Positions 1 through 63,296 of a stretch of DNA of 63,296 nt are shown here, piece after piece. Within the stretch, counting starts at the first letter, position 1, and each line of letters starts with the position of its first letter. Location of the stretch: positions 1-63,296 of the IMG/VR virus record IMGVR_UViG_3300044638_006148. The stretch is one strand, 5' to 3'. The notes beneath the pieces were generated by a model. The model searched no databases and had not been told where the DNA came from. It saw only the letters and a program-made list of their open reading frames with translations. Made by a program: the position numbers and the translations under genes. The DNA is from a virus.

Positions 1-737
1 CTTGGAATCCTAGCCCGGGATTAACTTCATCTCAAATTTCGGCACTAGCCAAAGACCCAAAATATACTAAACATCAATTTGTTGAAATAACGGTAGAAGT
101 AGTTAGTAAAGAAACACCTGGTGAGACAACTATGACTTTTGACGATGAACAGGTGGTAACCTCGAGAACACCATCTGCGGCAAAAAATCAGTATAATACA
201 TCACTATTTTACAACTATAGTTACGCGCCTGCTGCAGTCCTTGGTATGAGTCAGTCGGAAGCAGAAACTTTACCTGGAGCTTTATTAACTATGAATAGAG
301 AACTCAATGTTCAGACTCCGATTAAAAAATTAAATCTTCCATCTTTTAAGGTCACGATAATTCCAAATGGAGGACAAACTGTACCGGTAATAATTTTGAA
401 ACAAATGAGTGGTAATGAAGTACCCACTTCACCAAAAAGTTGGTCCCCATGGAACGCATATATTACTGACTCATACGCACTTGAAGTTCCATTTCCAAAT
501 GATAGTAAAGAATTTCAATCTGCGTGGCTATTCATTTATTGGTATATTAAAAAAGGATTTCCGTCAGATTGGAATTTTATATCAAACAAACCTGAAAATA
601 TCGATTGGAGGTTAGTTGACCGAGGATTAGAAAGTGGTGGGAAACAAATACAAAATTCAAGTATTGAAACTCAAAAAAAAATATGGAGTTTATACCCAAT
701 GGATTGGTATTCTAAGATGGTGCAAAAAGTTTATTAG
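1..737 (+). CDS. Unknown protein, 5'-truncated by window edge
   Basis: The reading frame is open from base 3 with no stop before 738, so the internal ATG at 132 is probably not the start and the gene begins outside the window. About 245 residues are visible. They are mostly polar, with a Trp/Tyr/Pro-rich C-terminal half (several Trp in the last 110 residues) that looks like a compact soluble domain. I do not recognise a family. It is convergent with the CAP gene, and the hairpin at 785-826 lies just beyond its stop. A virion or virion-associated protein is possible from context only. Confidence 0.6.
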   Translation, partial: WNPSPGLTSSQISALAKDPKYTKHQFVEITVEVVSKETPGETTMTFDDEQVVTSRTPSAAKNQYNTSLFYNYSYAPAAVLGMSQSEAETLPGALLTMNRELNVQTPIKKLNLPSFKVTIIPNGGQTVPVIILKQMSGNEVPTSPKSWSPWNAYITDSYALEVPFPNDSKEFQSAWLFIYWYIKKGFPSDWNFISNKPENIDWRLVDRGLESGGKQIQNSSIETQKKIWSLYPMDWYSKMVQKVY

Positions 738-754
738 GAGAATGGTAAATAAAT

Positions 755-1195
755 TTAATCCAAAGCAATGAAACAAAAGTAACTAAAGGTTCTATCTTTA
801 TTGTAAGATAGGTAGAACCTTTTTATTTTGTCATTAAGTAATAGTCGGTTGTGTGGAATAGAGTTTTTCCATTGTAAAAAACAATACATTGCTATATTAT
901 AATTTGTAGAGTGGTAGGTGGTTTGTCCAATGTTTTCTCCTGCAAACCTGAACGAAAACTTTTGGGAATTTATGTTTTCGGAAAATCCATTGTGACTGTA
1001 ATCCTGAACCAAACTTCTACTTCGTTCATCGGCAAATTCCTTTATTGATTCATCTATAACTACCTTACTCAATCCATTTGAATATCGATACTCATTCAAT
1101 ATTTGTTCGAAATGTATAATAATTGGTGTATCATTATTTGGATTCTTGAACCCGAATAATAAAAATGAAAATAATAGAATAACAAATTTTTTCAT
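755..1195 (-). CDS. Secreted CAP/SCP-superfamily protein
   Basis: 146 residues with an N-terminal Sec signal peptide (Lys-Lys, then a hydrophobic stretch at residues 4-16), so the product should be exported from the host cell. The mature part carries the CAP (SCP/PR-1) hallmarks: YSHNGF with His68, AGENIG with Glu87-Asn88, and W-x2-S-x2-HN-x-LL with His115. CAP domains are small alpha-beta-alpha sandwich modules with roles from lipid binding to proteolysis; the catalytic role of the tetrad is debated. Length matches a minimal bacterial CAP domain. It stands alone on the minus strand between two plus-strand genes, so it is probably its own transcript. A role at the host envelope is inferred. 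Confidence 0.75.
   Translation of the reverse strand: MKKFVILLFSFLLFGFKNPNNDTPIIIHFEQILNEYRYSNGLSKVVIDESIKEFADERSRSLVQDYSHNGFSENINSQKFSFRFAGENIGQTTYHSTNYNIAMYCFLQWKNSIPHNRLLLNDKIKRFYLSYNKDRTFSYFCFIALD
785..826 (+). terminator. Rho-independent terminator overlapping the convergent CAP gene
   Basis: A stem of about 13 bp (AAGGTTCTATCTT pairing with AAGATAG-GTAGAACCTT, one bulged base) is followed by TTTTTATTTT on the plus strand. It ends transcription of the gene finishing at 737. The hairpin lies inside the last codons of the minus-strand CAP gene, so the same bases also encode protein. The minus strand has no T-run after the stem, so it should act in one direction only. Confidence 0.65.
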
Positions 1196-1287
1196 AGGGA
1201 TTATTTTTCTTCAGTAAAGTGGATATTCATTATTCTTAATGATTTGGAAACAAGTTCAGATTCTTGTTTAACTGTATATTTATTATA

Positions 1288-1983
1288 GTGAAAGATATTA
1301 TAAGAAAAATAATTAAGGAGGTAAGCGGGGCAGGTTTGTCTGGTGCTTATTCAGGGCCACTTGTACTCGGACCACAAACATGGAAAGATGACCAACTTGG
1401 CCCTTTTACAGAGCCAGTTTATAAATATACGAATGCCCAACTTGCCTATCAAGAGGCTGATGGGGATTTTACAGAATCTCCCGAAGAAAGAAAAAAAATA
1501 GAACAAAGGACCAAGAATCTTAGTAAAATCAATATGGAAAAGAAAAAAACTTTCAAAGGTCAAAACGACGAGGATGGGTCAGCAATCAATCCAACTATGA
1601 GTGGAGAACCGTTAAAAGAAAAGCTAGTAAAAGAAGACTTAGCAGTTTGGTTCGGTACTAAGAAGAAACCTAAAGGTTCAAAACAACCTTCAGGACCATG
1701 GGTTAATATTTGTAGAAAGAAAGAAGGAGGAGGACATCCCCCTTGTGGTAGACCTGAGGCTGATAGTAAGGGATATCCTAAATGTCGTGCTAAAGGAGTT
1801 GCGGCAAACATGACCGACGCTCAAAAGAAATCAGCATGTTCACAGAAAAGACGTGCCGAGAAAAAAGATCCCAAAGTCGGAACTGGAAACAAACCAACTA
1901 TGGTATCTTATAAACCAAAAAAATCCCAAAACGAATCATTAAGGGATTTAATTGTTAAAATTTTGAAAGAAAACATTAGATAA
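1288..1983 (+). CDS. Basic Cys-containing phage protein (DUF5872-like central domain)
   Basis: I start it at GTG 1288 because TATTTATTATA abuts that codon and the first residues (VKDIIRKIIKE) match the amphipathic Leu/Ile-Lys ends of neighbouring phage proteins. A TTG at 1264 would add eight residues. The centre (about residues 118-190) has a conserved phage/giant-virus module: DLAVWFGTKKKPKGSKQPSGPW, then Cys, CGRPEA, PKCRAKGVA and ACSQKRR. This resembles DUF5872-type domains, with regularly spaced Cys that might bind metal. The C-terminus repeats an amphipathic helix (LRDLIVKILKEN). Function is unknown; virion or head association is often assumed for relatives. Its 3' end overlaps the convergent next gene by 8 bp. 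Confidence 0.6.
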   Translation: MKDIIRKIIKEVSGAGLSGAYSGPLVLGPQTWKDDQLGPFTEPVYKYTNAQLAYQEADGDFTESPEERKKIEQRTKNLSKINMEKKKTFKGQNDEDGSAINPTMSGEPLKEKLVKEDLAVWFGTKKKPKGSKQPSGPWVNICRKKEGGGHPPCGRPEADSKGYPKCRAKGVAANMTDAQKKSACSQKRRAEKKDPKVGTGNKPTMVSYKPKKSQNESLRDLIVKILKENIR

Positions 1984-2371
1984 GTTTTTCTAAAATTTTT
2001 TTCAGTGAGTGTTGTACTTGGCTATGCATTTCTTTTTCAAATTTCATCCTTGCTTCTTCCACTTTGTTATCGAACAACCTTCCAAGTTTTTGCCCCATTT
2101 GTAATGAAATTGTGATGTCATAATTGTAAATATGGTTGGTAATGTTTATTCTATCTTCTTGAATTATGACAAACATTTCTAAAGTTTCATTCTTGATGTA
2201 TCTTTTTTGAGATAGAGGGGCAATCAAAAATTTGGAATCCTCATGATTTATCAATTGACGACAAATTGAACCACCAGTTTTTTCATTATCATCAAAATTG
2301 ACTTTTGGTTGAATTTTTCGATTCATCCTTATGAAAAATTTTAACCATAACTTTCTGAAGAATTTTTTCAT
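1976..2371 (-). CDS. Hypothetical protein with basic amphipathic N-terminus
   Basis: 131 residues. The first 20 are very basic and aromatic (KKFFRKLWLKFFIRMNRK), a possible membrane-surface or nucleic-acid binding helix. The middle is beta-like and residues 95-131 are helical and charged. No family recognised. It ends tail to tail with the preceding plus-strand gene (8-bp overlap), and its ATG lies in the gap after the HNH gene, in the same orientation. Confidence 0.55.
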   Translation of the reverse strand: MKKFFRKLWLKFFIRMNRKIQPKVNFDDNEKTGGSICRQLINHEDSKFLIAPLSQKRYIKNETLEMFVIIQEDRINITNHIYNYDITISLQMGQKLGRLFDNKVEEARMKFEKEMHSQVQHSLKKILEKLI

Positions 2372-2434
2372 GTCTTTTGTGGGATATAATAACTATTCAA
2401 AGATATGAAAATGATTTAAGAATAAAAAAGTATT

Positions 2435-2920
2435 CTATACATTTATTTTTTTAATAAATTCTTCCCAAACCTCAACAGTGTTATCATTTCTTCCAATATT
2501 TGCTGAGTAACATGTTAATACTACATTTTCTTTAGTATAACCTTTTGTGCGGTCTAATCTATCTAATGATGGTTGTTGTGGGTGTTTACCATTTTGGGAA
2601 GGAACTAAAGGTACTTTGAACCAATAACAAAGTCCATTTTGACTTTCAAGTATTTCGTTGATGTCGTTAACAGTTAATTTGTGATTATGTCCACGAAATT
2701 TAGAATCATGTATTAGCGTATTTTGCCATAACCTAACTCGTCTTTCTTTTTGTTTAATTCCTTCAGATTTTCTGAAATCTGAATCTATTCTTTTACATCT
2801 TTTATACTCTCTGGTTATTTCTAAAGTACAGGTTTTACATTTCAACCCTCTTTGAGATTTATAAAAATCATCAACACTTTTTGTTTCTCCGCAAATTTTA
2901 CATGTTTTATGTGTTCCCAT
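2435..2920 (-). CDS. HNH endonuclease with N-terminal zinc ribbon
   Basis: I start at the ATG at 2920 (161 residues), which is directly preceded by TATTTATATAT. An in-frame ATG at 2944 would add eight hydrophobic residues. Residues about 6-32 hold CKICG...CKTC, a zinc ribbon. The C-terminal half has an HNH-like core: GLCYWFKVPL, PSLDRLDRTKGYTKENVVLTC and NIGRND. Stand-alone HNH genes of this layout are typical phage homing-type endonucleases that cut cognate intergenic sites. It lies just downstream of the terminator closing the long minus-strand run, so it looks inserted. The HNH gene at 60913-61527 shares the zinc-ribbon plus HNH layout. Confidence 0.8.
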   Translation of the reverse strand: MGTHKTCKICGETKSVDDFYKSQRGLKCKTCTLEITREYKRCKRIDSDFRKSEGIKQKERRVRLWQNTLIHDSKFRGHNHKLTVNDINEILESQNGLCYWFKVPLVPSQNGKHPQQPSLDRLDRTKGYTKENVVLTCYSANIGRNDNTVEVWEEFIKKINV

Positions 2921-2954
2921 ATATATAAATATATGGATAAACACAAAAAGATAA

Positions 2955-2980
2955 AAAAAAAGGGAAATATTTCCCTTTTT
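2955..2980 (-). terminator. Strong terminator closing the 29-kb minus-strand run
   Basis: Near-perfect inverted repeat AAAAAGGGAAATATTTCCCTTTTT overlapping the stop codon of the 2979-3446 gene, followed on the minus strand by an uninterrupted T-run of nine. On the plus strand the T-run is only five, so it may also act weakly there. Confidence 0.85.
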
Positions 2981-3446
2981 AACAATAAGCCCCTGAACAA
3001 TGTTTTTTACCGTCTAAACCCGGCATCTTACCTTTACATACTTGGACTCCGTAGCCGTTACTATAAGCTGAGGGGTGAACCTTAAACTTTCCCTTAGCGG
3101 CAGCTAAACCTCTAGCACAAAGTTTGGTTCCCGTTTTCTTTCTACCTTCGGACATTTCTTCATAATCGACATATTGTCCCATTTTTCTTTTTTCATTCAT
3201 TATGAAATCAAAAACTTGGTCCATGTTTGTTTTTGCTTCTGAAACGTGGTCGTCAGCCCAATCATGTCCATCTTGTAGAATTTGGTCAATCATTTCTTCA
3301 TCCATTTCCAATAACATTTTGCACTGTCTTGCAATTTGTTTTAGATTACTGAAGAACATATAATTTTCGGATTCTTGTTGTTCACTCAAAACTCGTTTGA
3401 CTAAATGTGATAAATCTTTTTCTGTTAATTTTACTACTTTGTTCAT
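2979..3446 (-). CDS. Conserved phage protein with Cys-rich C-terminus
   Basis: 155 residues, last gene of the long minus-strand run. The N-terminus has the amphipathic helix VVKLTEKDLSHLVKRVLSE, a motif that recurs at the ends of other proteins here (see 1288-1983). The middle is acidic and helical. The last 50 residues contain KLCARGLAAAKGKFKVHPSA, YSNGYGVQVCKGK and HCSGAYC. Cysteine-bearing tails of this type occur in uncharacterised virion proteins of T4-like marine phages, to my knowledge. It overlaps the preceding structural gene by 4 bp. A virion-associated role is likely but unproven. Confidence 0.6.
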   Translation of the reverse strand: MNKVVKLTEKDLSHLVKRVLSEQQESENYMFFSNLKQIARQCKMLLEMDEEMIDQILQDGHDWADDHVSEAKTNMDQVFDFIMNEKRKMGQYVDYEEMSEGRKKTGTKLCARGLAAAKGKFKVHPSAYSNGYGVQVCKGKMPGLDGKKHCSGAYC

Positions 3447-4945
3447 TTTGTATTTACGATTGAAAATGTTAATTGTCTCTTATAAGTATCTTTTTCTCCT
3501 GAAGTATTCACTTGGATATCAACAAAATATTGATTTGGGATTTTGTCTCTCATATCAAATATGAAGTAATACTCGTTTGGTGTTCTGTTCAATGGAGTCC
3601 AATCTTGTACTAATACTTCTGTGGTACCTTCTGTGACATAAACTCTATAGAACCCTGAAACGTCTAATAATAGTTGTTGACCCGTATATGCCTTTTTGAT
3701 TGTTACACCAACCTTACGAATGTCTGTATTAAGAATCTTCTCATTTTGAAGGATACCGTAGAAATCAAATCCGTAAATTTCAGGGTCTTTAGATACAGAA
3801 CCTATTTGAATACCTGAAGTATATGGTTGTAATGTGAATTGATTTGTTACATTTGGAATGGATTGACCATTTATAGTAAGACCAGACCATACATCGTAAA
3901 ATAAACATGGTGTCGGGAAATTAGCAAATCCATTAGGTACTGTAACTTCGTATATTCCCTTAGTTTTGAGACAAGTATTTAATGAAGTCATTCCAGTTAT
4001 TGCTGTACCATTTCTATCTTCGATTCTAACGAATGGGTCTGAATCAAGATTTACGAAATCTCCATTCTGATAGACATACAAGAATAACTTGTTTTCTTGG
4101 TTTTTGAGGAATAGGTTTCTATCATCTTCTACAAAATCATTGTAATTTGTTAAAAGATAAGGTTGATAGAAAGTTTGAGTATGTCTTGAGAAAAATGCCA
4201 CACTATAACTTTCCGTAAGACCTGTGATATTTTCTATTTGAGGTAGGTATGATATACCCCAACCTGTGACACCAGTAATTGACCCATTTAAGATTCCATT
4301 AATCTCGGCGGTCATATTCATGTTCAAATCTTCATTACCAAGTTCAAAATGTTGTCGTGCAACGATAGTTAAACCTGAGTAATTAACAACACCTTGGTTT
4401 ACATTGTTGTAGATACCATTTTGAGACCATCCAGAGAGAGTTGTTGTTTGATACCAGTTAGATGGTCGTGTGGAATATGCTCGACTGTCAACGTACGTTA
4501 AAGGGGAAATTCCACCATTCGCACTATTCTGTGCAATGTTGAAATCATTGTAGTCGTAACCAACTCCTTCATCCCAAAATTGAGGTTGACCTGTGGTTCC
4601 TGAAAACTTAGGGATTCTCCATAATATTAAGTCGAACGAGGTGGCTCTTCTTCTTTCGTTTGACATGAATGAATTTAATAATTCATTATCAAATGATGAC
4701 GTGTTTGTCATTTGGAGAGTGTGAGTCATTGCTGAAGTACACCCTGTGGATATAACACCTGAACTTATGTTTTCTTCTAATAAAGATAAATCTAAATCAA
4801 AGATAAATCTTGTGAAACCAAAGTTTGGGACAATTAAATCCGAAGCACCGAAATTCAACTCAATTACAGGATTTCTTCCCGTATTAACATATGAGTTTGA
4901 AATGATGGTATTGTTTTTATTTATATAAGACCTTAAGATCGACAT
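3443..4945 (-). CDS. Putative virion structural protein, beta-rich (tail/baseplate)
   Basis: 500 residues, rich in Asn, Thr, Gly and Tyr, with no signal peptide or membrane segment. The pattern is beta-strand rich, with a C-terminal immunoglobulin-like stretch (about 400-500: strands such as YRVYVTEGTTEVLVQDW and PNQYFVDIQVNTSG). It follows the OB-fold baseplate gene with a 21-bp gap and precedes the 2979-3446 gene with a 4-bp overlap, so it belongs to the tail module. I cannot assign a T4 counterpart. A baseplate wedge or tail-associated protein is the best inference. Confidence 0.6.
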   Translation of the reverse strand: MSILRSYINKNNTIISNSYVNTGRNPVIELNFGASDLIVPNFGFTRFIFDLDLSLLEENISSGVISTGCTSAMTHTLQMTNTSSFDNELLNSFMSNERRRATSFDLILWRIPKFSGTTGQPQFWDEGVGYDYNDFNIAQNSANGGISPLTYVDSRAYSTRPSNWYQTTTLSGWSQNGIYNNVNQGVVNYSGLTIVARQHFELGNEDLNMNMTAEINGILNGSITGVTGWGISYLPQIENITGLTESYSVAFFSRHTQTFYQPYLLTNYNDFVEDDRNLFLKNQENKLFLYVYQNGDFVNLDSDPFVRIEDRNGTAITGMTSLNTCLKTKGIYEVTVPNGFANFPTPCLFYDVWSGLTINGQSIPNVTNQFTLQPYTSGIQIGSVSKDPEIYGFDFYGILQNEKILNTDIRKVGVTIKKAYTGQQLLLDVSGFYRVYVTEGTTEVLVQDWTPLNRTPNEYYFIFDMRDKIPNQYFVDIQVNTSGEKDTYKRQLTFSIVNTK

Positions 4946-4966
4946 TTATCTTTTATCTTATAAATA

Positions 4967-6502
4967 TCAATTAAGTCGAATATTTTTACTTAGAATTTTG
5001 TTAACCGCATTATTGAGCTCGGTTAGAATTGATTGAACGTTTGTTCCTTCTTGAGTTACGGGTACTGGAGGGAGGCCTGGATATGCGTGAGTATGAGTCA
5101 CCAAGAATTTTACAATCAAATTAATTAATTCCAAAAGTTCTTCACCTCTAACCATACTTGAAGTTTTTGGAAGAAATTCATTGGCAAATTTCTCAGGACT
5201 AATACCATAAAGTGTATCATCGAAATTGATTTTTCCCTTACCCGGTATTTGTGAGTTATGTGAAATTAAAAACAATATATCACTTCCTAACGCACCGTAA
5301 GAAGACTCTTGATTTACATATTTTTGTTGTGGAATTACTAATTTTTTCGGAGTTTTTGGAATCCCAACTTTATCTTTTGCATAAATCAAACCATAACCAC
5401 CTCTTAACGCGGGATTTAATTTAATTCCTTTATAAACGTCACTAATGTTAGTAACTTCTATTGGTGTTGCCGATGAACCTAAAGGTGTGGAGGGGTTCAA
5501 TTTTGAATACATTATTGTATTAGGTCGGTAGTAAATTGGGAACTTATTTGCAGCATTATTGTCATTAAATAATTTAACGCCACTTTTAGTTACATCTGTT
5601 TCATTACACTGTTTTATGAAATCATTTATAAATTTAATGGTTTCTATTTTGGATAACATTGCAAATGATTCAATTGCAACCAATTTTTTAAGGTTTTCTG
5701 AAATTTCACTGTCTACTGAAATAAATTTGGAATTTACGGTAACATTTGGTTTTAATTGATATAAATAAACTGAGCCAGAGAATTTATTTTGAGTATTTTC
5801 AGGATTTGTAATAACCCACTCAATTAAATATTTTGTAAGTAGGACCTCCTCTTGTAGTTCATAAACAACTTTTGGTTCTAAATTTTGTAGTGTACTTTGG
5901 AATTTTGAAAGTTGTAAAAAACCTCTTTGTTGGTTTGCGACAGGTATTACATTTGGTTGTAATTGTTCTCCTTTGAATTTACCAGCTCTGATTAATACTT
6001 CGTCTTGTTTTACAATAACATCTGCGCTACCTCTACCCATTAAAGCATTATCTCCTGGCTGTGGAAATACACCCTTGTGAGCTGATTGGTCCGTGAACGT
6101 GCCATCTTGATTTTTTAGCGGTTTCGGGTTTTTGATTTGCATACCCGTACCTGTAAATTTATTTCCACCGAAATAAAATTCTTTGAAAGTTGCGGTTGGG
6201 CTCGAGAAGGTATTTTGGATGTAGTATTGATTTTGATATTTAAAATCTTTGTTAACGTAAATCACCTGAACTAATTCATCAACTTTAGGTACTGAGTACA
6301 CAAAGTAAGGAAGTAATGTATTAAATATAAAAGGGTCTCTTGATGTCCATATATCTTTTTCCTCATTCCATGGCGGATCACTAATACTTTTTAATATATC
6401 ATCATAATTGTCAATAAGTCTTACTCCCCTGATTCTTCCTAACATCATTGGGTCTTCGGTATTCAACACCCTACACTGAAAAAATATTGAGTTATTTTCC
6501 AT
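4967..6502 (-). CDS. Baseplate central spike/hub protein with OB-fold (gp5-like)
   Basis: 511 residues. Residues about 5-115 look like the N-terminal OB-fold of phage baseplate spikes (T4 gp5/gpV/VgrG class): FFQCRVLNTEDPMMLGRIRG, then PPWNEE, and a strand-loop-strand ending VDELVQVIYVNK. The C-terminus has ELINLIVKFLVTHTHAYPG followed by PPVPVT, a segment common at the ends of such proteins in T4-like phages of environmental origin. I see no lysozyme domain, so the enzymatic part of T4 gp5 is absent. It would sit at the tip of the tail tube. It overlaps the small gene 6492-6704 by 11 bp, suggesting coupled translation. Confidence 0.65.
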   Translation of the reverse strand: MENNSIFFQCRVLNTEDPMMLGRIRGVRLIDNYDDILKSISDPPWNEEKDIWTSRDPFIFNTLLPYFVYSVPKVDELVQVIYVNKDFKYQNQYYIQNTFSSPTATFKEFYFGGNKFTGTGMQIKNPKPLKNQDGTFTDQSAHKGVFPQPGDNALMGRGSADVIVKQDEVLIRAGKFKGEQLQPNVIPVANQQRGFLQLSKFQSTLQNLEPKVVYELQEEVLLTKYLIEWVITNPENTQNKFSGSVYLYQLKPNVTVNSKFISVDSEISENLKKLVAIESFAMLSKIETIKFINDFIKQCNETDVTKSGVKLFNDNNAANKFPIYYRPNTIMYSKLNPSTPLGSSATPIEVTNISDVYKGIKLNPALRGGYGLIYAKDKVGIPKTPKKLVIPQQKYVNQESSYGALGSDILFLISHNSQIPGKGKINFDDTLYGISPEKFANEFLPKTSSMVRGEELLELINLIVKFLVTHTHAYPGLPPVPVTQEGTNVQSILTELNNAVNKILSKNIRLN

Positions 6503-6704
6503 TATTTCTTTCTTGATAAACTTTTAATAATCTGTCATATAATTCTTCTACTTTGTCTAAATATAGAGTACTTTTTATTATAGACTCTTTTGTGGCATCA
6601 AAATCCGATGATAGTAAATCCATATATTCCACCAATTTTGTATTTGGTAAATCTTTGAGTGATAGTTGACTATCTAATATTTCATTAAATTTTTCGTCTT
6701 TCAT
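6492..6704 (-). CDS. Small helical protein in baseplate module
   Basis: 70 residues, acidic and predicted all-helical, with heptad-like leucines. No family recognised. It lies between two virion genes, 2 bp after one and overlapping the other by 11 bp, so it is probably a minor structural or assembly protein made with them. Confidence 0.6.
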   Translation of the reverse strand: MKDEKFNEILDSQLSLKDLPNTKLVEYMDLLSSDFDATKESIIKSTLYLDKVEELYDRLLKVYQERNNGK

Positions 6705-6706
6705 TT

Positions 6707-8785
6707 TTACAATTTTTTTCCGTATCCAGGGCCTGTTGCGGTTGCAACTAAAATTTTTCCGTTTTCCGCTTCTTCTTTATCACTTCCCCTTTTACTTATT
6801 AAATCGTATAATCCCATTAAGTTTGGTGAACCATCGGGTAAAGTTCCTGTAGGTATCCCTACTTTTTGTAGACCTTCGATAACATTTATTGATGCTCTTT
6901 CAGGTGAAGTTCCTGGTAATAATGCCGCCAAAGATAATAATGGTAGTGGTATTTGTATTGGAACTGTTTGACCAATTAAATTTAGTAGAAGTAAGATGTT
7001 ATCTAAAAGACTTTTACATTTTCGATAATCGTTAACTAATTGAGACACAACTAGTGCAATTTGTGCTAATCTAAGTATTATTGCGTAGTTCTTCAATACT
7101 GCCGACCGTTGAATGTCAGAAATTATACTAGAAACTAAATTAACAATATCTTTCTTTAATATTTCATAAAGCACTTGAAGAAATTCTGCATTAATCTGAG
7201 AAATAACTTGAATAGCAAAAGTTTTGTATATTTTTAAGAAGTCTTCTCCACTATTTACAATATTACTCCCTTGTGTACCAATATTGGCCCCTTCGTTTCC
7301 AAATTCAGTAATTGATGTGGTAGTTTCATTAATTTCAGTAACAGCTTGATTATAAGTGTATGTCGCTCCTGATTGAACCACAGACAAAAGGGTGTAAAGA
7401 GGTAATAAATTTTTTGGTGTTAATATTCCTGCGGCAACTGCTATTGGTATTTTTTTAATAACATTTTTATCTATGGAAACTTTTACATTCAGATTCGAAG
7501 GTGCCGTTAAAGACCAAGTAGGGTTATCTGATATCGAATCAATAATCTGTTCAAGATTGACAACTTGTTGGTCAACTGTTTCTCCACTCAAATTATCTCG
7601 AAACTCAATTAATTGGTCGACTAATACCTCAGAATCAACGGGAAGTTGTATATTATCACAATCTTCGAATTCCATGATACCATTCTGAACATTCGATATT
7701 TGTACTTCGATATTTCTTAAATCTATTTCATTAAGTTCAAAAAAAGATTCGTCAACACCATCTAATTCTCCAACTTTGGAAACACCACTAACATCGATTT
7801 CTCGTCTCTCATCAAAACATAATCCAAGTATTCTTGCAACAATTAAACCAAACCTACTTTGGTTATTCAATTCTCCAAAACCAACTTGTGCGTCGATGTT
7901 TAATGCTCCTGAAATTATATTTACAATTTGAGCACCAATATCAACAGTATCTACTATGTTTATAGTACTATAATAATCGGAAATAAACTCTCCAACATTA
8001 TTTGTTATATTACCAGAATTATCTTCTCTATCAATTAAAAAAACTCGATAGTAATCACCTGTCACACCAAAACTATTTGTCTTAGTATATTGTAAATCAA
8101 ATAGATTTTGACCTGACTTTCCTAAATAATTTTTTCCATTTATTTGACTATATGACCTACCTTCATTGTCTGAGGTCATTAAGTTGAATAACTGTTTATT
8201 CATCGGAAATGCGACTTCTCCACCATAAGGACGAAACGATGGGTCCGCGGATGGGTCAGGTTTTTCGTAATAAATTTTACCGAAATTGGTTTGTGGAGAC
8301 TGTTTAAGATTTGAAAAAAAATCTAAGGAATTTACTGGTATATATATCCCTTCTTGTTGTGGTCTAAGTGGTAAAGGTCGTAAAGATAAACTTTCTGCAG
8401 TTACACCGTTATATGTTTGTTCAACAGAACATCCAATTGCGTTTATTGTTTCTTTTTTAAGAATACCTTCCATTTTAGGCCCGATTTCCGCCGCCGCCTG
8501 TAATATTTTTGACCTCAAATATTTAATAGTGGAACTACCGTTACCTTGAGTTTGACCCAAAAATCCCAACAATTGATCCATTGAATTAGGAGGGTCTCTT
8601 TGAAATCTTTTTTGAAATTCACTTACTTTATCTAATGAACTAGAAATTTGTGATGTTGCTTCTGATGCTGAGTTTCCAGCCTTACCCAATAAACTCTTCT
8701 CGGATTGTGAAACCTCCCTATAAGTTTTGTAAGCGTCGATTTTACTTTGAATCGACTGCTGAGTTGAATTTATATCTAAAGGCAT
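6707..8785 (-). CDS. Large putative tail/baseplate structural protein
   Basis: 692 residues. The N-terminal 60 residues are Ser/Gln-rich and helical. Residues about 100-430 are mixed and beta-rich, with a Gly-Asn-rich central part. Residues about 440-620 are hydrophobic helices (for example VLKNYAIILRLAQIALVVSQL and LLLLNLIGQTVPIQIPLPLL) that resemble membrane-inserting or tape-like segments. The C-terminus ends GILVATATGPGYGKK-like (as printed: GKILVATATGPGYGKKL). T4-like environmental phages have similar large uncharacterised baseplate-region proteins. The hydrophobic helices could contact or cross the host inner membrane, which is inference. Precise role unknown. Confidence 0.6.
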   Translation of the reverse strand: MPLDINSTQQSIQSKIDAYKTYREVSQSEKSLLGKAGNSASEATSQISSSLDKVSEFQKRFQRDPPNSMDQLLGFLGQTQGNGSSTIKYLRSKILQAAAEIGPKMEGILKKETINAIGCSVEQTYNGVTAESLSLRPLPLRPQQEGIYIPVNSLDFFSNLKQSPQTNFGKIYYEKPDPSADPSFRPYGGEVAFPMNKQLFNLMTSDNEGRSYSQINGKNYLGKSGQNLFDLQYTKTNSFGVTGDYYRVFLIDREDNSGNITNNVGEFISDYYSTINIVDTVDIGAQIVNIISGALNIDAQVGFGELNNQSRFGLIVARILGLCFDERREIDVSGVSKVGELDGVDESFFELNEIDLRNIEVQISNVQNGIMEFEDCDNIQLPVDSEVLVDQLIEFRDNLSGETVDQQVVNLEQIIDSISDNPTWSLTAPSNLNVKVSIDKNVIKKIPIAVAAGILTPKNLLPLYTLLSVVQSGATYTYNQAVTEINETTTSITEFGNEGANIGTQGSNIVNSGEDFLKIYKTFAIQVISQINAEFLQVLYEILKKDIVNLVSSIISDIQRSAVLKNYAIILRLAQIALVVSQLVNDYRKCKSLLDNILLLLNLIGQTVPIQIPLPLLSLAALLPGTSPERASINVIEGLQKVGIPTGTLPDGSPNLMGLYDLISKRGSDKEEAENGKILVATATGPGYGKKL

Positions 8786-8788
8786 ATA

Positions 8789-9157
8789 TTATCTCATTTT
8801 ATATGATTCCTCATCTTTGGAAACATCTTTCTCAATGAGATTCTGTATTAAATCATCGTCTAAATCTGCAAGAGAGAATGATTCCTCTTTATTGTTGTTT
8901 GTTTTCTCCCAAATACTTGATTGTAGTTTTGATAAACTAATTTTTTTCTCCACACAATCGTTTACAATTTTTTGTTGTTTTTCGATTACAGGACCAATAG
9001 TAGTCATGTCGGATGGGTCTTTTAATAACGCCAACATTTTATTTTGAATTCTAATTGCAGTTTGTCTTTGCTCAACAAGTTCATTATAGATTTCTTGCAT
9101 GAGTGATAATATAGAATCTTTAGTAAAATTGATTTCTTTCCTTTGAGGTCTCGGCAT
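8789..9157 (-). CDS. Helical hypothetical protein next to late sigma factor
   Basis: 122 residues, almost entirely charged alpha-helix, with a probable coiled coil at about 15-90 (EIYNELVEQRQTAIRIQNK, EKQQKIVNDCVEKKISL). No family recognised. The ATG is preceded by TATTTATAGAT with only three bases between TATTTATA and the start codon. It lies between the sigma factor (19-bp gap) and the large baseplate gene (3-bp gap), so it may be a chaperone or minor structural protein. Confidence 0.55.
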   Translation of the reverse strand: MPRPQRKEINFTKDSILSLMQEIYNELVEQRQTAIRIQNKMLALLKDPSDMTTIGPVIEKQQKIVNDCVEKKISLSKLQSSIWEKTNNNKEESFSLADLDDDLIQNLIEKDVSKDEESYKMR

Positions 9158-9176
9158 ATCTATAAATACTTTTTTA

Positions 9177-9923
9177 TTAGTTTTTGATTCTTGATTGAAT
9201 TACTATGTATAGTTTTTTAAATCTTTTAATAGAGCTACGTATTTCTTTAGTACTCAAATTAGTCATTTCTCTGAGTGATAATAGTATTACGTTCTTGTTA
9301 AATTTATTATTGTCTGCTCCTGAAAATATTGTTTCATAATTATCAAATAAATCAATCAACGCGTAACCTAACTTTTTTTCATTATCGTTCAACTGTTCTG
9401 ATTCGATATAAGTTTTTAATTCAGACAAATATTCATTGATAATGTGGTCAGTTTCAATCACATCATCGTCAATTCTATAAGTCAAATCGGGTCTTTCCTC
9501 GAGACTTGATGAAATGTCTTCGTATGATATTTTTCTATTAGTCTCTTTTTGGTCTTTAATTATCTGACCCATCAGATAGTTTTTACAAATAGTCCCAAAA
9601 TAAGAGTAAGCTTTTTTATTTTTATCTGGCTTAAACTTATCGACTTTCGTCATAAGAAAGGAATGTGTATCTGTATGAATTTCCTCAAAATCCATATCTT
9701 TACGATATAACTTATATCGTCGAATAATTGAGGAAATCATTTTATCTAAAGGGTGTCTTAAAAATTGATTATAGATTTTATTTTTTTCGTAAGACGATTC
9801 GGCAATTAGAAATTTTCTAACTGCCTCTTCTTCTCTTACATCGAAATAATTTTCTTTAACTGCCTTTCTACCTCTTTTTTTCGATAAAACATCCTCTGTT
9901 GCAGCAGAGAGTGAATCTTGCAT
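9177..9923 (-). CDS. Late-transcription sigma factor, T4 gp55-like
   Basis: 248 residues. Residues about 45-125 match sigma-70 region 2 as in phage late sigma factors: LDKMISSIIRRYKLY, DFEEIHTDTHSFLMTKVDKF and KAYSYFGTICKNYLMGQII, the helices that bind core RNA polymerase and melt the -10 element. The C-terminal part (about 150-248) is helical and contains a region-4-like helix pair (LREMTNLSTKEIRSSIKRFKK). In T4, gp55 directs host polymerase to TATAAATA late promoters. Candidates of that sequence occur at 32105 and 44951. Its ATG overlaps the stop of the upstream glycosyltransferase (TAATG), so the two are translationally coupled. Confidence 0.75.
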   Translation of the reverse strand: MQDSLSAATEDVLSKKRGRKAVKENYFDVREEEAVRKFLIAESSYEKNKIYNQFLRHPLDKMISSIIRRYKLYRKDMDFEEIHTDTHSFLMTKVDKFKPDKNKKAYSYFGTICKNYLMGQIIKDQKETNRKISYEDISSSLEERPDLTYRIDDDVIETDHIINEYLSELKTYIESEQLNDNEKKLGYALIDLFDNYETIFSGADNNKFNKNVILLSLREMTNLSTKEIRSSIKRFKKLYIVIQSRIKN

Positions 9924-10729
9924 TAAGCATTTTCAGATTGATATTTTATGGATCTGTCGTCCGTGAAAAAATACTCTCTTTTTGCGGTTTGAATCCAAAA
10001 CTTTACCTCATCTTCAACCATTTTACTCTCCCCAAATTTATAATTCCAAAAAATAGAACCTTCTCTAAGGTTTACGTGTTTGTAACCAAGTCTTGGAATT
10101 GTCATAACTGAAACTGAGTTATATGTTAATCGTAATAGGAACTCATAAATAAAAGTCAATTTAATTGATGGTTTGAAACCTCCAAAATCTTCAATAATGG
10201 ATTTTTTGAATACTGAACCAGCAGTTTGAAAGTTTTGATATTCTTGTAACGTATCGTTAGTTAAAATGCCCATCTCTTGTGAAAAATTTGCGGCAAACGT
10301 AGCTTCATTTGTAAAACCTGCAAATAATCCTTTTTCATCCGTTTCAACGACAACAGGTAAGAACATTTGGACTTCAGGAAATGATTCAACATATTTTTTA
10401 ACATTCTTGAACCATATTGATGAATATTCGTCATCAAATTCAAAAAGAGAAACCCAAGTTCCTTTCGCATTTTTTATTCCAAAATTTACTTGACTAGCGT
10501 AGTTTGGTTCTTTGTCCCACAATAACTTCGTTACATTCAAATCCCCAAAATCATATGAATCCAATATGTCAATTAAAGATTGTTCTTGTGAATGAACAAT
10601 TACTAGTTCTTCAAATCCGATTTGTTGATTTTTTAAAGATAAAATTGCTTTTTCAAAAAACTCATCAAAATCTTTCGCTTTGGAAGATTTTATTGGTAGT
10701 ATTACTGATAATGATAGTGTATTATTCAT
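9923..10729 (-). CDS. Family 2 (GT-A) glycosyltransferase
   Basis: 268 residues with a GT-A Rossmann start (LSVILPIKSS), an acidic metal-site motif (WVSLFEFDDEYS, DDE at about 98-100), and a conserved later portion with NFQTAGSVFKKS. It should transfer a sugar from a nucleotide donor in the cytoplasm. It is joined end to start with the sigma-factor gene and separated by 1 bp from a GT-B gene, so it closes the glycan block on the left. Acceptor and donor cannot be told. Confidence 0.7.
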   Translation of the reverse strand: MNNTLSLSVILPIKSSKAKDFDEFFEKAILSLKNQQIGFEELVIVHSQEQSLIDILDSYDFGDLNVTKLLWDKEPNYASQVNFGIKNAKGTWVSLFEFDDEYSSIWFKNVKKYVESFPEVQMFLPVVVETDEKGLFAGFTNEATFAANFSQEMGILTNDTLQEYQNFQTAGSVFKKSIIEDFGGFKPSIKLTFIYEFLLRLTYNSVSVMTIPRLGYKHVNLREGSIFWNYKFGESKMVEDEVKFWIQTAKREYFFTDDRSIKYQSENA

Positions 10730-10730
10730 A

Positions 10731-11783
10731 TTATTCTTCTGTTTTGGAAATTTGATTTTCGAATGAATCCGCCCTTGTAGTCAAATATCCTTCAAATAAA
10801 GAAACTACTGTCGATTCAAACTTTTGTTTATCCGTGTATCTTTCAACGGTTTCCTTCATTTTTTCAAAAATTAGGGGGTCGATATTATCTTCCAACCAAT
10901 TTTGTGCATAATCCGCGACCAAATCAGGTAATAGAGTTTGGTCTGTAACCCAAATACCATTTTCTTCACTCATCCAATCAGGAGATAGGTTTGGAACCTT
11001 TCCAATTACAGGTACATTTGATTTCATAGATTCCAATGGGAATGTACCGAACGCACTGTGATCGTCAATCCAAATACTTAAAAAACAATCTCTCAATGAA
11101 TTTGCAAATTCTTTTTCAGACAAACCCCTCAAGTCTCTGAAGGTGAACCATCTATATTGTGGAAATTTCAAATAGAATGTTTTTATCAGATTGACAGCAT
11201 CACTCTGTTCTTTTGAATGAACTCCAATGATTGGCATTGCCGGAGTCGGTTTAGGTGTAAATTCTTCACTGATTAATGGGTCAATGATGTCAAAAGAAAT
11301 TTGTCTCATAACCCTTTCAATATATTCTTTTTGTTTACTAGAGGTTGTAATACATTTCAAAAAACCAAATTGGTTCCATGTTTGGCCTGGTTGCAGTGTT
11401 TCTAACATATGTGCATATTGTTGGGTTAAAACAATTTTAGCACAAGGTAGTTGTTTTACTTGTTCCATTACATAACCAAAAATTTCAGGAATGACTAAAA
11501 AATCTTCTGGAGAAATTTCTAAATTTTGTCCCTCAATTGCTCTGTGAGGTATTGACATATACTCTTCATCTAACCAGGCTACGACACCTGCATAATCAGC
11601 TTTTTCATGAAGTATAGTTGGATTAAATCCATTATCTTTTAATGTTTTTGCCATTTGATATATGAGTCTCACTGAAGCTTTAGCATTACCTTTAGTATCT
11701 TGTACTAAAAAATATATTCTAGCCTGCTTGTCTCTTAATATCTGAATGGACTGTTTTACTTTTTCTTGAAGTTGGTTTTCCAT
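10731..11783 (-). CDS. GT-B fold glycosyltransferase (GT4-like)
   Basis: 350 residues. The N-terminal domain begins ARIYFLVQDTKGNAKASVRL; the C-terminal donor-binding domain has the GT4-type pattern SIWIDDHSAFGTFPLESMKS, then NVPVIGKVPNLSPDWM and ENGIWV. The glutamate in PLESM corresponds to the nucleotide-ribose binding Glu of GT4 enzymes. One base from the GT2 gene and one base from the small acidic gene upstream, so it is part of the same transcript. Confidence 0.7.
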   Translation of the reverse strand: MENQLQEKVKQSIQILRDKQARIYFLVQDTKGNAKASVRLIYQMAKTLKDNGFNPTILHEKADYAGVVAWLDEEYMSIPHRAIEGQNLEISPEDFLVIPEIFGYVMEQVKQLPCAKIVLTQQYAHMLETLQPGQTWNQFGFLKCITTSSKQKEYIERVMRQISFDIIDPLISEEFTPKPTPAMPIIGVHSKEQSDAVNLIKTFYLKFPQYRWFTFRDLRGLSEKEFANSLRDCFLSIWIDDHSAFGTFPLESMKSNVPVIGKVPNLSPDWMSEENGIWVTDQTLLPDLVADYAQNWLEDNIDPLIFEKMKETVERYTDKQKFESTVVSLFEGYLTTRADSFENQISKTEE

Positions 11784-11784
11784 A

Positions 11785-12069
11785 TTAATAATGATTGATA
11801 AGTTTTTTATTTAATAAACTATTGAACGCCAACCTAAAAGGTATACTAACTTGTGCGTTAGATTTCATTCCAAGTTTTTCGTCAACAATTTCTTGTTCGT
11901 TCAAAACGGTATCTAATAACATTTTAACCATTTCGAACTTTATAATATTAATTTTTGTTTCTGTCACTCCTGATTCTGAATCATCACTATCATCGTCTTG
12001 ATTCATATCAAGGTAATTTTCAATTTCATCTAAGTCGATAAAATAATTCTCACCTAATACTTGTATCAT
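11785..12069 (-). CDS. Small acidic hypothetical protein
   Basis: 94 residues with an Asp/Ser-rich acidic run at about 23-35 (MNQDDDSDDSESG), flanked by short hydrophobic helices. No family recognised. It overlaps the upstream HAD-like gene by 4 bp and is 1 bp from the GT-B gene. Confidence 0.55.
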   Translation of the reverse strand: MIQVLGENYFIDLDEIENYLDMNQDDDSDDSESGVTETKINIIKFEMVKMLLDTVLNEQEIVDEKLGMKSNAQVSIPFRLAFNSLLNKKLINHY

Positions 12070-12665
12070 ATTATTTCTTGTATTTTTGTTTTTAACTCCT
12101 TAAGACTTGAAATATGAAAATCGGATTCAACATCATTATTATAAGTTGTATTGAATTTAATTACAATTTTGTTTTTAGGATGATTCAATAATAGTTTAGG
12201 ATTTGCAGTAAGTAAAATGTCTACGGAATCCCATAATGAATTAATTGTACTTTCACTATAAAATTTAATCGATTCGATTAAACATCCAAATTTTGAAATA
12301 AAGAATAGTGAAGCTGGTTTTGATTTCCCAATTTCATCTGAAACAATTATAATATCATGAGAATCTCTCATGTCCAAGTAAAATTCATTCAAATCCAAAA
12401 GACCTGAGGGTTCCACAGAACCAGCGTGCCCAAAAATTTCCATTGTATGTTCCTTATAAATAAAATCATATAATTCATCCTCATTTTTGAATTTTAAGTG
12501 TCTCAAAATATCTAAAGATGTTAAATCGGATATAACTTCATACTCAAAGTTATCTTCTTCATTTTCCTCTTTGAATGGATTGTTAAGAAACCATTTTTCG
12601 TATTCTTGTTGTATTTTTTTGAGAGTATCTCTTAATACTCCATTCAGTTCAATTCCAATTCTCAT
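12066..12665 (-). CDS. HAD-like protein with degenerate catalytic motif
   Basis: 199 residues resembling HAD-superfamily 5'-nucleotidase-type phage proteins: motif I position MRIGIELNGVLRDT, motif II area IIIVSDEIGKSK, and a later SVDILLTANPKLLL segment. The two catalytic aspartates of motif I (DxD) are Glu6 and Asn8 here, so classical phosphoryl transfer should be lost or much reduced. It may be a binding or regulatory pseudo-phosphatase. Overlaps phoH by 4 bp and the small acidic gene by 4 bp. Confidence 0.6.
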   Translation of the reverse strand: MRIGIELNGVLRDTLKKIQQEYEKWFLNNPFKEENEEDNFEYEVISDLTSLDILRHLKFKNEDELYDFIYKEHTMEIFGHAGSVEPSGLLDLNEFYLDMRDSHDIIIVSDEIGKSKPASLFFISKFGCLIESIKFYSESTINSLWDSVDILLTANPKLLLNHPKNKIVIKFNTTYNNDVESDFHISSLKELKTKIQEII

Positions 12666-13396
12666 TCTTCGTATTTTTTTAATATTTTAGATATTAATGG
12701 ATTTCTCACAATATCTGTAGATTTAAATTCAAAAACTCCAATGTCATCCATATTTTGAAATTTTTTCAAAGCATCCCACAAACCAGTTTGAGTCTTGTCC
12801 TTATGTCTATCAAATTGTTCCAAATCGCCCGATATGAAAAACTTAGAATTGAATCCAATTCTTGTTAGTAACAATTTCATCTGACTTGGAGTTGAGTTTT
12901 GAGATTCTTCAAAAATCAAAATAGAATTGTCAATATTCATTCCCCTCATATAAGCTAACGCAAATACTTCTATTGCTTCGATTTCTTTTAATTTTTCTCT
13001 GGTATCCTTACCGATTATTTTATTCAATAGATAGTATGAAGGAAAAATATATGGGTCAAGTTTTTCTTCTACACCACCAGGTAAACTACCTAGTTTTTCT
13101 TCAGCCTCCACGGCTGGTCTTACAATTATAATTTTTTCATAAGGTGTGTTAGGGTCGGATAATAAATCGACCGCACATTTCATAGCAATATAACTTTTTC
13201 CAACACCGGCCGGACCTGAACAAATACTAATTTGGTTGTTAACTAATTTTTCGTAGTATTCTTTTTGACTCTCAGATAAAAATTTTTCTTTTGTTTTTCT
13301 TTTAATTATTGAACAGATTTGTTGTTTTTTATTTTTAATTGGTGCTTCTTCACTTGTTAAAGTTGCCGTTGGTTTTGGTTTTGTTAATCTAGCCAT
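12662..13396 (-). CDS. phoH: PhoH-like P-loop ATPase
   Basis: 244 residues. The PhoH domain covers about residues 38-244: Walker A GPAGVGKS (61-68), IIIVRPAVEAEEKLGSLPG typical of PhoH, Walker B ILIFEES (159-165) with EESQN in place of the usual DEAQN, and FISGDLEQFD (sensor motif). PhoH is common in marine and freshwater phages; proposed roles involve RNA metabolism or phosphate stress, and none is settled. The first 35 residues are a Thr/Lys-rich tail. It sits inside the glycan run without obvious relation to it. Confidence 0.9.
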   Translation of the reverse strand: MARLTKPKPTATLTSEEAPIKNKKQQICSIIKRKTKEKFLSESQKEYYEKLVNNQISICSGPAGVGKSYIAMKCAVDLLSDPNTPYEKIIIVRPAVEAEEKLGSLPGGVEEKLDPYIFPSYYLLNKIIGKDTREKLKEIEAIEVFALAYMRGMNIDNSILIFEESQNSTPSQMKLLLTRIGFNSKFFISGDLEQFDRHKDKTQTGLWDALKKFQNMDDIGVFEFKSTDIVRNPLISKILKKYEE

Positions 13397-13424
13397 TTTT
13401 TGTAATTTAATCTTAGTTTGAGAT

Positions 13425-13805
13425 TTAGTAAGGTTTATAATCTTTCACTTCTCTAATTTTTGAAAATGTAATTAAGTTAATTTCATTCTTTAACCTAAAT
13501 CTTTCATCATTTGTATAATAAACCTTCCTTGACAATTCAATGAATTCCTCATCGAATTTTTTCTCTGATTCGAAGACTCTTAATTTATCCTCAACATCCC
13601 AAAGGGCTGAATTTACTTCTATTAATGAATCATACAGAGACTTTACTCCATTAAGTTGTAAATAAACCTCAGATTCATTATACAATAATTCGTATTCTTC
13701 GGAAACATATTTTAATCCTTCAGGGTTTGTAATTTTTAATTTTTTTACTTGTAAAATTGATAATTTATCAATCAATTCTCCAACACTTACAGGTACTTGT
13801 AACAT
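13425..13805 (-). CDS. DUF6165-like conserved protein
   Basis: 126 residues with the hallmarks I associate with DUF6165: N-terminal VPVSVGELIDKLSILQVKKLKI and C-terminal YYTNDERFRLKNEINL...S-x-I-x-E-V-K-x-Y. It is all-helical and acidic. Members are frequently found among glycosyltransferase and surface-polysaccharide genes, and that is the setting here (5 bp downstream of gmd). Function unknown. Confidence 0.7.
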   Translation of the reverse strand: MLQVPVSVGELIDKLSILQVKKLKITNPEGLKYVSEEYELLYNESEVYLQLNGVKSLYDSLIEVNSALWDVEDKLRVFESEKKFDEEFIELSRKVYYTNDERFRLKNEINLITFSKIREVKDYKPY

Positions 13806-13810
13806 ACTTT

Positions 13811-14791
13811 TTATTTTTTGTTATAAACTTTTATCCAATGTTCTATCATTTCATTAAGCATACTTTCGAAAGAATATTCGGGTTCCCATCCTGTGAGTTG
13901 TCTTAACTTAGTAGAATCCCCCTTCAAATCTTTAAGTTCTTCAGGTCTTAAATATTTTTCATCTAATTTGACCCAATCTTTCCAGTCTAGTCCAAGTTTT
14001 TCGAAAACATATAAACATAAATCACCTACGGAATGAGATATTCCAGTTGAACATACGAAATCATCAGGATTATCTTGTTGTAATATCATCCACATGGCTT
14101 TAACATAATCCTTAGCATGTCCCCAATCTCTCGTAGCTTCTAAATTACCTAGATTTAAACTATTTGATAGACCAAGTTTGATTTTAACTGCTTCCTTACA
14201 AACTTTATTAGTAACAAAATTTGTACCTCGTCTAGGTGATTCGTGGTTAAACAATATGCCATTAGAAATGAACATGTTATAAGAATTTCTGTAATTTCTT
14301 GAAATATTATAACTAAAAACTTTTGCGCATCCATATGGTGATACTGGATGTAGTGGGGTAGTCTCTCTTTGAAATCCGTCATCATCTATACTATTACCAA
14401 ACATTTCAGATGATGATGCTTGGTATATTTTGATTGATGGGTTAATTAACCTAACCGCTTCTAATAAATTTAGGGTACCTAAACCTGTTACATTTGCGGT
14501 ATAAATTGGTTGGTCGAATGAAATCCTGACGTGTGATTGAGCGGCTAAGTTATAAATTTCATCGGGTTCGGTATTTTTTACTACTGAAATTAAAGACGAG
14601 AGGTCAGTTAAATCCGCATAATGTAAAATAATTTTATGGTAGATTTGGTCTAATCTTGCAGTTTGATTTTCTGAGACTGAGTTTCTTTTTAATGTACCAT
14701 GTACTTCATAACCCTTATCGAGTAAAAACTCGGCCAAATAAGAACCATCTTGTCCGTTAATTCCAGTTATTAATGCAATTTTTTTTGACAT
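13811..14791 (-). CDS. gmd: GDP-mannose 4,6-dehydratase
   Basis: 326 residues, extended short-chain dehydrogenase. NADP-binding GINGQDG (10-16), KRNS for the 2'-phosphate region, catalytic SSSE (Ser128, Glu129) and YGCAK (Tyr153, Lys157) are all present, as are the substrate-site signatures HESPRRGTNFVTNK and ATRDWGHAKDYV. It converts GDP-D-mannose to GDP-4-keto-6-deoxy-D-mannose, the branch point to GDP-fucose, GDP-colitose, GDP-rhamnose and GDP-perosamine. The next steps appear to be encoded at 16405-18485. The protein is slightly shorter than the usual 340-370 residues but has no missing motif. Confidence 0.92.
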   Translation of the reverse strand: MSKKIALITGINGQDGSYLAEFLLDKGYEVHGTLKRNSVSENQTARLDQIYHKIILHYADLTDLSSLISVVKNTEPDEIYNLAAQSHVRISFDQPIYTANVTGLGTLNLLEAVRLINPSIKIYQASSSEMFGNSIDDDGFQRETTPLHPVSPYGCAKVFSYNISRNYRNSYNMFISNGILFNHESPRRGTNFVTNKVCKEAVKIKLGLSNSLNLGNLEATRDWGHAKDYVKAMWMILQQDNPDDFVCSTGISHSVGDLCLYVFEKLGLDWKDWVKLDEKYLRPEELKDLKGDSTKLRQLTGWEPEYSFESMLNEMIEHWIKVYNKK

Positions 14792-14792
14792 A

Positions 14793-15608
14793 TTAATTTA
14801 TTTTTTTTTCTCTTATTGTTTTAATGATATATTCCGCATTAGCTTCGGGACTTAAATATTTTTTATAATAATTTAAATTTTGTTCGTATTTTTCATCAAT
14901 ATCTGATGATAATATATTACTAATAAATTCTTCAGTAACTTCAGACCAATCATCAATAAAAATCGCTGTGCTATTTTCGTAGAACCAAGAATTAATTCTT
15001 TCTTTTGTTACTACAATACACCCAGAACCAAGAGCTTCATTATATCTAAAAGTTTCAGGACTATATCCATTTGGTACTAAACATATTTTGGAATTTGATA
15101 ATTTATCATAATAGTCTTGAATTGATAATCCAGTTCTAAATCCATCGGTAAAAGTTATATCATATTTGTCTGACAAATGATTTATTGATTCATAAAATTC
15201 AAGTCTAAATGATTTATTACCGATAAAAAAAACATCATTGGTTCTTTCAGATAATTTATTACCTTTGTTAGGGTAAATTCCATATTGACCACTTGAATTA
15301 AACCCAAGATTAATTGGGAATATTTTTTTGTAATCGCAATTTTCTTGTAAATAAACTCTAAATATAATATCAAAAAAATCATAATATTTAGGGGAGTATG
15401 TAACTTCATTACTAGTATGGAATGCCATTTTATAATTCGTGTCATTTTTAATTTTTTCACCAAAATCAACTCCTTCAATTATATCTAAATCCGGATGAAT
15501 AAAATATAGACTATAATTGTCATCAAATTCTTTTAATAATTGTTCTTCAATTAGTTGTACATAACTAAGCTCACTATAATGTCCTGGTAATTTATTTTGT
15601 ATAATCAT
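14793..15608 (-). CDS. GT-B type glycosyltransferase (exostosin-like C-terminal domain)
   Basis: 271 residues. The C-terminal half has the donor-site pattern LSNSKICLVPNGYSPETFR followed by YNEALGSGCIVVT, typical of exostosin/GT-B proteins that hold the nucleotide through a conserved Glu. The N-terminal half is less recognisable. One base from gmd and five bases from the fucosyltransferase-like gene. Donor could be one of the deoxy sugars made here; that is inference from position. Confidence 0.6.
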   Translation of the reverse strand: MIIQNKLPGHYSELSYVQLIEEQLLKEFDDNYSLYFIHPDLDIIEGVDFGEKIKNDTNYKMAFHTSNEVTYSPKYYDFFDIIFRVYLQENCDYKKIFPINLGFNSSGQYGIYPNKGNKLSERTNDVFFIGNKSFRLEFYESINHLSDKYDITFTDGFRTGLSIQDYYDKLSNSKICLVPNGYSPETFRYNEALGSGCIVVTKERINSWFYENSTAIFIDDWSEVTEEFISNILSSDIDEKYEQNLNYYKKYLSPEANAEYIIKTIREKKIN

Positions 15609-15613
15609 AATTT

Positions 15614-16390
15614 TTAATTTAATCTTGTGTATTTTAGATTTGAGTTTGAAAAAACCGCAAATGCTGACAAATTAGACATAGTACAAATTAATTTTTTTGT
15701 CATACCTAAAGTATATGCTCCAAAAACAATCTCTTGTATGTGTGTTTTAATTGACTCTTCGTCATTTTGTAAATTAAAAAATGGTTTGTCCTCAACTTTT
15801 GATGTTGTTAATTCATCAAAAGTGATTAATTTATTTCCATATCTTTGTTTAAATTTATTTAAATCATTAAGATTATCGGACATTAAAAATATATTTTCAA
15901 ATTCTTCTTTTTCTAATATCTCAAAAATTGTTGATAAATCTATTGTTGATAAATTATGTACAACAGACATATCAGTTGCTCTTCTATGAAAACCTATGGT
16001 TTTTGTAAAATCAATTTGAGGATGTCTCGATTCAAATAATTTATTCATTTCATCATTTAATATGAAATTTTCTTTAATAATAGACTCACACATTTTTAAA
16101 TTTTCTTCTGTAAATGTAGTCCGATCGTAAGCATTCAATGGGGTAATATAATTAACCAATTCAATGTTAGAATATTCATGAGTGTTTAAAAGATAATCTT
16201 CTTTATCTTGAATAAAACATGCGTCATAAATATTTTGACTACCATATCCATTAATGTTTGTCAAATCATAATAGACCTTTACTTTCTCATTTGGGTGATT
16301 TAATAATACATTGTGTATATGAATAACCCCTTCAGTTATGTATGAAAAATACCCTCTATGTCCTCTAACTGGTTTAAAAAACTTTAACAT
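15614..16390 (-). CDS. Fucosyltransferase-like protein (GT23/NodZ-like fold)
   Basis: 258 residues. The motif IGFHRRATDM at about 142-151 corresponds to the HxRRxD GDP-sugar binding motif of alpha-1,6/O-fucosyltransferases (GT23, GT65, GT68), followed by FENIFLMSDNLNDLNKFKQR (the S-D after a strand) and a terminal strand with CTMSNLSAFA in place of S-x-x-S. Family members use GDP-fucose, which fits the GDP-deoxyhexose pathway next to it. Shorter than eukaryotic members. Acceptor unknown. Confidence 0.6.
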   Translation of the reverse strand: MLKFFKPVRGHRGYFSYITEGVIHIHNVLLNHPNEKVKVYYDLTNINGYGSQNIYDACFIQDKEDYLLNTHEYSNIELVNYITPLNAYDRTTFTEENLKMCESIIKENFILNDEMNKLFESRHPQIDFTKTIGFHRRATDMSVVHNLSTIDLSTIFEILEKEEFENIFLMSDNLNDLNKFKQRYGNKLITFDELTTSKVEDKPFFNLQNDEESIKTHIQEIVFGAYTLGMTKKLICTMSNLSAFAVFSNSNLKYTRLN

Positions 16391-16404
16391 TTTCTCGTAA
16401 TATT

Positions 16405-17565
16405 TTAATATTTTAATAAGATTTCACAAATTCTATCAATATCATCTTTAGTCATTTTATCGTGGTTAGGAACATAAATTCCTCTTTCATCCACAATTGT
16501 ACAATTTGGTAGTAAAGTTTCTCCATACAATTTTTTATAAAATGGTTGCGAACCCATAGACCCTGAAATTAAAGGTCTACATGAAATATTATTATCTGTC
16601 AATTCTTTTATTAATCTTTCTTTGTCTTCTGAAGTTTTTGTAATTACAGGAATTGCAAAATTGGAAGTATAACTATCATCGATAGTTGTGGGGAACCAAA
16701 TTTTTCCATCAAGTTTTGACTTGTAATATAAAAAATTTATATATCTATTATTAATCATCCCATCAACTTTGTCCAATTGTTTAATCCCTATTTGTGCCTG
16801 TAAATCAGTGCTTCTGAGATTAAATCCTGGAACGTAGAATGTATATAATGCTGAGAAATCATTAACACCCCATTTTTCCCTCAATTCTTTTTGTGCTTCG
16901 GTTGATAAATCTCTATCCCATCCATGACTCCTAAGTTGAAGTAAAGTATTATACACTTCGTCATCATTTGTTGAAATTATACCTCCCTCTATAGTTGACA
17001 TGGTATGACCGAAGTATGTCGAAAAAGAAGACATTAATCCAAAGTTCCCAAGTTTTTTTTGTTTGAATTTAGTCCCCTGAGATTCACAATTATCTTCGAG
17101 AAGAATTACATCATATTTTTCACATAGATTTACAATCGATTCCATGTCTGGAGATAAGCCCAATACTGATACTAAAATTAATACAGAAGGGTTTTCTGTT
17201 TGAAATACCTGCTCTAAGTGATTCAAATCCACAGACAAGTTATCTAAATTACAGTCAATTAATAATGGTTCTAAATCGAATTGAAGAACAGGAGATAAGT
17301 CTGTTACCCAACATAATGAAGGTACACAGACTTTATTATTTTTCATTTTATTAAGTATCTTTAATGTATATAACATTAATAGATTTGCTGAGGATCCAGA
17401 ATTAACAAATACTGAATATTTTGTACCTAACCACTGAGCCCATTTATTTTCAAATTCGATTGTTTTTGAACCCTTAGTTAATCGTGGGTATGTTTTTAAC
17501 CACTCTATTAGATTATCGATATCTTGATTATCAATAGTATCTTGTATCAAATCAATTTTTTTCAT
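16405..17565 (-). CDS. colD: ColD-like GDP-4-keto-6-deoxymannose 3-dehydratase (PLP, His in place of Lys)
   Basis: 386 residues, DegT/DnrJ/EryC1/StrS family fold. NSGSSAN (55-61) binds PLP phosphate and LEDNCES places Asp158 against the PLP ring nitrogen. At the position of the Schiff-base lysine the sequence reads STYFGHTMSTIEGG, giving His187 instead of Lys. This change defines the 3-dehydratases ColD (E. coli enzyme about 388 residues, His188) and the related E1/RfbH; true aminotransferases keep Lys. ColD uses PLP and glutamate to remove the C3 hydroxyl of GDP-4-keto-6-deoxymannose, the product of Gmd. Overlaps the epimerase-reductase gene by 4 bp. Substrate is inferred from neighbours. 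Confidence 0.75.
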   Translation of the reverse strand: MKKIDLIQDTIDNQDIDNLIEWLKTYPRLTKGSKTIEFENKWAQWLGTKYSVFVNSGSSANLLMLYTLKILNKMKNNKVCVPSLCWVTDLSPVLQFDLEPLLIDCNLDNLSVDLNHLEQVFQTENPSVLILVSVLGLSPDMESIVNLCEKYDVILLEDNCESQGTKFKQKKLGNFGLMSSFSTYFGHTMSTIEGGIISTNDDEVYNTLLQLRSHGWDRDLSTEAQKELREKWGVNDFSALYTFYVPGFNLRSTDLQAQIGIKQLDKVDGMINNRYINFLYYKSKLDGKIWFPTTIDDSYTSNFAIPVITKTSEDKERLIKELTDNNISCRPLISGSMGSQPFYKKLYGETLLPNCTIVDERGIYVPNHDKMTKDDIDRICEILLKY

Positions 17566-18485
17566 TTTCTTAATATATTATAATGTTTAATAAACCAATC
17601 TATAGTTTCGTTAATTCCATCTTTAATGTCGACGAATTCATAATTTTTTGGTATATCTGATTTTGCAGGTTTTCTGAATTGACCTCTTGGTTTTGTTTCA
17701 TCAAAAATTAAATTATTTTCAGGAATTTCAAATTTTTTAGAAACAATTTTTATAATATCCATTACAGAATGTTCAGTTTCATTAACTGCCATAAATGGTA
17801 TATCTTTGTTCCAGTTATCAATTGCCCATAAAATATTTTTTGCCAAATCTTTTGAGTGAATGAATTGTCTCAAAGGACTTCCATCCCCCCAAATTACTAA
17901 GTCTTCACTATTTTGTTTGCAATTATATGCCCTGTGAATAATCCCTGGTATCATGTGGCTGTGGTCGGGATGGAAATTATCGTGAGTACCATACACATTT
18001 GTTGGAACGACTGTAATCCAATTATTACCTGTTAAATGTCTAATAATTTTTGTTTGGTACCCTGAAAGTCTTTTAGCGTAAGAATATCCATGATTGGATG
18101 GATGAGGGGGTGCAATGTCTATTTGGTCCGCAGTCAATGGGTATGTAATACATGAATCAGGAAAAATACAAGTTGATGATAAATTTACGAAATTCTTTAC
18201 CTTGTTTTCAAATGATGAATTAATAACGTTATTGTTAATTTTATAATTTTCAATGAAAAAAGTTTCGTTATTGGTTGAATTTGCTTGTACACCACCAACT
18301 TTTGCAGCACAGTGTATGATAGTATCAACACCTGAATTTTTTACATGATGTGTAATATATTCATTAGTTAATTTTTCGTCTAATAAATCAACATCTTTCC
18401 TCGTGTGGTATATGTGATTATCACCTAATAATTCTTTTAATGCGGTCCCAAGTAAACCATTAGACCCAGTAATTAAGACTTTCAT
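17562..18485 (-). CDS. GDP-L-fucose synthase / ColC-type epimerase-reductase
   Basis: 307 residues, short-chain dehydrogenase. NADP motif GSNGLLG (7-13), AAKVGGVQAN, SSTCIFPD with Cys106, YSYAK (Tyr134, Lys138) and HSHMIPG with His177 match the catalytic set of GDP-L-fucose synthase, whose Cys and His carry out C3/C5 epimerisation. The E. coli His is at 179. The colitose enzyme ColC is homologous, epimerising only C5 before reducing C4. Because a ColD-like gene overlaps it by 4 bp, GDP-L-colitose is at least as likely a product as GDP-L-fucose. The sequence alone does not decide. Confidence 0.8.
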   Translation of the reverse strand: MKVLITGSNGLLGTALKELLGDNHIYHTRKDVDLLDEKLTNEYITHHVKNSGVDTIIHCAAKVGGVQANSTNNETFFIENYKINNNVINSSFENKVKNFVNLSSTCIFPDSCITYPLTADQIDIAPPHPSNHGYSYAKRLSGYQTKIIRHLTGNNWITVVPTNVYGTHDNFHPDHSHMIPGIIHRAYNCKQNSEDLVIWGDGSPLRQFIHSKDLAKNILWAIDNWNKDIPFMAVNETEHSVMDIIKIVSKKFEIPENNLIFDETKPRGQFRKPAKSDIPKNYEFVDIKDGINETIDWFIKHYNILRK

Positions 18486-19264
18486 AATTTAATCCATTTA
18501 TCGCAATATAAGTCCTTAGTGTTAAAATGTGAATAATAAGTACCAAACCATTTTAATGGGGCTATTACTTGTTTAGTTTCATTGTTGTTTAACCAAGCTC
18601 CCCACCAACTAAAAGTTGAATTGGCAATTATATTATTTTTGCACATTGACATTAAATACATGTCTTCATAATCCGTGTTATTTGAAATAAATGTTTTGTT
18701 TTCAACAAATTTAAAGTTTTCTTCACACCACTTAATATCATCTGAAAAAAATACAAAATGTTTGTTATCACCAATAATTTTAATTGCATCTTCATAATAA
18801 CTTATTAACTGAGTTGGATGGTGGTTTGGGAGACCCACATAATCCCCCCTTCTGATATGAATTGAACATGTATCTTTATTCAAAATTTCTCCATACATAT
18901 CCAATAGTTTGATTTTAGTTGCTTCATCAACTTCAAATAAATTCAAAATTTCTTTTTTGTGGTCAATAAAATATTTCTCACTTTGGAAGTGTCCGATTAA
19001 TTTGATATTACCATCTAATTTTGGGAGAGGAGTATAATGAAAACCTCCCTCACCCATATGTTGGAAGTTATTTAACTTCTCCGAAAAATTAATTTTTCTA
19101 AAGATATTAGTTGTGTAATTGGAGTATGGTTTATGGGGTATCATCATATCTTTAGTGTCGCAAACAAATTCTTTACTATCTCTAAGTGATATGCTATAAG
19201 CAGTTGCAATTTGAAACATCATGTTTCCTAAACCACCCATTAATCTAGTTGATACTATTTCCAT
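18482..19264 (-). CDS. Family 11 alpha-1,2-fucosyltransferase-like enzyme
   Basis: 260 residues with the GT11 motifs in order: LMGGLGNMMFQIATAYS at the N-terminus, CSIHIRRGDYV (about 132-142), FVFFSDDIKWCEENF, and NNIIANSTFSWWGAWLN (about 213-229). These enzymes transfer L-fucose from GDP-fucose to galactose. Bacterial relatives also handle the closely similar GDP-colitose. Overlaps the epimerase-reductase gene by 4 bp, so donor synthesis and transfer are coupled. Length is normal for bacterial GT11. Confidence 0.88.
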   Translation of the reverse strand: MEIVSTRLMGGLGNMMFQIATAYSISLRDSKEFVCDTKDMMIPHKPYSNYTTNIFRKINFSEKLNNFQHMGEGGFHYTPLPKLDGNIKLIGHFQSEKYFIDHKKEILNLFEVDEATKIKLLDMYGEILNKDTCSIHIRRGDYVGLPNHHPTQLISYYEDAIKIIGDNKHFVFFSDDIKWCEENFKFVENKTFISNNTDYEDMYLMSMCKNNIIANSTFSWWGAWLNNNETKQVIAPLKWFGTYYSHFNTKDLYCDKWIKL

Positions 19265-19268
19265 AAAT

Positions 19269-20069
19269 TTAATTTTTTTCTAAAAATTTAGTAACTTCGT
19301 ATTCTATTCTTTTTCTGAAATCGTGGTAGTTAAAAGACGTTTCATAGTTAGCCTCAACATATTCTAATTTTTCTTGATATGTTTCAGGTGTGATTTTATT
19401 ACAAACCTCCACCATTTCTTCAAGCGACTTTACGTGAAAAATACCTCTAATATCAAAAAATTCCTGAATGTTATTACACCCGATATAGATAGGGATTGTC
19501 TTAGTTTGAAAACAATCAATTAATTTTTCCGTAAACCAATTATCATGAGTAACATTCTCAATTACAATATGAAATTGCGAATAAAATAATTCGTTCTTCC
19601 AAAGGTTGGTGCTCATTTTTCTTAAATCTGAAGATTGGGAGAACGGGGTATTAATACTGTTAAATAAATGAACTGGAATTGAGGTAATTAATTTGCTTTT
19701 TTCTTGAATGGAATGTCTTAATCTATGACCCTCGCATTGTGATTTACCTCCAACTAATGACGTAATACAATATTCTTTTTGACTTGGAAATTCAAAATCT
19801 TTGACCCAAGTTGTTCCATATGGGAATAGTTTTGAATTTGGGCAATTTGATAATATCTCTTTATCCCACGTCAGGATTAAATCAAACTTCTGATGGTTGT
19901 TAATTGCGGATTGTCTAAATCCAGAAACTTCATTGGGCTCAAGTACCCAAAGTATTCTTGTTGATTGTTTAGGGGTGTTTGGTATCATGTCAACAAATAG
20001 TTCACAAAATTTTTCTGTTTGAAATGAAACGTCCAAACCAAAACTGGAAATTACTGATAAATTATACAT
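19269..20069 (-). CDS. Family 10-like fucosyltransferase
   Basis: 266 residues. The donor-binding domain shows the GT10 signature FHIVIENVTHDNWFTEKLID followed by CFQTKTIPIYIG (about 168-200), where Glu, Asn and Lys contact GDP-fucose. The N-terminal acceptor domain is reduced compared with alpha-1,3/1,4-fucosyltransferases of 330-450 residues. Four bases upstream of GT11 and overlapping glf by 8 bp. It probably adds the same GDP-deoxyhexose at a different linkage. Confidence 0.75.
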   Translation of the reverse strand: MYNLSVISSFGLDVSFQTEKFCELFVDMIPNTPKQSTRILWVLEPNEVSGFRQSAINNHQKFDLILTWDKEILSNCPNSKLFPYGTTWVKDFEFPSQKEYCITSLVGGKSQCEGHRLRHSIQEKSKLITSIPVHLFNSINTPFSQSSDLRKMSTNLWKNELFYSQFHIVIENVTHDNWFTEKLIDCFQTKTIPIYIGCNNIQEFFDIRGIFHVKSLEEMVEVCNKITPETYQEKLEYVEANYETSFNYHDFRKRIEYEVTKFLEKN

Positions 20070-21168
20070 TTTCTTTTAATATTAATGTTTCTACAGTATT
20101 CAGTGCACTTTCAATAACTTGGTGCATATCATAATACTTGTATTCTGCTAATCTCCCCCCAAAAATATATTTGGACTGAGAATCTGATAGTTTTTTATAT
20201 TGATTATACTTAGAATTATTATCTAAATCATTTACAGGATAATACGGTTCTGTGTTTTTTGAGTCGTATTTTACAGGATATTCATATGTAACCCAAGTTG
20301 AATCCGATTCAATTTTTTCGAAATGTTTGTGTTCGATTATTCTGGTGTACATGGTTGATTCATCAGTATAATTGATGACTGCGACACCTTGGAAATTTTC
20401 TTTTTGATACTTGATGTGATTGAATTTTGTTGTCTTGTATTCTAACTCCCCAAATTCAAAATTATAAAATCTATCAATAGGCCCTGTATAAATTATTTTT
20501 TTTGAAATACTTTCCCAATAATTTTTATCAGATAAGAAATCAACATTCAATTTTACTTCAATCCCATCCAACAACTTATCAAAAATTTGTGTATATCCCC
20601 CGATTGGTATTCCTTGATATCTATCGTTAAAATAGTTGTTGTCATAAGTGAATCTTACGGGCAGTCTTTTAATGATTTCTATAGGTAAATCTTTTGGGTC
20701 TTTACCCCATTGTTTTGTGGTATATCCTTTGATTAATTTTTTATAAACATCCTTACCAACCAACTTTATTGCCTGTTCTTCTAAATTTTTTGGAACATCA
20801 ATTTCATTAGATTGAGATTCAATAATTTTTTTTGCTTCTTCAGGTGTAACAATATTCCAAAGTTTATTGAATGTCCACATGTTGAACGGTAATGAATAAA
20901 TTTCACCATTATAATTCGCAACAGGACTATATACGAAGTTATTAAACTTTACATATTTATTAATCCATTCCCAAATTTTTTCATTGGAAGTGTGAAAAAT
21001 GTGTGGACCATATATGTGTAAGTTGATACCATTTCGGGGTTCAGTATAACAATTTCCACCAATGTGGTTTCTACTTTCAATTACTAAACATTTAAACCCT
21101 TTATCCGTTAATTCCCTCGCACATATCGAACCGAAAAATCCACTTCCGACAATCAAATAATCATACAT
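20062..21168 (-). CDS. glf: UDP-galactopyranose mutase
   Basis: 368 residues, usual length for bacterial UGM. FAD-binding GSGFFG (8-13) and the acidic end of the fold VIESRNHIGGNCY, then the UGM-specific GINLHIYGPHIFHTSNEKIW and TKQWGKDPKDLP, and C-terminal YIFGGRLAEYKYYDMHQVI that closes on FAD. It interconverts UDP-galactopyranose and UDP-galactofuranose using reduced flavin. This implies galactofuranose in the glycan being built. UDP-galactose must come from the host. Confidence 0.93.
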   Translation of the reverse strand: MYDYLIVGSGFFGSICARELTDKGFKCLVIESRNHIGGNCYTEPRNGINLHIYGPHIFHTSNEKIWEWINKYVKFNNFVYSPVANYNGEIYSLPFNMWTFNKLWNIVTPEEAKKIIESQSNEIDVPKNLEEQAIKLVGKDVYKKLIKGYTTKQWGKDPKDLPIEIIKRLPVRFTYDNNYFNDRYQGIPIGGYTQIFDKLLDGIEVKLNVDFLSDKNYWESISKKIIYTGPIDRFYNFEFGELEYKTTKFNHIKYQKENFQGVAVINYTDESTMYTRIIEHKHFEKIESDSTWVTYEYPVKYDSKNTEPYYPVNDLDNNSKYNQYKKLSDSQSKYIFGGRLAEYKYYDMHQVIESALNTVETLILKENV

Positions 21169-21847
21169 CTAAAATCAAATCGATTTTTACGTCAAATTTA
21201 TTTTGTTCATTCCAAAAAATACTAATCAAATGGTTTCTTCGATGAATAATCTCCTCCCAATTAGGATACTCATCAATATAATTTTTTTTCTTTTTTAATT
21301 CGACAATCGTCATACCCCAAGATAAAGGATGGTTCGACATTTTTATAAATTCATCTTCATAGTTTAATGAGTCGACACCAAAAAAACTTTTAACTCCTTC
21401 TTCAACTCTATCCCAAGTAATACCACCATAAATGTCATTTTTATCTAAGTCCCAATTAGTGTCATGAAAGGCGATGAATCCACCTTCTTCTAAATGAGGA
21501 TACCAAAAATATAATTCGGTCATAACTTGTTCTTTGATATGAAATGTATCCACGAACAATCCTGAAATTTTTTTATCCCAATACTTTCCGACAGTTGAAG
21601 AGTCTCCTAAAATTTTTGTATAGTTGGGATGAGACGAAACTGTCGAGTTTAACATACTCCAATCGACATCGACTCCAAATACTTTATTATTTTTTTCGAC
21701 AGATTGTAATAACATTATTTCTGAGGAAACACCTCCTCGAACTCCCAAATCAACAAAAGTTGAACTTTCATACTTAGATACTATCGAGTATAATTTATCA
21801 GCATTTACACCGATATCAGTAGAGTGAAACTTGGTTAAATCAATCAT
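21161..21847 (-). CDS. Class I SAM methyltransferase (Methyltransf_24-like)
   Basis: 228 residues. SAM-binding motif FVDLGVRGGVSSEIM (about 31-45) with acidic VFGVDVDWS, then GLFVDTFHIKEQVMTELYFW and LEEGGFIAFHDTNW, characteristic of Methyltransf_24/CmcI-like enzymes common in sugar clusters. Likely O-methylates a glycan sugar. Overlaps glf by 8 bp and the next glycosyltransferase by 4 bp. Confidence 0.72.
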   Translation of the reverse strand: MIDLTKFHSTDIGVNADKLYSIVSKYESSTFVDLGVRGGVSSEIMLLQSVEKNNKVFGVDVDWSMLNSTVSSHPNYTKILGDSSTVGKYWDKKISGLFVDTFHIKEQVMTELYFWYPHLEEGGFIAFHDTNWDLDKNDIYGGITWDRVEEGVKSFFGVDSLNYEDEFIKMSNHPLSWGMTIVELKKKKNYIDEYPNWEEIIHRRNHLISIFWNEQNKFDVKIDLILDV

Positions 21848-22725
21848 ATAAAATATTGCTTTACTAAATTATTTAGTTGTTCTTTTTGGTTTAATATTGA
21901 TGAACGGTAAAGAGAATAATCTTGTAACATCGATTCAAAATTTTCGAAACAATTACGAATCAAACCACTAATTTCTTCTATGCTCGATGTTTTGTATTTA
22001 CCGCTAACAGGTATGTCATTATAAAATCCTGCAGATCCTTTAAGATTTGTTAACACACAATTCCCAAGAATTGCCGATTCTCTTGGTATTCTATCTCTCC
22101 CTGGATGGTGACCAAAATCTATGTAAATTTTACTTATTTTTAATAATTCAATAATTTGGTCCTCACTCATTCCTGCAATAGGTACAAATTCAATATCAGG
22201 GTTTGATGATTTAATAATGTTTGTAATTTCCATTCCTTTTGCAGGATTGTAACACACAATATTTTTTTTCATCAAAATATCGAATGTTGTTGACGTATAT
22301 TTTTCAGGTATATAATCGAATAATGGTAGATACTTTTTAGCTCCATTTTTCAATAAAAAATCTAAAGCGTAAAAAGATTGATAAAAGTGAGTAATATTAT
22401 CATTTGCAAAATCTTGAAATTTACCATGATTGTTATCAACACTCAACCACCATATTGCTTTTTTTAAATTTTTATAAGTCCCTAATTTCTCTGTCCAAAC
22501 TTCAGGATAAATTATCCAATTATTTGGACTATCATCAACTTCTAATGAATGTTTAATATTGTAGTGTTGATATTTTGATGGGATTGGAACCGAATGAGGG
22601 ATGTCCCACAATACGATTGATTCTCCACCTAAATTGTTGATTGCGTCTGCTAGTTGAAATAAAGATTCTACTCCACCAGCTATGGCTTGTGCAGGAATGT
22701 TTATATATATTTTTTGCTTTGTCAT
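21844..22725 (-). CDS. GT-B glycosyltransferase (GT4-like)
   Basis: 293 residues. N-terminal IYINIPAQAIAGGVESLFQLA (the glycine-rich acceptor-side loop) and C-terminal IYIDFGHHPGRDRIPRESAI plus LGNCVLTNLKGSAGF, the donor-side helix with Arg/Glu. Phages and surface-polysaccharide clusters share this subfamily. Overlaps its neighbours by 4 bp on both sides. Confidence 0.68.
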   Translation of the reverse strand: MTKQKIYINIPAQAIAGGVESLFQLADAINNLGGESIVLWDIPHSVPIPSKYQHYNIKHSLEVDDSPNNWIIYPEVWTEKLGTYKNLKKAIWWLSVDNNHGKFQDFANDNITHFYQSFYALDFLLKNGAKKYLPLFDYIPEKYTSTTFDILMKKNIVCYNPAKGMEITNIIKSSNPDIEFVPIAGMSEDQIIELLKISKIYIDFGHHPGRDRIPRESAILGNCVLTNLKGSAGFYNDIPVSGKYKTSSIEEISGLIRNCFENFESMLQDYSLYRSSILNQKEQLNNLVKQYFI

Positions 22726-23432
22726 ATTTTATGTTTAATTTTTACATGATTAATTTCAGCATGGATGTCTTTATTATATAGTGAGCTGATTTGGGTCGGA
22801 TGCATTCTATTAGTTATTAGTGGGTCTGTAATAATAGTGGGAAGTCCATATCTGATGTAAAGTTGATAATACATTTCACAATCCATTAACATGGTTAATT
22901 CTTCATCAAACAAACAAGGATTGTTATTCCTAAACGATAATACAGACGGAGAACTTATGGTGTTCACACCGAGTGGGATATCTTTATTCCAATGTGGTAT
23001 CATAAAATTTCCATATGTCATCCCATCATTATTTGTGTGATTACAACCACTTACTAACCAATTACATTGTTCGTCTTGAAAACTATTTATAATTTTTTCA
23101 AGAGCATCATTTTGATAAAAGAAATCATCCTGAAACATTATTTTGATTATATCTCCATCTGCATTGATTATTGCATTATTTGTGTTTGCAGGGCCATTTC
23201 CTAACAAGCGGTCGTTTTTTATATAAATAATCTCAAATGTTTGTGAATATGAGTCACATAAATCTTTAATATCATTATTCTTACTATGGTCAGAAATTAT
23301 GATATTAAAATTATTATACGTTTGACTGGATATTTTTTCAAAATTATTTTTTAAGAATTCAACACCCCTTCCGTATTGTTCCCAAGTCGGTATGCAAATT
23401 GAAACTTTCACTTTAGAGTTTACTATATTCAT
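22722..23432 (-). CDS. Family 2 glycosyltransferase
   Basis: 236 residues, GT-A fold: VSICIPTWEQ start, GNGPANTNNAI, then the metal/donor motif MFQDDFFY (DD about 105-106) and a later MLMDCEMYYQL. Its start lies 20 bp inside the preceding GT2 gene. The two adjacent GT2 genes are diverged from each other, so they are not a recent duplication. Confidence 0.75.
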   Translation of the reverse strand: MNIVNSKVKVSICIPTWEQYGRGVEFLKNNFEKISSQTYNNFNIIISDHSKNNDIKDLCDSYSQTFEIIYIKNDRLLGNGPANTNNAIINADGDIIKIMFQDDFFYQNDALEKIINSFQDEQCNWLVSGCNHTNNDGMTYGNFMIPHWNKDIPLGVNTISSPSVLSFRNNNPCLFDEELTMLMDCEMYYQLYIRYGLPTIITDPLITNRMHPTQISSLYNKDIHAEINHVKIKHKI

Positions 23433-24123
23433 GCTTATTTCTTATTTTGTTTGCGGTTGCAATAACATTACTCATATATACTTTATGCTCATTGATAGGG
23501 TTGGATTCATTATAAATGTAATTTATATCAGATAAAAATCTGTAATGTTCCTCTCCTGACATTTCAAACATTGGAAACATAAATGATAAATCTCCTGCAA
23601 CACTCCAATAATTATTGTTTTCATCTCGTAAATCTTCAGGCTTAATCTTTTTCCAAAGCCATGATTTCCATGTTCTGAGATGAGACAATGTAAATGTTTG
23701 TTTTCTTACATTAGAAAAATTAGTAGGAGGATTTGCAAATCCTGGTCTTCCGTCATGATATCTGAAAGATCCACTAGTCATCCAAACGTTTTCATTTTTA
23801 TAAATTTCATTTATTCTTGTAAAAACATTTGAATCGGATAACCAATCATCACCATCGACTTCAACACAAATCTCATCATCTCCAATATTTTGATGCCTAA
23901 TAATTTGGTCGTAATTTCCAGTTTGATATAGTTTTGATTTATTTTCGACCAAGATGAATCTTGAGTCATTTTTTATTGTTTCACGAACAATGTTAACTGT
24001 ATTATCTGTGGATAAATCATCAGTAATGTAACATGTGAAATCTTTGTATCTTTGACTCATTATACTGAATAAAGATTTTTCGATGTATTTTTCGCAATTG
24101 TAAGATGTGGTTAATATTATCAT
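23413..24123 (-). CDS. Family 2 glycosyltransferase
   Basis: 236 residues. GT-A start MIILTTSYNCEKYIEKSLFSI, DDLSTDNT, and the metal-binding EVDGDDW (about 88-94). The C-terminal part carries WKSWLWKKI and AGDLSFMFPMFE, a pattern common in bacterial GT2 enzymes where a second Asp is the catalytic base. Overlaps the dehydrogenase-like gene by 4 bp. Confidence 0.78.
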   Translation of the reverse strand: MIILTTSYNCEKYIEKSLFSIMSQRYKDFTCYITDDLSTDNTVNIVRETIKNDSRFILVENKSKLYQTGNYDQIIRHQNIGDDEICVEVDGDDWLSDSNVFTRINEIYKNENVWMTSGSFRYHDGRPGFANPPTNFSNVRKQTFTLSHLRTWKSWLWKKIKPEDLRDENNNYWSVAGDLSFMFPMFEMSGEEHYRFLSDINYIYNESNPINEHKVYMSNVIATANKIRNKHEYSKL

Positions 24124-25277
24124 GGTATGTCAATTAAAAATCCTTCAACTTTAGACCCTACTTTAAAAAATTTCAACCTCCCATTGTAGGATTCGGAAAG
24201 AGAATTTAATTTTGATGAAACTAGTGGATCTTCAACAACATTAATTGTATATCCTTCATTAAGTAAATCAAGACATAACTGATATTGTTGAGAACTTTCC
24301 AAAATGTTTGTATTTTTTTTATAAGAAAGCCCATTTATAACAAATGGAATTGATTTATCAGGATTCTGATTTACATATTTTTTTTTCAAAAAGTCCAAAT
24401 GTAGTTTATTTAAGTCATCAATTTTTGATATTAAATTTACATCTGTTTTAGAATTTTCGAGGATATAATTTAAAGCTTTATTATCTCGGGATATAATTGG
24501 ACCACCAAATCCAAAACTATATTTGAATTCTTTATCACCAATTCTTGAATCACCACCCATTGCATTCAAAACTAAATTAATATCTTTATCAATACCTAAA
24601 TTCGTCATTAGATTTCCTACCATATTTGCAAAAGTATTTTTTATGGAAACAAAAGAACTAATCGCAAGTTTTGCAACTTCGGCCGATTTTGTATCCATCA
24701 TAAATGCGTTAATCGACTTGTTTTGAATTTTTTGATATATTTGAATAATATTATCAAAAATTTGTTGATGATTAGTTCCGATTAATAACAAATCTGAGTT
24801 TTTTAGAGTCGAAACTATTTCTCCATTTTCTGACAACACAGGATGATATGCGACTTGTATATTAAACATATCTAATTTTTTCTGAATTTGTTCAACATCT
24901 CCTGGATTGGTAGTAGTGCATATTACAAACTTTTTTTCATACAATGGGATGTCCAATTTAGATACATCAAAAAAAAGATTCGCAACTTCAAATACAACCG
25001 ATGTATCAATATTACCATCTAAAAAAGGTAACGTTTCAATAAAGGTAAAAATAATATCAGAATTTGTGATTATTTCAATCGGGTCAGAAGTAGTAATCCC
25101 TTGTTGCTCAAATAACATTCTTTGAACATAAGGTTCTGATGTTAAACAAACATTTTGATTTAGATTATAAATTAATTCTTCATCATTATCTGAAACAACT
25201 ACGGATAATCCTGATTCTTTACACAACAAAGCAAATGGGATGCCAACTTTACCTAATCCGATAACACCAACTTTCAT
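24120..25277 (-). CDS. UDP-glucose/GDP-mannose dehydrogenase-family protein lacking the catalytic Cys
   Basis: 385 residues. NAD-binding GLGKVG (7-12), TTTNPGDVEQIQKKL, HPVLSENGEIVSTLKNSDLLLIG and AEVAKLAISSFVSIKNTFAN follow the UDP-glucose dehydrogenase layout in the correct order. The active-site loop normally reads GFGGxCxPKD; here it is GFGGPIISRD (256-265), so the nucleophilic Cys is Ile261. Without that Cys the two-step oxidation to a uronic acid should not proceed. It could be a binding protein, an epimerase-like enzyme, or act on another substrate by single oxidation. One base overlaps the upstream GT fusion. Confidence 0.7.
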   Translation of the reverse strand: MKVGVIGLGKVGIPFALLCKESGLSVVVSDNDEELIYNLNQNVCLTSEPYVQRMLFEQQGITTSDPIEIITNSDIIFTFIETLPFLDGNIDTSVVFEVANLFFDVSKLDIPLYEKKFVICTTTNPGDVEQIQKKLDMFNIQVAYHPVLSENGEIVSTLKNSDLLLIGTNHQQIFDNIIQIYQKIQNKSINAFMMDTKSAEVAKLAISSFVSIKNTFANMVGNLMTNLGIDKDINLVLNAMGGDSRIGDKEFKYSFGFGGPIISRDNKALNYILENSKTDVNLISKIDDLNKLHLDFLKKKYVNQNPDKSIPFVINGLSYKKNTNILESSQQYQLCLDLLNEGYTINVVEDPLVSSKLNSLSESYNGRLKFFKVGSKVEGFLIDIP

Positions 25278-26902
25278 TATAACACTTTTTTATATTCTTC
25301 TTTTATTTGTGATGCAACATTTGTAGAATAATATTTTTCTATATCTGATGGAGGATTGAATTTTTCTTTGGAAAGAATAAATCCTCCTGAATCAACTTTG
25401 TAAATCCAACTTGGTTTTCCACACATCCATCCTTCTATGGTTGTACGACCCAACTGAATACCTGCGGTTTCGGAACATTTTTGAACGTATGGTTCTACAT
25501 TCCATGTTGGTGGGAAATGTTTAACATGAGAGTTTGTCAATATTGCCGGAAGGTAATTTGATTTGTCTTCCCCTACCAACCACAGTTCTTTACCATTCTC
25601 AGCAGTGTGGTCAATCAAATCCATAATTGTTTCTTTCCGTAGGTAATCTATGGTTCCAACGAATAATATATAGTTTTCTTCTTTTACTGGCTTAGATTTG
25701 AATTTTTCATTATCGATTGGATTATATATAACCTCAACCATACTTTCGTCAATTTCGAATTTGTTAACGATATGTTCTTTTATTTCAGGTCGAATTGCAA
25801 TATACTTTTTGATGGATTCATGTTTGATTGGGTCTTCCAATTCGATTACTTCAGAATGTATAGAATATATCTTGTCGATTTCAGGATAGAATTGAATCAT
25901 TCTTTCGGCAACAGGTTTGTGTTGCATGTGAATGATATCAAAGTTTACAGGGCCTACACGGTACATTACGTTTGGTTCAGATGTTTGTAATCCATCTTCA
26001 GTTTGAACTCCCCACTTACCGTCACCCAATTTAAATCCAGGCGATTGTTCGAATGGAACACATTTGATTCCTTGTTTTCTAGCTAAATCAGTTAATGGAC
26101 CTCCAATTTGTGATAATACTGTGACATCACAATTTTGTTTCATTAAGTTTTTAGCTAGCTCGTAAACATATAATTCTGATCCTGTAAATGTTCTAAAAAA
26201 TAAACAACTAATTAATACTTTAAGTCTTTTATTTGGGTCTAAAGGTAATTTTAGGGGTAAGTTGTTTTTGTATTTTTCTTGAAAAATTTGACGGTTTTCC
26301 TCCCATTGTTGATTGGTTTGACCTATTGATTTGTGAGTCATTCTAATGTTAGTGATGACACCAACTTTAACTCCTTGTAAATGGTTTTCGAAACAGAATG
26401 GAATGTCATAGAAATGAAATCCATTGAATTCTTCGTTGAATGGTTTTTTTATTCTTTCTTTGTGTACTGCGATAAACAAACCATCAACAACTACTGTTTG
26501 ATACACTGTATTACCTACCGCATCGGCATATTTTGACTCCCATTTTTTCCCATCTTTTTCATGATTAACAATACCAACCATTTTTTTTCTATCTTCCCAC
26601 CACATTCCACTTGCGGGCATCGAAGTTGTTCCCGCCATACCTATAATTCCGAAATCAGTTTTTTCAAAATGTTTGAGTAGTTTGCTATACCAAGCGGGAG
26701 TATCGAAATAAATGTCATCATGGCAAAAAAGTACTATATCAGTCTTTGCTTCTAATAGTATCTCATTATAAACTCTCGCCAAAGATTTAGTTCCATTATT
26801 AACTTTTTCAATTACTTCAAGTTTTTTGAATCCAGAACTTTTTTTAAGGTACTCAATAAACTCAGGTTTGCTTTCTCTAGTTGAATATCCTACAGTTATC
26901 AT
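25277..26902 (-). CDS. Two-domain glycosyltransferase (GT2-like + GT4-like fusion)
   Basis: 541 residues. Residues 1 to about 225 are GT-A: MITVGYSTRE, SLARVYNEILLEAKTDIVLF and the CHDDIYF metal site (DD about 58-59). From about 230 a complete GT-B enzyme follows: KVLISCLFFRTFTGSELYVYELA, FDIIHMQHKP, ILFVGTIDYLRKE and GIQLGRTTIEGWMCGKPSW. The second domain's Glu in IEGW is the usual ribose-binding residue. A single chain with two transferase activities could add two successive sugars. Overlaps dut by 4 bp. Confidence 0.75.
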   Translation of the reverse strand: MITVGYSTRESKPEFIEYLKKSSGFKKLEVIEKVNNGTKSLARVYNEILLEAKTDIVLFCHDDIYFDTPAWYSKLLKHFEKTDFGIIGMAGTTSMPASGMWWEDRKKMVGIVNHEKDGKKWESKYADAVGNTVYQTVVVDGLFIAVHKERIKKPFNEEFNGFHFYDIPFCFENHLQGVKVGVITNIRMTHKSIGQTNQQWEENRQIFQEKYKNNLPLKLPLDPNKRLKVLISCLFFRTFTGSELYVYELAKNLMKQNCDVTVLSQIGGPLTDLARKQGIKCVPFEQSPGFKLGDGKWGVQTEDGLQTSEPNVMYRVGPVNFDIIHMQHKPVAERMIQFYPEIDKIYSIHSEVIELEDPIKHESIKKYIAIRPEIKEHIVNKFEIDESMVEVIYNPIDNEKFKSKPVKEENYILFVGTIDYLRKETIMDLIDHTAENGKELWLVGEDKSNYLPAILTNSHVKHFPPTWNVEPYVQKCSETAGIQLGRTTIEGWMCGKPSWIYKVDSGGFILSKEKFNPPSDIEKYYSTNVASQIKEEYKKVL

Positions 26903-27516
26903 AATCCAGTGCTTCCAAATCCATTATCCATTCTATCTTTATTTCCGACCTTGTCCATTAATTCTACTGAGACATACTTTCCACACACAACGGGACATAG
27001 AACTGCTTGAGCAATCTTCATTCCTTTCGCTACGGTTACGGATGTTTGAGTGGTATTAAAAACAATAACTTTGATTTCACCTACATATCCTGAATCAACG
27101 GTTCCAGGAGTATTTAAAACAGTAAGTCCTTGATTTAATGCCAAACCACTTTTGGGTCTTATTTGAATTTCATGTTCTTCAGGAATTGACAATTTAATAC
27201 CTGTTGGAATCAATGATCTACCGAATGGAGGTATAATTATTTCTATCGTCGAACGTAGGTCGAATCCTGAATCTGATGGGTAAGCGTATGAGGGAACTTT
27301 CGCGTCCTCATGGATTAGCTCTACACCTAATGACTTTGTTTTCATCATGGTCATGTGACTTTCATTCAATTCATCAACAGACATTCCCAAAAGACTTTCT
27401 ATTTCTTTCATGTAATCTTCTTCAGGTTCAACTCCTGCATCTTGTTTGATTTGGTCGAATGTTTCTTGTATTTGTTTCCAAATATCTTGGTTTAAATTTA
27501 TGTTTGAGTTTTCCAT
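26899..27516 (-). CDS. dut: dUTP diphosphatase (trimeric dUTPase) with N-terminal extension
   Basis: 205 residues. The five trimeric dUTPase motifs are visible: SDSGFDLRS, RPKSGLALNQG, LNTPGTVDSGYVGEIKVIV, GMKIAQAVLCP and RMDNGFGSTGL, the last being the flexible arm over the active site. It hydrolyses dUTP to dUMP, limiting uracil in DNA. The enzyme domain occupies about 63-205; the first 60 residues are an acidic helical extension that ordinary dUTPases (about 145 residues) lack. It sits inside the glycan run between a GT fusion and an exonuclease. Confidence 0.93.
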   Translation of the reverse strand: MENSNINLNQDIWKQIQETFDQIKQDAGVEPEEDYMKEIESLLGMSVDELNESHMTMMKTKSLGVELIHEDAKVPSYAYPSDSGFDLRSTIEIIIPPFGRSLIPTGIKLSIPEEHEIQIRPKSGLALNQGLTVLNTPGTVDSGYVGEIKVIVFNTTQTSVTVAKGMKIAQAVLCPVVCGKYVSVELMDKVGNKDRMDNGFGSTGL

Positions 27517-28217
27517 TATACTAAATTTGTAATTTTTTTTATAACATCAATTAATACTAATACGTCTTTTTCACAGTATTCTACAATACCTTTGATGTCT
27601 TCATTTATCCAATATGCTTCATGTACCTTATTTCCTTTTATCTCCATATTTTTTGAAGATTCAACACCCATAGAAACACACATCAATTCTAATGAAGCGA
27701 TCGTACCATAGCCACCGTATTGCCAAAGTTCCTTGGTATCTAATGCCTTAATTTCCCATGGTTTGGTGTCATGACCTGGTAATATTTTTGGGGGTAATAA
27801 TCCATTAATAATCATTCTTTTTGCCAACATAGGAATATCAAATCCTTTGACGTTGTGACCACAAAGGAAAAATCCTAATTCTCCAACCCTACGTAAAAGT
27901 TTCTGAACTTCTTGTAACAATTCTTGTTCATTTTTGTTACTAAATGATTGCATCTTTATTTCACCTTTATCGGTGACAAAGGCAACACTTACACAAGCAA
28001 TTTTTGCAAACTCGGGAACTAATGCTGAACGGTTATAGAAGATACTATCAAGAGATAATGTTGCGTCTTCAGGAAATCTTTTTTGAAACCAATCAAGATA
28101 ATTAATAAAAATAGACGAAAGTTCAGGTCTGTTTTTCCTCAATGTTTCCCAATTGGATTCAATTCCAACTGTTTCAATATCAATAAAAAGTAGTTTTTCT
28201 AAAGGTATGTTTATCAT
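27516..28217 (-). CDS. DEDD-family 3'-5' exonuclease
   Basis: 233 residues. ExoI FIDIETVG (about 11-18, Asp and Glu), ExoII GHNVKGFDIPML (Asn-x-x-x-Phe-Asp) and ExoIII YCEKDVLVLIDVI (Tyr-x3-Asp) give the DEDDy pattern of DnaQ/PolB-type exonucleases. It resembles the stand-alone exonucleases related to the proofreading domain of family B polymerases. Substrate may be DNA or RNA. It shares its start/stop with dut (1-bp overlap), suggesting a small nucleotide-metabolism pair inside the glycan block. Confidence 0.82.
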   Translation of the reverse strand: MINIPLEKLLFIDIETVGIESNWETLRKNRPELSSIFINYLDWFQKRFPEDATLSLDSIFYNRSALVPEFAKIACVSVAFVTDKGEIKMQSFSNKNEQELLQEVQKLLRRVGELGFFLCGHNVKGFDIPMLAKRMIINGLLPPKILPGHDTKPWEIKALDTKELWQYGGYGTIASLELMCVSMGVESSKNMEIKGNKVHEAYWINEDIKGIVEYCEKDVLVLIDVIKKITNLV

Positions 28218-29434
28218 GATTTATTTGCAATATCAATATAAAATTGTTTTCTATCCTTAGTGACGTTATTCAAGTCATATTTGTCTTTTACTGTTTCATA
28301 CAACCTTTCACCCATATCCTTAATGAGATTGGGGTTTTTAACTAATTTCTCGATGAACTTAGACCAGTCAGCGTGATTTCTTGATTCGTTTACCAAAATT
28401 GCATTTCCATCTACAAAATTTCCGTGTTCTAAACAATGTTTCAAGTCAATGGTGTAAGGACCGATGTTTGACGCAATTACTGCTTTTTTATAGAAACCTG
28501 CCTCAATCACTTTGAGCTGTGATTTCATTCTATTAAACATAGTGTTTTTGATTGGAGCTAAAGAAATATCAAATTTTGAATAATTCTTTGCATAACCAGT
28601 TACTGGTTTAGTCCATACTCTTAGATATGATTCGTTTTTTTCGCTATCATAATCTTCTTGATTATACTTGAGTAGATAATTTTTATAATCGTCAGACACA
28701 ATCTTATAATTTTGAGTAAATACTTTTTCATATTGTGCCCACACAGTTTCTGCCGGAAGAATATTTCTCTTGGTATGTTGTCCTGTCTGAGCATTTATCT
28801 CAGTGACAGAACCCCTTGTATCGAATCCGCACAATACATACTGAACTTTATCTTTTAGGTGTATGAGTTTCGAAAAACCAGCATCCAATAATTGGATATC
28901 GTGCAAGTGAGAGGATCCTCCTAACCAACCAATTCTAACTTTATCAGATTCTTCAGTTTTTTCTTTGAATTGGGGTTCGTTTGGATTAATTGCGTTCGGG
29001 AATACAAATACATTTTTATTGTACTTTCGAATTTCATCCGCAAAAATTTCAGTTGTAGTTGTAACAAACTTTGCAACTTTGAGGTTTGCAACAATCTTCT
29101 CGTTAATCTTGTTGATACGAATAATATCATGGATTGGGTGTTCTTTACCTGGCATCCAATAATCATCAATATCACAAACTGTAACAATTCCCAACGAATT
29201 TAACGTTTGAATAAGGTTGTTTGCGTTCTCAAAATCTGATCCTATACTTCTATGAAAGGCGACAATTTGATATTGTTGCCAAAAATTCATGTCTGTGTAT
29301 GAGGGTTCATAGACAATGTCTACGTGAAACTCATCAGGATATTGATTTTGAAGAAAAATGTGTGGGTCAACCGAACGGAATTTCCCAACTCCCGATCGAT
29401 CTGATGGGACAACTAATACTTTAATTTTTGACAT
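28214..29434 (-). CDS. GT4-type glycosyltransferase
   Basis: 406 residues. N-terminal KVLVVPSDRSGVGKFRSVDP, a central VRIGWLGGSSHLHDIQLL where the second Rossmann domain begins, and a C-terminal donor site KFDISLAPIKNTMFNRMKSQL-type stretch ending KVIEAGFYKKAVIAS (Glu at the ribose position). Typical phage/polysaccharide GT4 of full length. It is the right-hand end of the glycan block; a 53-bp gap separates it from 29488-30120, the largest gap in the minus run, so a promoter there is possible. Confidence 0.75.
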   Translation of the reverse strand: MSKIKVLVVPSDRSGVGKFRSVDPHIFLQNQYPDEFHVDIVYEPSYTDMNFWQQYQIVAFHRSIGSDFENANNLIQTLNSLGIVTVCDIDDYWMPGKEHPIHDIIRINKINEKIVANLKVAKFVTTTTEIFADEIRKYNKNVFVFPNAINPNEPQFKEKTEESDKVRIGWLGGSSHLHDIQLLDAGFSKLIHLKDKVQYVLCGFDTRGSVTEINAQTGQHTKRNILPAETVWAQYEKVFTQNYKIVSDDYKNYLLKYNQEDYDSEKNESYLRVWTKPVTGYAKNYSKFDISLAPIKNTMFNRMKSQLKVIEAGFYKKAVIASNIGPYTIDLKHCLEHGNFVDGNAILVNESRNHADWSKFIEKLVKNPNLIKDMGERLYETVKDKYDLNNVTKDRKQFYIDIANKS

Positions 29435-29487
29435 ACATTTGAAATATACTTGAAAGTATAAGTTTTTATGTCAAATAAGGAAAGTTG

Positions 29488-30120
29488 TTAAGATAATTTT
29501 TTGATTTTGGTTACCTTTCCTTCAAAAATATGTTTACCAACTTTAAAACTAAACAACTCATTTGTTTTCTCAGATGATTCTGTAACTAAACCATTTTCTT
29601 TAAGAGCGTTGTTTACCGCTTCATTAATCATCTTTTGTATTAGTTTATAATCAATGTTAGATGATTGTTGAACTGATGGTGTCGATTGAGTCTCCTTCTT
29701 TTGTTTTGCCGATTCAGGGACATATCCACTTGGATTTTCTTTCATTAATCTTGAAGCTCTTTCAATTAAATCATTAGAAAGTGTTGCGGTTTGTTGTTGT
29801 TGTGGTTGTGAGATTGGGTGTTCCATCATGAGTTTCTTAATCTCATCAGGTAGTCTTGAATTTTTGATAGCATCTATTGTAGGGACTCCAACCGGCTTTG
29901 TGTTTTCAACGGGTAAAGATGATAAATAAGGTTGACTCATTTGTTGCGATGGTTGTTCCTGAAGATACTCTTGAGGAATATTGTATTTTGCCTGTGGCAT
30001 ATTGAATGATTCCACCATATTTGATGGGGAATTCATCTCTCTATTATCGATTCTTTTGATGCCATCGGTCTTATCCATGATGGCTTTAGAAATCATAAGT
30101 TTTTGCATTAATTGGTCCAT
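29488..30120 (-). CDS. Gln/Pro-rich hypothetical phage protein
   Basis: 210 residues with a helical N-terminus, a Gln/Pro/Ser-rich disordered middle (about 35-140, including a QPQQQQ run), a helix at about 153-175 (KLIQKMINEAVNNALKENG) and a small beta-like end (FSFKVGKHIFEGKVTKIKK). This layout of disordered linker plus short helix suggests a scaffold or adaptor. No family recognised. Two bases from the WYL-like gene. Confidence 0.55.
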   Translation of the reverse strand: MDQLMQKLMISKAIMDKTDGIKRIDNREMNSPSNMVESFNMPQAKYNIPQEYLQEQPSQQMSQPYLSSLPVENTKPVGVPTIDAIKNSRLPDEIKKLMMEHPISQPQQQQTATLSNDLIERASRLMKENPSGYVPESAKQKKETQSTPSVQQSSNIDYKLIQKMINEAVNNALKENGLVTESSEKTNELFSFKVGKHIFEGKVTKIKKLS

Positions 30121-30122
30121 AA

Positions 30123-30503
30123 TTAGAATTTTGCTATAATAATAATTGAAGTCATACTTTTGTCACCATTTGGATTGAAATTTGGTTTCATTTCTGTGAA
30201 ATTTTCTCCAGTTGGTTTCAGTGATAGAATTTTATCTAATCTAAAAAGTCTCCATCCTGGTAAAGGTTGTTCTCCTTTGTAGGCTGTGTGAGATGAACCT
30301 TCTTCATCCCACGCTCTCATAACTTTATTTCCTGCTTTACTAGTTCCTAAACACACAGGTTCAATTTCTCTTAATCCTCTACCGCCTGGTTCATCACCAT
30401 CGTAATAGATAACCACTTTCTGTTTGTTTTTAATGGCGTTAACAACGCTATCGACAGAAGCGATTTCACAAATTAAACCTTTAAGTGTCTCTTGTAATTT
30501 CAT
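30123..30503 (-). CDS. Stand-alone WYL-like domain protein
   Basis: 126 residues. Residues about 18-100 fit a WYL-type SH3-like beta-barrel: KQKVVIYYDGDEPGG, GLREIEPVCLG, NKVMRAWDEEG and GWRLFRLDKILSLKPTGENF. In bacteria WYL domains bind nucleic acids or small ligands in transcription factors and defence regulators, usually fused to a helix-turn-helix that is absent here. It overlaps the next gene by 1 bp and is in a set of small phage genes at the head of the minus run. A ligand-sensing or structural role cannot be told apart. Confidence 0.6.
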   Translation of the reverse strand: MKLQETLKGLICEIASVDSVVNAIKNKQKVVIYYDGDEPGGRGLREIEPVCLGTSKAGNKVMRAWDEEGSSHTAYKGEQPLPGWRLFRLDKILSLKPTGENFTEMKPNFNPNGDKSMTSIIIIAKF

Positions 30504-30796
30504 TAAAAGTTAGGATAAGTTTTTGATGAATTAAATTTGTTAATTTTTATTTCATTTTTTCGTTCAACAACGTCAGTAATAGTTCCCGCGTTAACATTAT
30601 AAACGTCCAAAAATGATCCTGTACCTCTACCCATAGAATCACCATCAGCGACAGCGTCTTTGTTAACCACAGAGTATTCGTTACCAACTGCGTTAAAATC
30701 ATTTTTAGGTATTAGTTTTGCTCTTTCTACATCACCAATTGCTGTCAATGCATTTGGGATATCTTGAGATAAATCGATTGCGAGTTCGTTTCCCAT
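30503..30796 (-). CDS. Small hypothetical protein
   Basis: 97 residues, mixed polar, Asp/Asn/Val-rich, with a Gly-Arg-Gly-Thr-Gly stretch near residue 57. No recognised domain. The tail INKFNSSKTYPNF overlaps the WYL-like gene's start by 1 bp. Two bases from the upstream gene. Confidence 0.55.
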   Translation of the reverse strand: MGNELAIDLSQDIPNALTAIGDVERAKLIPKNDFNAVGNEYSVVNKDAVADGDSMGRGTGSFLDVYNVNAGTITDVVERKNEIKINKFNSSKTYPNF

Positions 30797-30798
30797 AA

Positions 30799-31275
30799 TT
30801 ATAATTGTTTCATTATTTCGTTTATTCTTTTAAGACTTTCAGTTACCGCTGCGTCATATTTGTTGAATGTGTTATCGTGTTGTTGTGAGGGTCTCACATT
30901 GGTAAAATCTTTTTTCTCGTGAGGTTTGATAAATTGATTCATCATTCCAGCGTCCATTTTATTTGTTTTGGTCATTTTGGTGTAATCCCTCATTTTCCTT
31001 AACTCATTGTTAACCCAATTTTTCATTTCAACACCACCATTCAAAATGAATGAAGGTTCTTTTTGATTACCTATAAAATTGTCAAAAAAGTTTTTTATTC
31101 TTTTTAGTTGTTTATATTCAATAAAATTTTTATCCTGTAATTCTTGATTACGGTTAAATCCTTCAGTATTCTCATCAGCGTTTTTTACCATGTGGAAACA
31201 TTTTTTCATGTGGTCCCTCATGGTTGATGGAAATTCAATTTCACCTTTGGCCGAATTATATAAATCGTTATTCAC
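30799..31275 (-). CDS. Helical hypothetical protein
   Basis: 158 residues, strongly basic-acidic helical (MKKCFHMVKNADE, YKQLKRIKNFFDNFIGN) with a C-terminal AAVTESLKRINEIMKQL helix of the type found at the ends of several proteins here. No family recognised. Overlaps its upstream neighbour by 8 bp. Confidence 0.55.
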   Translation of the reverse strand: MNNDLYNSAKGEIEFPSTMRDHMKKCFHMVKNADENTEGFNRNQELQDKNFIEYKQLKRIKNFFDNFIGNQKEPSFILNGGVEMKNWVNNELRKMRDYTKMTKTNKMDAGMMNQFIKPHEKKDFTNVRPSQQHDNTFNKYDAAVTESLKRINEIMKQL

Positions 31276-32089
31276 CTTGAATTATTTTTATTAAATCTTT
31301 TTTTGAAAACCCGTGTTTCTCGGCTTGTTTCATTAGAGACTGAAGATTTTTTTTCAACACTGGAGATAAATTATCCAAATCTTTTGGTGTATCCTTTTTT
31401 CCCACGTCAGCAGAATTAGAATCTTTCTTTTTTGCTAACATATCTTCAACCACCTTAATTGCCTTCTGTTTCTGAATTTCAGATAAAGTTGCTCTTGTGA
31501 TAAAATTTGCATCGTCAGAATATTCTGATTTTTCATCTTTTTTACACGTCCAATCTTTACCTTGTTGTGATACTCGGTCTTTAGCCTCATCTTTTTCCAT
31601 CCCTAATTCTTTCACAAAATATTTGTAAGTTTCACATCCATCCATATCTTTGGTTTCCTCATAACCAAATGCTCCTGACATATCAATTTCCTTAACTTCA
31701 CTTTCACCGTAGTATGTTCTGTATCCACGAGAAATTGGGTCGTTTGTAATTCTTGATGCTGCAACAGTTTGGTCCATAGTTTTTCTTGGATGTAATCTTG
31801 GGTCCAAAATTGGAATTTTGGAGTTTGACATACTTCCATCAGAATTTACTAATTCCTCTAAATCAGTCTTCAAAGTTTTTGTATCTTTGATTTTTTTCTC
31901 TTTTGCAACTTTTTTCAAATGTTTTTTTACTTTTTCACCTTTTTCTTTTGAGAAGTGAATTACCTCATCTTTTTTACGAGCTTCAGTCAAAGTGTTCTCA
32001 ATAGAGAAATATAAAGAATACTTATCTCCCTTATCTCTCATAAGGAAATAGTATGGTGATGAAAAAAATTCAGTATCTACAGGAATCAT
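31268..32089 (-). CDS. Lys/Asp-rich hypothetical protein, first gene of the minus run
   Basis: 273 residues with a high-charge helical middle (about 35-80, KKHLKKVAKEKKIKD) and an acidic-basic C-terminus. A motif near residues 165-200 (CETYKYFVKELGMEKDEA, DWTCKKDE) has two Cys. The final helix FSKKDLIKIIQGE may be a small DNA/protein-binding end. It starts the minus run, diverging from the fibre genes across a 52-bp gap. TATTTATAGAT on the minus strand lies 15 bases before its ATG. Confidence 0.55.
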   Translation of the reverse strand: MIPVDTEFFSSPYYFLMRDKGDKYSLYFSIENTLTEARKKDEVIHFSKEKGEKVKKHLKKVAKEKKIKDTKTLKTDLEELVNSDGSMSNSKIPILDPRLHPRKTMDQTVAASRITNDPISRGYRTYYGESEVKEIDMSGAFGYEETKDMDGCETYKYFVKELGMEKDEAKDRVSQQGKDWTCKKDEKSEYSDDANFITRATLSEIQKQKAIKVVEDMLAKKKDSNSADVGKKDTPKDLDNLSPVLKKNLQSLMKQAEKHGFSKKDLIKIIQGE

Positions 32090-32104
32090 AGCGCATTTTT
32101 TATC

Positions 32105-32112
32105 TATAAATA
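32105..32112 (+). promoter_or_regulatory. Candidate T4-type late promoter TATAAATA
   Basis: Exact T4 late -10 octamer TATAAATA in the 52-bp divergent gap, about 29 bases before the first fibre gene ATG (32142). The window encodes a gp55-like sigma. On the opposite strand the same bases read TATTTATA, 15 bases before the minus-strand ATG at 32089. In AT-rich DNA this octamer is expected several times by chance, so this rests on position. Confidence 0.4.
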
Positions 32113-32141
32113 CTATGACATAAGGTATTTATCATTAGTTT

Positions 32142-34292
32142 ATGGCATATCAAAATATTAATCAGTATAATTTTAGACGTTGGGGTATTAAACCTGTCAA
32201 TGAAATTACCGATATCTGTTTGGCTTCAGACGAGAAGGACTATGACCAAGAGGTAATTTTTTCACCACTATTAATAGGTGAGGTCGATGGTAATAGAATG
32301 CCATTTAAATTCGATTTCAATAGCACAGGGACAACGATATGCCAATCTGGTTCTTGTACTTTTGATAATGACGTTATAGTTTCTGAGAATTATTGGAACC
32401 CTGATGACATTGACCCTAACTTTTGTCCTAAAGTAACTGACCTTTGTGATGTTGGTTTAACAGGAATTGATAATGGTTTGGTTAAAAAAATGTCGGGGGA
32501 GACAATCCAAATAACGACAGGACTTTACACAAACAATTCTGACAAATATAGTAGATACAAGTACGATAGGAGAATGAAACTTCATCCTATCACAGGATTT
32601 ACTACCACACAAAATCGACTATGGAATGATGATTCTTATAGTTACAATTTAAATTATGCAACTGATGGTAATCCAGTAGGATATTTTGCAAGATTGAATG
32701 GAGGATTTTTCCAAGGATTTTATAAAATACCTGGTTACGATTATCAAGTTTTTCCTCAGAGAGTTCCCTTAGGATGGACTGCCGAATTTTTATTAAGATA
32801 CCGATGGACAGGAGACACAAGTGTTGGACTGAACAATCGATACCCTAATAATAAAGGTACGTTCTTTTATATGGGTTCGAGGGCGGAAAACAAATTCTAT
32901 CATTATGCCGATGGAGAACCTAAACAAGATAGTGGTTACACAAGAGTAACATCAGGATTAACTTGTATGCATACTTGTGGATGTGCGAGTTCGGCAAACA
33001 CAGCATCTACTTGTTTAGAAGTTTATCAAATATCTGGAGGGACTTCAACAAATTGTAATTGTGGTTGTCCTTGTAATTGTACTGTGACTGCTGAGTATCC
33101 TGAAAAAGACCCGTTATATGATGGGGTATCAAATGGACTTTCATTGAGGTTAAGTGGTGATAGTGGAAACCCTCGATTATGTATAAAAACCTACACAATT
33201 ACTGGTGGGTGTGAGACAAGTGGAACGTGTTTGACTGGATTAACTTATACCACAGGAACATCTGTTACAGAGTGGTGTTCAACACGAGGTATTTTTGATG
33301 ATTGTAAAAACACTCCTTATATCAATTTGGAACACTGGGTACAGATTGATGCTGTGTTCCAAAGAAATCAGTGGTTAGATACTTGTGACCTTTATGAGAA
33401 GGGAGGACTGGGTCTTCTTGTTGATACAATTTATACTGCAACACCAGCCAATAATAGTGTTAGTTTAATTGAACCTCCATTAACTCACGAGTTACCTTAT
33501 GATCCAGCAACAACTGAAATCGTAACATTCAACGATAATTGGACAGAAGGGAAAAAATATAGATTAGGTACTCTCAAAATATTCGTCAATGGTAAATTGT
33601 TTATGGTTGGTGAAAACTTTGAAGAGATTATACCAAGATTACTAAATGTTGAACGAGAAAAACAAATTGGAGTTGGATATAACATTTCTATAGGTGGAGG
33701 TACTCAAGGTCTTAAAGATAATCTTACGTTTTCGGGTGGATGTCCTGAATCAATAAGTGGAATCACTTATCAACAAGACCCTGAATGTTTAACTACTCAC
33801 GACTTAGATAATACAATATACTCAGGACTAACCACTCATATTAAGTTGGAAGAATATTTTGGAGGAAGTATGATTGGGGATGTCAGTGCGTTCAGAATGT
33901 ATGTTGAACCATTGAATGCGTCTCAGGTTAAACACAATTTTAAAATATTAAAAAACAGATATACTTTATTAAATCCAGAGTGTCCTGATTGTGCAATTAT
34001 TGTACCTGCGAATGATTTGACATATGAATTGATTCAAGCAACACCAACTCCAACACCAACAAACACTCAAACTCCTACATTAACACCAACTAATACAGTA
34101 ACTCCTACTCAAACTCTAACACCAACAAACACTCGAACTCCTACATTAACACCAACTAATACAATTACTCCGACACCAACAAATACACCAACATTGACAC
34201 AAACGCCAACTCCAACAGAATTAGTTTTCTTAGCTCAAGAAGATTATTTTACGATACAACAAGAAGACGGATTCAACATATTTGTAACATAA
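32142..34292 (+). CDS. Fibre/decoration protein with Cys-rich insert and PT stalk
   Basis: 716 residues. Residues 1 to about 625 form a large beta-rich globular part resembling LamG/concanavalin-like lectin folds in its second half (YRLGTLKIFVNGKLFMVG, then QIGVGYNISIGGG). Residues about 274-320 are an unusual Cys-rich insert with CMHTCGC and CNCGCPCNC. Residues about 630-697 are a Pro-Thr-Asn repeat stalk (TPTPTNTQTPT type), capped by a short C-terminal segment (FTIQQEDGFNIFVT). It opens the plus-strand fibre cluster. It probably binds carbohydrate at the virion surface; inferred from fold and place. Confidence 0.65.
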   Translation: MAYQNINQYNFRRWGIKPVNEITDICLASDEKDYDQEVIFSPLLIGEVDGNRMPFKFDFNSTGTTICQSGSCTFDNDVIVSENYWNPDDIDPNFCPKVTDLCDVGLTGIDNGLVKKMSGETIQITTGLYTNNSDKYSRYKYDRRMKLHPITGFTTTQNRLWNDDSYSYNLNYATDGNPVGYFARLNGGFFQGFYKIPGYDYQVFPQRVPLGWTAEFLLRYRWTGDTSVGLNNRYPNNKGTFFYMGSRAENKFYHYADGEPKQDSGYTRVTSGLTCMHTCGCASSANTASTCLEVYQISGGTSTNCNCGCPCNCTVTAEYPEKDPLYDGVSNGLSLRLSGDSGNPRLCIKTYTITGGCETSGTCLTGLTYTTGTSVTEWCSTRGIFDDCKNTPYINLEHWVQIDAVFQRNQWLDTCDLYEKGGLGLLVDTIYTATPANNSVSLIEPPLTHELPYDPATTEIVTFNDNWTEGKKYRLGTLKIFVNGKLFMVGENFEEIIPRLLNVEREKQIGVGYNISIGGGTQGLKDNLTFSGGCPESISGITYQQDPECLTTHDLDNTIYSGLTTHIKLEEYFGGSMIGDVSAFRMYVEPLNASQVKHNFKILKNRYTLLNPECPDCAIIVPANDLTYELIQATPTPTPTNTQTPTLTPTNTVTPTQTLTPTNTRTPTLTPTNTITPTPTNTPTLTQTPTPTELVFLAQEDYFTIQQEDGFNIFVT

Positions 34293-34322
34293 AAACAACA
34301 ATATTTATAAAATAAAAACAAA

Positions 34323-35621
34323 ATGCCTAATTTACCTATTTCCCAATTACCATTAGCACTATCAGGACGGCCTGAGTCTTTGATGGCTATCGTCAATTAC
34401 GATGTTAGTCTAAGTGGCACAACTAATAGAATATATTTTTCAGCGTTAACACAACAATTTTCGGGAGCAACTGGCACATCAGGGACTAGTGGAACTTCAG
34501 GAACTTCTGGAACTAGCGGTTCTTCAGGTTCTAGTGGTACTTCTGGAACTAGCGGTCTTACTGGCGATTTATATCGAACAACATCGGCAACACAGCTATT
34601 AATTCAAACAGGAAGTACAGGGACTTTTGTCGTTGGAACTAATTTAGGGTATAGTATTGCCCAAGACGTTATTATAGCGTACGATCTTTCAAACCATATG
34701 ATTGGTATGGTTGTAAGTTATAATTCATCAAATGGGCAAATGGTAGTTAATGTTGAGACTATTATTGGTTCAGGTACTTATGATTCTTGGTTTGTAAACT
34801 TAGAAGGTGCTGCCGGAGGTGATGGGTCTTCAGGTACATCAGGAACTAGCGGAACTTCAGGTACAACAGGAACTAGTGGGACTTCTGGTTCATCAGCAAC
34901 AAGTGGTACATCAGGATCTAGTGGAACATCTGGTACTACAGGAACTTCTGGTACTAGCGGAACTTCTGGAGTTAATGGAACATCCGGTACTAGCGGAACT
35001 TCTGGAACTAGCGGAACTTCAGGAACAAATGGAACTAGTGGGACTTCAGGTATTAATGGGACATCAGGGTTTAGTGGTTCTTCTGGGACATCGGGATCTA
35101 GTGGATCTTCAGGAACTAGCGGAACTTCAGGAACATCTGGTTCTTCAGGAGTTTCTCTACCATTTACATCAGGTGCGTGGGGTTCTTTTATTTCAACACA
35201 AAGTCAATATATTACAAGCACAACTACAGCATATTCAATGAGTGCCGCAACACAAACATCAGGAAATGGTGTCATTGTTTCTGCAGATACAAGATTTGTT
35301 GTTGCAAGTGCGGGAACATATAACCTTCAGTTCTCAGCTCAACTTGAATCTACGGGAGGTGGTAGCGTTCAAACTATGGATATTTGGTTGGCAATTAATG
35401 GTAATAATGTAGACAACTCAAATACACAACTTGCTGGAAATTCTAATAACGGTAGGGCTGTTGCATCATGGAATTTTGTTGAACCACTAAACGCTGGTGA
35501 TTACATGGAATTGAAATTTAGAGTTAGTGATATTAGATTAGGTTTTGCGTATGATCCAGCGGCGATAAACCCAACCAGGCCTGCAATACCATCAGTAATT
35601 GTAACGGTAACTCAAGTATAA
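34323..35621 (+). CDS. Collagen-like GTS-repeat protein with C1q-like C-terminal domain
   Basis: 432 residues. N-terminal about 50 residues (MPNLPISQLPLALSGRPESL) form a virion anchor, followed by Gly-x-y triplets (GTSGTSGSSG) at about 51-81, an insert domain of about 85 residues, and a long triplet tract at about 168-276. The final 155 residues fold like C1q/TNF heads: FVVASAGTYNLQFSAQLES and DIWLAINGN, then LNAGDYMELKFRVSD. Collagen-like stalk plus C1q head is a trimeric architecture. The triplets lack Pro and charged residues. TATTTATA lies 13 bases before the ATG. Confidence 0.75.
   Translation: MPNLPISQLPLALSGRPESLMAIVNYDVSLSGTTNRIYFSALTQQFSGATGTSGTSGTSGTSGTSGSSGSSGTSGTSGLTGDLYRTTSATQLLIQTGSTGTFVVGTNLGYSIAQDVIIAYDLSNHMIGMVVSYNSSNGQMVVNVETIIGSGTYDSWFVNLEGAAGGDGSSGTSGTSGTSGTTGTSGTSGSSATSGTSGSSGTSGTTGTSGTSGTSGVNGTSGTSGTSGTSGTSGTNGTSGTSGINGTSGFSGSSGTSGSSGSSGTSGTSGTSGSSGVSLPFTSGAWGSFISTQSQYITSTTTAYSMSAATQTSGNGVIVSADTRFVVASAGTYNLQFSAQLESTGGGSVQTMDIWLAINGNNVDNSNTQLAGNSNNGRAVASWNFVEPLNAGDYMELKFRVSDIRLGFAYDPAAINPTRPAIPSVIVTVTQV
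34473..35150 (+). repeat. Gly-Thr/Ser-Ser triplet repeats (two tracts)
   Basis: 9-bp-type degenerate coding repeats (Gly-Thr-Ser triplets) at 34473-34566 and 34824-35150, separated by a non-repetitive insert. Synonymous codons vary freely, so the DNA repeats are much less regular than the protein. Confidence 0.85.
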
Positions 35622-35622
35622 T

Positions 35623-36186
35623 ATGGCGTGTAACTACTTTCAAATAATAAATTACAATAGTATTGAAGAAGGATACTATAGATATACTGGATGTACAGGT
35701 ACTATAAGTGTTGGGTCAATTCAACCTTTAGATACCCAATTTGTATGTGCCGAACAAGTAGTTCAAGAAAGTTACAGTGGACCGTTGAGTATAACTAATA
35801 TAGGATTATGTCCGAGTACAACACCAACACCTACAATAACTCCGACTGTAACTCCGACGGTAAGTCTATCTGCAACACCTATTACGCAAACTCCAACACC
35901 AACCAATACGGTAACACCTTCAGTTACACCATCACCAATTTATGAAAGAAATTTACGTGCCGGTGGGTGGTATCAGAATGTTTGTCAATCTGTTAATCAA
36001 ATTGCCAATCCTGCAAACGTTAAAGTATTCACCACAATTCCTTTTAACGAACTAGAAGTTGGTGATAGCATATATGGAAATAGAGAATTAACAATTCCGC
36101 CAGTAGGTAATTTCTTCACTTTTTCTGACGGTGCTATATTTGTTCAATTAAGTGGAACTTTGATAATAAATAAAGGTGTATGTTAA
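35623..36186 (+). CDS. Short fibre protein with PT stalk
   Basis: 187 residues, starting one base after the previous stop. Residues 1-65 are a small head with Cys at four positions (MACNYFQIINYN, YTGCTG, FVCAEQ), residues about 66-105 a Pro-Thr stalk, and the rest a compact domain (YERNLRAGGWYQNVCQSV ... VQLSGTLIINKGVC). Related in layout to 36217, 52801 and 54200. Function unknown. Confidence 0.6.
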   Translation: MACNYFQIINYNSIEEGYYRYTGCTGTISVGSIQPLDTQFVCAEQVVQESYSGPLSITNIGLCPSTTPTPTITPTVTPTVSLSATPITQTPTPTNTVTPSVTPSPIYERNLRAGGWYQNVCQSVNQIANPANVKVFTTIPFNELEVGDSIYGNRELTIPPVGNFFTFSDGAIFVQLSGTLIINKGVC

Positions 36187-36216
36187 TGGAATATTCATTA
36201 TAAAGTATATATAGAT

Positions 36217-37251
36217 ATGGCAATTGGAGTTAAAATAATGAGTGTTAATTTGAGTGGTTTTACTACCAATGTTACATATCTGCCTGAATCTGGAGGAACA
36301 ATTGATTTGGGAACACAAGTGTTTCCATTTGATTATTTATCAGATTATTATTGGGGAACTTACAATTGTTACGTACCTACTTATGCCACCGTATATTCCA
36401 TTCAAGTTATTGCTCCTACACCTACTCCAACTGTTACACCAACACTAACACCAGGATTGACTCCAACTGCAACGGAAACGCCAACACAAACGCCAACCAA
36501 TACAGCTACTCCTACAAATACCCAAACTTCTACACCAACAAATACTAGTACACCAGGATTTACTCCTACACAAACTCCAACAAATACTGCAACACCTACA
36601 AATACGAAAACACCTACTTCGACAACCACTCCAACACCAACACCAACAAATCTACCGTTCAGTGCATTTATCTTCCCTGAACCATTGGATTCGGTATCTC
36701 AAGCACAGTTGGGTCAATATATGTTTAATAATGGTTCAAGCTGGTATGGTTTCGGTAACAGTGGTGGTGTTCCAAGTACTGTAGATTATGCAAATAATAT
36801 GTTAATTTATTCGCAATTCTCAGGATGGACTGGAGGAAACGGAAACTTCATTACTAATGTGACATATTTGAATGGATCGATTAGACAATTACCGGGTTCA
36901 GGAGTTGATAGTTTTGGTTGTGTACAAAACCAATATACATTTGGAACGATTGAAGTTAATACAACAGAAATAAATCCAACAATTCAATACAATTATACCA
37001 TTTGGATTCCACTTGCAGGTGTTGGTGGAAGTTTAACAAATATGACGGTTGATATTGGACAGGCAACACCTTGTAGTAATACAGATTTGGATGGTATCAT
37101 TCCAGATCCGACTTTATCCGTACTAAATGTAACGGTACCATCAGGTCGAATATTACCAGCTGGTGTATATAGAGTTCTTTGGAACTTCACAATGCCTCAG
37201 TCGTTCCCATTAACATCTTCGATTTATTTCAAGGGGGAGAGTAAAGAATAA
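36217..37251 (+). CDS. Fibre protein with PT stalk and beta-rich distal domain
   Basis: 344 residues. A head of about 65 residues, a stalk of Pro-Thr-Asn repeats (about 66-146) and a distal domain of about 200 residues, beta-rich ([40 protein letters not shown]). The distal part resembles a small beta-sandwich presented on a stalk. ATG 36217 follows an AT-rich stretch (AAGTATATATAGAT). No catalytic motif seen. Confidence 0.6.
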
Positions 37252-37281
37252 AATTTAGGTAATTAATATATATAAGCACGT

Positions 37282-40200
37282 ATGTTTCCGTATAAAAATC
37301 CAACCACAAAATCTCAAAGTTCGTTAACAGTTTCTGTTCCAAGGAATGCCGTTTTCGGTAATACTTTTTCCATTTTGAATATAGGTGGGCACATGGAGGT
37401 ATGGAACTTGGATGATTTAGGACTAATTCTAACTGCTTCAACATATCCAGCACAGATTCAATTATCGGCGAATACCATTCCAATTAATTTTACAAGAGGA
37501 ACTGGAACTGCGTTTTCTCCTGATAGTGTAAGTTTAAATTCAGATAATATTTCTTCAGGTAGGAGAAGACTTGGTATGCAGGTGTTCGTTCAAGAAACTG
37601 GAAATGTTTATCAATACACAATTCCAAATTACGAGATATTATGGAATAATTTATCAGGATTGACTGGAAGTTCTGCGGTAACTCAATCAGGATATTCAAC
37701 AATAGTTAATAATTTATCACAGCCAGGAAGAAATTTTATTGCGGCTTGGACGGGATCTACAATCGAAGGTGTTAATGGTGTAACTACCGAAAACGCAAGA
37801 TGGAGAATATTCAAAGGTACGGATGTCCAAATTACGGGAGGTACATATTTTTCCGCGATTACAACTTTAGATTTATTTAATAGTACTGGCGGAACAATCT
37901 CAATATCGGGATTTAACGGAAGTGTAACAGGTGGAACATATGATTCAGAAACTGAAAGTTTAACGTTAAATAATAGTGACGGAACTGATGTTATAATTAC
38001 GGGAATCACTTCTGGAACAGGTTCCGCGCTATCTGTTGGAGACGGTGTGACAACCGTAAATCCTGTATCAGGTATCACGTTTAGTGGAGCGGTCGTTACT
38101 AATAGTGGTGAAGGTAATATTATTGTAAATATAACAGGGGCAACTGCTGGAACTAGTGGTACTGCTGGAACATCAGGTACGTCTGGAAGTAGTGGTACTG
38201 CTGGAACAACAGGTACGTCTGGAACATCAGGAACAAGTGGAACATCGGGAACAAGCGGTTTAACAGGTTCTTCAGGAACAAGTGGAACATCAGGAAGCAG
38301 TGGCAGTTCTGGTACAAACGGAACATCGGGAACAAGCGGTTTAACAGGTTCTTCAGGAACAAGTGGAACATCGGGGTTAAATGGTTCATCGGGTACAAGT
38401 GGAACATCAGGAAGCAGTGGCAGTTCTGGTACAACGGGAACATCCGGATCGAGTGCAACCTCAGGAACTTCAGGGACAAGTGGAACATCGGGGTTAAATG
38501 GCTCATCGGGTACGAGTGGAACCTCTGGAAATAGTGGTAGTTCTGGCACAACAGGAACATCGGGAAGTTCAGGTTTAAATGGATTATCAAATGCGTTTTT
38601 TAATTATCAAGCAAAAACCACTTTAACTACGGGAGACCCTCTTTCAGGATATTTGATATGGAACGCTACACAGAATATTGCGACACAAATAAACATAAGT
38701 GATACGGATAGTTATGGTGATAATATTGATATATTCCTAACAAATTTAGTATCAGGGACAACTATTACAATACAAGACCAATCAGACCATACAAAATATC
38801 AATCTTGGTTAATTGGATCTGTTGTTGACCAAACAACATATTGGGAAATTCCTGTATCATTAATAACATACACACACGGTTTTGGGGATAATGACCCAAT
38901 TCTTTTTATTATAACAACAACTCCATCAGGAACATCGGGTACTAGCGGACAATCTGGTACATCAGGAACTAGTGGTACAACAGGAACTAGTGGCACATCA
39001 GGAACTTCGGGAAGCAGTGGGACTAGTGGTACTTCAGGAACTAGTGGCACATCAGGAACTTCGGGAAGTAGTGGGACATCTGGTAGTAGTGGAACTACAG
39101 GTACTTCGGGAACATCTGGTAGTAGCGGAACTACAGGTACTTCGGGAAGCAGTGGAACTTTTGGAACTAGTGGTACTTCCGGTACAGACGGATCCTCAGG
39201 AACAAGTGGAACATCTGGCAGTAGTGGCACATCTGGATCGAGCGGTACTAGTGGTTCATCAGGAACTACAGGTACTTCAGGAACTGGTGGAATAGATGGT
39301 TCATCTGGAACAAGTGGTACAACAGGAACAAGTGGTACATCTGGAACAAGTGGTACAACAGGAACTTCGGGGAGCGGTGGAACTAGTGGTACTTCTGGAA
39401 TAGACGGATCCTCAGGAACAAGTGGGACATCTGGTAGTAGTGGCACTGCAGGTACTTCAGGGGTATCTCCTTCAGGTGATCCATTAGTAGAGATTGCCGT
39501 AAGTGGCCCTCAAAACAATGTAAATAAAACTTTTACTTTGGCCAGTACTCCTACAGGACTTACACAACAATTTTTCTTAAATGGGCAACTATTAATAGAA
39601 GGAGATGACTATACCCTTACGGGAGCAACTATTCAATTTGTTAGTAGTAGGCCTGCTCCTGATCCATCAGACAAGCTTATTTTTTATGGAAGTATAGGTT
39701 TGTCAGCTAGCACTTCTGGTACGTCTGGTACAAGTGGTACATCAGGTACAAGCGGAATTGATGGTACTTCAGGAACTAGTGGTGTTGGAGGTACTTCAGG
39801 AACTAGTGGGACTTCCGGTTCGAATGGTTCATCAGGAACTAGCGGAACAAGTGGTACGTCAGGGACTGATGGTTCTTCAGGTACAAGTGGAACTTCAGGA
39901 GGTGATGGGTCTTCGGGTACTAGTGGTACAAGTGGAACTGATGGTTCCTCAGGAACTAGTGGTACAACAGGAACTTCGGGGAGCAGTGGGACTAGTGGAA
40001 CATCAGGAACCGACGGGTCGTCTGGTACAAGTGGAACATCAGGTAGTAGCGGAACTACAGGTACGTCAGGAACAAGTGGAACTTCAGGTAGTTCTGGTAC
40101 ATCAGGTACTAGCGGAACTACAGGTACATCAGGTACTAGCGGTACAGATGGAACTTCAGGTACAACAGGAACTAGTGGAACTTCAGGAGTATCTCCTTCA

Positions 40201-42630
40201 GGAGACCCATTAGTAGAGATTGCAGTTAGTGGTACTCAAGACGGGGTAAATAAAACCTTTACATTAGCAAGTACTCCAACAGGAATTACACAACAATTTT
40301 TCTTGAACGGTCAATTACTTATCGAGGGAGATGACTACACCATAACAGGAACAACAATTCAATTTGTTAGTGGTAGTCCTGCACCTGAGCCATCAGATAA
40401 ACTTATTTTCTACGGAAGTATAGGTTTTACTTCAAGTAGTTCAGGTACATCAGGAACTAGTGGAACCTCAGGTACATCAGGTTCAAGTGGGACCTCAGGG
40501 ACTAGTGGAAGTTCGGGAACTAGCGGTACGGATGGTACTTCGGGAACATCAGGTACTAGTGGTACTTCAGGAACGAGTGGTACATCAGGTAGTAGCGGTA
40601 CAGACGGTACTTCAGGAACTAGCGGTAGTTCGGGAACTAGTGGTACGTCAGGAACAAGTGGAACCTCAGGTACAACACCTGTAAATCAAATCACAGGATT
40701 TGGAACGACTAATACCTTACCTAAATTCACGGGAAGTACGAGTATTGGAGACAGCACATTACAAGAAGTATCGGGTAATTTAGGATTAGGAATTACACCG
40801 AGTGCATGGGTAGGTGCAACAGGTTTTCAAGTTCAATATGCAACAGTCGAAGGACGATCCTCTTTACCATCTTTTGCGGAATACGGAGCTAATACTTTTT
40901 CAGATTCGGGAGTACGAAAATATATCGCTAGTGATTTTGCAAGTAGATATACTCAATTTCAAAGTAATCATTTTTGGTTTATCGCCCCTTCAGGAACGAC
41001 AGGTAATGCTATATCCTTTACCCAAGCGATGACCTTAACCGCTGCTGGTAGGTTGCTTATTAACACACCTACCGAATCAACATTCACGTTGGATGTTAAT
41101 GGAACAGGGAGGTTTAGTGGGGTTCTAAACGGTACTAGTGCTATATTTAGCTCAGATTTTTTAGCTAATGAAACAAGTAAAGTAGGAATTTCTTTTGCTA
41201 GTGGATTTGGTCAAATTAATTCTTGGGGAGCGAATACTTCCACTTATGGTGGTTTGAAATTTCAACTTAGTGCATCTAATGGTGGTACTATTAATGCATT
41301 AACACTTACTACAGGAACGGCAACTTTTTCAAATACCGAGACAACTTTAAACTTTAACCCGCAAACTAATCTATTAGCATCATATTACTATTTAAATTTT
41401 GGTGGAGGTTCTATAATGTATAGAAATAACACTGATATCTATTTTGGTTCAAATTCAAAATACGGTTCAGCAGGTACTACTGTAGCAAATTATACTTCTG
41501 CAAATGGTATGGGAATGATTACTATGGATGGTGGGCAATTAAACTATCAAGCAAATTTAACTTCTGTAAGTGCAGGAACTGCTTATGGGATGCCTGTAAG
41601 GTTTTCAATTACAGGTGATGGTAATGTCGGTATCAACACGGCTACTCCATTTACTAAACTTGAAGTAGTTGGTGGTAATAATCTACCACCATCAACTGGT
41701 ACACAAAATTATACAATTGCATTAAGAGACCCAACATCAATGGTAGCAGGAGTTGGTGGATCAATATTATTACAAGGTTTTAAAACATCAACAACTGCAA
41801 TTGGTAATTTTGCCTATATAGCAGGAAAAAAAGAAAACGGAACTGCGGGTAATGAAGCAGGTTTTTTATCTCTCGGAACATTTGATTCGAGTGGAATTCC
41901 AACCGAAAAAATGCGTATCACCTCAGGAGGTAACGTCTTAATTGGAACGACAACGGATGGCGGTTATAAACTATTTGTAAATGGTCAAAGTTATTTAGAT
42001 GGTTACAATTTTGCATCAAGTATTCAATATACTAGGGCCGCTAGTGATACGGTTAATCCTGCAGGTGGTAATGGAATTTTGGTTTTTGCTGGTGGAAATG
42101 CTCAAATGAGAATGAATACTTCTAATGTCATTAATTTTGACATGTATAATGGAGGTAGTCCTCACACTGCTTTACAAATTCGACAAAATGGAAATACAGT
42201 TAGAGTAAATTCACCAGATAATGGATTATCTCTTGCTCTAGCATTTGGAGGGGTGGAATATGGGTATATTGGATCAACTGGTTCGTTTAGTGGAGCTTTA
42301 TTAGGATATTCAGTAAATGGAGGATATGTTTATTTATCTGCTTCTTCCACTTGGGTTGCGGCATCCGATAGGAATAGAAAAAAGAATTTTGAAAGTTACA
42401 ACAAAGGACTTGCAGAAATTTGTAATCTACAACCTACACTATTTAACCTAAAAACTCAAAGTGATGATGAACCAAAAATAGCTGGTTTGATCGCACAAGA
42501 GGTTGGAGAGCACATCACAGAAGCATTTAGTGATGGAGAGTTTATTGGTATTGACTACAATGTTTTGACAGTAACAATTATAAATGCAATCAAAGAATTG
42601 AAACAAGAAATTGACTCACTAAAAAAATGA
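37282..42630 (+). CDS. Giant tail-fibre protein with GTS stalks and S74 chaperone
   Basis: 1782 residues. N-terminal domain about 1-290 (RRRLGMQVFVQETGNVYQYTI, a phage fibre attachment module), then four Gly-Thr-Ser tracts separated by folded modules, two of which are near-duplicates (39463-39699 and 40189-40425). A receptor-facing beta-helical region follows (about 1130-1690). The C-terminus is an S74 intramolecular chaperone with ASDRNRKKNF (Ser1695) as the autoprocessing serine; it trimerises the fibre and is then cut off. The end is LKQEIDSLKK, shorter than its paralogs, and a relic of the paralogous tail follows out of frame at 42649-42687. Confidence 0.78.
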   Translation: MFPYKNPTTKSQSSLTVSVPRNAVFGNTFSILNIGGHMEVWNLDDLGLILTASTYPAQIQLSANTIPINFTRGTGTAFSPDSVSLNSDNISSGRRRLGMQVFVQETGNVYQYTIPNYEILWNNLSGLTGSSAVTQSGYSTIVNNLSQPGRNFIAAWTGSTIEGVNGVTTENARWRIFKGTDVQITGGTYFSAITTLDLFNSTGGTISISGFNGSVTGGTYDSETESLTLNNSDGTDVIITGITSGTGSALSVGDGVTTVNPVSGITFSGAVVTNSGEGNIIVNITGATAGTSGTAGTSGTSGSSGTAGTTGTSGTSGTSGTSGTSGLTGSSGTSGTSGSSGSSGTNGTSGTSGLTGSSGTSGTSGLNGSSGTSGTSGSSGSSGTTGTSGSSATSGTSGTSGTSGLNGSSGTSGTSGNSGSSGTTGTSGSSGLNGLSNAFFNYQAKTTLTTGDPLSGYLIWNATQNIATQINISDTDSYGDNIDIFLTNLVSGTTITIQDQSDHTKYQSWLIGSVVDQTTYWEIPVSLITYTHGFGDNDPILFIITTTPSGTSGTSGQSGTSGTSGTTGTSGTSGTSGSSGTSGTSGTSGTSGTSGSSGTSGSSGTTGTSGTSGSSGTTGTSGSSGTFGTSGTSGTDGSSGTSGTSGSSGTSGSSGTSGSSGTTGTSGTGGIDGSSGTSGTTGTSGTSGTSGTTGTSGSGGTSGTSGIDGSSGTSGTSGSSGTAGTSGVSPSGDPLVEIAVSGPQNNVNKTFTLASTPTGLTQQFFLNGQLLIEGDDYTLTGATIQFVSSRPAPDPSDKLIFYGSIGLSASTSGTSGTSGTSGTSGIDGTSGTSGVGGTSGTSGTSGSNGSSGTSGTSGTSGTDGSSGTSGTSGGDGSSGTSGTSGTDGSSGTSGTTGTSGSSGTSGTSGTDGSSGTSGTSGSSGTTGTSGTSGTSGSSGTSGTSGTTGTSGTSGTDGTSGTTGTSGTSGVSPSGDPLVEIAVSGTQDGVNKTFTLASTPTGITQQFFLNGQLLIEGDDYTITGTTIQFVSGSPAPEPSDKLIFYGSIGFTSSSSGTSGTSGTSGTSGSSGTSGTSGSSGTSGTDGTSGTSGTSGTSGTSGTSGSSGTDGTSGTSGSSGTSGTSGTSGTSGTTPVNQITGFGTTNTLPKFTGSTSIGDSTLQEVSGNLGLGITPSAWVGATGFQVQYATVEGRSSLPSFAEYGANTFSDSGVRKYIASDFASRYTQFQSNHFWFIAPSGTTGNAISFTQAMTLTAAGRLLINTPTESTFTLDVNGTGRFSGVLNGTSAIFSSDFLANETSKVGISFASGFGQINSWGANTSTYGGLKFQLSASNGGTINALTLTTGTATFSNTETTLNFNPQTNLLASYYYLNFGGGSIMYRNNTDIYFGSNSKYGSAGTTVANYTSANGMGMITMDGGQLNYQANLTSVSAGTAYGMPVRFSITGDGNVGINTATPFTKLEVVGGNNLPPSTGTQNYTIALRDPTSMVAGVGGSILLQGFKTSTTAIGNFAYIAGKKENGTAGNEAGFLSLGTFDSSGIPTEKMRITSGGNVLIGTTTDGGYKLFVNGQSYLDGYNFASSIQYTRAASDTVNPAGGNGILVFAGGNAQMRMNTSNVINFDMYNGGSPHTALQIRQNGNTVRVNSPDNGLSLALAFGGVEYGYIGSTGSFSGALLGYSVNGGYVYLSASSTWVAASDRNRKKNFESYNKGLAEICNLQPTLFNLKTQSDDEPKIAGLIAQEVGEHITEAFSDGEFIGIDYNVLTVTIINAIKELKQEIDSLKK
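38150..38579 (+). repeat. Gly-Thr-Ser triplet tract A
   Basis: About 143 residues of GTS/GSS/GLT-type triplets in the 37282-42630 fibre. Three further tracts lie at 38926-39462, 39714-40188 and 40438-40673. Confidence 0.85.
38926..39462 (+). repeat. Gly-Thr-Ser triplet tract B
   Basis: Near-continuous Gly-x-Ser/Thr triplets; includes interruptions GIDG and GGIDG. ACTAGT is the dominant Thr-Ser codon pair. Confidence 0.85.
39463..39699 (+). repeat. 79-residue module, copy 1
   Basis: First copy of a beta-rich module (VSPSGDPLVEIAVSG to LIFYGSIG). The second copy at 40189-40425 is in frame and differs at a small minority of residues, so this is a recent internal duplication or gene-conversion pair. 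Confidence 0.85.
39714..40188 (+). repeat. Gly-Thr-Ser triplet tract C
   Basis: GTS triplets between the two copies of the 79-residue module. The number of triplets here would set the spacing of the modules. Confidence 0.85.
40189..40425 (+). repeat. 79-residue module, copy 2
   Basis: Second copy of the module at 39463-39699 (VSPSGDPLVEIAVSGTQ ... LIFYGSIG). Confidence 0.85.
40438..40673 (+). repeat. Gly-Thr-Ser triplet tract D
   Basis: Last triplet stalk before the beta-rich receptor-facing part of the fibre. Confidence 0.85.
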
Positions 42631-42648
42631 AGACGAACCAAAAACTAT

Positions 42649-42687
42649 GAATTAAAATCCATACTACAAAGAAACAATATAGTATAA
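42649..42687 (+). pseudogene. Relic of a paralogous S74 fibre C-terminus
   Basis: Just downstream of the fibre stop (TGA 42628-42630), 12 codons in a different frame spell ELKSILQRNNIV followed by TAA. This is identical to the C-terminal end of the fibre encoded at 45025-48924. The DNA also matches apart from a couple of bases. It indicates that the C-terminus of 37282-42630 was swapped or truncated by recombination or frameshift, leaving the old end behind. Confidence 0.75.
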
Positions 42688-42741
42688 AACTATTTAACAA
42701 TAAACTAAGAGCATAAACACCACAGAAAAAAGTTCCATAAA
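42688..42741 (+). promoter_or_regulatory. Shared 5' leader, copy 1
   Basis: Leader with the elements CTATTTA, AATAAACTAAG and GTTCCATAAA directly before ATG 42742. The same elements precede ATG 45025 and ATG 48981. The leader is better conserved than needed for translation alone, so it may hold a promoter, a ribosome-binding context or a recombination point. Confidence 0.55.
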
Positions 42742-44940
42742 ATGATTACACGTATAAGTTCATATTCTCGAATAAAAGGGGTTAGTGTTAGTAGTCCTTG
42801 TTTGGTGGCGACCATTGATTCGATTACTCTTAGCGGTACTCAGACTATAGATGGAGTTGTTGTTAATGTTGGAGATAGAGTATTGGTTAAGAATCAGAGT
42901 CCAGCATCAGCAAATGGAATTTATGTTGTAAGTGAAGGGGCGTGGTCTAGAGCGGTAGATATGTCTATTGATGAAGATGTATTTCAAGGACTTCAGACAT
43001 ACATTAATTCTGGTACCACCACAGGAGATAAAATTTTTATTTTAAATACTCCAAATCCTATTGTGTTGGGAACAACCAATTTGAATTTTGTGATATCTGT
43101 TGCTTCTGTTGGAAGTTCAGGTACGTCTGGTTCTTCTGGAACGTCTGGTACTAGTGGGACAAGTGGGACTTCAGGTAGTTCTGGAACTAGTGGTTCAAGT
43201 GGTACGTCAGGGACATCAGGTAGTAGCGGTACGTCAGGAAGTTCGGGTAGTTCTGGAACTAGTGGCACATCAGGAAGTTCAGGTAGTAGTGGAAGTTCGG
43301 GATCTAGTGGTTCAAGTGGTACGTCAGTAGCAGTATCAGGAACTACAAATACACTACCTAAATTTACAAGTTCTACAACTATAGGCAATAGTGCCGTTAC
43401 TGATGATGGAACAACAGTTACATTGGTTGGTAGAGCTTTAAGTGGTACAACGGCTACGTTTAGTGGTAGTGTAACGGCATCGGGAGATATTACTAGTTCA
43501 AATGGTAAATTTTTTGTGGTAAATACTTTTGGTTACTTTTTTGGAGGTAATGACAATTTGACTGGATGGCAAGGATCGAATGGTACACAAATCATTCAAG
43601 GATTTACTGGAGGAGGCGAAAAAATGCGTATCTTCTCTGATGGTAATGTTGCAATTCAAGCCGGAGGTACATTTACAAACAACGGAGCAAAGTTGCAGGT
43701 TAATGGCAACATAAGTATTAGTGGGAATAATTATCTTGATTTTGGTAATGGGGATTCACGCATAGTAAATACGGGTGGCATATTGTCCTTCCAAACATAT
43801 ACTATTGGGGATTTTGGGACTAGAATGACTATAACAGGCCCAGGTAATGTAGGCATAGGAACTGCTACAATAAATGCTTCATCTGGTTATAAGATGTTGA
43901 AGATAAATGGCGTAACAACAGGTGGTGAAATAGTTTTAGCGGGTGGTGAAGTTGAATATGGGTATATGTATGCAAGTTCAGGGGTTTTTGTAATTGATGC
44001 ACTTACCTCTAAGCCTATGAGATTTAGGGCAGGTGCTCAAAATAGAATGGAAATCACTTCGGGAGGCAATGTAGGCATAGGCACAACTAGTCCTACTGAA
44101 AGATTACATTTAGTAAATACTACAACAGGATTTGTAGGTTTAAGATTAGAAGGAAGTGAAACTTATGCAGGTACTGATTGGACTATTTATGCTTCATCTT
44201 CATCACCAAGTAGTGCGGATGATTTTTTAGGTTTTTATAATAATTCAACTGCTGACGGAGCAACGGCAGACTATAAATTAAGAATTTTTAAAAACGGCAA
44301 CGTAGGTATAGGCACGGCTAGTCCTACTACGAGGCTAGATGTTCGGGCTAGTGTTGCAGGAACAGTAGTAGAAGTAAGAAATGAAAGGAATGCTGCTTCT
44401 GGCGATTATGCATTCGTTACAGTTTTAGGTTCAAATGCAATAAATACAAATAGCTATCAATATATAGCAGGTACAATAGGCGGTGCTGATAGATTGTACA
44501 TTTATGGAAATGGTAACGTAGTAAATGTAAATAATTCTTATGGTTCTTTATCAGATATTAAACTGAAAGAGAATATCACAGATGCTTCACCTAAATTAAA
44601 TGACCTTCTAAAAGTCAAGGTAAGAAACTACAATTTAATTGGAGAAGATACTAAGCAAATCGGGGTAATTGCTCAAGAACTAGAAGAAGTATTCCCTGCA
44701 ATGATTGATGAATCCGAAGACTTCGAATATGTAGAAGTTCCTCAACTAAATGAAGAAGGAAACGAGATATTAAATGAGGAAGGCGAAATAGTAACTACCA
44801 AAGAAAGAGTAAGCAAAGGTACTACTACAAAATCCGTAAAATATTCAGTATTTGTACCTATGCTTATCAAATCCATCCAAGAACAACAATCCCAAATCCA
44901 AGAACTGAAAGCAGAAATTGAAATATTAAAACAATCATAA
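42742..44940 (+). CDS. Tail-fibre paralog 1 (GTS stalk, S74 chaperone)
   Basis: 732 residues. N-terminal domain of about 120 residues (GVSVSSPCLVATIDSITLSG, GDRVLVKNQSPASANGIYVV, FVISVAS) shared with the two following genes, which marks the virion-attachment end. A GTS stalk (43114-43326) leads to a beta-rich region. The C-terminal S74 chaperone begins SLSDIKLKENI (Ser604, the autocleavage residue) and ends in a coiled coil (IKSIQEQQSQIQELKAEIEIL). Distal part unlike its paralogs, so receptor range probably differs. Confidence 0.78.
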   Translation: MITRISSYSRIKGVSVSSPCLVATIDSITLSGTQTIDGVVVNVGDRVLVKNQSPASANGIYVVSEGAWSRAVDMSIDEDVFQGLQTYINSGTTTGDKIFILNTPNPIVLGTTNLNFVISVASVGSSGTSGSSGTSGTSGTSGTSGSSGTSGSSGTSGTSGSSGTSGSSGSSGTSGTSGSSGSSGSSGSSGSSGTSVAVSGTTNTLPKFTSSTTIGNSAVTDDGTTVTLVGRALSGTTATFSGSVTASGDITSSNGKFFVVNTFGYFFGGNDNLTGWQGSNGTQIIQGFTGGGEKMRIFSDGNVAIQAGGTFTNNGAKLQVNGNISISGNNYLDFGNGDSRIVNTGGILSFQTYTIGDFGTRMTITGPGNVGIGTATINASSGYKMLKINGVTTGGEIVLAGGEVEYGYMYASSGVFVIDALTSKPMRFRAGAQNRMEITSGGNVGIGTTSPTERLHLVNTTTGFVGLRLEGSETYAGTDWTIYASSSSPSSADDFLGFYNNSTADGATADYKLRIFKNGNVGIGTASPTTRLDVRASVAGTVVEVRNERNAASGDYAFVTVLGSNAINTNSYQYIAGTIGGADRLYIYGNGNVVNVNNSYGSLSDIKLKENITDASPKLNDLLKVKVRNYNLIGEDTKQIGVIAQELEEVFPAMIDESEDFEYVEVPQLNEEGNEILNEEGEIVTTKERVSKGTTTKSVKYSVFVPMLIKSIQEQQSQIQELKAEIEILKQS

Positions 44941-44950
44941 GAATATTTAT

Positions 44951-44958
44951 TATAAATA
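44951..44958 (+). promoter_or_regulatory. Candidate T4-type late promoter TATAAATA
   Basis: TATAAATA right after the stop of the first fibre paralog, 66 bases before ATG 45025. It would allow separate transcription of this fibre gene. Weak evidence beyond the match. Confidence 0.35.
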
Positions 44959-44971
44959 ATGAAACACAAAT

Positions 44972-45024
44972 CTATTTAATAATAAACTAAGGATAGTTTT
45001 TCAATACAAGCCAGGTTCCATAAA
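44972..45024 (+). promoter_or_regulatory. Shared 5' leader, copy 2
   Basis: CTATTTAATAATAAACTAAG and GTTCCATAAA preceding ATG 45025. Same elements as at 42688-42741 and 48926-48980. Confidence 0.55.
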
Positions 45025-48000
45025 ATGATTACACGTGTAGGTACATATTCTCAAATAAAAGGTGTTAGTGTCAGTAGTCCTTGTTTAGTAGCAACTAGTG
45101 ATTCCATAACACTTAGTGGTACTCAGACAATAGATGGTGTTTTTGTAGATGTTGGAGACCGAGTATTGGTTAAGAATCAGAGTCCAGGTTCTGATAATGG
45201 AATTTATGTTGTAAGTGAAGGTTCATGGGATAGAGCTGTTGACATGTCTCTTAACATTGATGTATTCCAAGGACTTCAGGTATATATTAATTCTGGAACT
45301 ACCACAGGAGACAAAGTTTTTATTTTGAATACTCCAAATCCGATAATTTTAGGGACAACTAATTTAAATTTTGTGATATCTGTTGCTTCTGTTGGAAGTT
45401 CAGGTACGTCTGGTTCTTCTGGAACGTCTGGTACTAGTGGTACGTCAGGGACTAGCGGTGGAACGGGAAGTGGTGGTACATCGGGAACTAGTGGAACAGA
45501 TGGTACTAGCGGAACTTCAGGTTCATCTGGTACATCAGGAACTAGTGGTACAGATGGTTCAAGTGGTACATCAGGAACTAGTGGTACAGATGGTACTAGC
45601 GGAACTTCAGGTTCATCTGGTACATCAGGAACATCTGTAGCCGTATCGGGTACAACAGATTATATCGTTAGATTTACCTCAGCAACAACAATCGGAGACA
45701 GCTCTACCTGCCAATTAAGTAATGGTGACTTATTAGTTAATAATAATGTTAGTGTTGGTATGGGTGGTGGTAGTGTTACATCAAATACTAGAGTGGGACT
45801 CAATGCTTTAAGTGGTAATACCACAGGTATTGGTAACACTGCTGTTGGAGCTTGTGCGTTGAGAACTAATACAGTAGGTGTTTTGAATACCGCAATTGGT
45901 AATTGTTCATTAGTAAATAACGTAAACGGTAGTCGTAACACAGCAGTCGGATTTGCGGCATTGAGGTATAACACAACTGCTTGTTATAATACAGCTGTAG
46001 GTGCACAATCATTAAGAGATAATACAACAGGATGTCGAAATACTGCAGTAGGTACTTATGCTCTTTGTCTCAATACAGTAGGTGTTTGTAATACTGCAGT
46101 AGGAATGAACTCCCTTGCGAATAACACAACCGGAAGTCGTAATACTGCGATTGGGGCTGGTGCACTATTTATCAACAATAATAGTGACAATACAGCTGTA
46201 GGATATTTTTCCCTAGTATCTAACACAACCGGATACTTTAATACTGCATTAGGTACAAGTGCGCTAAGATCAAATACCATAGGTGGTAGAAATACCGCAG
46301 TTGGTTTTCAGGCTTTGTTTTCCAATTCAACTGGAATTAGAAATACTTCGGTAGGACAAAGTGCTTTACAACAGAATACAGTAGGGCAAGGAAATACTGC
46401 TGTAGGATATATTGCATTATTCTTAAATACATCAGGAAGCCTTAATACCGCAGTGGGGCGAGAGGCATTGTGTGCCAACACAACTGGATTTCAGAACACG
46501 GCATTAGGCTCATATGCATTAAAAAATAACACTACTGGATATTTCAATACTGGAGTAGGTATTAGTGCACTACAACAAAATACCACAGGAGCTAAAAATA
46601 CTGCAGTAGGCTTGAACGCTCTTTTAAATAATACAGGAGGTTTTAGAAATACTGCAATGGGGCAAAGTGCTTTACAGCAGAATACAAATGGATCAAGCAA
46701 TACTGCTGTAGGATATCACGCCTTGATTGCAAATTCAACAGGGGCCTTTAATACCGCAATGGGATGTGGGGCGTTAAGAAATAATAATGCAACTGCTATA
46801 ACAGCAGTAGGATATAGAGCACTATACTCCAATACAACTGGAGCGCAAAATACTGCAGTTGGGGCCAGAGCATTAAGACAAAATACAATAGGAAGTAGTA
46901 ATATTGCTGTTGGAACTTATGCTTTATATAGTAATACAGGAGGAGTCTGTAATATTGCGGTAGGTAGAAACGCTCTTTTATTTAATCAAGTTGGGTCACA
47001 GAACGTAGCTATAGGTACTGACGCCTTGTTTGCTAGCGTCGGCAACAACAACGTAGCAATAGGTTGGGAAGCCTCAAGAAATAATACAAGTGGATCACTT
47101 AACATAGCCTTAGGGAGTAGAACATTAAGAAATAATACAATAGGAAACTGGAACACTGGATTAGGAACTTATGCTTTATATTGTAATACAACAGGAACAG
47201 GTAATGCTGCAGTAGGAGGATTATCATTGTTTTCCAACACAATAGGAGCAAACAACACAGCAGTTGGATTTTGTGCATTAAGAAGTAATACAATAGGTGG
47301 TAGTAATACATCTATTGGTTATAATGCATTAAGCTGTAATACTACAGGTACTTTAAATGTTGCTATAGGTACTCGTGCTTTATTACTCAATACAATTGGT
47401 TGTACTAACGTTGCTGTAGGTGATAGAGCTTTATGTTCTAACGTTAGTGGTAATAGAAATGTGGCAATAGGACAGGAGGCAATGCGTTTTAATACAGCTT
47501 CGAATAATACAGCTGTTGGGTACTATGCATTAAGAAGTAATACTACAGGGACTTGTAATACTGCTATTGGAAATGGAGCAATGCAATGTAATACAATATC
47601 CGACAACAATACTGCTGTAGGTACTAATGCATTGTTTAATAATACTACAGGAACGGGTAATACTGCCGTAGGAAGAAGAGCACTAGAAGCAAATACTACC
47701 GGTAGATACAATGTTGGTATGGGAGTTAACTCTTTAGTGTTTAATACTACTGGTTCTTGTAATACTGGTCTTGGATTATCAGCGTTACAAAGTAATACAA
47801 CAGGATATGCTAATACTGCAATAGGATTTAGTTCTTTATGTGTCAATACTACTGGATTTTATAATGTAAGTATAGGATTTAATGCTGGAAGTGGTAGTTT
47901 AGGGACATGTCAAAACGTTATCATTGGAGCCAAAGCAGGTTTGGGAACCGCAGGTAACTCAAATGTTGCTGTAGGATATAATTCTTTAAGATGTAACATA

Positions 48001-48924
48001 GCAAACGCAAACGTAGCAGTTGGAGGTAATTCGATGAGAAATAATACTACTGGAGCGGCAAACGTAGCTATTGGTTTCGATGCAATGTCACAGAACACTA
48101 TAGGTGCCGGCATCACAGCAGTTGGGGTCTGTGCGTTGAGAAATAATACAACTGGTTATGGAATGACGGCCGTAGGATACAGAGCAGCACCATCATCAAC
48201 ATGTCGTTTTATTACTGCAATAGGATTTGGAGCTTTATGTCTTGCTACTGCGGCTTGTCACAATACCGTCGTAGGCGCATTAGCAGGAAGAAACGTCACC
48301 ACAGGTATTGCAAACATTGCTGTAGGATATTACGCTTTAGGTAAAAGTACAACTGGTAGTGGAAATACCGTTTTAGGTCACTACGCGCAGACTTCAATAA
48401 CAGCAGGTGTAAATAACACCATAGCCGTGGGTTGTTGCGCATGTACTTCAGCAACAACAGGCCATTCAGTTTGGGGTAACTCATCAAACAATACTTGCAA
48501 CTGTGTTTATGTGGCATGGTCTACTGTTTCCGACTGTAGAGACAAAACCAACGTTCAAACATTACCATCCAAATTAGGTTTAGATTTAATCAAGAAACTA
48601 CGTCCCGTATCCTTTAACTGGGACCATAGAGATACTTACGTTAGAGAATGTAGCTATGAGTATGGTACAAAAGACGGTAACTTAGTAGGAACAAAAGAAC
48701 ATTACGGTCTAATTGCCCAAGAATTAAAATCCGTACTAGAAGAATTAGATGTTAAATTTGATGGTTTAGGACATGATGACGATAAAGATGCTTATCGAGT
48801 TACATACGAAGAATTAATTCCATCAATAATTAAATCAATACAAGAACAACAATCACAAATAGAGTCTCTTAAATCTGAAAACGATGAATTAAAGTCCATA
48901 CTACAAAGAAATAATATAGTATAA
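45025..48924 (+). CDS. Tail-fibre paralog 2 with about 53 NTAVG repeats, S74 chaperone
   Basis: 1299 residues. Shared N-terminal domain (about 1-120), a short GTS stalk, then about 53 copies of a 17-residue unit, consensus NTAVGxxALxxNTTGxx (nucleotides 45784-48460). Such repeats build a left-handed beta-roll comparable to trimeric autotransporter heads. The S74 chaperone starts STVSDCRDKTNV (Ser1169) and ends in a coiled coil finishing LQRNNIV. Cys is unusually frequent inside the repeats. Its distal 130 residues are close to those of 48981-52712. Confidence 0.82.
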   Translation: MITRVGTYSQIKGVSVSSPCLVATSDSITLSGTQTIDGVFVDVGDRVLVKNQSPGSDNGIYVVSEGSWDRAVDMSLNIDVFQGLQVYINSGTTTGDKVFILNTPNPIILGTTNLNFVISVASVGSSGTSGSSGTSGTSGTSGTSGGTGSGGTSGTSGTDGTSGTSGSSGTSGTSGTDGSSGTSGTSGTDGTSGTSGSSGTSGTSVAVSGTTDYIVRFTSATTIGDSSTCQLSNGDLLVNNNVSVGMGGGSVTSNTRVGLNALSGNTTGIGNTAVGACALRTNTVGVLNTAIGNCSLVNNVNGSRNTAVGFAALRYNTTACYNTAVGAQSLRDNTTGCRNTAVGTYALCLNTVGVCNTAVGMNSLANNTTGSRNTAIGAGALFINNNSDNTAVGYFSLVSNTTGYFNTALGTSALRSNTIGGRNTAVGFQALFSNSTGIRNTSVGQSALQQNTVGQGNTAVGYIALFLNTSGSLNTAVGREALCANTTGFQNTALGSYALKNNTTGYFNTGVGISALQQNTTGAKNTAVGLNALLNNTGGFRNTAMGQSALQQNTNGSSNTAVGYHALIANSTGAFNTAMGCGALRNNNATAITAVGYRALYSNTTGAQNTAVGARALRQNTIGSSNIAVGTYALYSNTGGVCNIAVGRNALLFNQVGSQNVAIGTDALFASVGNNNVAIGWEASRNNTSGSLNIALGSRTLRNNTIGNWNTGLGTYALYCNTTGTGNAAVGGLSLFSNTIGANNTAVGFCALRSNTIGGSNTSIGYNALSCNTTGTLNVAIGTRALLLNTIGCTNVAVGDRALCSNVSGNRNVAIGQEAMRFNTASNNTAVGYYALRSNTTGTCNTAIGNGAMQCNTISDNNTAVGTNALFNNTTGTGNTAVGRRALEANTTGRYNVGMGVNSLVFNTTGSCNTGLGLSALQSNTTGYANTAIGFSSLCVNTTGFYNVSIGFNAGSGSLGTCQNVIIGAKAGLGTAGNSNVAVGYNSLRCNIANANVAVGGNSMRNNTTGAANVAIGFDAMSQNTIGAGITAVGVCALRNNTTGYGMTAVGYRAAPSSTCRFITAIGFGALCLATAACHNTVVGALAGRNVTTGIANIAVGYYALGKSTTGSGNTVLGHYAQTSITAGVNNTIAVGCCACTSATTGHSVWGNSSNNTCNCVYVAWSTVSDCRDKTNVQTLPSKLGLDLIKKLRPVSFNWDHRDTYVRECSYEYGTKDGNLVGTKEHYGLIAQELKSVLEELDVKFDGLGHDDDKDAYRVTYEELIPSIIKSIQEQQSQIESLKSENDELKSILQRNNIV
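45784..48460 (+). repeat. 17-residue (51-bp) NTAVG tandem repeats, about 53 units
   Basis: Protein-level repeat NTAVGxxALxxNTTGxx, with N-V-A-I-G and N-I-A-V-G variants. Few units are identical at DNA level; a few are shortened (for example NTAVG after NNNSD). Confidence 0.88.
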
Positions 48925-48925
48925 A

Positions 48926-48980
48926 TCTATTTAGTAATAAACTAAGAATAGTTAATTTCAATACAAACAGGTTCCATAAA
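48926..48980 (+). promoter_or_regulatory. Shared 5' leader, copy 3
   Basis: CTATTTAGTAATAAACTAAG and GTTCCATAAA before ATG 48981. The upstream gene's stop TAA lies immediately before it. Confidence 0.55.
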
Positions 48981-51900
48981 ATGATTACACGTATAAGTAC
49001 ATATTCCCAAATAAAAGGTGTTAGTGTCTCGAATCCTTGTTTAGTTGCAACTGTTGGGTCGATTACTCTTAGTGGTACTCAGACCATAGATGGAATATCT
49101 GTAAACAATGGTGACAGAGTTTTGGTTAAGAATCAGAGTCCATCATCAGAAAACGGGATTTATATTGTAAGTGGAGGAACTTGGAGTCGGGCGGTAGATA
49201 TGTCAATTGATAGTGATGTATTTCAAGGTCTTCAGGTGTTTGTTAATTCTGGAACTACTACTGGAGACAGAGTATTTGTTTTGAACACTCCAAATCCAAT
49301 TGTATTAGGAACGAGTGGTTTAATTTTTGGTTCTTCCACTTCATCAACTGGAACATCAGGGACAAGTGGAACATCAGGGACTAGTGGAACATCAGGAACT
49401 AGTGGGGGAACTGGAAGTGGTGGTACTAGTGGAACAGATGGTACAAGCGGAACTTCAGGAACAAGCGGAACTTCAGGAACAAGCGGAACATCTGTAGCCG
49501 TATCGGGTACAACAGAATATATTGTCAAATTTACAAGTTCAACCACAATCGGGAACAGTTCAACTTGTCAACAGGCAAATGGCGACTTATTAGTTAATAA
49601 TAATGTTAGCGTTGGTATGGGTGGTGGAAGTATTACGTCTAATACTAGAGTGGGTAGCAATGCTCTTAGTTGTAATACAACAGGTGCAGGAAATTCAGCA
49701 GTAGGTTCAAGCGCCCTTACATATAATACAACCGGAAGTAATAATTCAGCATTGGGATGTTTTGCACTTCGTTGTAATACTACCGGTAACGCCCAAGTAG
49801 CGATAGGAACAGACGCATTATGTTGTTCAAACTTTGCATCAACTTCCGCAAATGCCAACGTAGCGGTAGGATACAGAGCATTAAGATCTAATACAACAGG
49901 AAACAGTAATACAGCAGTTGGAACTAGGACATTAGAGTCAAATACTATAGGACGTGGTAATAGTGGAATAGGACTAAGATCATTACAAGCAAATACTTTT
50001 GGAAACAATAATACCGCACTAGGAGCTGGATCAATGCAATGTAATACTGGTGGTTATAGAAATACCGCTATAGGAACTTGTACACTTTATGCAAATACCA
50101 CAGGAAATGATAATATTGCAATTGGTTATCTTTCACTTTGTAATAATACAATAGGTTGTCGCAATGTAGGAATAGGATGTGCAACTCTTTGCGGTAATAC
50201 TACAGGATCCCGTAATATCGCAATAGGAAATAATGCTTTACAGTCTCAAACCTCAGGTCAAAATAATGTTGCAATTGGGTACTTAGCATTGACCACTAAT
50301 ACTATAGGATCAAACAATACCGCCTTAGGTACTTGTTCAATGCGTTTTAACACTACAGGTAATCGAAATACTGCTGTAGGTCAACTTTCTCTTTATCAAA
50401 ATACAATAGGGACAGATAATGTTGCTATTGGAAGAAGATCCTTACAAAACAATACTACAGGAACGTTTAATACATCAATAGGAGTCCAATCCCTTGTATG
50501 TAATACTTCAGGTTGCCGCAATGTAGCAATAGGAAGTTACGCATTGTATAACAATACTTCAGGAATTCGTAATGCTGCAATAGGTAATGCCGCACTTCGT
50601 GCTAACACTACTGGAGGATATAATACCGCAGTAGGTAATTATGCACTTTGTGCTAACACTGTTGGATACCGTAATGTTGCGGTGGGTAATTGTGCCCTTG
50701 TTTCTAACACTAGTGGATTTTGTAATACTGCTGTAGGTAATAACGCACTTCGTAGTAATACAACCGGTAACAATAATATCGCCGTAGGTAGTTATGCACT
50801 TCGTAATAATACTTTTGGATCATCTAACGTTGCTTTAGGGTACAATGCTTTATATGCTAACACCACTGCAATTCAAAATACTGCTGTAGGATTTTGTTCA
50901 ATGAGAAATACTACTATTGGTTCATATAATACCGCAACAGGATTTTGTTCACTTTTTGGTAATACCACAGGAATTTCTAATGTTGCAATAGGTTTTCGAA
51001 CGCTTCAACAAAACACAACAGGATGTAATAATACCGCAATAGGTACTCAAGCAATGCAATTAGGCACAACAGGACAGTCTAATGTTGCTGTAGGTCATCT
51101 TGCACTTCGTTGTAATAATGGGTCCAATAATACTGCAATTGGAAGTAATTCACTTGCTTGTAATACGACAGGAGAATGTAACACCGCAGTAGGTAATTCT
51201 TCACTTAGTTGTAATACGACAGGAATATGTAACATCGCAGTAGGACATTGTTCCCTTTTAGTTAATACAACAGGATCCAATAATGTGGCACTAGGTAGTC
51301 TTGCACTTCGTTTTAATACAACGGGAGGTTGCCAAGTGGCTATAGGAGCCGATGCATTACGTTACTCAAACTTTGCATCAACTTCCGCAAATGCCAACGT
51401 AGCTGTTGGATACAGAGCATTAAGAGCTAATACAATCGGAACAAGCAATACCGCTTTAGGCACTAGAACACTCTTATCTAATACAACAGGTGCAAACAAC
51501 ACCGCAGTAGGTGATGATGCACTTTTAAGTAATATAGTAGGTTCTAATAATACAGCGTTAGGGTATCAAGCATTGATGTTCAACACAACATCAAATAACA
51601 CAGCGGTGGGTTATTGCGCATTAAAATGTAATACTACTGGTGTAGGTAATATTGGATTAGGGGATAGAGCATTATCTTTAAACACTACTGGTGCTAATAA
51701 TACAGCTGTCGGTAGGATCTCTTTATACAGAAACACAACTGGTATTGCCAATACGGGATTGGGATATGGTACATTAGTAAATAATACTACTGGAGTTTGT
51801 AATACAGCAGTAGGATTTAATTCATTAAGATATAATATTTCAGGTACTAGAAACACAGCAGTAGGTAATAACTCATTAATATTTAATACTACGGGTAATA

Positions 51901-52712
51901 ATAATACCTCAGTAGGTTTTTATTCTTTGTTTTCAAACACAGCATCAAACAACACAGCAGTTGGTTACTGTGCATTAAGATATAATACAACAGGAAATAG
52001 AAACGTTGCTGTAGGTACTTTGGCATCAAGATGTAACACAACCGGAGGTTATAATGCAAGCCTTGGGTATGGGGCTTTATCTAGTAGTAATACTGGTTTC
52101 TCTAATACTGCGGTAGGATTTTGTGCGTTGTTTAGTGCTAGCGGAGGTGCGAGTTGTAATACGGCGTTAGGATTCAATGCTCAACATCTTAACGGTAATT
52201 CTAATACAATTGCGGTAGGATTTTGTGCGGTCACTAATACAGTTAGTAATCACACAGTATGGGGTAACTCAGCAAACAACGTCTGTAATTGTGTTTACGC
52301 AGCATGGTCAAACGTTTCCGACTGTAGAGACAAAACCAACATCCAAACATTACCTTCCAAACTAGGTCTTGATTTAATCACAAAACTACGTCCTGTATCC
52401 TTTAACTGGGATCATAGAGACACATATGTTAGAGAATGTAGTTATGAGTACGGACAAAAAGATGGTAACTTAGCAGGAACAAAAGAACATTACGGTCTAA
52501 TAGCACAAGAACTTAAATCAGCACTAGAAGAATTGGATGTTAAATTTGATGGTTTAGGACATGATGATAATAAAAATGCCTACCGTCTAACATACGAAGA
52601 ACTTATCGCACCAATCATCAAAGCAATACAAGAACAACAAATTCAAATCGAATCTCTTAAATCCGAAAACGACACAATCAAATCTGAAATTGAAATATTG
52701 AAACAAAAATAA
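48981..52712 (+). CDS. Tail-fibre paralog 3 with NTAVG repeats, S74 chaperone
   Basis: 1243 residues, same plan as 45025-48924: shared N-terminal domain, short GTS stalk (49348-49494), about fifty NTAVG units (49641-52249) and an S74 chaperone starting SNVSDCRDKTNI (Ser1113) with a C-terminal coiled coil. The N-terminal and chaperone domains are near-identical to paralog 2, while the repeat arrays differ. An irregular unit reading CCSNFASTSANANVAVGYRAL occurs twice within the array (about 49761-49896 and 51301-51435), a segmental duplication. Confidence 0.82.
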   Translation: MITRISTYSQIKGVSVSNPCLVATVGSITLSGTQTIDGISVNNGDRVLVKNQSPSSENGIYIVSGGTWSRAVDMSIDSDVFQGLQVFVNSGTTTGDRVFVLNTPNPIVLGTSGLIFGSSTSSTGTSGTSGTSGTSGTSGTSGGTGSGGTSGTDGTSGTSGTSGTSGTSGTSVAVSGTTEYIVKFTSSTTIGNSSTCQQANGDLLVNNNVSVGMGGGSITSNTRVGSNALSCNTTGAGNSAVGSSALTYNTTGSNNSALGCFALRCNTTGNAQVAIGTDALCCSNFASTSANANVAVGYRALRSNTTGNSNTAVGTRTLESNTIGRGNSGIGLRSLQANTFGNNNTALGAGSMQCNTGGYRNTAIGTCTLYANTTGNDNIAIGYLSLCNNTIGCRNVGIGCATLCGNTTGSRNIAIGNNALQSQTSGQNNVAIGYLALTTNTIGSNNTALGTCSMRFNTTGNRNTAVGQLSLYQNTIGTDNVAIGRRSLQNNTTGTFNTSIGVQSLVCNTSGCRNVAIGSYALYNNTSGIRNAAIGNAALRANTTGGYNTAVGNYALCANTVGYRNVAVGNCALVSNTSGFCNTAVGNNALRSNTTGNNNIAVGSYALRNNTFGSSNVALGYNALYANTTAIQNTAVGFCSMRNTTIGSYNTATGFCSLFGNTTGISNVAIGFRTLQQNTTGCNNTAIGTQAMQLGTTGQSNVAVGHLALRCNNGSNNTAIGSNSLACNTTGECNTAVGNSSLSCNTTGICNIAVGHCSLLVNTTGSNNVALGSLALRFNTTGGCQVAIGADALRYSNFASTSANANVAVGYRALRANTIGTSNTALGTRTLLSNTTGANNTAVGDDALLSNIVGSNNTALGYQALMFNTTSNNTAVGYCALKCNTTGVGNIGLGDRALSLNTTGANNTAVGRISLYRNTTGIANTGLGYGTLVNNTTGVCNTAVGFNSLRYNISGTRNTAVGNNSLIFNTTGNNNTSVGFYSLFSNTASNNTAVGYCALRYNTTGNRNVAVGTLASRCNTTGGYNASLGYGALSSSNTGFSNTAVGFCALFSASGGASCNTALGFNAQHLNGNSNTIAVGFCAVTNTVSNHTVWGNSANNVCNCVYAAWSNVSDCRDKTNIQTLPSKLGLDLITKLRPVSFNWDHRDTYVRECSYEYGQKDGNLAGTKEHYGLIAQELKSALEELDVKFDGLGHDDNKNAYRLTYEELIAPIIKAIQEQQIQIESLKSENDTIKSEIEILKQK
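49641..52249 (+). repeat. 17-residue (51-bp) NTAVG tandem repeats, about 50 units
   Basis: Same repeat class as at 45784-48460. Contains an internal duplication of an irregular unit. Confidence 0.88.
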
Positions 52713-52800
52713 ATTCAATAATCAATTTGATATAAAAACATTTAAATAAAAATATATATTAATCAATCTTGCAGTATTTATAAATTAAACAAGGAAAACA

Positions 52801-54189
52801 ATGGCATGTAGTAAATATACACTCACGAACACTGGTTCAACAATAGTTAACTTCAGTTATAGAAGATGCGACGATTCATTTTGGGACTACCAAGTTGAAT
52901 TAGCTCAGAATGAAACAAAAAATATTTGGGTTATCGATGGAACTTATACAGTAGCCTCATCATTCAGAGGGTCTATTGTCTTGGCTAATGCCGGTTCATT
53001 TCCTCCAACTTCTGTAACACCAACAAATACTCCAACGCAAACACCAACCCCTACTAATACTACAACACCAACAAATACGGCGTCTAATACACCAACTCCA
53101 AGTGTGACTGCTACGGGTACTGGAACACCAACTCCTACACCTACAAATACTGGAACAGGTACACAAACTCCTACACCAACTAATACTGCAACTCAGACTC
53201 CTACGCCAACTAATACTGGAACTCAGACTCCTACACCAACTAATACTGGAACTCAGACTCCTACACCAACTAATACTGGAACAGGTAGTACACCAACTCC
53301 TACACCAACTAATACTGGAACAGGTAGTACACCAACTCCTACACCGACAAATACCGGAACTCCAACTCAAACAGTAACTCCAACTAACACTGGTACTCCA
53401 ACACCTACTCAAACACTAACTCAAACTCCAACTAATACTGGCACTCCAACACCTACTGCAAATAACACATTTACAGTATATTCAGGATTAACATCTGATG
53501 CTGCATGTGGACAATATTTCTCAACAGTAGTTGTTTACGGTAATAATTCACAGTTTGATTTGTCAAGTCAATTCTCAAACATTTCTACATTCCCACCATC
53601 AATCAGTATGACAGGATTCATCCAAAATAATGGATTTGTTTTTGAATTAGATTCAAACGGATTTGTCCTAGGATTTGGAACTTTATGTTCAACTTTAACT
53701 CCAACACCAACAAATAGTTCAACACCTACTGTAACTCCAACAAATACCGAAACTCCTACTGTAACACCAACAAATAGTTCAACACCTACTGTAACTCCAA
53801 CAAATAGTTCAACACCTACTGTAACTCCAACAAATACCGAAACTCCAACTCAAACAGTAACTCCAACTAACACCGGTACTCCAACACCTACTGTAACCTC
53901 AACAAATACACCATCACCGACTCCAACGTTTGGATATTATACTTATAGTTTAGGTACAGGTGCAACCGCAAATGATGCTTGTGTTGATTTTAGTGGTTCA
54001 CCTAACACAATTTATGGTACGGTAGCAGGTGGACCTGGTCCTAATGCTGGTGAATTTTTATACACAACTCCAGGTAATCCTCCGACTAATCCAGTCGCTA
54101 ATGGATATTACTCAAACGGAACTGCAGTTTTCATAGTGTCGGGAGGTTTGGGACAGATAACATCTGTAGACCCTAATGGATGCCTCTAA
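52801..54189 (+). CDS. PT-stalk fibre protein (MACSKY head), two stalks
   Basis: 462 residues. A head of about 65 residues ([36 protein letters not shown]) almost identical to the head of 54200-55339. Then a Pro-Thr-Asn stalk (about 67-220), a small domain (about 221-298), a second stalk (about 299-375) and a final domain (about 376-462) with [18 protein letters not shown]. The ATG is preceded by TATTTATA and by AAGGAAAACA, one of the few Shine-Dalgarno-like sites here. A mucin-like spacer with Thr-rich O-glycosylation potential. Confidence 0.65.
52999..53924 (+). repeat. Pro-Thr-Asn stalk repeats
   Basis: TPTPTNTGT-type repeats in two tracts (52999-53458 and 53698-53924). Several near-identical 24-36 bp DNA units lie in the first tract, so slippage or recombination could change stalk length. 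Confidence 0.85.
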
Positions 54190-54199
54190 ATAGATAAAA

Positions 54200-55339
54200 A
54201 TGGCGTGTAGTAAATATGTACTCACGAACACTGGGTCAACAATAGTTAACTTCAGCTATAGAAGATGTGATGACACCATTTGGGATTATCAAGTTGAATT
54301 ATTCCCAAATCAAACTAAAAATATATGGGTTATTGATGGTACCTATACTGTGGCATCAGCATTTAGGTCAGTCATATCATTAGTGAATGAAGGTTCATTC
54401 CCTCCAACTTCTGTAACACCAACAAATACTCCAACGCAAACGCCAACCCCAACTAATACTACAACACCAACAAATACTCCGACTAACACTCCAACTCCGA
54501 GTGTTACTGCTACGGGGACTAGTACTCCAACACCTACACCAACAAATACTGGAACAGGTACTCCAACACCTACGCCAACAAATACTGGAACAGGTACTCC
54601 AACTCCAACACCTACACCAACAGAAACCCCAACTCAAACTGTAACACCAAGTACAACCGCAACGCCAGGACTAACTCCTACTGCAACTGAAACCCAAACA
54701 CCAACTCCAACTCCAACACCTACTAACACTGAAACTCCAACTCAAACACCTACACCAACAAATACTCCGACTCCAACCAATACTGAAACACCAACAGAGA
54801 CTCCAACTCCAACAAACACTGAAACCCCAACTAACACTCCAACACCTACTAACACAGAAACTCCAACAAATACTCCAACAAATACTGAAACTCCGACAGA
54901 AACTCCAACTAATACTCCTACTCCAACTAATACCGAAACTCCAACAAATACTCCTAGTGAGACTCCAACTAACACCCCTACAAATACCGAGACTCCAACT
55001 AACACACCAACACCAACAGCAACACCTCCGAATACATTTACTGTAACTAATAGTGGTGCGTCAGCTTATATCATAAACGGACAATCAAATCCAACATTAA
55101 CTGTAACTGAAGGTCAAACTTACACATTTAATATTGCAGCAACTGGACATCCGTTTTGGATAAAAACAACACCAGTGACTGGTACAGGTGATGCATATAA
55201 CGATGGTGTAACAAATAATGGAATCGACAATGGTACAATTACTTTTGTTGTCCCTTATAACGCACCATCCACACTTTACTACATCTGTCAAATCCACGGA
55301 TCGATGCAAGGTATAATTAATATAATTGATGTACCATAA
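54200..55339 (+). CDS. PT-stalk fibre protein with C-terminal cupredoxin-like domain
   Basis: 379 residues. Head nearly identical to that of 52801-54189, a long Pro-Thr-Asn/Glu stalk (about 72-276), then a 100-residue distal domain. It has the type 1 copper pattern: GHPFWIK (His), then [12 protein letters not shown] with Cys, His and Met spaced as in plastocyanin-like domains. Copper binding and electron transfer are not shown; the domain may be used only as a stable receptor-binding fold. It starts 10 bp after the previous stop. Confidence 0.7.
54415..55026 (+). repeat. Pro-Thr-Asn/Glu stalk repeats
   Basis: Repeats of [12 protein letters not shown] type. The long antisense open frames here (Val-Gly-rich) are by-products of codon structure. 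Confidence 0.85.
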
Positions 55340-55380
55340 AAATTGTGTTTTACTTCAAAAGAAGTTAAAAATTATATTCA

Positions 55381-55411
55381 AAAACCCTCTACTTATCAGA
55401 GGGTTTTTTTA
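55381..55411 (+). terminator. Rho-independent terminator after the fibre cluster
   Basis: Stem AAAACCCTCT / AGAGGGTTTT with the 7-base loop ACTTATC, followed by TTTTATTTT. It separates the fibre genes from the downstream glycosyltransferases and marks the end of the late fibre transcript. Confidence 0.88.
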
Positions 55412-55434
55412 TTTTATAGTAAAATATAAATCAA

Positions 55435-56697
55435 ATGAAAATTTTTATTCAGATAGCTTCTTACAGAGACCCACAGTTGGTTCCAACCCTTAAAGATATG
55501 ATTGCAAATGCAAAAAAACCAAAGAATTTGGTTTTCGGTATCGCAAGACAATTTAGTGAATCTGACGGATTCGATAATTTAGATGAATACAGGAAAGATA
55601 AAAGATTCAAAATCTTGGATATTCCATATCAGGAATCTAAGGGAGTTTGTTTTGCCAGAAATCTTACCCAACAATTATATGATGGTGAAACATACACCCT
55701 ACAAATTGATTCTCACATGAGATTCATTAAGGATTGGGATGATGTGTTAATTAAGATGATTAAAGGGTTACAAAAGGATGGATATAAGAAACCTTTACTA
55801 ACAGGTTATGTGCCGTCATTTGACCCTGAAAACGACCCAGCAGGTAGATCACAAGACGCTTGGAGAATGGCATTCGACAGATTTATTCCTGAAGGAGCGG
55901 TATTCTTCTTGCCTGAAACAATTCCAGGTTGGAAAGAAATGACAAAACCCGTAACCTCAAGATTTTACTCAGCTCACTTCTGTTTCACTTTAGGTCAATT
56001 CTCAACTGAAGTACAACACAATCCTGAATACTATTTCCACGGAGAAGAAATCTCTATCGCAGCAAGAGCATACACTTGGGGTTATGATTTATTCCACCCA
56101 CACATTCCTGTCGTGTACCACGAGTACACTCGTAAAGGTCGCACTAAGCAGTGGGATGATGACAAGACATGGGGAGATAAAAACAAACACTCTCACCTAA
56201 CAAATAGAAAACTATTTGGTATGGATGGTGAAACTCAAGAAGGACATGACGGGCCGTACGGATTTGGTACTGTTAGAACTTTAAGAGAATATGAAAGATA
56301 TGCGGGTTTATTATTTGAAAAAAGAGCGGTTGACCAACACTGTTTGGATAAAAACTATGCACCTAGTCCTGTAATTGAAGATGAAGAGGAGTGGAAAAAA
56401 AGTTTCTCAACAATATATAAACATTGTATTGATATTGGATATTCAAGTGTGCCTGAAAAAGATTATGATTTTTGGGTGGTTGCATTCCACGGTCCAAATG
56501 ATGAAACGATTTACCGAAGAGATGCCGATAAAAATGAAATTGCTGGATTTATGAGAGACCCTGACAAATATTGTAAAGTTTGGAGAGAATTCCCAACAAC
56601 AATTTTACCATCATATTGGGTTGTATGGCCTCACTCAGAATCTAAAGGTTGGTGTGATAGGCTAACTGGACAACTAAACCATAATATCGTGTCTTAA
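55435..56697 (+). CDS. Glycosyltransferase of the PF11397 (Skp1 GlcNAcT-like, GT60) type
   Basis: 420 residues. Start KIFIQIASYRDPQLVPTLKD and the metal motif LQIDSHMRF (DSH in place of DxD, about 93-95) are the marks of the PF11397 family, whose eukaryotic members add GlcNAc to hydroxyproline of Skp1. Other family-like stretches: GVCFARNLTQQLYDGE and FCFTLGQFSTEV. First of five plus-strand transferases; TATAAATC ends two bases before the ATG. Because its relatives modify proteins, it is a good candidate for fibre glycosylation. Confidence 0.72.
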   Translation: MKIFIQIASYRDPQLVPTLKDMIANAKKPKNLVFGIARQFSESDGFDNLDEYRKDKRFKILDIPYQESKGVCFARNLTQQLYDGETYTLQIDSHMRFIKDWDDVLIKMIKGLQKDGYKKPLLTGYVPSFDPENDPAGRSQDAWRMAFDRFIPEGAVFFLPETIPGWKEMTKPVTSRFYSAHFCFTLGQFSTEVQHNPEYYFHGEEISIAARAYTWGYDLFHPHIPVVYHEYTRKGRTKQWDDDKTWGDKNKHSHLTNRKLFGMDGETQEGHDGPYGFGTVRTLREYERYAGLLFEKRAVDQHCLDKNYAPSPVIEDEEEWKKSFSTIYKHCIDIGYSSVPEKDYDFWVVAFHGPNDETIYRRDADKNEIAGFMRDPDKYCKVWREFPTTILPSYWVVWPHSESKGWCDRLTGQLNHNIVS

Positions 56698-56698
56698 T

Positions 56699-57652
56699 AT
56701 GAGTAAAAAATTAATAATACATCAACCTACAAATCACTATAGCAACAGATATAAGTATTATAATGTTTTTTTTGATAACTTAGTAAAAAAATTGTCAGAA
56801 AAAAATGAGGTTATTGTTGATAGATATTATAAAAACGTTCATAGAGGACGTGTTAATGTTGAGTTAGGATGGCATGAAGACCAAGATTTTTTTGTCGAAA
56901 TGCAAGATTGTGAAATGATTATAGAAGACTATGACACCAAAGAAACTCAAATTCTAAGTGTGTCTGATGACTTAACTCCCACTTCATTAAATCTTCAGTC
57001 CTATGACAACACAAAAAAAATATTTATATCTCAGTTCGTACGAAATAAGGTATATCATCATGTTGCCAAAGAACACCAACACAAGTATTTCCCATGGATT
57101 TATTTCCCGTCTAATGAATACGATTTAGAATCGTTTTATCAAAAAAGACAAGAAATAACACCTAAGGACGATAGAATGTATTTTAGAGGAGAGACTTTTA
57201 GTAGAACAATTTTGAACCACTTTACTCCTGATGTATTTTATGGCGGCAATTCCATTGGAGGATTTGATACATATGTAAATGAACTCATTAAATTCAAATT
57301 AGGATTATCAGTTGCTGGCCGAGGTGAGATGTGTTATAGAGATATTGAATATATGGGACTTGGTGTTCCATTCATTAGATTTGAATACACAACCGAGTTT
57401 TTCGAACCACTAATTCCAAATGTTCATTACATTTCCGTTGACAGACCTGATGATTTATTTGATTGGATGAAGTTGGATAGACTCGGTGAAAAACATCACG
57501 CGGAGTTAATTATTAAAAGATACTTGGAAGTAAAAGACGACGATGAATTTTTGAACTTTATTTCCAAAAATGCCAAAGAATATTACAATAAATATTTGAG
57601 TCCATCATCGAGTGTGGACTTTACAATCAAAATGTTAGGTTATGAAGTTTAA
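56699..57652 (+). CDS. Glycosyltransferase, GT-B-like
   Basis: 317 residues. RMYFRGETFSRTILNHF followed by the donor-side pattern KFKLGLSVAGRGEMCYRD and EYMGLGVPFIRFEY is typical of exostosin/CAP10-like GT-B enzymes. The N-terminal domain is less conserved. One base after its upstream neighbour and overlapping the next gene by 11 bp. Donor unknown. Confidence 0.62.
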   Translation: MSKKLIIHQPTNHYSNRYKYYNVFFDNLVKKLSEKNEVIVDRYYKNVHRGRVNVELGWHEDQDFFVEMQDCEMIIEDYDTKETQILSVSDDLTPTSLNLQSYDNTKKIFISQFVRNKVYHHVAKEHQHKYFPWIYFPSNEYDLESFYQKRQEITPKDDRMYFRGETFSRTILNHFTPDVFYGGNSIGGFDTYVNELIKFKLGLSVAGRGEMCYRDIEYMGLGVPFIRFEYTTEFFEPLIPNVHYISVDRPDDLFDWMKLDRLGEKHHAELIIKRYLEVKDDDEFLNFISKNAKEYYNKYLSPSSSVDFTIKMLGYEV

Positions 57653-58376
57653 TGAAATACCTAAGTTTGTGGTGAACTTAGAAAGAAGACCCGACCGATT
57701 AGAATCAATCAAATCAGAGATGGAATACATTGGTTGGGATTATGAATTATTTCCCGCAGTCGACACAAACTCACATGTTGGATGTTCATTATCACACATC
57801 GAAATTATAAAGTTGGCTAAAGAAAGAAATTATGAGTGTGTATTAGTTGTTGAGGATGATTGTTCGGTGATGCCATACGCAAAGTCTCTACTTGAAAAAA
57901 TTGAAGTTGAACTTGATAACTTGGAATTTGGTGTAATCAATTTGGCTCCAACATTGAACAGACCTGTGTTGAAACATGATACTCTTGAAACATTGATAGA
58001 CATAACAAATTTGCCACCCTGTCTACCACACCATAGAGATATATTCGCGACTAACATGATACTATATCATCAATCAATATACGATGATTTGTTGGAATTA
58101 GAAGAACCTAGTAAGTTAGGATATTATGCTATAGACGACTTTATATTCAAGTTTATTTCTTCAAAGAAACAAAGTTATATTCCAATTTTACCCATTGGCC
58201 CACAGCATGGTGGATGGTCCGATGTTTCCAATGGCCAATACAATAACTTTTATGTACAAACATATAATTGGAATGGATATTGCCCATTTAAAATTCCTGG
58301 TGAGTTTTTGGACCAACAGAGAAACGAAGAACTTAAACGAAAAAAAGAAATGAAAGATTTTTATTATGTCAGTTAA
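57642..58376 (+). CDS. Family 25 glycosyltransferase
   Basis: 244 residues. FVVNLERRPDRLESIKSEME, GCSLSHIEIIKLAKE and VLVVEDDCSV are the GT25 signature (LPS galactosyltransferases and collagen hydroxylysine galactosyltransferases). The family moves galactose to LPS or to collagen-like protein, so it fits both hypotheses for the glycan. Overlaps both neighbours by 11 bp. Length is short but complete. Confidence 0.8.
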   Translation: MKFNEIPKFVVNLERRPDRLESIKSEMEYIGWDYELFPAVDTNSHVGCSLSHIEIIKLAKERNYECVLVVEDDCSVMPYAKSLLEKIEVELDNLEFGVINLAPTLNRPVLKHDTLETLIDITNLPPCLPHHRDIFATNMILYHQSIYDDLLELEEPSKLGYYAIDDFIFKFISSKKQSYIPILPIGPQHGGWSDVSNGQYNNFYVQTYNWNGYCPFKIPGEFLDQQRNEELKRKKEMKDFYYVS

Positions 58377-59247
58377 ATTTATAACCGCAATTTATAATGA
58401 TTTATATGGTACTGAGTTCGGTGGAAGAATTGGACGAGCAGGTCATTATAGACGAAGTTTATTATCTTTATTAAAGATGACAGACGCAGACTTTCTGTGT
58501 TATACCTCACAGAGAGAGTTAGAATCTTTAGAACAATATTATTACGAAGAATGTTCCATCTCGAGAGAAAAACTCAAATTCCAAGTGTTTGATATTGCAG
58601 ATACAAAGTTTAGAGATATTATCAATCAACATAAAAATCTTGAAGTAACCAAACAAAGTGATAGATGTGTTGAAATTCAATTCAGCAAATTTCATTGGTG
58701 GTGGAATGAAGACAAGTCGTATGACTACTACTATTGGATAGACGCAGGTTTATCTCATTGCGGTTTATTTGCACAGAAATATTTGGGTACAAGTGATTAT
58801 TATGCTCAAAATTATGAATGTAGTTTATTTAATAATTTATTTTTACAGAACTTAATAGATAAGACTGGTGATAAATTTTTGTTAGTCGGTAAAGACAATG
58901 TTAGACATTTTTGGGCCGGTACCGTACACCCTAGATGGTATACTGAGTTTGATGCAAGCATTCACGTGATTGGAGGTATTTTTGGTGGACGTAGAGATTT
59001 GTGGGATAATGTTGTAACCTTGTTTGAAAACTATCTCGAGAATATTATTGTGACTGATAAAAGTATTCCACATGAAGAAAACGTAATGTCATTAATGTAT
59101 TTCAACAACAAAGAGTTATTTGAATTAATCAAATTCGACCATTGGTGGTGTAGAGATAACGCACCAAGAGAAATCCCCGATAACTTTTTTGATAACTATA
59201 TAAGCTTTAATAAAATATTTGAAGAATTAAACGGAATTTATGAGTAA
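58366..59247 (+). CDS. HtrL/YibB-like putative glycosyltransferase
   Basis: 293 residues. The acidic YYWIDAGLSHCGLF and VIGGIFGGRRDLWDNV segments, with an early VKFITAIYNDLYG, match the HtrL/YibB family, a GT-A-like group in LPS clusters. HRPRWY-like and HHxxx sites are not obvious, so activity is inferred. Overlaps its two neighbours by 11 and 8 bp. Confidence 0.62.
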   Translation: MSVKFITAIYNDLYGTEFGGRIGRAGHYRRSLLSLLKMTDADFLCYTSQRELESLEQYYYEECSISREKLKFQVFDIADTKFRDIINQHKNLEVTKQSDRCVEIQFSKFHWWWNEDKSYDYYYWIDAGLSHCGLFAQKYLGTSDYYAQNYECSLFNNLFLQNLIDKTGDKFLLVGKDNVRHFWAGTVHPRWYTEFDASIHVIGGIFGGRRDLWDNVVTLFENYLENIIVTDKSIPHEENVMSLMYFNNKELFELIKFDHWWCRDNAPREIPDNFFDNYISFNKIFEELNGIYE

Positions 59248-60916
59248 TATAACATTAGTAACAGGAATTTGGGATATCGGTAGAGATGAACTTAAGGAAG
59301 GTTGGAGCCGACCGTTTCAACATTATTTGGATAAATTTGAACAACTATTAAAAGTTGAAGAAAACTTAATAATATTCGGTGACGAAGAATTAAGATCTTT
59401 CGTAGAAACAAGAAGAAACCCTGAAAACACACAATTTATCACCCGACCACTAAGTTGGTTTACCAACTCAGAATTTTTTCCATTAATTCAAAAAATTAGA
59501 ACGAATCCAGAATGGTATAATCAGTCGGGTTGGTTAAAAGAATCCACACAGGGTCGTTTGGAAAACTATAATCCATTGGTCATGTCAAAAATGTTTTTGT
59601 TACATGATGCCAAAATTATGGGTAGATTTGATTCCGAATATATATTTTGGATTGATGGAGGATTAACAAATACCGTTCATCCAGGTTATTTCACCCACGA
59701 TAAAGTATTGGATAAATTAACAAAATATGTTTCAAAGTTTTCATTTATATCATTTCCTTACGATGCAGAAAAAGAAATTCATGGGTTTGAATATTCTAAG
59801 TTAAATTCAATCGCAGGAGATAAAGTTAATAAAGTTGCAAGAGGAGGGTTCTTCGGTGGACCCAAACACACAATTAGTGATGTAAATGGAATTTATTATG
59901 GACTGTTAAAAAGTACATTAGAAGAAGGATACATGGGTACTGAAGAATCTATATTCAGTATTATGTGCTACAAACATTCTGACCTATTCAATTATTTTGA
60001 AATCGAATCCAATGGATTAGTTGGTAAATTTTTCGAAGACTTGAAGAATGATACCCTGAAGGCTAAAAATGAAAGTTCTGTTCAAGTTGTTAATAATTTG
60101 GATACAAACAAAGTAGGTCTCTACGTAATCACGTTCAATAGTCCAAAACAATTTAAGACTTTAATTGATTCTATGTTGGCGTATGATAAAGATTATATTA
60201 ACAAGACAACTAAGTTTTTGTTAGATAATTCAAGCGACTTGTCAACTACCGCGGAATACTCGGAGATTTGTAAAGAATTTGGATTCGAACACATTAAAAA
60301 AGATAATTTGGGAATATGCGGGGGTAGACAATGGATTGCAGAACACTTCCAAAATGAAACAGATTTGGATTATCATTTGCTATTTGAAGATGATATGTTT
60401 TTTTATCCAAACGAAGGTAAAGTTTGTAGGAATGGATTCAATCGGTACGTTCCAAACTTATATAGTAAGTCGTTAGAAATTATTAAAAAAGAAAACTTTG
60501 ATTTTTTGAAGTTAAACTTCACAGAATTTTACGGTGATAATAGTGTGCAGTGGAGTTGGTACAACGTGCCACAACATGTTAGAACAGAATTTTGGCCAGA
60601 TAAACCTAGATTACCTGAAATTGGATTAGACCCTAATGCACCTAAAACACAATTTAACTCAGTGTTATCTCATAAGGGAGTTCCTTACGCTAAAGGTGAA
60701 ATTTACTACTGTAATTGGCCTCAGATTGTTAGTAGAATTGGAAACCAAAAGATGTTTTTAGATACAACATGGGCACATATTTTTGAACAAACCTGGATGA
60801 GCCACATGTATCAATTGGTAAAAAAAGGAGAATTGTACCCTGGATTGTTATTACTAACACCTACAGAGCATAACCGTTTTGACCACTATTCTCGTGATTT
60901 AAGAAAAGAGAACTAA
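59240..60916 (+). CDS. Two-domain transferase: HtrL-like + GT2-like
   Basis: 558 residues. Residues 1 to about 275 parallel the preceding gene (NITLVTGIWDIGRDE, YIFWIDGGLTNTVHPG, ARGGFFGGPK). From about 290 a GT2-type domain follows: KVGLYVITFNSPKQFKTLID, LDYHLLFEDDMFFY (DD metal site) and later THAFYEH-like C-terminal parts (as printed DTTWAHIFEQTW). Two catalytic modules in one chain, like 25277-26902. Its stop overlaps that of the convergent HNH gene. Confidence 0.68.
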   Translation: MSNITLVTGIWDIGRDELKEGWSRPFQHYLDKFEQLLKVEENLIIFGDEELRSFVETRRNPENTQFITRPLSWFTNSEFFPLIQKIRTNPEWYNQSGWLKESTQGRLENYNPLVMSKMFLLHDAKIMGRFDSEYIFWIDGGLTNTVHPGYFTHDKVLDKLTKYVSKFSFISFPYDAEKEIHGFEYSKLNSIAGDKVNKVARGGFFGGPKHTISDVNGIYYGLLKSTLEEGYMGTEESIFSIMCYKHSDLFNYFEIESNGLVGKFFEDLKNDTLKAKNESSVQVVNNLDTNKVGLYVITFNSPKQFKTLIDSMLAYDKDYINKTTKFLLDNSSDLSTTAEYSEICKEFGFEHIKKDNLGICGGRQWIAEHFQNETDLDYHLLFEDDMFFYPNEGKVCRNGFNRYVPNLYSKSLEIIKKENFDFLKLNFTEFYGDNSVQWSWYNVPQHVRTEFWPDKPRLPEIGLDPNAPKTQFNSVLSHKGVPYAKGEIYYCNWPQIVSRIGNQKMFLDTTWAHIFEQTWMSHMYQLVKKGELYPGLLLLTPTEHNRFDHYSRDLRKEN

Positions 60917-61527
60917 GATAAAATTTTATCACTTTTTTTCAAATTATCTTCAGCCCAAAGTGGCTGAAGATTTGTATAGTGATATAAATCATAAATTTCT
61001 TTTTTAGTGTTTGCGGATGACAACGGTTTTATATGGTCTAAATGCCAACCATAATACCCGTAATTATCCCAAGACATGTTTTCAGTGAACTTGCTCTCAA
61101 TATATTTCATCAAAAAATCATAATCACAACCGACCAAATTAATGGTTCTCGGGTTGTCATATTTTTTGTTCATTATTTCATTTATTCTTGACCTCAAAGA
61201 ATTTTTAATTTTATTTTTTGGGTTTAAGTTATAATTATTTATATAGGTTCTTCTATGTTCTTTATTTTTTTCTAACCATTTTTTGAAAGTTTCAGGATTT
61301 TTTTCCCTATAAATTCTACATTTCTCTTTGTTAATTTCAGGGTTTTCCTTCCTGAATTTTTTAGATTTTTCAGATATAATTTCGGCATTGTTTTTTTTAT
61401 ATGTAGATGAATTTGTATCCATACATTTTTTACATTGTCCCCTATATAAGTTTGAGTATTTATTTTTTTTGTAAAATTCACAAACATCTTTTTCAACCTT
61501 ACACTTACTACAAATCTTTTTTTCCAT
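60913..61527 (-). CDS. HNH endonuclease with zinc ribbon
   Basis: 204 residues. N-terminal CSKCKVEKDVCEFYKKNKYS and CKKC form a zinc ribbon. A charged helical linker follows (about 45-120), then the HNH core GWHLDHIKPLSS, YDLYHYTNLQPLWAEDNLKKSDK. This is a typical phage homing-type HNH with the catalytic His pair DH and NLQPLW. Same plan as 2435-2920. It lies between the last transferase and the replication genes, a usual place for mobile endonucleases. Confidence 0.85.
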   Translation of the reverse strand: MEKKICSKCKVEKDVCEFYKKNKYSNLYRGQCKKCMDTNSSTYKKNNAEIISEKSKKFRKENPEINKEKCRIYREKNPETFKKWLEKNKEHRRTYINNYNLNPKNKIKNSLRSRINEIMNKKYDNPRTINLVGCDYDFLMKYIESKFTENMSWDNYGYYGWHLDHIKPLSSANTKKEIYDLYHYTNLQPLWAEDNLKKSDKILS

Positions 61528-61663
61528 AATATTCTTTCAGTAATTTTTCGATTAAGGTAGATTTTTTTATTTTTTCTTTAACCATTCGGTCAAAAATTTC
61601 GGGGTCTAAACTAATACCAAATTTAACTTTTCGGTCTTCTTCTAATTTTGTAGGTCTTGCCAT
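61508..61663 (-). CDS. Small ribbon-helix-helix DNA-binding protein
   Basis: 51 residues. KVKFGISLDPEIFDRMVKEK is a ribbon strand followed by a helix, and KKSTLIEKLLKEYYG the second helix, as in Arc/CopG-type RHH domains. It overlaps the HNH gene start by 20 bp in another frame, so the two are probably co-translated. TATTTATA ends four bases before the ATG. It may regulate the HNH gene or bind its own region; that is inference. Confidence 0.7.
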   Translation of the reverse strand: MARPTKLEEDRKVKFGISLDPEIFDRMVKEKIKKSTLIEKLLKEYYGKKDL

Positions 61664-61744
61664 ATAGTATAAATATCTGATGAATGATTAAAGTTTCACT
61701 TTTATTAAACAAATATACGATATATTTATTAATAAAGAAAATTA

Positions 61745-62122
61745 ATGGAGTTCTATATTAAGAAAAATGCAACTTTACCAGTTTTGAAAATGCAAATCGT
61801 CCGTGACGGTAGAGCAGGTTACCAACAACTCATGGAAGACCTTGAGGTCTCGACTATATTTTTTACCATGATTGATGTGGAAACAGGTATTCCTAAAATT
61901 GTTTCTGCACCTTGTGAAATCGTTAATTTAATTTTACCTTTGGGGGCAGCACCTGAGTACTATATTTATTTCAAGTTCACCTCAAGAGACACAAATACCC
62001 CTGGCAGATATCAGGGTCAATTTCTCATACGTAACGATGAGGGTAGTTTAATTCTTCCAATTAGAGAAGAACTTTACATTAACATTCAAGATAGTTTTAT
62101 TTCCGAAACTGCTTGTTGCTAA
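61745..62122 (+). CDS. Conserved phage protein upstream of DNA polymerase
   Basis: 125 residues, beta-rich, starting MEFYIKKNATLPVLKMQIVRDG with an internal MIDVETGIPKIVS and YYIYFKFTSRDTNTPGRYQGQF. To my knowledge similar proteins occur in large Bacteroidota phages, with no known function. It ends in Cys-Cys. TATTTATTAATA lies upstream of the ATG. Diverges from the RHH/HNH pair. Confidence 0.6.
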   Translation: MEFYIKKNATLPVLKMQIVRDGRAGYQQLMEDLEVSTIFFTMIDVETGIPKIVSAPCEIVNLILPLGAAPEYYIYFKFTSRDTNTPGRYQGQFLIRNDEGSLILPIREELYINIQDSFISETACC

Positions 62123-62159
62123 TTTGACAAGACACTAATTTCTTTTATATTTATAGACG

Positions 62160-62189
62160 ATGAGTAAGGTAAACTTCACGTTAGTGTGA
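62160..62189 (+). other. Possible 9-residue leader peptide and hairpin before the polymerase
   Basis: ATG at 62160 opens MSKVNFTLV followed by TGA 62187-62189. Both this start and the polymerase start (62218) are preceded by TATAGACG/A. TTCAC (62175-62179) and GTGAA (62185-62189) can form a small stem over the leader's stop, and ATGAGT can pair with ACTCGT (62203-62208). It may be chance; in T4-like phages the polymerase represses its own mRNA by binding a leader hairpin. Confidence 0.3.
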
Positions 62190-62217
62190 AAGCCAATAAA
62201 CCACTCGTATATAGACA

Positions 62218-63296
62218 ATGTTTACAGAACAAGAAATTGAATCGTTCCTACACGGAAACGATCCCGAAGAATTTATAGTCGCAATCGAATTCGACTACGC
62301 TTCCAACTCCATCTACAAAATCAAAGAAATCCCTGGCAAAGGTAAAGAAATTCGTAAGGATACATTCACCCCATTCGCATGGGTTGGTGATTTACGAGAC
62401 ATCAACTTTTATGGCGGTTCAAAAGCCGCTCAGAAGGAAGCCATGACCAAACATGGTATCATGATTGAAAAACTTGACACACACGGTAATGAAAGATTAG
62501 AAAGAGGTATGACCTTTATGGTTAAATCTCTGAAAGGATATCGTGAGCTTATTCAATTTTTTAGAGAAGGTGGATGTGACCCATGGGGTGAGAGAACAAA
62601 AGAAAAAATAATGATTCTATCTCCTGTTGAACAATATCTTGTTTCGAAAGAAAAAAGATTATTCAAAGGATTTGAAGATTATAATCAAGTAACACGTTTG
62701 GTATTTGACTTGGAAACGACCGCATTAGAACCTAAGGACGGTCGTATATTCATGATTGGAATCAAAACCAACAAAGGGTACCATAAAGTAATTGAATGTA
62801 TCGATGAATCTCAAGAAAGAGGTGCCATCATAGAGTTTTTTAATATTATTAATGAATTGAAACCAAGTATTATTGGTGGATATAATTCTGCAAACTTCGA
62901 CTGGCATTGGATATTCGAACGATGTAAAATCTTAAACATTGACCCAAAGAAGATTTGTCGTTCATTACACCCCGACCACTCATTCACAAGGAAAGAAGGT
63001 ATGTTGAAACTTGCTAACGAAGTTGAGTTGTATACTCAGACTTCCATTTGGGGATATAATGTGATTGATATCATTCACGCGGTACGTAGAGCACAAGCAA
63101 TTAACTCAAGTATTAAGTCTGCAGGTTTGAAATATATTACACAGTATATCAATGCTGAAGCTCCTGACCGAGTTTATATTGACCACTTGGACATTGGTCC
63201 ATTTTATGCAAAGAAAGAAGAATTTTGGTTGAATACCCAAAACGGTAACTACCGTAAGGTTGGACAAGACCCAAAGATAGAGGAGATTTGTGAAAG
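62218..63296 (+). CDS. Family B DNA polymerase, N-terminal part (3'-truncated by window)
   Basis: About 359 residues are visible and run off the right edge. The N-terminal domain (about 1-155) is followed by the 3'-5' exonuclease: ExoI VFDLETTALEP with Asp164 and Glu166, and ExoII GGYNSANFDWHW with Asn223 and Asp228. This is the T4 gp43/RB69-type replicative polymerase. The polymerase core lies outside the window. The gene's 5' region has the hairpin and 9-codon open frame noted at 62160. Confidence 0.9.
   Translation, partial: MFTEQEIESFLHGNDPEEFIVAIEFDYASNSIYKIKEIPGKGKEIRKDTFTPFAWVGDLRDINFYGGSKAAQKEAMTKHGIMIEKLDTHGNERLERGMTFMVKSLKGYRELIQFFREGGCDPWGERTKEKIMILSPVEQYLVSKEKRLFKGFEDYNQVTRLVFDLETTALEPKDGRIFMIGIKTNKGYHKVIECIDESQERGAIIEFFNIINELKPSIIGGYNSANFDWHWIFERCKILNIDPKKICRSLHPDHSFTRKEGMLKLANEVELYTQTSIWGYNVIDIIHAVRRAQAINSSIKSAGLKYITQYINAEAPDRVYIDHLDIGPFYAKKEEFWLNTQNGNYRKVGQDPKIEEICE

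Follow-up and report, generated by a model that had tools for sequence, protein, structure and literature searches.

Four tandem fibre genes and the junction behind P1

The window, i.e. the whole stretch of DNA analysed, is one virus record of 63,296 bases, which carries four large fibre genes in tandem in its right half, designated P1 to P4 (Table 1). The MITR N-terminal domains of P2, P3 and P4 are encoded by DNA that is 78–84% identical over 351 bases; the start of P1 differs from these. Collagen-like repeats are found in all four fibres, those of P4 lying just under the Pfam cut-off. At their C-termini all four match Peptidase_S74 (Pfam PF13884), with scores for P1, P2, P3 and P4 of 30.6, 40.9, 42.3 and 42.6 bits, respectively, above the gathering cut-off of 22 bits. 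Each S74 domain contains a GxIAQE-type motif and a Ser-x4-Lys dyad with its two residues five positions apart (SDRNRK, SDIKLK, SDCRDK and SDCRDK in P1, P2, P3 and P4), the spacing reported for the self-cleaving Ser/Lys dyad of S74 proteins (PMC3742443). The length of the C-terminal coil varies, and the coils of P3 and P4 (48886–48924 in P3) are about 12 residues longer than those of relatives with the same S74 type (L072–L074). In addition, the last 12–14 residues differ between P3 and P4, which hints at another exchange point at the very tip. S74 modules cleave themselves off after trimerisation, as established for endosialidases. Because the modules would be shed in this way, neither the P1 tip nor the P3-type tip should matter much in the mature virion.

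Table 1. Features of the fibre gene region (window coordinates).
Feature	Position	Strand	Basis or remark
Giant fibre P1, 1782 aa	37282..42630	+	ORF; ends in TGA
P1 layout, from N- to C-terminus: a domain that relatives conserve, collagen-like GTSG repeats, an S74 module			Pfam Collagen and Peptidase_S74; N-terminal relatives
P1 C-terminal module, residues 1551–1782, taken as the imported piece	41932..42627	+	BLASTP to L008
SDRNRK motif (Ser1695) of P1, predicted self-cleavage site	42364..42381	+	Same spacing in P2, P3 and P4
TGA, native stop of the module taken as imported	42628..42630	+	L008, L009 and L010 stop within 0–2 residues
Filler ATGAAGACGAACCAAAAACTAT between stop and relic	42627..42648	+	Possibly the truncated start of the donor's next gene (ATGA overlap)
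Relic, last 12 codons and stop of a P3-type fibre gene	42649..42687	+	In the P1 frame, behind the P1 stop
Conserved spacer element CTATTTAACAATAAACTAAG with promoter-like TATTTA, 5' of P2	42690..42709	+	Three-way alignment; putative function
Fibre P2, 732 aa	42742..44940	+	MITR N-terminal domain common to P3 and P4; different S74 C-terminus
Fibre P3, 1299 aa	45025..48924	+	Intact gene, matched by the relic at its 3' end
Intact counterpart of the relic, ELKSILQRNNIV and stop, at the P3 end	48886..48924	+	37/39 nt identical
Fibre P4, 1243 aa	48981..52712	+	Closest paralogue of P3; start homologous to the P2 start

Two further observations concern the remainder of the window. Genes with PHROGs matches to glycosyltransferases occur at 28214–29434, in a long minus-strand cluster, and at 55435–60916, after the fibre genes; several of their products could, as far as such matches indicate, modify host or phage glycans. 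The protein encoded at 52801–54189 has 462 residues in the window and 449 in the near-identical contig 3300042924_007202 (L070), a small length polymorphism.

The relic is not part of any open gene and comes after a native stop codon, that of an unrelated gene end. Its translation is ELKSILQRNNIV followed by a stop, identical to the last 12 residues and stop of P3, and both DNA differences from the intact counterpart, which is located 6.2 kb away in the same genome, are silent (AAA/AAG and AAC/AAT). The local alignment score is 35, as against a shuffle mean of 9.6, and none of 2000 shuffles reaches 35. The match was first noticed in a sequence-only reading of the window, and it is confirmed at both the protein and the DNA level. 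The same reading assigned the relic to another frame than P1, which is incorrect: 42649 − 37282 = 5367 = 3 × 1789, placing the relic in the frame of P1. Only six sense codons (AGA CGA ACC AAA AAC TAT) separate it from the P1 TGA, and the open in-frame stretch behind this TGA comprises 18 codons, up to the TAA at 42685. Among 85 distinct 3' flanks of S74 genes in the fetched loci a recognisable sister tail is present only behind P1, and searches for decayed relics behind P2 and P4 gave matches no better than those of shuffled sequence (p = 0.84 and 0.88). Every exact copy of the relic that was found ends or follows a fibre gene of the same virus, and copies in related genomes away from any fibre, which the sequence-only reading had named as evidence against its interpretation, were not seen.

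Beyond the relic, the homology to the P3/P4 junction extends across the spacer and reaches into the beginning of P2, with 84% identity over about 112 bp (BLASTN against the 48.9-kb junction, E = 7e-31 over 112 bp), far beyond chance. Identity amounts to 95% in the relic, 73% in the spacer and 78% in the start of the next gene (against P4). On the 5' side of the relic it drops to 50%, which places the homology boundary at about 42640–42648.

The conserved CTATTTAACAATAAACTAAG element begins two bases past the relic stop and has equivalents 5' of P3 and P4. Upstream of the genes of this genome TATTTA is over-represented (11 of 18, 3.3 expected), as is the exact TATTTATA (5 of 18, 0.5 expected); the latter motif adjoins the relic and is not inside it. 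The enrichment applies to distances of 10–60 bases before gene starts; the TATTTA(TA) motif is observed at 4918, 34302 and 52775 on the plus strand, and, read as TATAAATA, at 9161 and 32105 on the minus strand; further copies are located at 42691, 44973 and 48928. From this distribution the motif is likely to be a phage promoter element. Read on the opposite strand, TATTTATA gives the T4 late motif TATAAATA. A T4-type late promoter TATAAATA overlapping the relic stop was considered and the reading was dropped, the enrichment upstream of genes being unclear both for exact copies (3 against 0.9 expected) and with one mismatch (14 against 10.2 expected). The P2/P3 junction works with the element 5' of P3 and no recognisable relic, and the relic itself is therefore probably not needed by the element.

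The P1 tip and its stop codon

The C-terminal module of P1 is related to the tip of a fibre in another phage (L008), with 181 of 231 residues identical (78%, BLASTP) and 78% identity in the DNA over 698 bp. The remainder of the L008 fibre shows no significant match to P1. More distant copies of the module are present in L009, L204 and L010 (59%, 38% and 35% identity). Among cellular sequences only one weak match to the P1 tip was found, in a Chitinophagaceae MAG, and named phages yielded distant S74 matches only, with 27–39% identity to the P1 tip and 35–49% to the P3 tip.

About 60 related module ends behave like those listed in Table 1 with respect to the position of the stop. The ends of these relatives at the P1 stop indicate that the TGA is the module's own, natural end, that nothing of the module has been lost, and that the relic is no cut-off part of it. 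A frameshift at the C-terminus of the giant fibre, either programmed or mutational, which the sequence-only reading had offered next to past recombination, is rejected on the frame arithmetic; neither of the two remaining frames yields the relic sequence, and the stop in front of it is native to the module. The recombination half of that proposal is well supported, by the S74 tip that P1 has in common with a fibre of another phage that differs in the rest of its sequence, by orthologues with unrelated C-termini, and by the 3' end of a sister gene behind the stop.

Orthologues of P1 were recognised by their N-terminus combined with the same preceding gene. In L083, L089, L109, L111 and L116 the N-terminus is kept, the length ranges from 556 to 2796 residues (2733, 2796, 2030 and 556 in L083, L089, L109 and L111, respectively), and the C-terminus varies; none of these C-termini resembles the one in P1, and for the most part they also differ from one another. 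An S74 end was found in none of the orthologues that are complete enough to see it. Likewise, no genome was found with a P3-type end on a P1-type fibre, in a set in which many orthologue contigs end inside the GTSG repeats, so that assemblies break at these genes. The differing C-termini point to the P1 fibre tip as a place of repeated exchange, and we infer that the present tip is an import.

The 18 filler bases between the stop and the relic were compared with gene starts, since the P1 stop overlaps an ATG (ATGA). Related modules are often closely trailed by a small gene starting with MKTIEPVSIWDNG, and the filler begins with ATGAAGAC, like two of these genes; its likeness to the small-gene starts after related modules corresponds to p values of about 0.02–0.07. 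A truncated start of a MKTIEPVSIWDNG-type gene is suggestive only, with a value of about 0.07 by shuffles and 16 of 704 ATGA sites scoring as high. For a GDS-motif gene start, MKTNQKLWIIGDS (L280, L281), the match was forced by the pattern search and does not exceed chance. Neither gene-start origin is claimed here.

A family of small proteins of about 90–115 residues (MKTIEPVSIWDNGxVxEAxxLNAYA...) is encoded on many viral contigs (L200–L279, L009, L010, L011, L015 and L023), the gene immediately following an S74 fibre gene on a number of these contigs. Two members tested gave no Pfam or PHROGs match; a role as a putative fibre-associated or assembly factor is possible.

Origin of the relic

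The 39 bases quite probably represent an inert recombination scar from an exchanged fibre tip, that is, a vestige of a sister-type 3' end. The tail of an older P3-type gene end, together with the spacer and the start of the next fibre gene, would have been joined at about 42640–42648 to another fibre, whose C-terminal S74 chaperone module was of a different kind and brought its own stop codon. P1 itself would have given up an earlier end of P3 type for the present one; the event would be relatively recent and may have occurred by an illegitimate crossover, not at long homology. The relic would then be leftover sequence lying between the new stop and P2's promoter-like element, and it may persist beside this element because its removal would carry a risk and its retention has no cost. 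Against such a scar, the state before the exchange was not seen among the genomes found, and the scar does not account for the 18 filler bases.

The pattern of change bears on the polarity of the exchange. The relic is the most conserved part of the junction, with 2 changes in 39 positions as compared with 15 in 56 aligned spacer positions, and the probability of two or fewer changes in 39 is 0.0005 at the spacer rate and about 0.06 at the P3/P4 coding rate. The low number of changes, together with their exclusively silent nature, suggests that the relic encoded protein during most of the time since the two copies separated, which would favour the replacement of an end of P3 type that P1 once had over an old passenger cassette. 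Recent gene conversion could mimic this pattern, and we therefore only infer the polarity. The higher identity of the relic than of the spacer fits a recent loss of coding, but it would also fit gene conversion or residual function.

Insertion of a cassette is the strongest of the alternatives, although it is unlikely. P1 would in that case never have had the tail; a block made up of the 13 terminal codons from a P3-like gene, the spacer and a fibre gene of MITR type would have been copied behind P1, with the relic as the passenger 5' edge of the inserted cassette. This would account for the relic, spacer and P2 start forming one homologous block with the P3/P4 junction, and for P2, P3 and P4 being tandem paralogues with related starts, and the filler could be the truncated start of a gene once located behind P1. 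A recent copy, however, should show the same identity in the spacer and the P2 start as in the relic, whereas in an old copy the non-coding relic should have drifted, which is at odds with two changes, both silent; gene conversion could blunt the drift argument.

A functional role of the relic as a C-terminal extension is improbable. Programmed or leaky readthrough of TGA-A would add RRTKNYELKSILQRNNIV to some P1 chains and give them a longer C-terminal coil, in agreement with the position of the relic in the P1 frame and with the silent-only differences from the coding copy. The in-frame position, however, amounts to a one-in-three coincidence. The module's relatives terminate at the same position, in most cases by TAA, L008, L009 and L010 run straight into another gene, so that the extension is not conserved, and the other S74 gene flanks contain no convincing tail. 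Furthermore, TGA is an ordinary stop in this genome (13 of 56 genes), no RNA structure follows it (z = +1.5), and the tail falls in the portion that S74 proteins discard. Readthrough is possible but unsupported. Slightly less probable still is its extension to a leaky TGA that yields a minority of fibres with the sister-type coil RRTKNYELKSILQRNNIV, in which the chaperone coils of P1 and P3 could form mixed trimers and two fibre variants would arise from one gene.

It is very improbable that the bases owe their retention to a regulatory function for P2, either as the upstream part of a promoter or as a leader, and resemble a protein end only through descent from the end of an ancestral upstream gene. 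They do abut the conserved element with its enriched TATTTA core, but the same element stands 5' of P3 with no recognisable relic, the changes within the relic fall on third positions of codons, and the region gave no above-chance signal for a sigma-70 promoter, a terminator or repeats.

An assembly or base-calling artefact can practically be dismissed: short-read assemblies can misjoin among repetitive paralogues such as these, but the separately assembled contig IMGVR 3300044675_004040, which is 99.9–100% identical to the window and carries substitutions at 36522, 45240, 45279, 48391 and other positions, has an identical junction over 161 bases, making the frame-restoring base-calling error envisaged in the sequence-only reading very unlikely, and a single-base error in the TGA would leave unexplained why the relatives of the module stop there too.

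Comparison with known systems

Exchange of fibre tips sets the host range of phages, and the exact joints are usually erased. At the P1 tip the joint can be read with a precision of about ten bases. If the scar is read correctly, a self-cleaving chaperone would be exchangeable together with the adjoining distal part, with a breakpoint just upstream of the promoter-like element of the next gene. The region offers a worked example of an accepted process, not a new principle.

Modular exchange of the C-termini of tail fibres and tailspikes is described for T7/K1F-type phages and for the receptor-binding proteins of Klebsiella phages (PMC6872550). As in these systems, a conserved N-terminal attachment domain is combined with exchanged distal parts, and a C-terminal self-cleaving chaperone is present in some members and absent in others. 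Unlike in these systems, a fragment of a gene end of sister type, still legible and in frame, has been left behind the new stop, and four fibre genes stand in a row in the same genome. The Peptidase_S74 intramolecular chaperone auto-processing domain itself (PF13884; PMC3742443) is ordinary in all four fibres, with differences in the lengths of the C-terminal coils. The relic also resembles the gene-end pseudogene fragments that illegitimate recombination leaves in mosaic phages, being a short non-coding vestige at a homology boundary, but differs from them in that its intact counterpart in the same genome makes its origin readable without another genome. Fibre mosaicism is already a known process, and what is unusual here is only the legibility of the scar.
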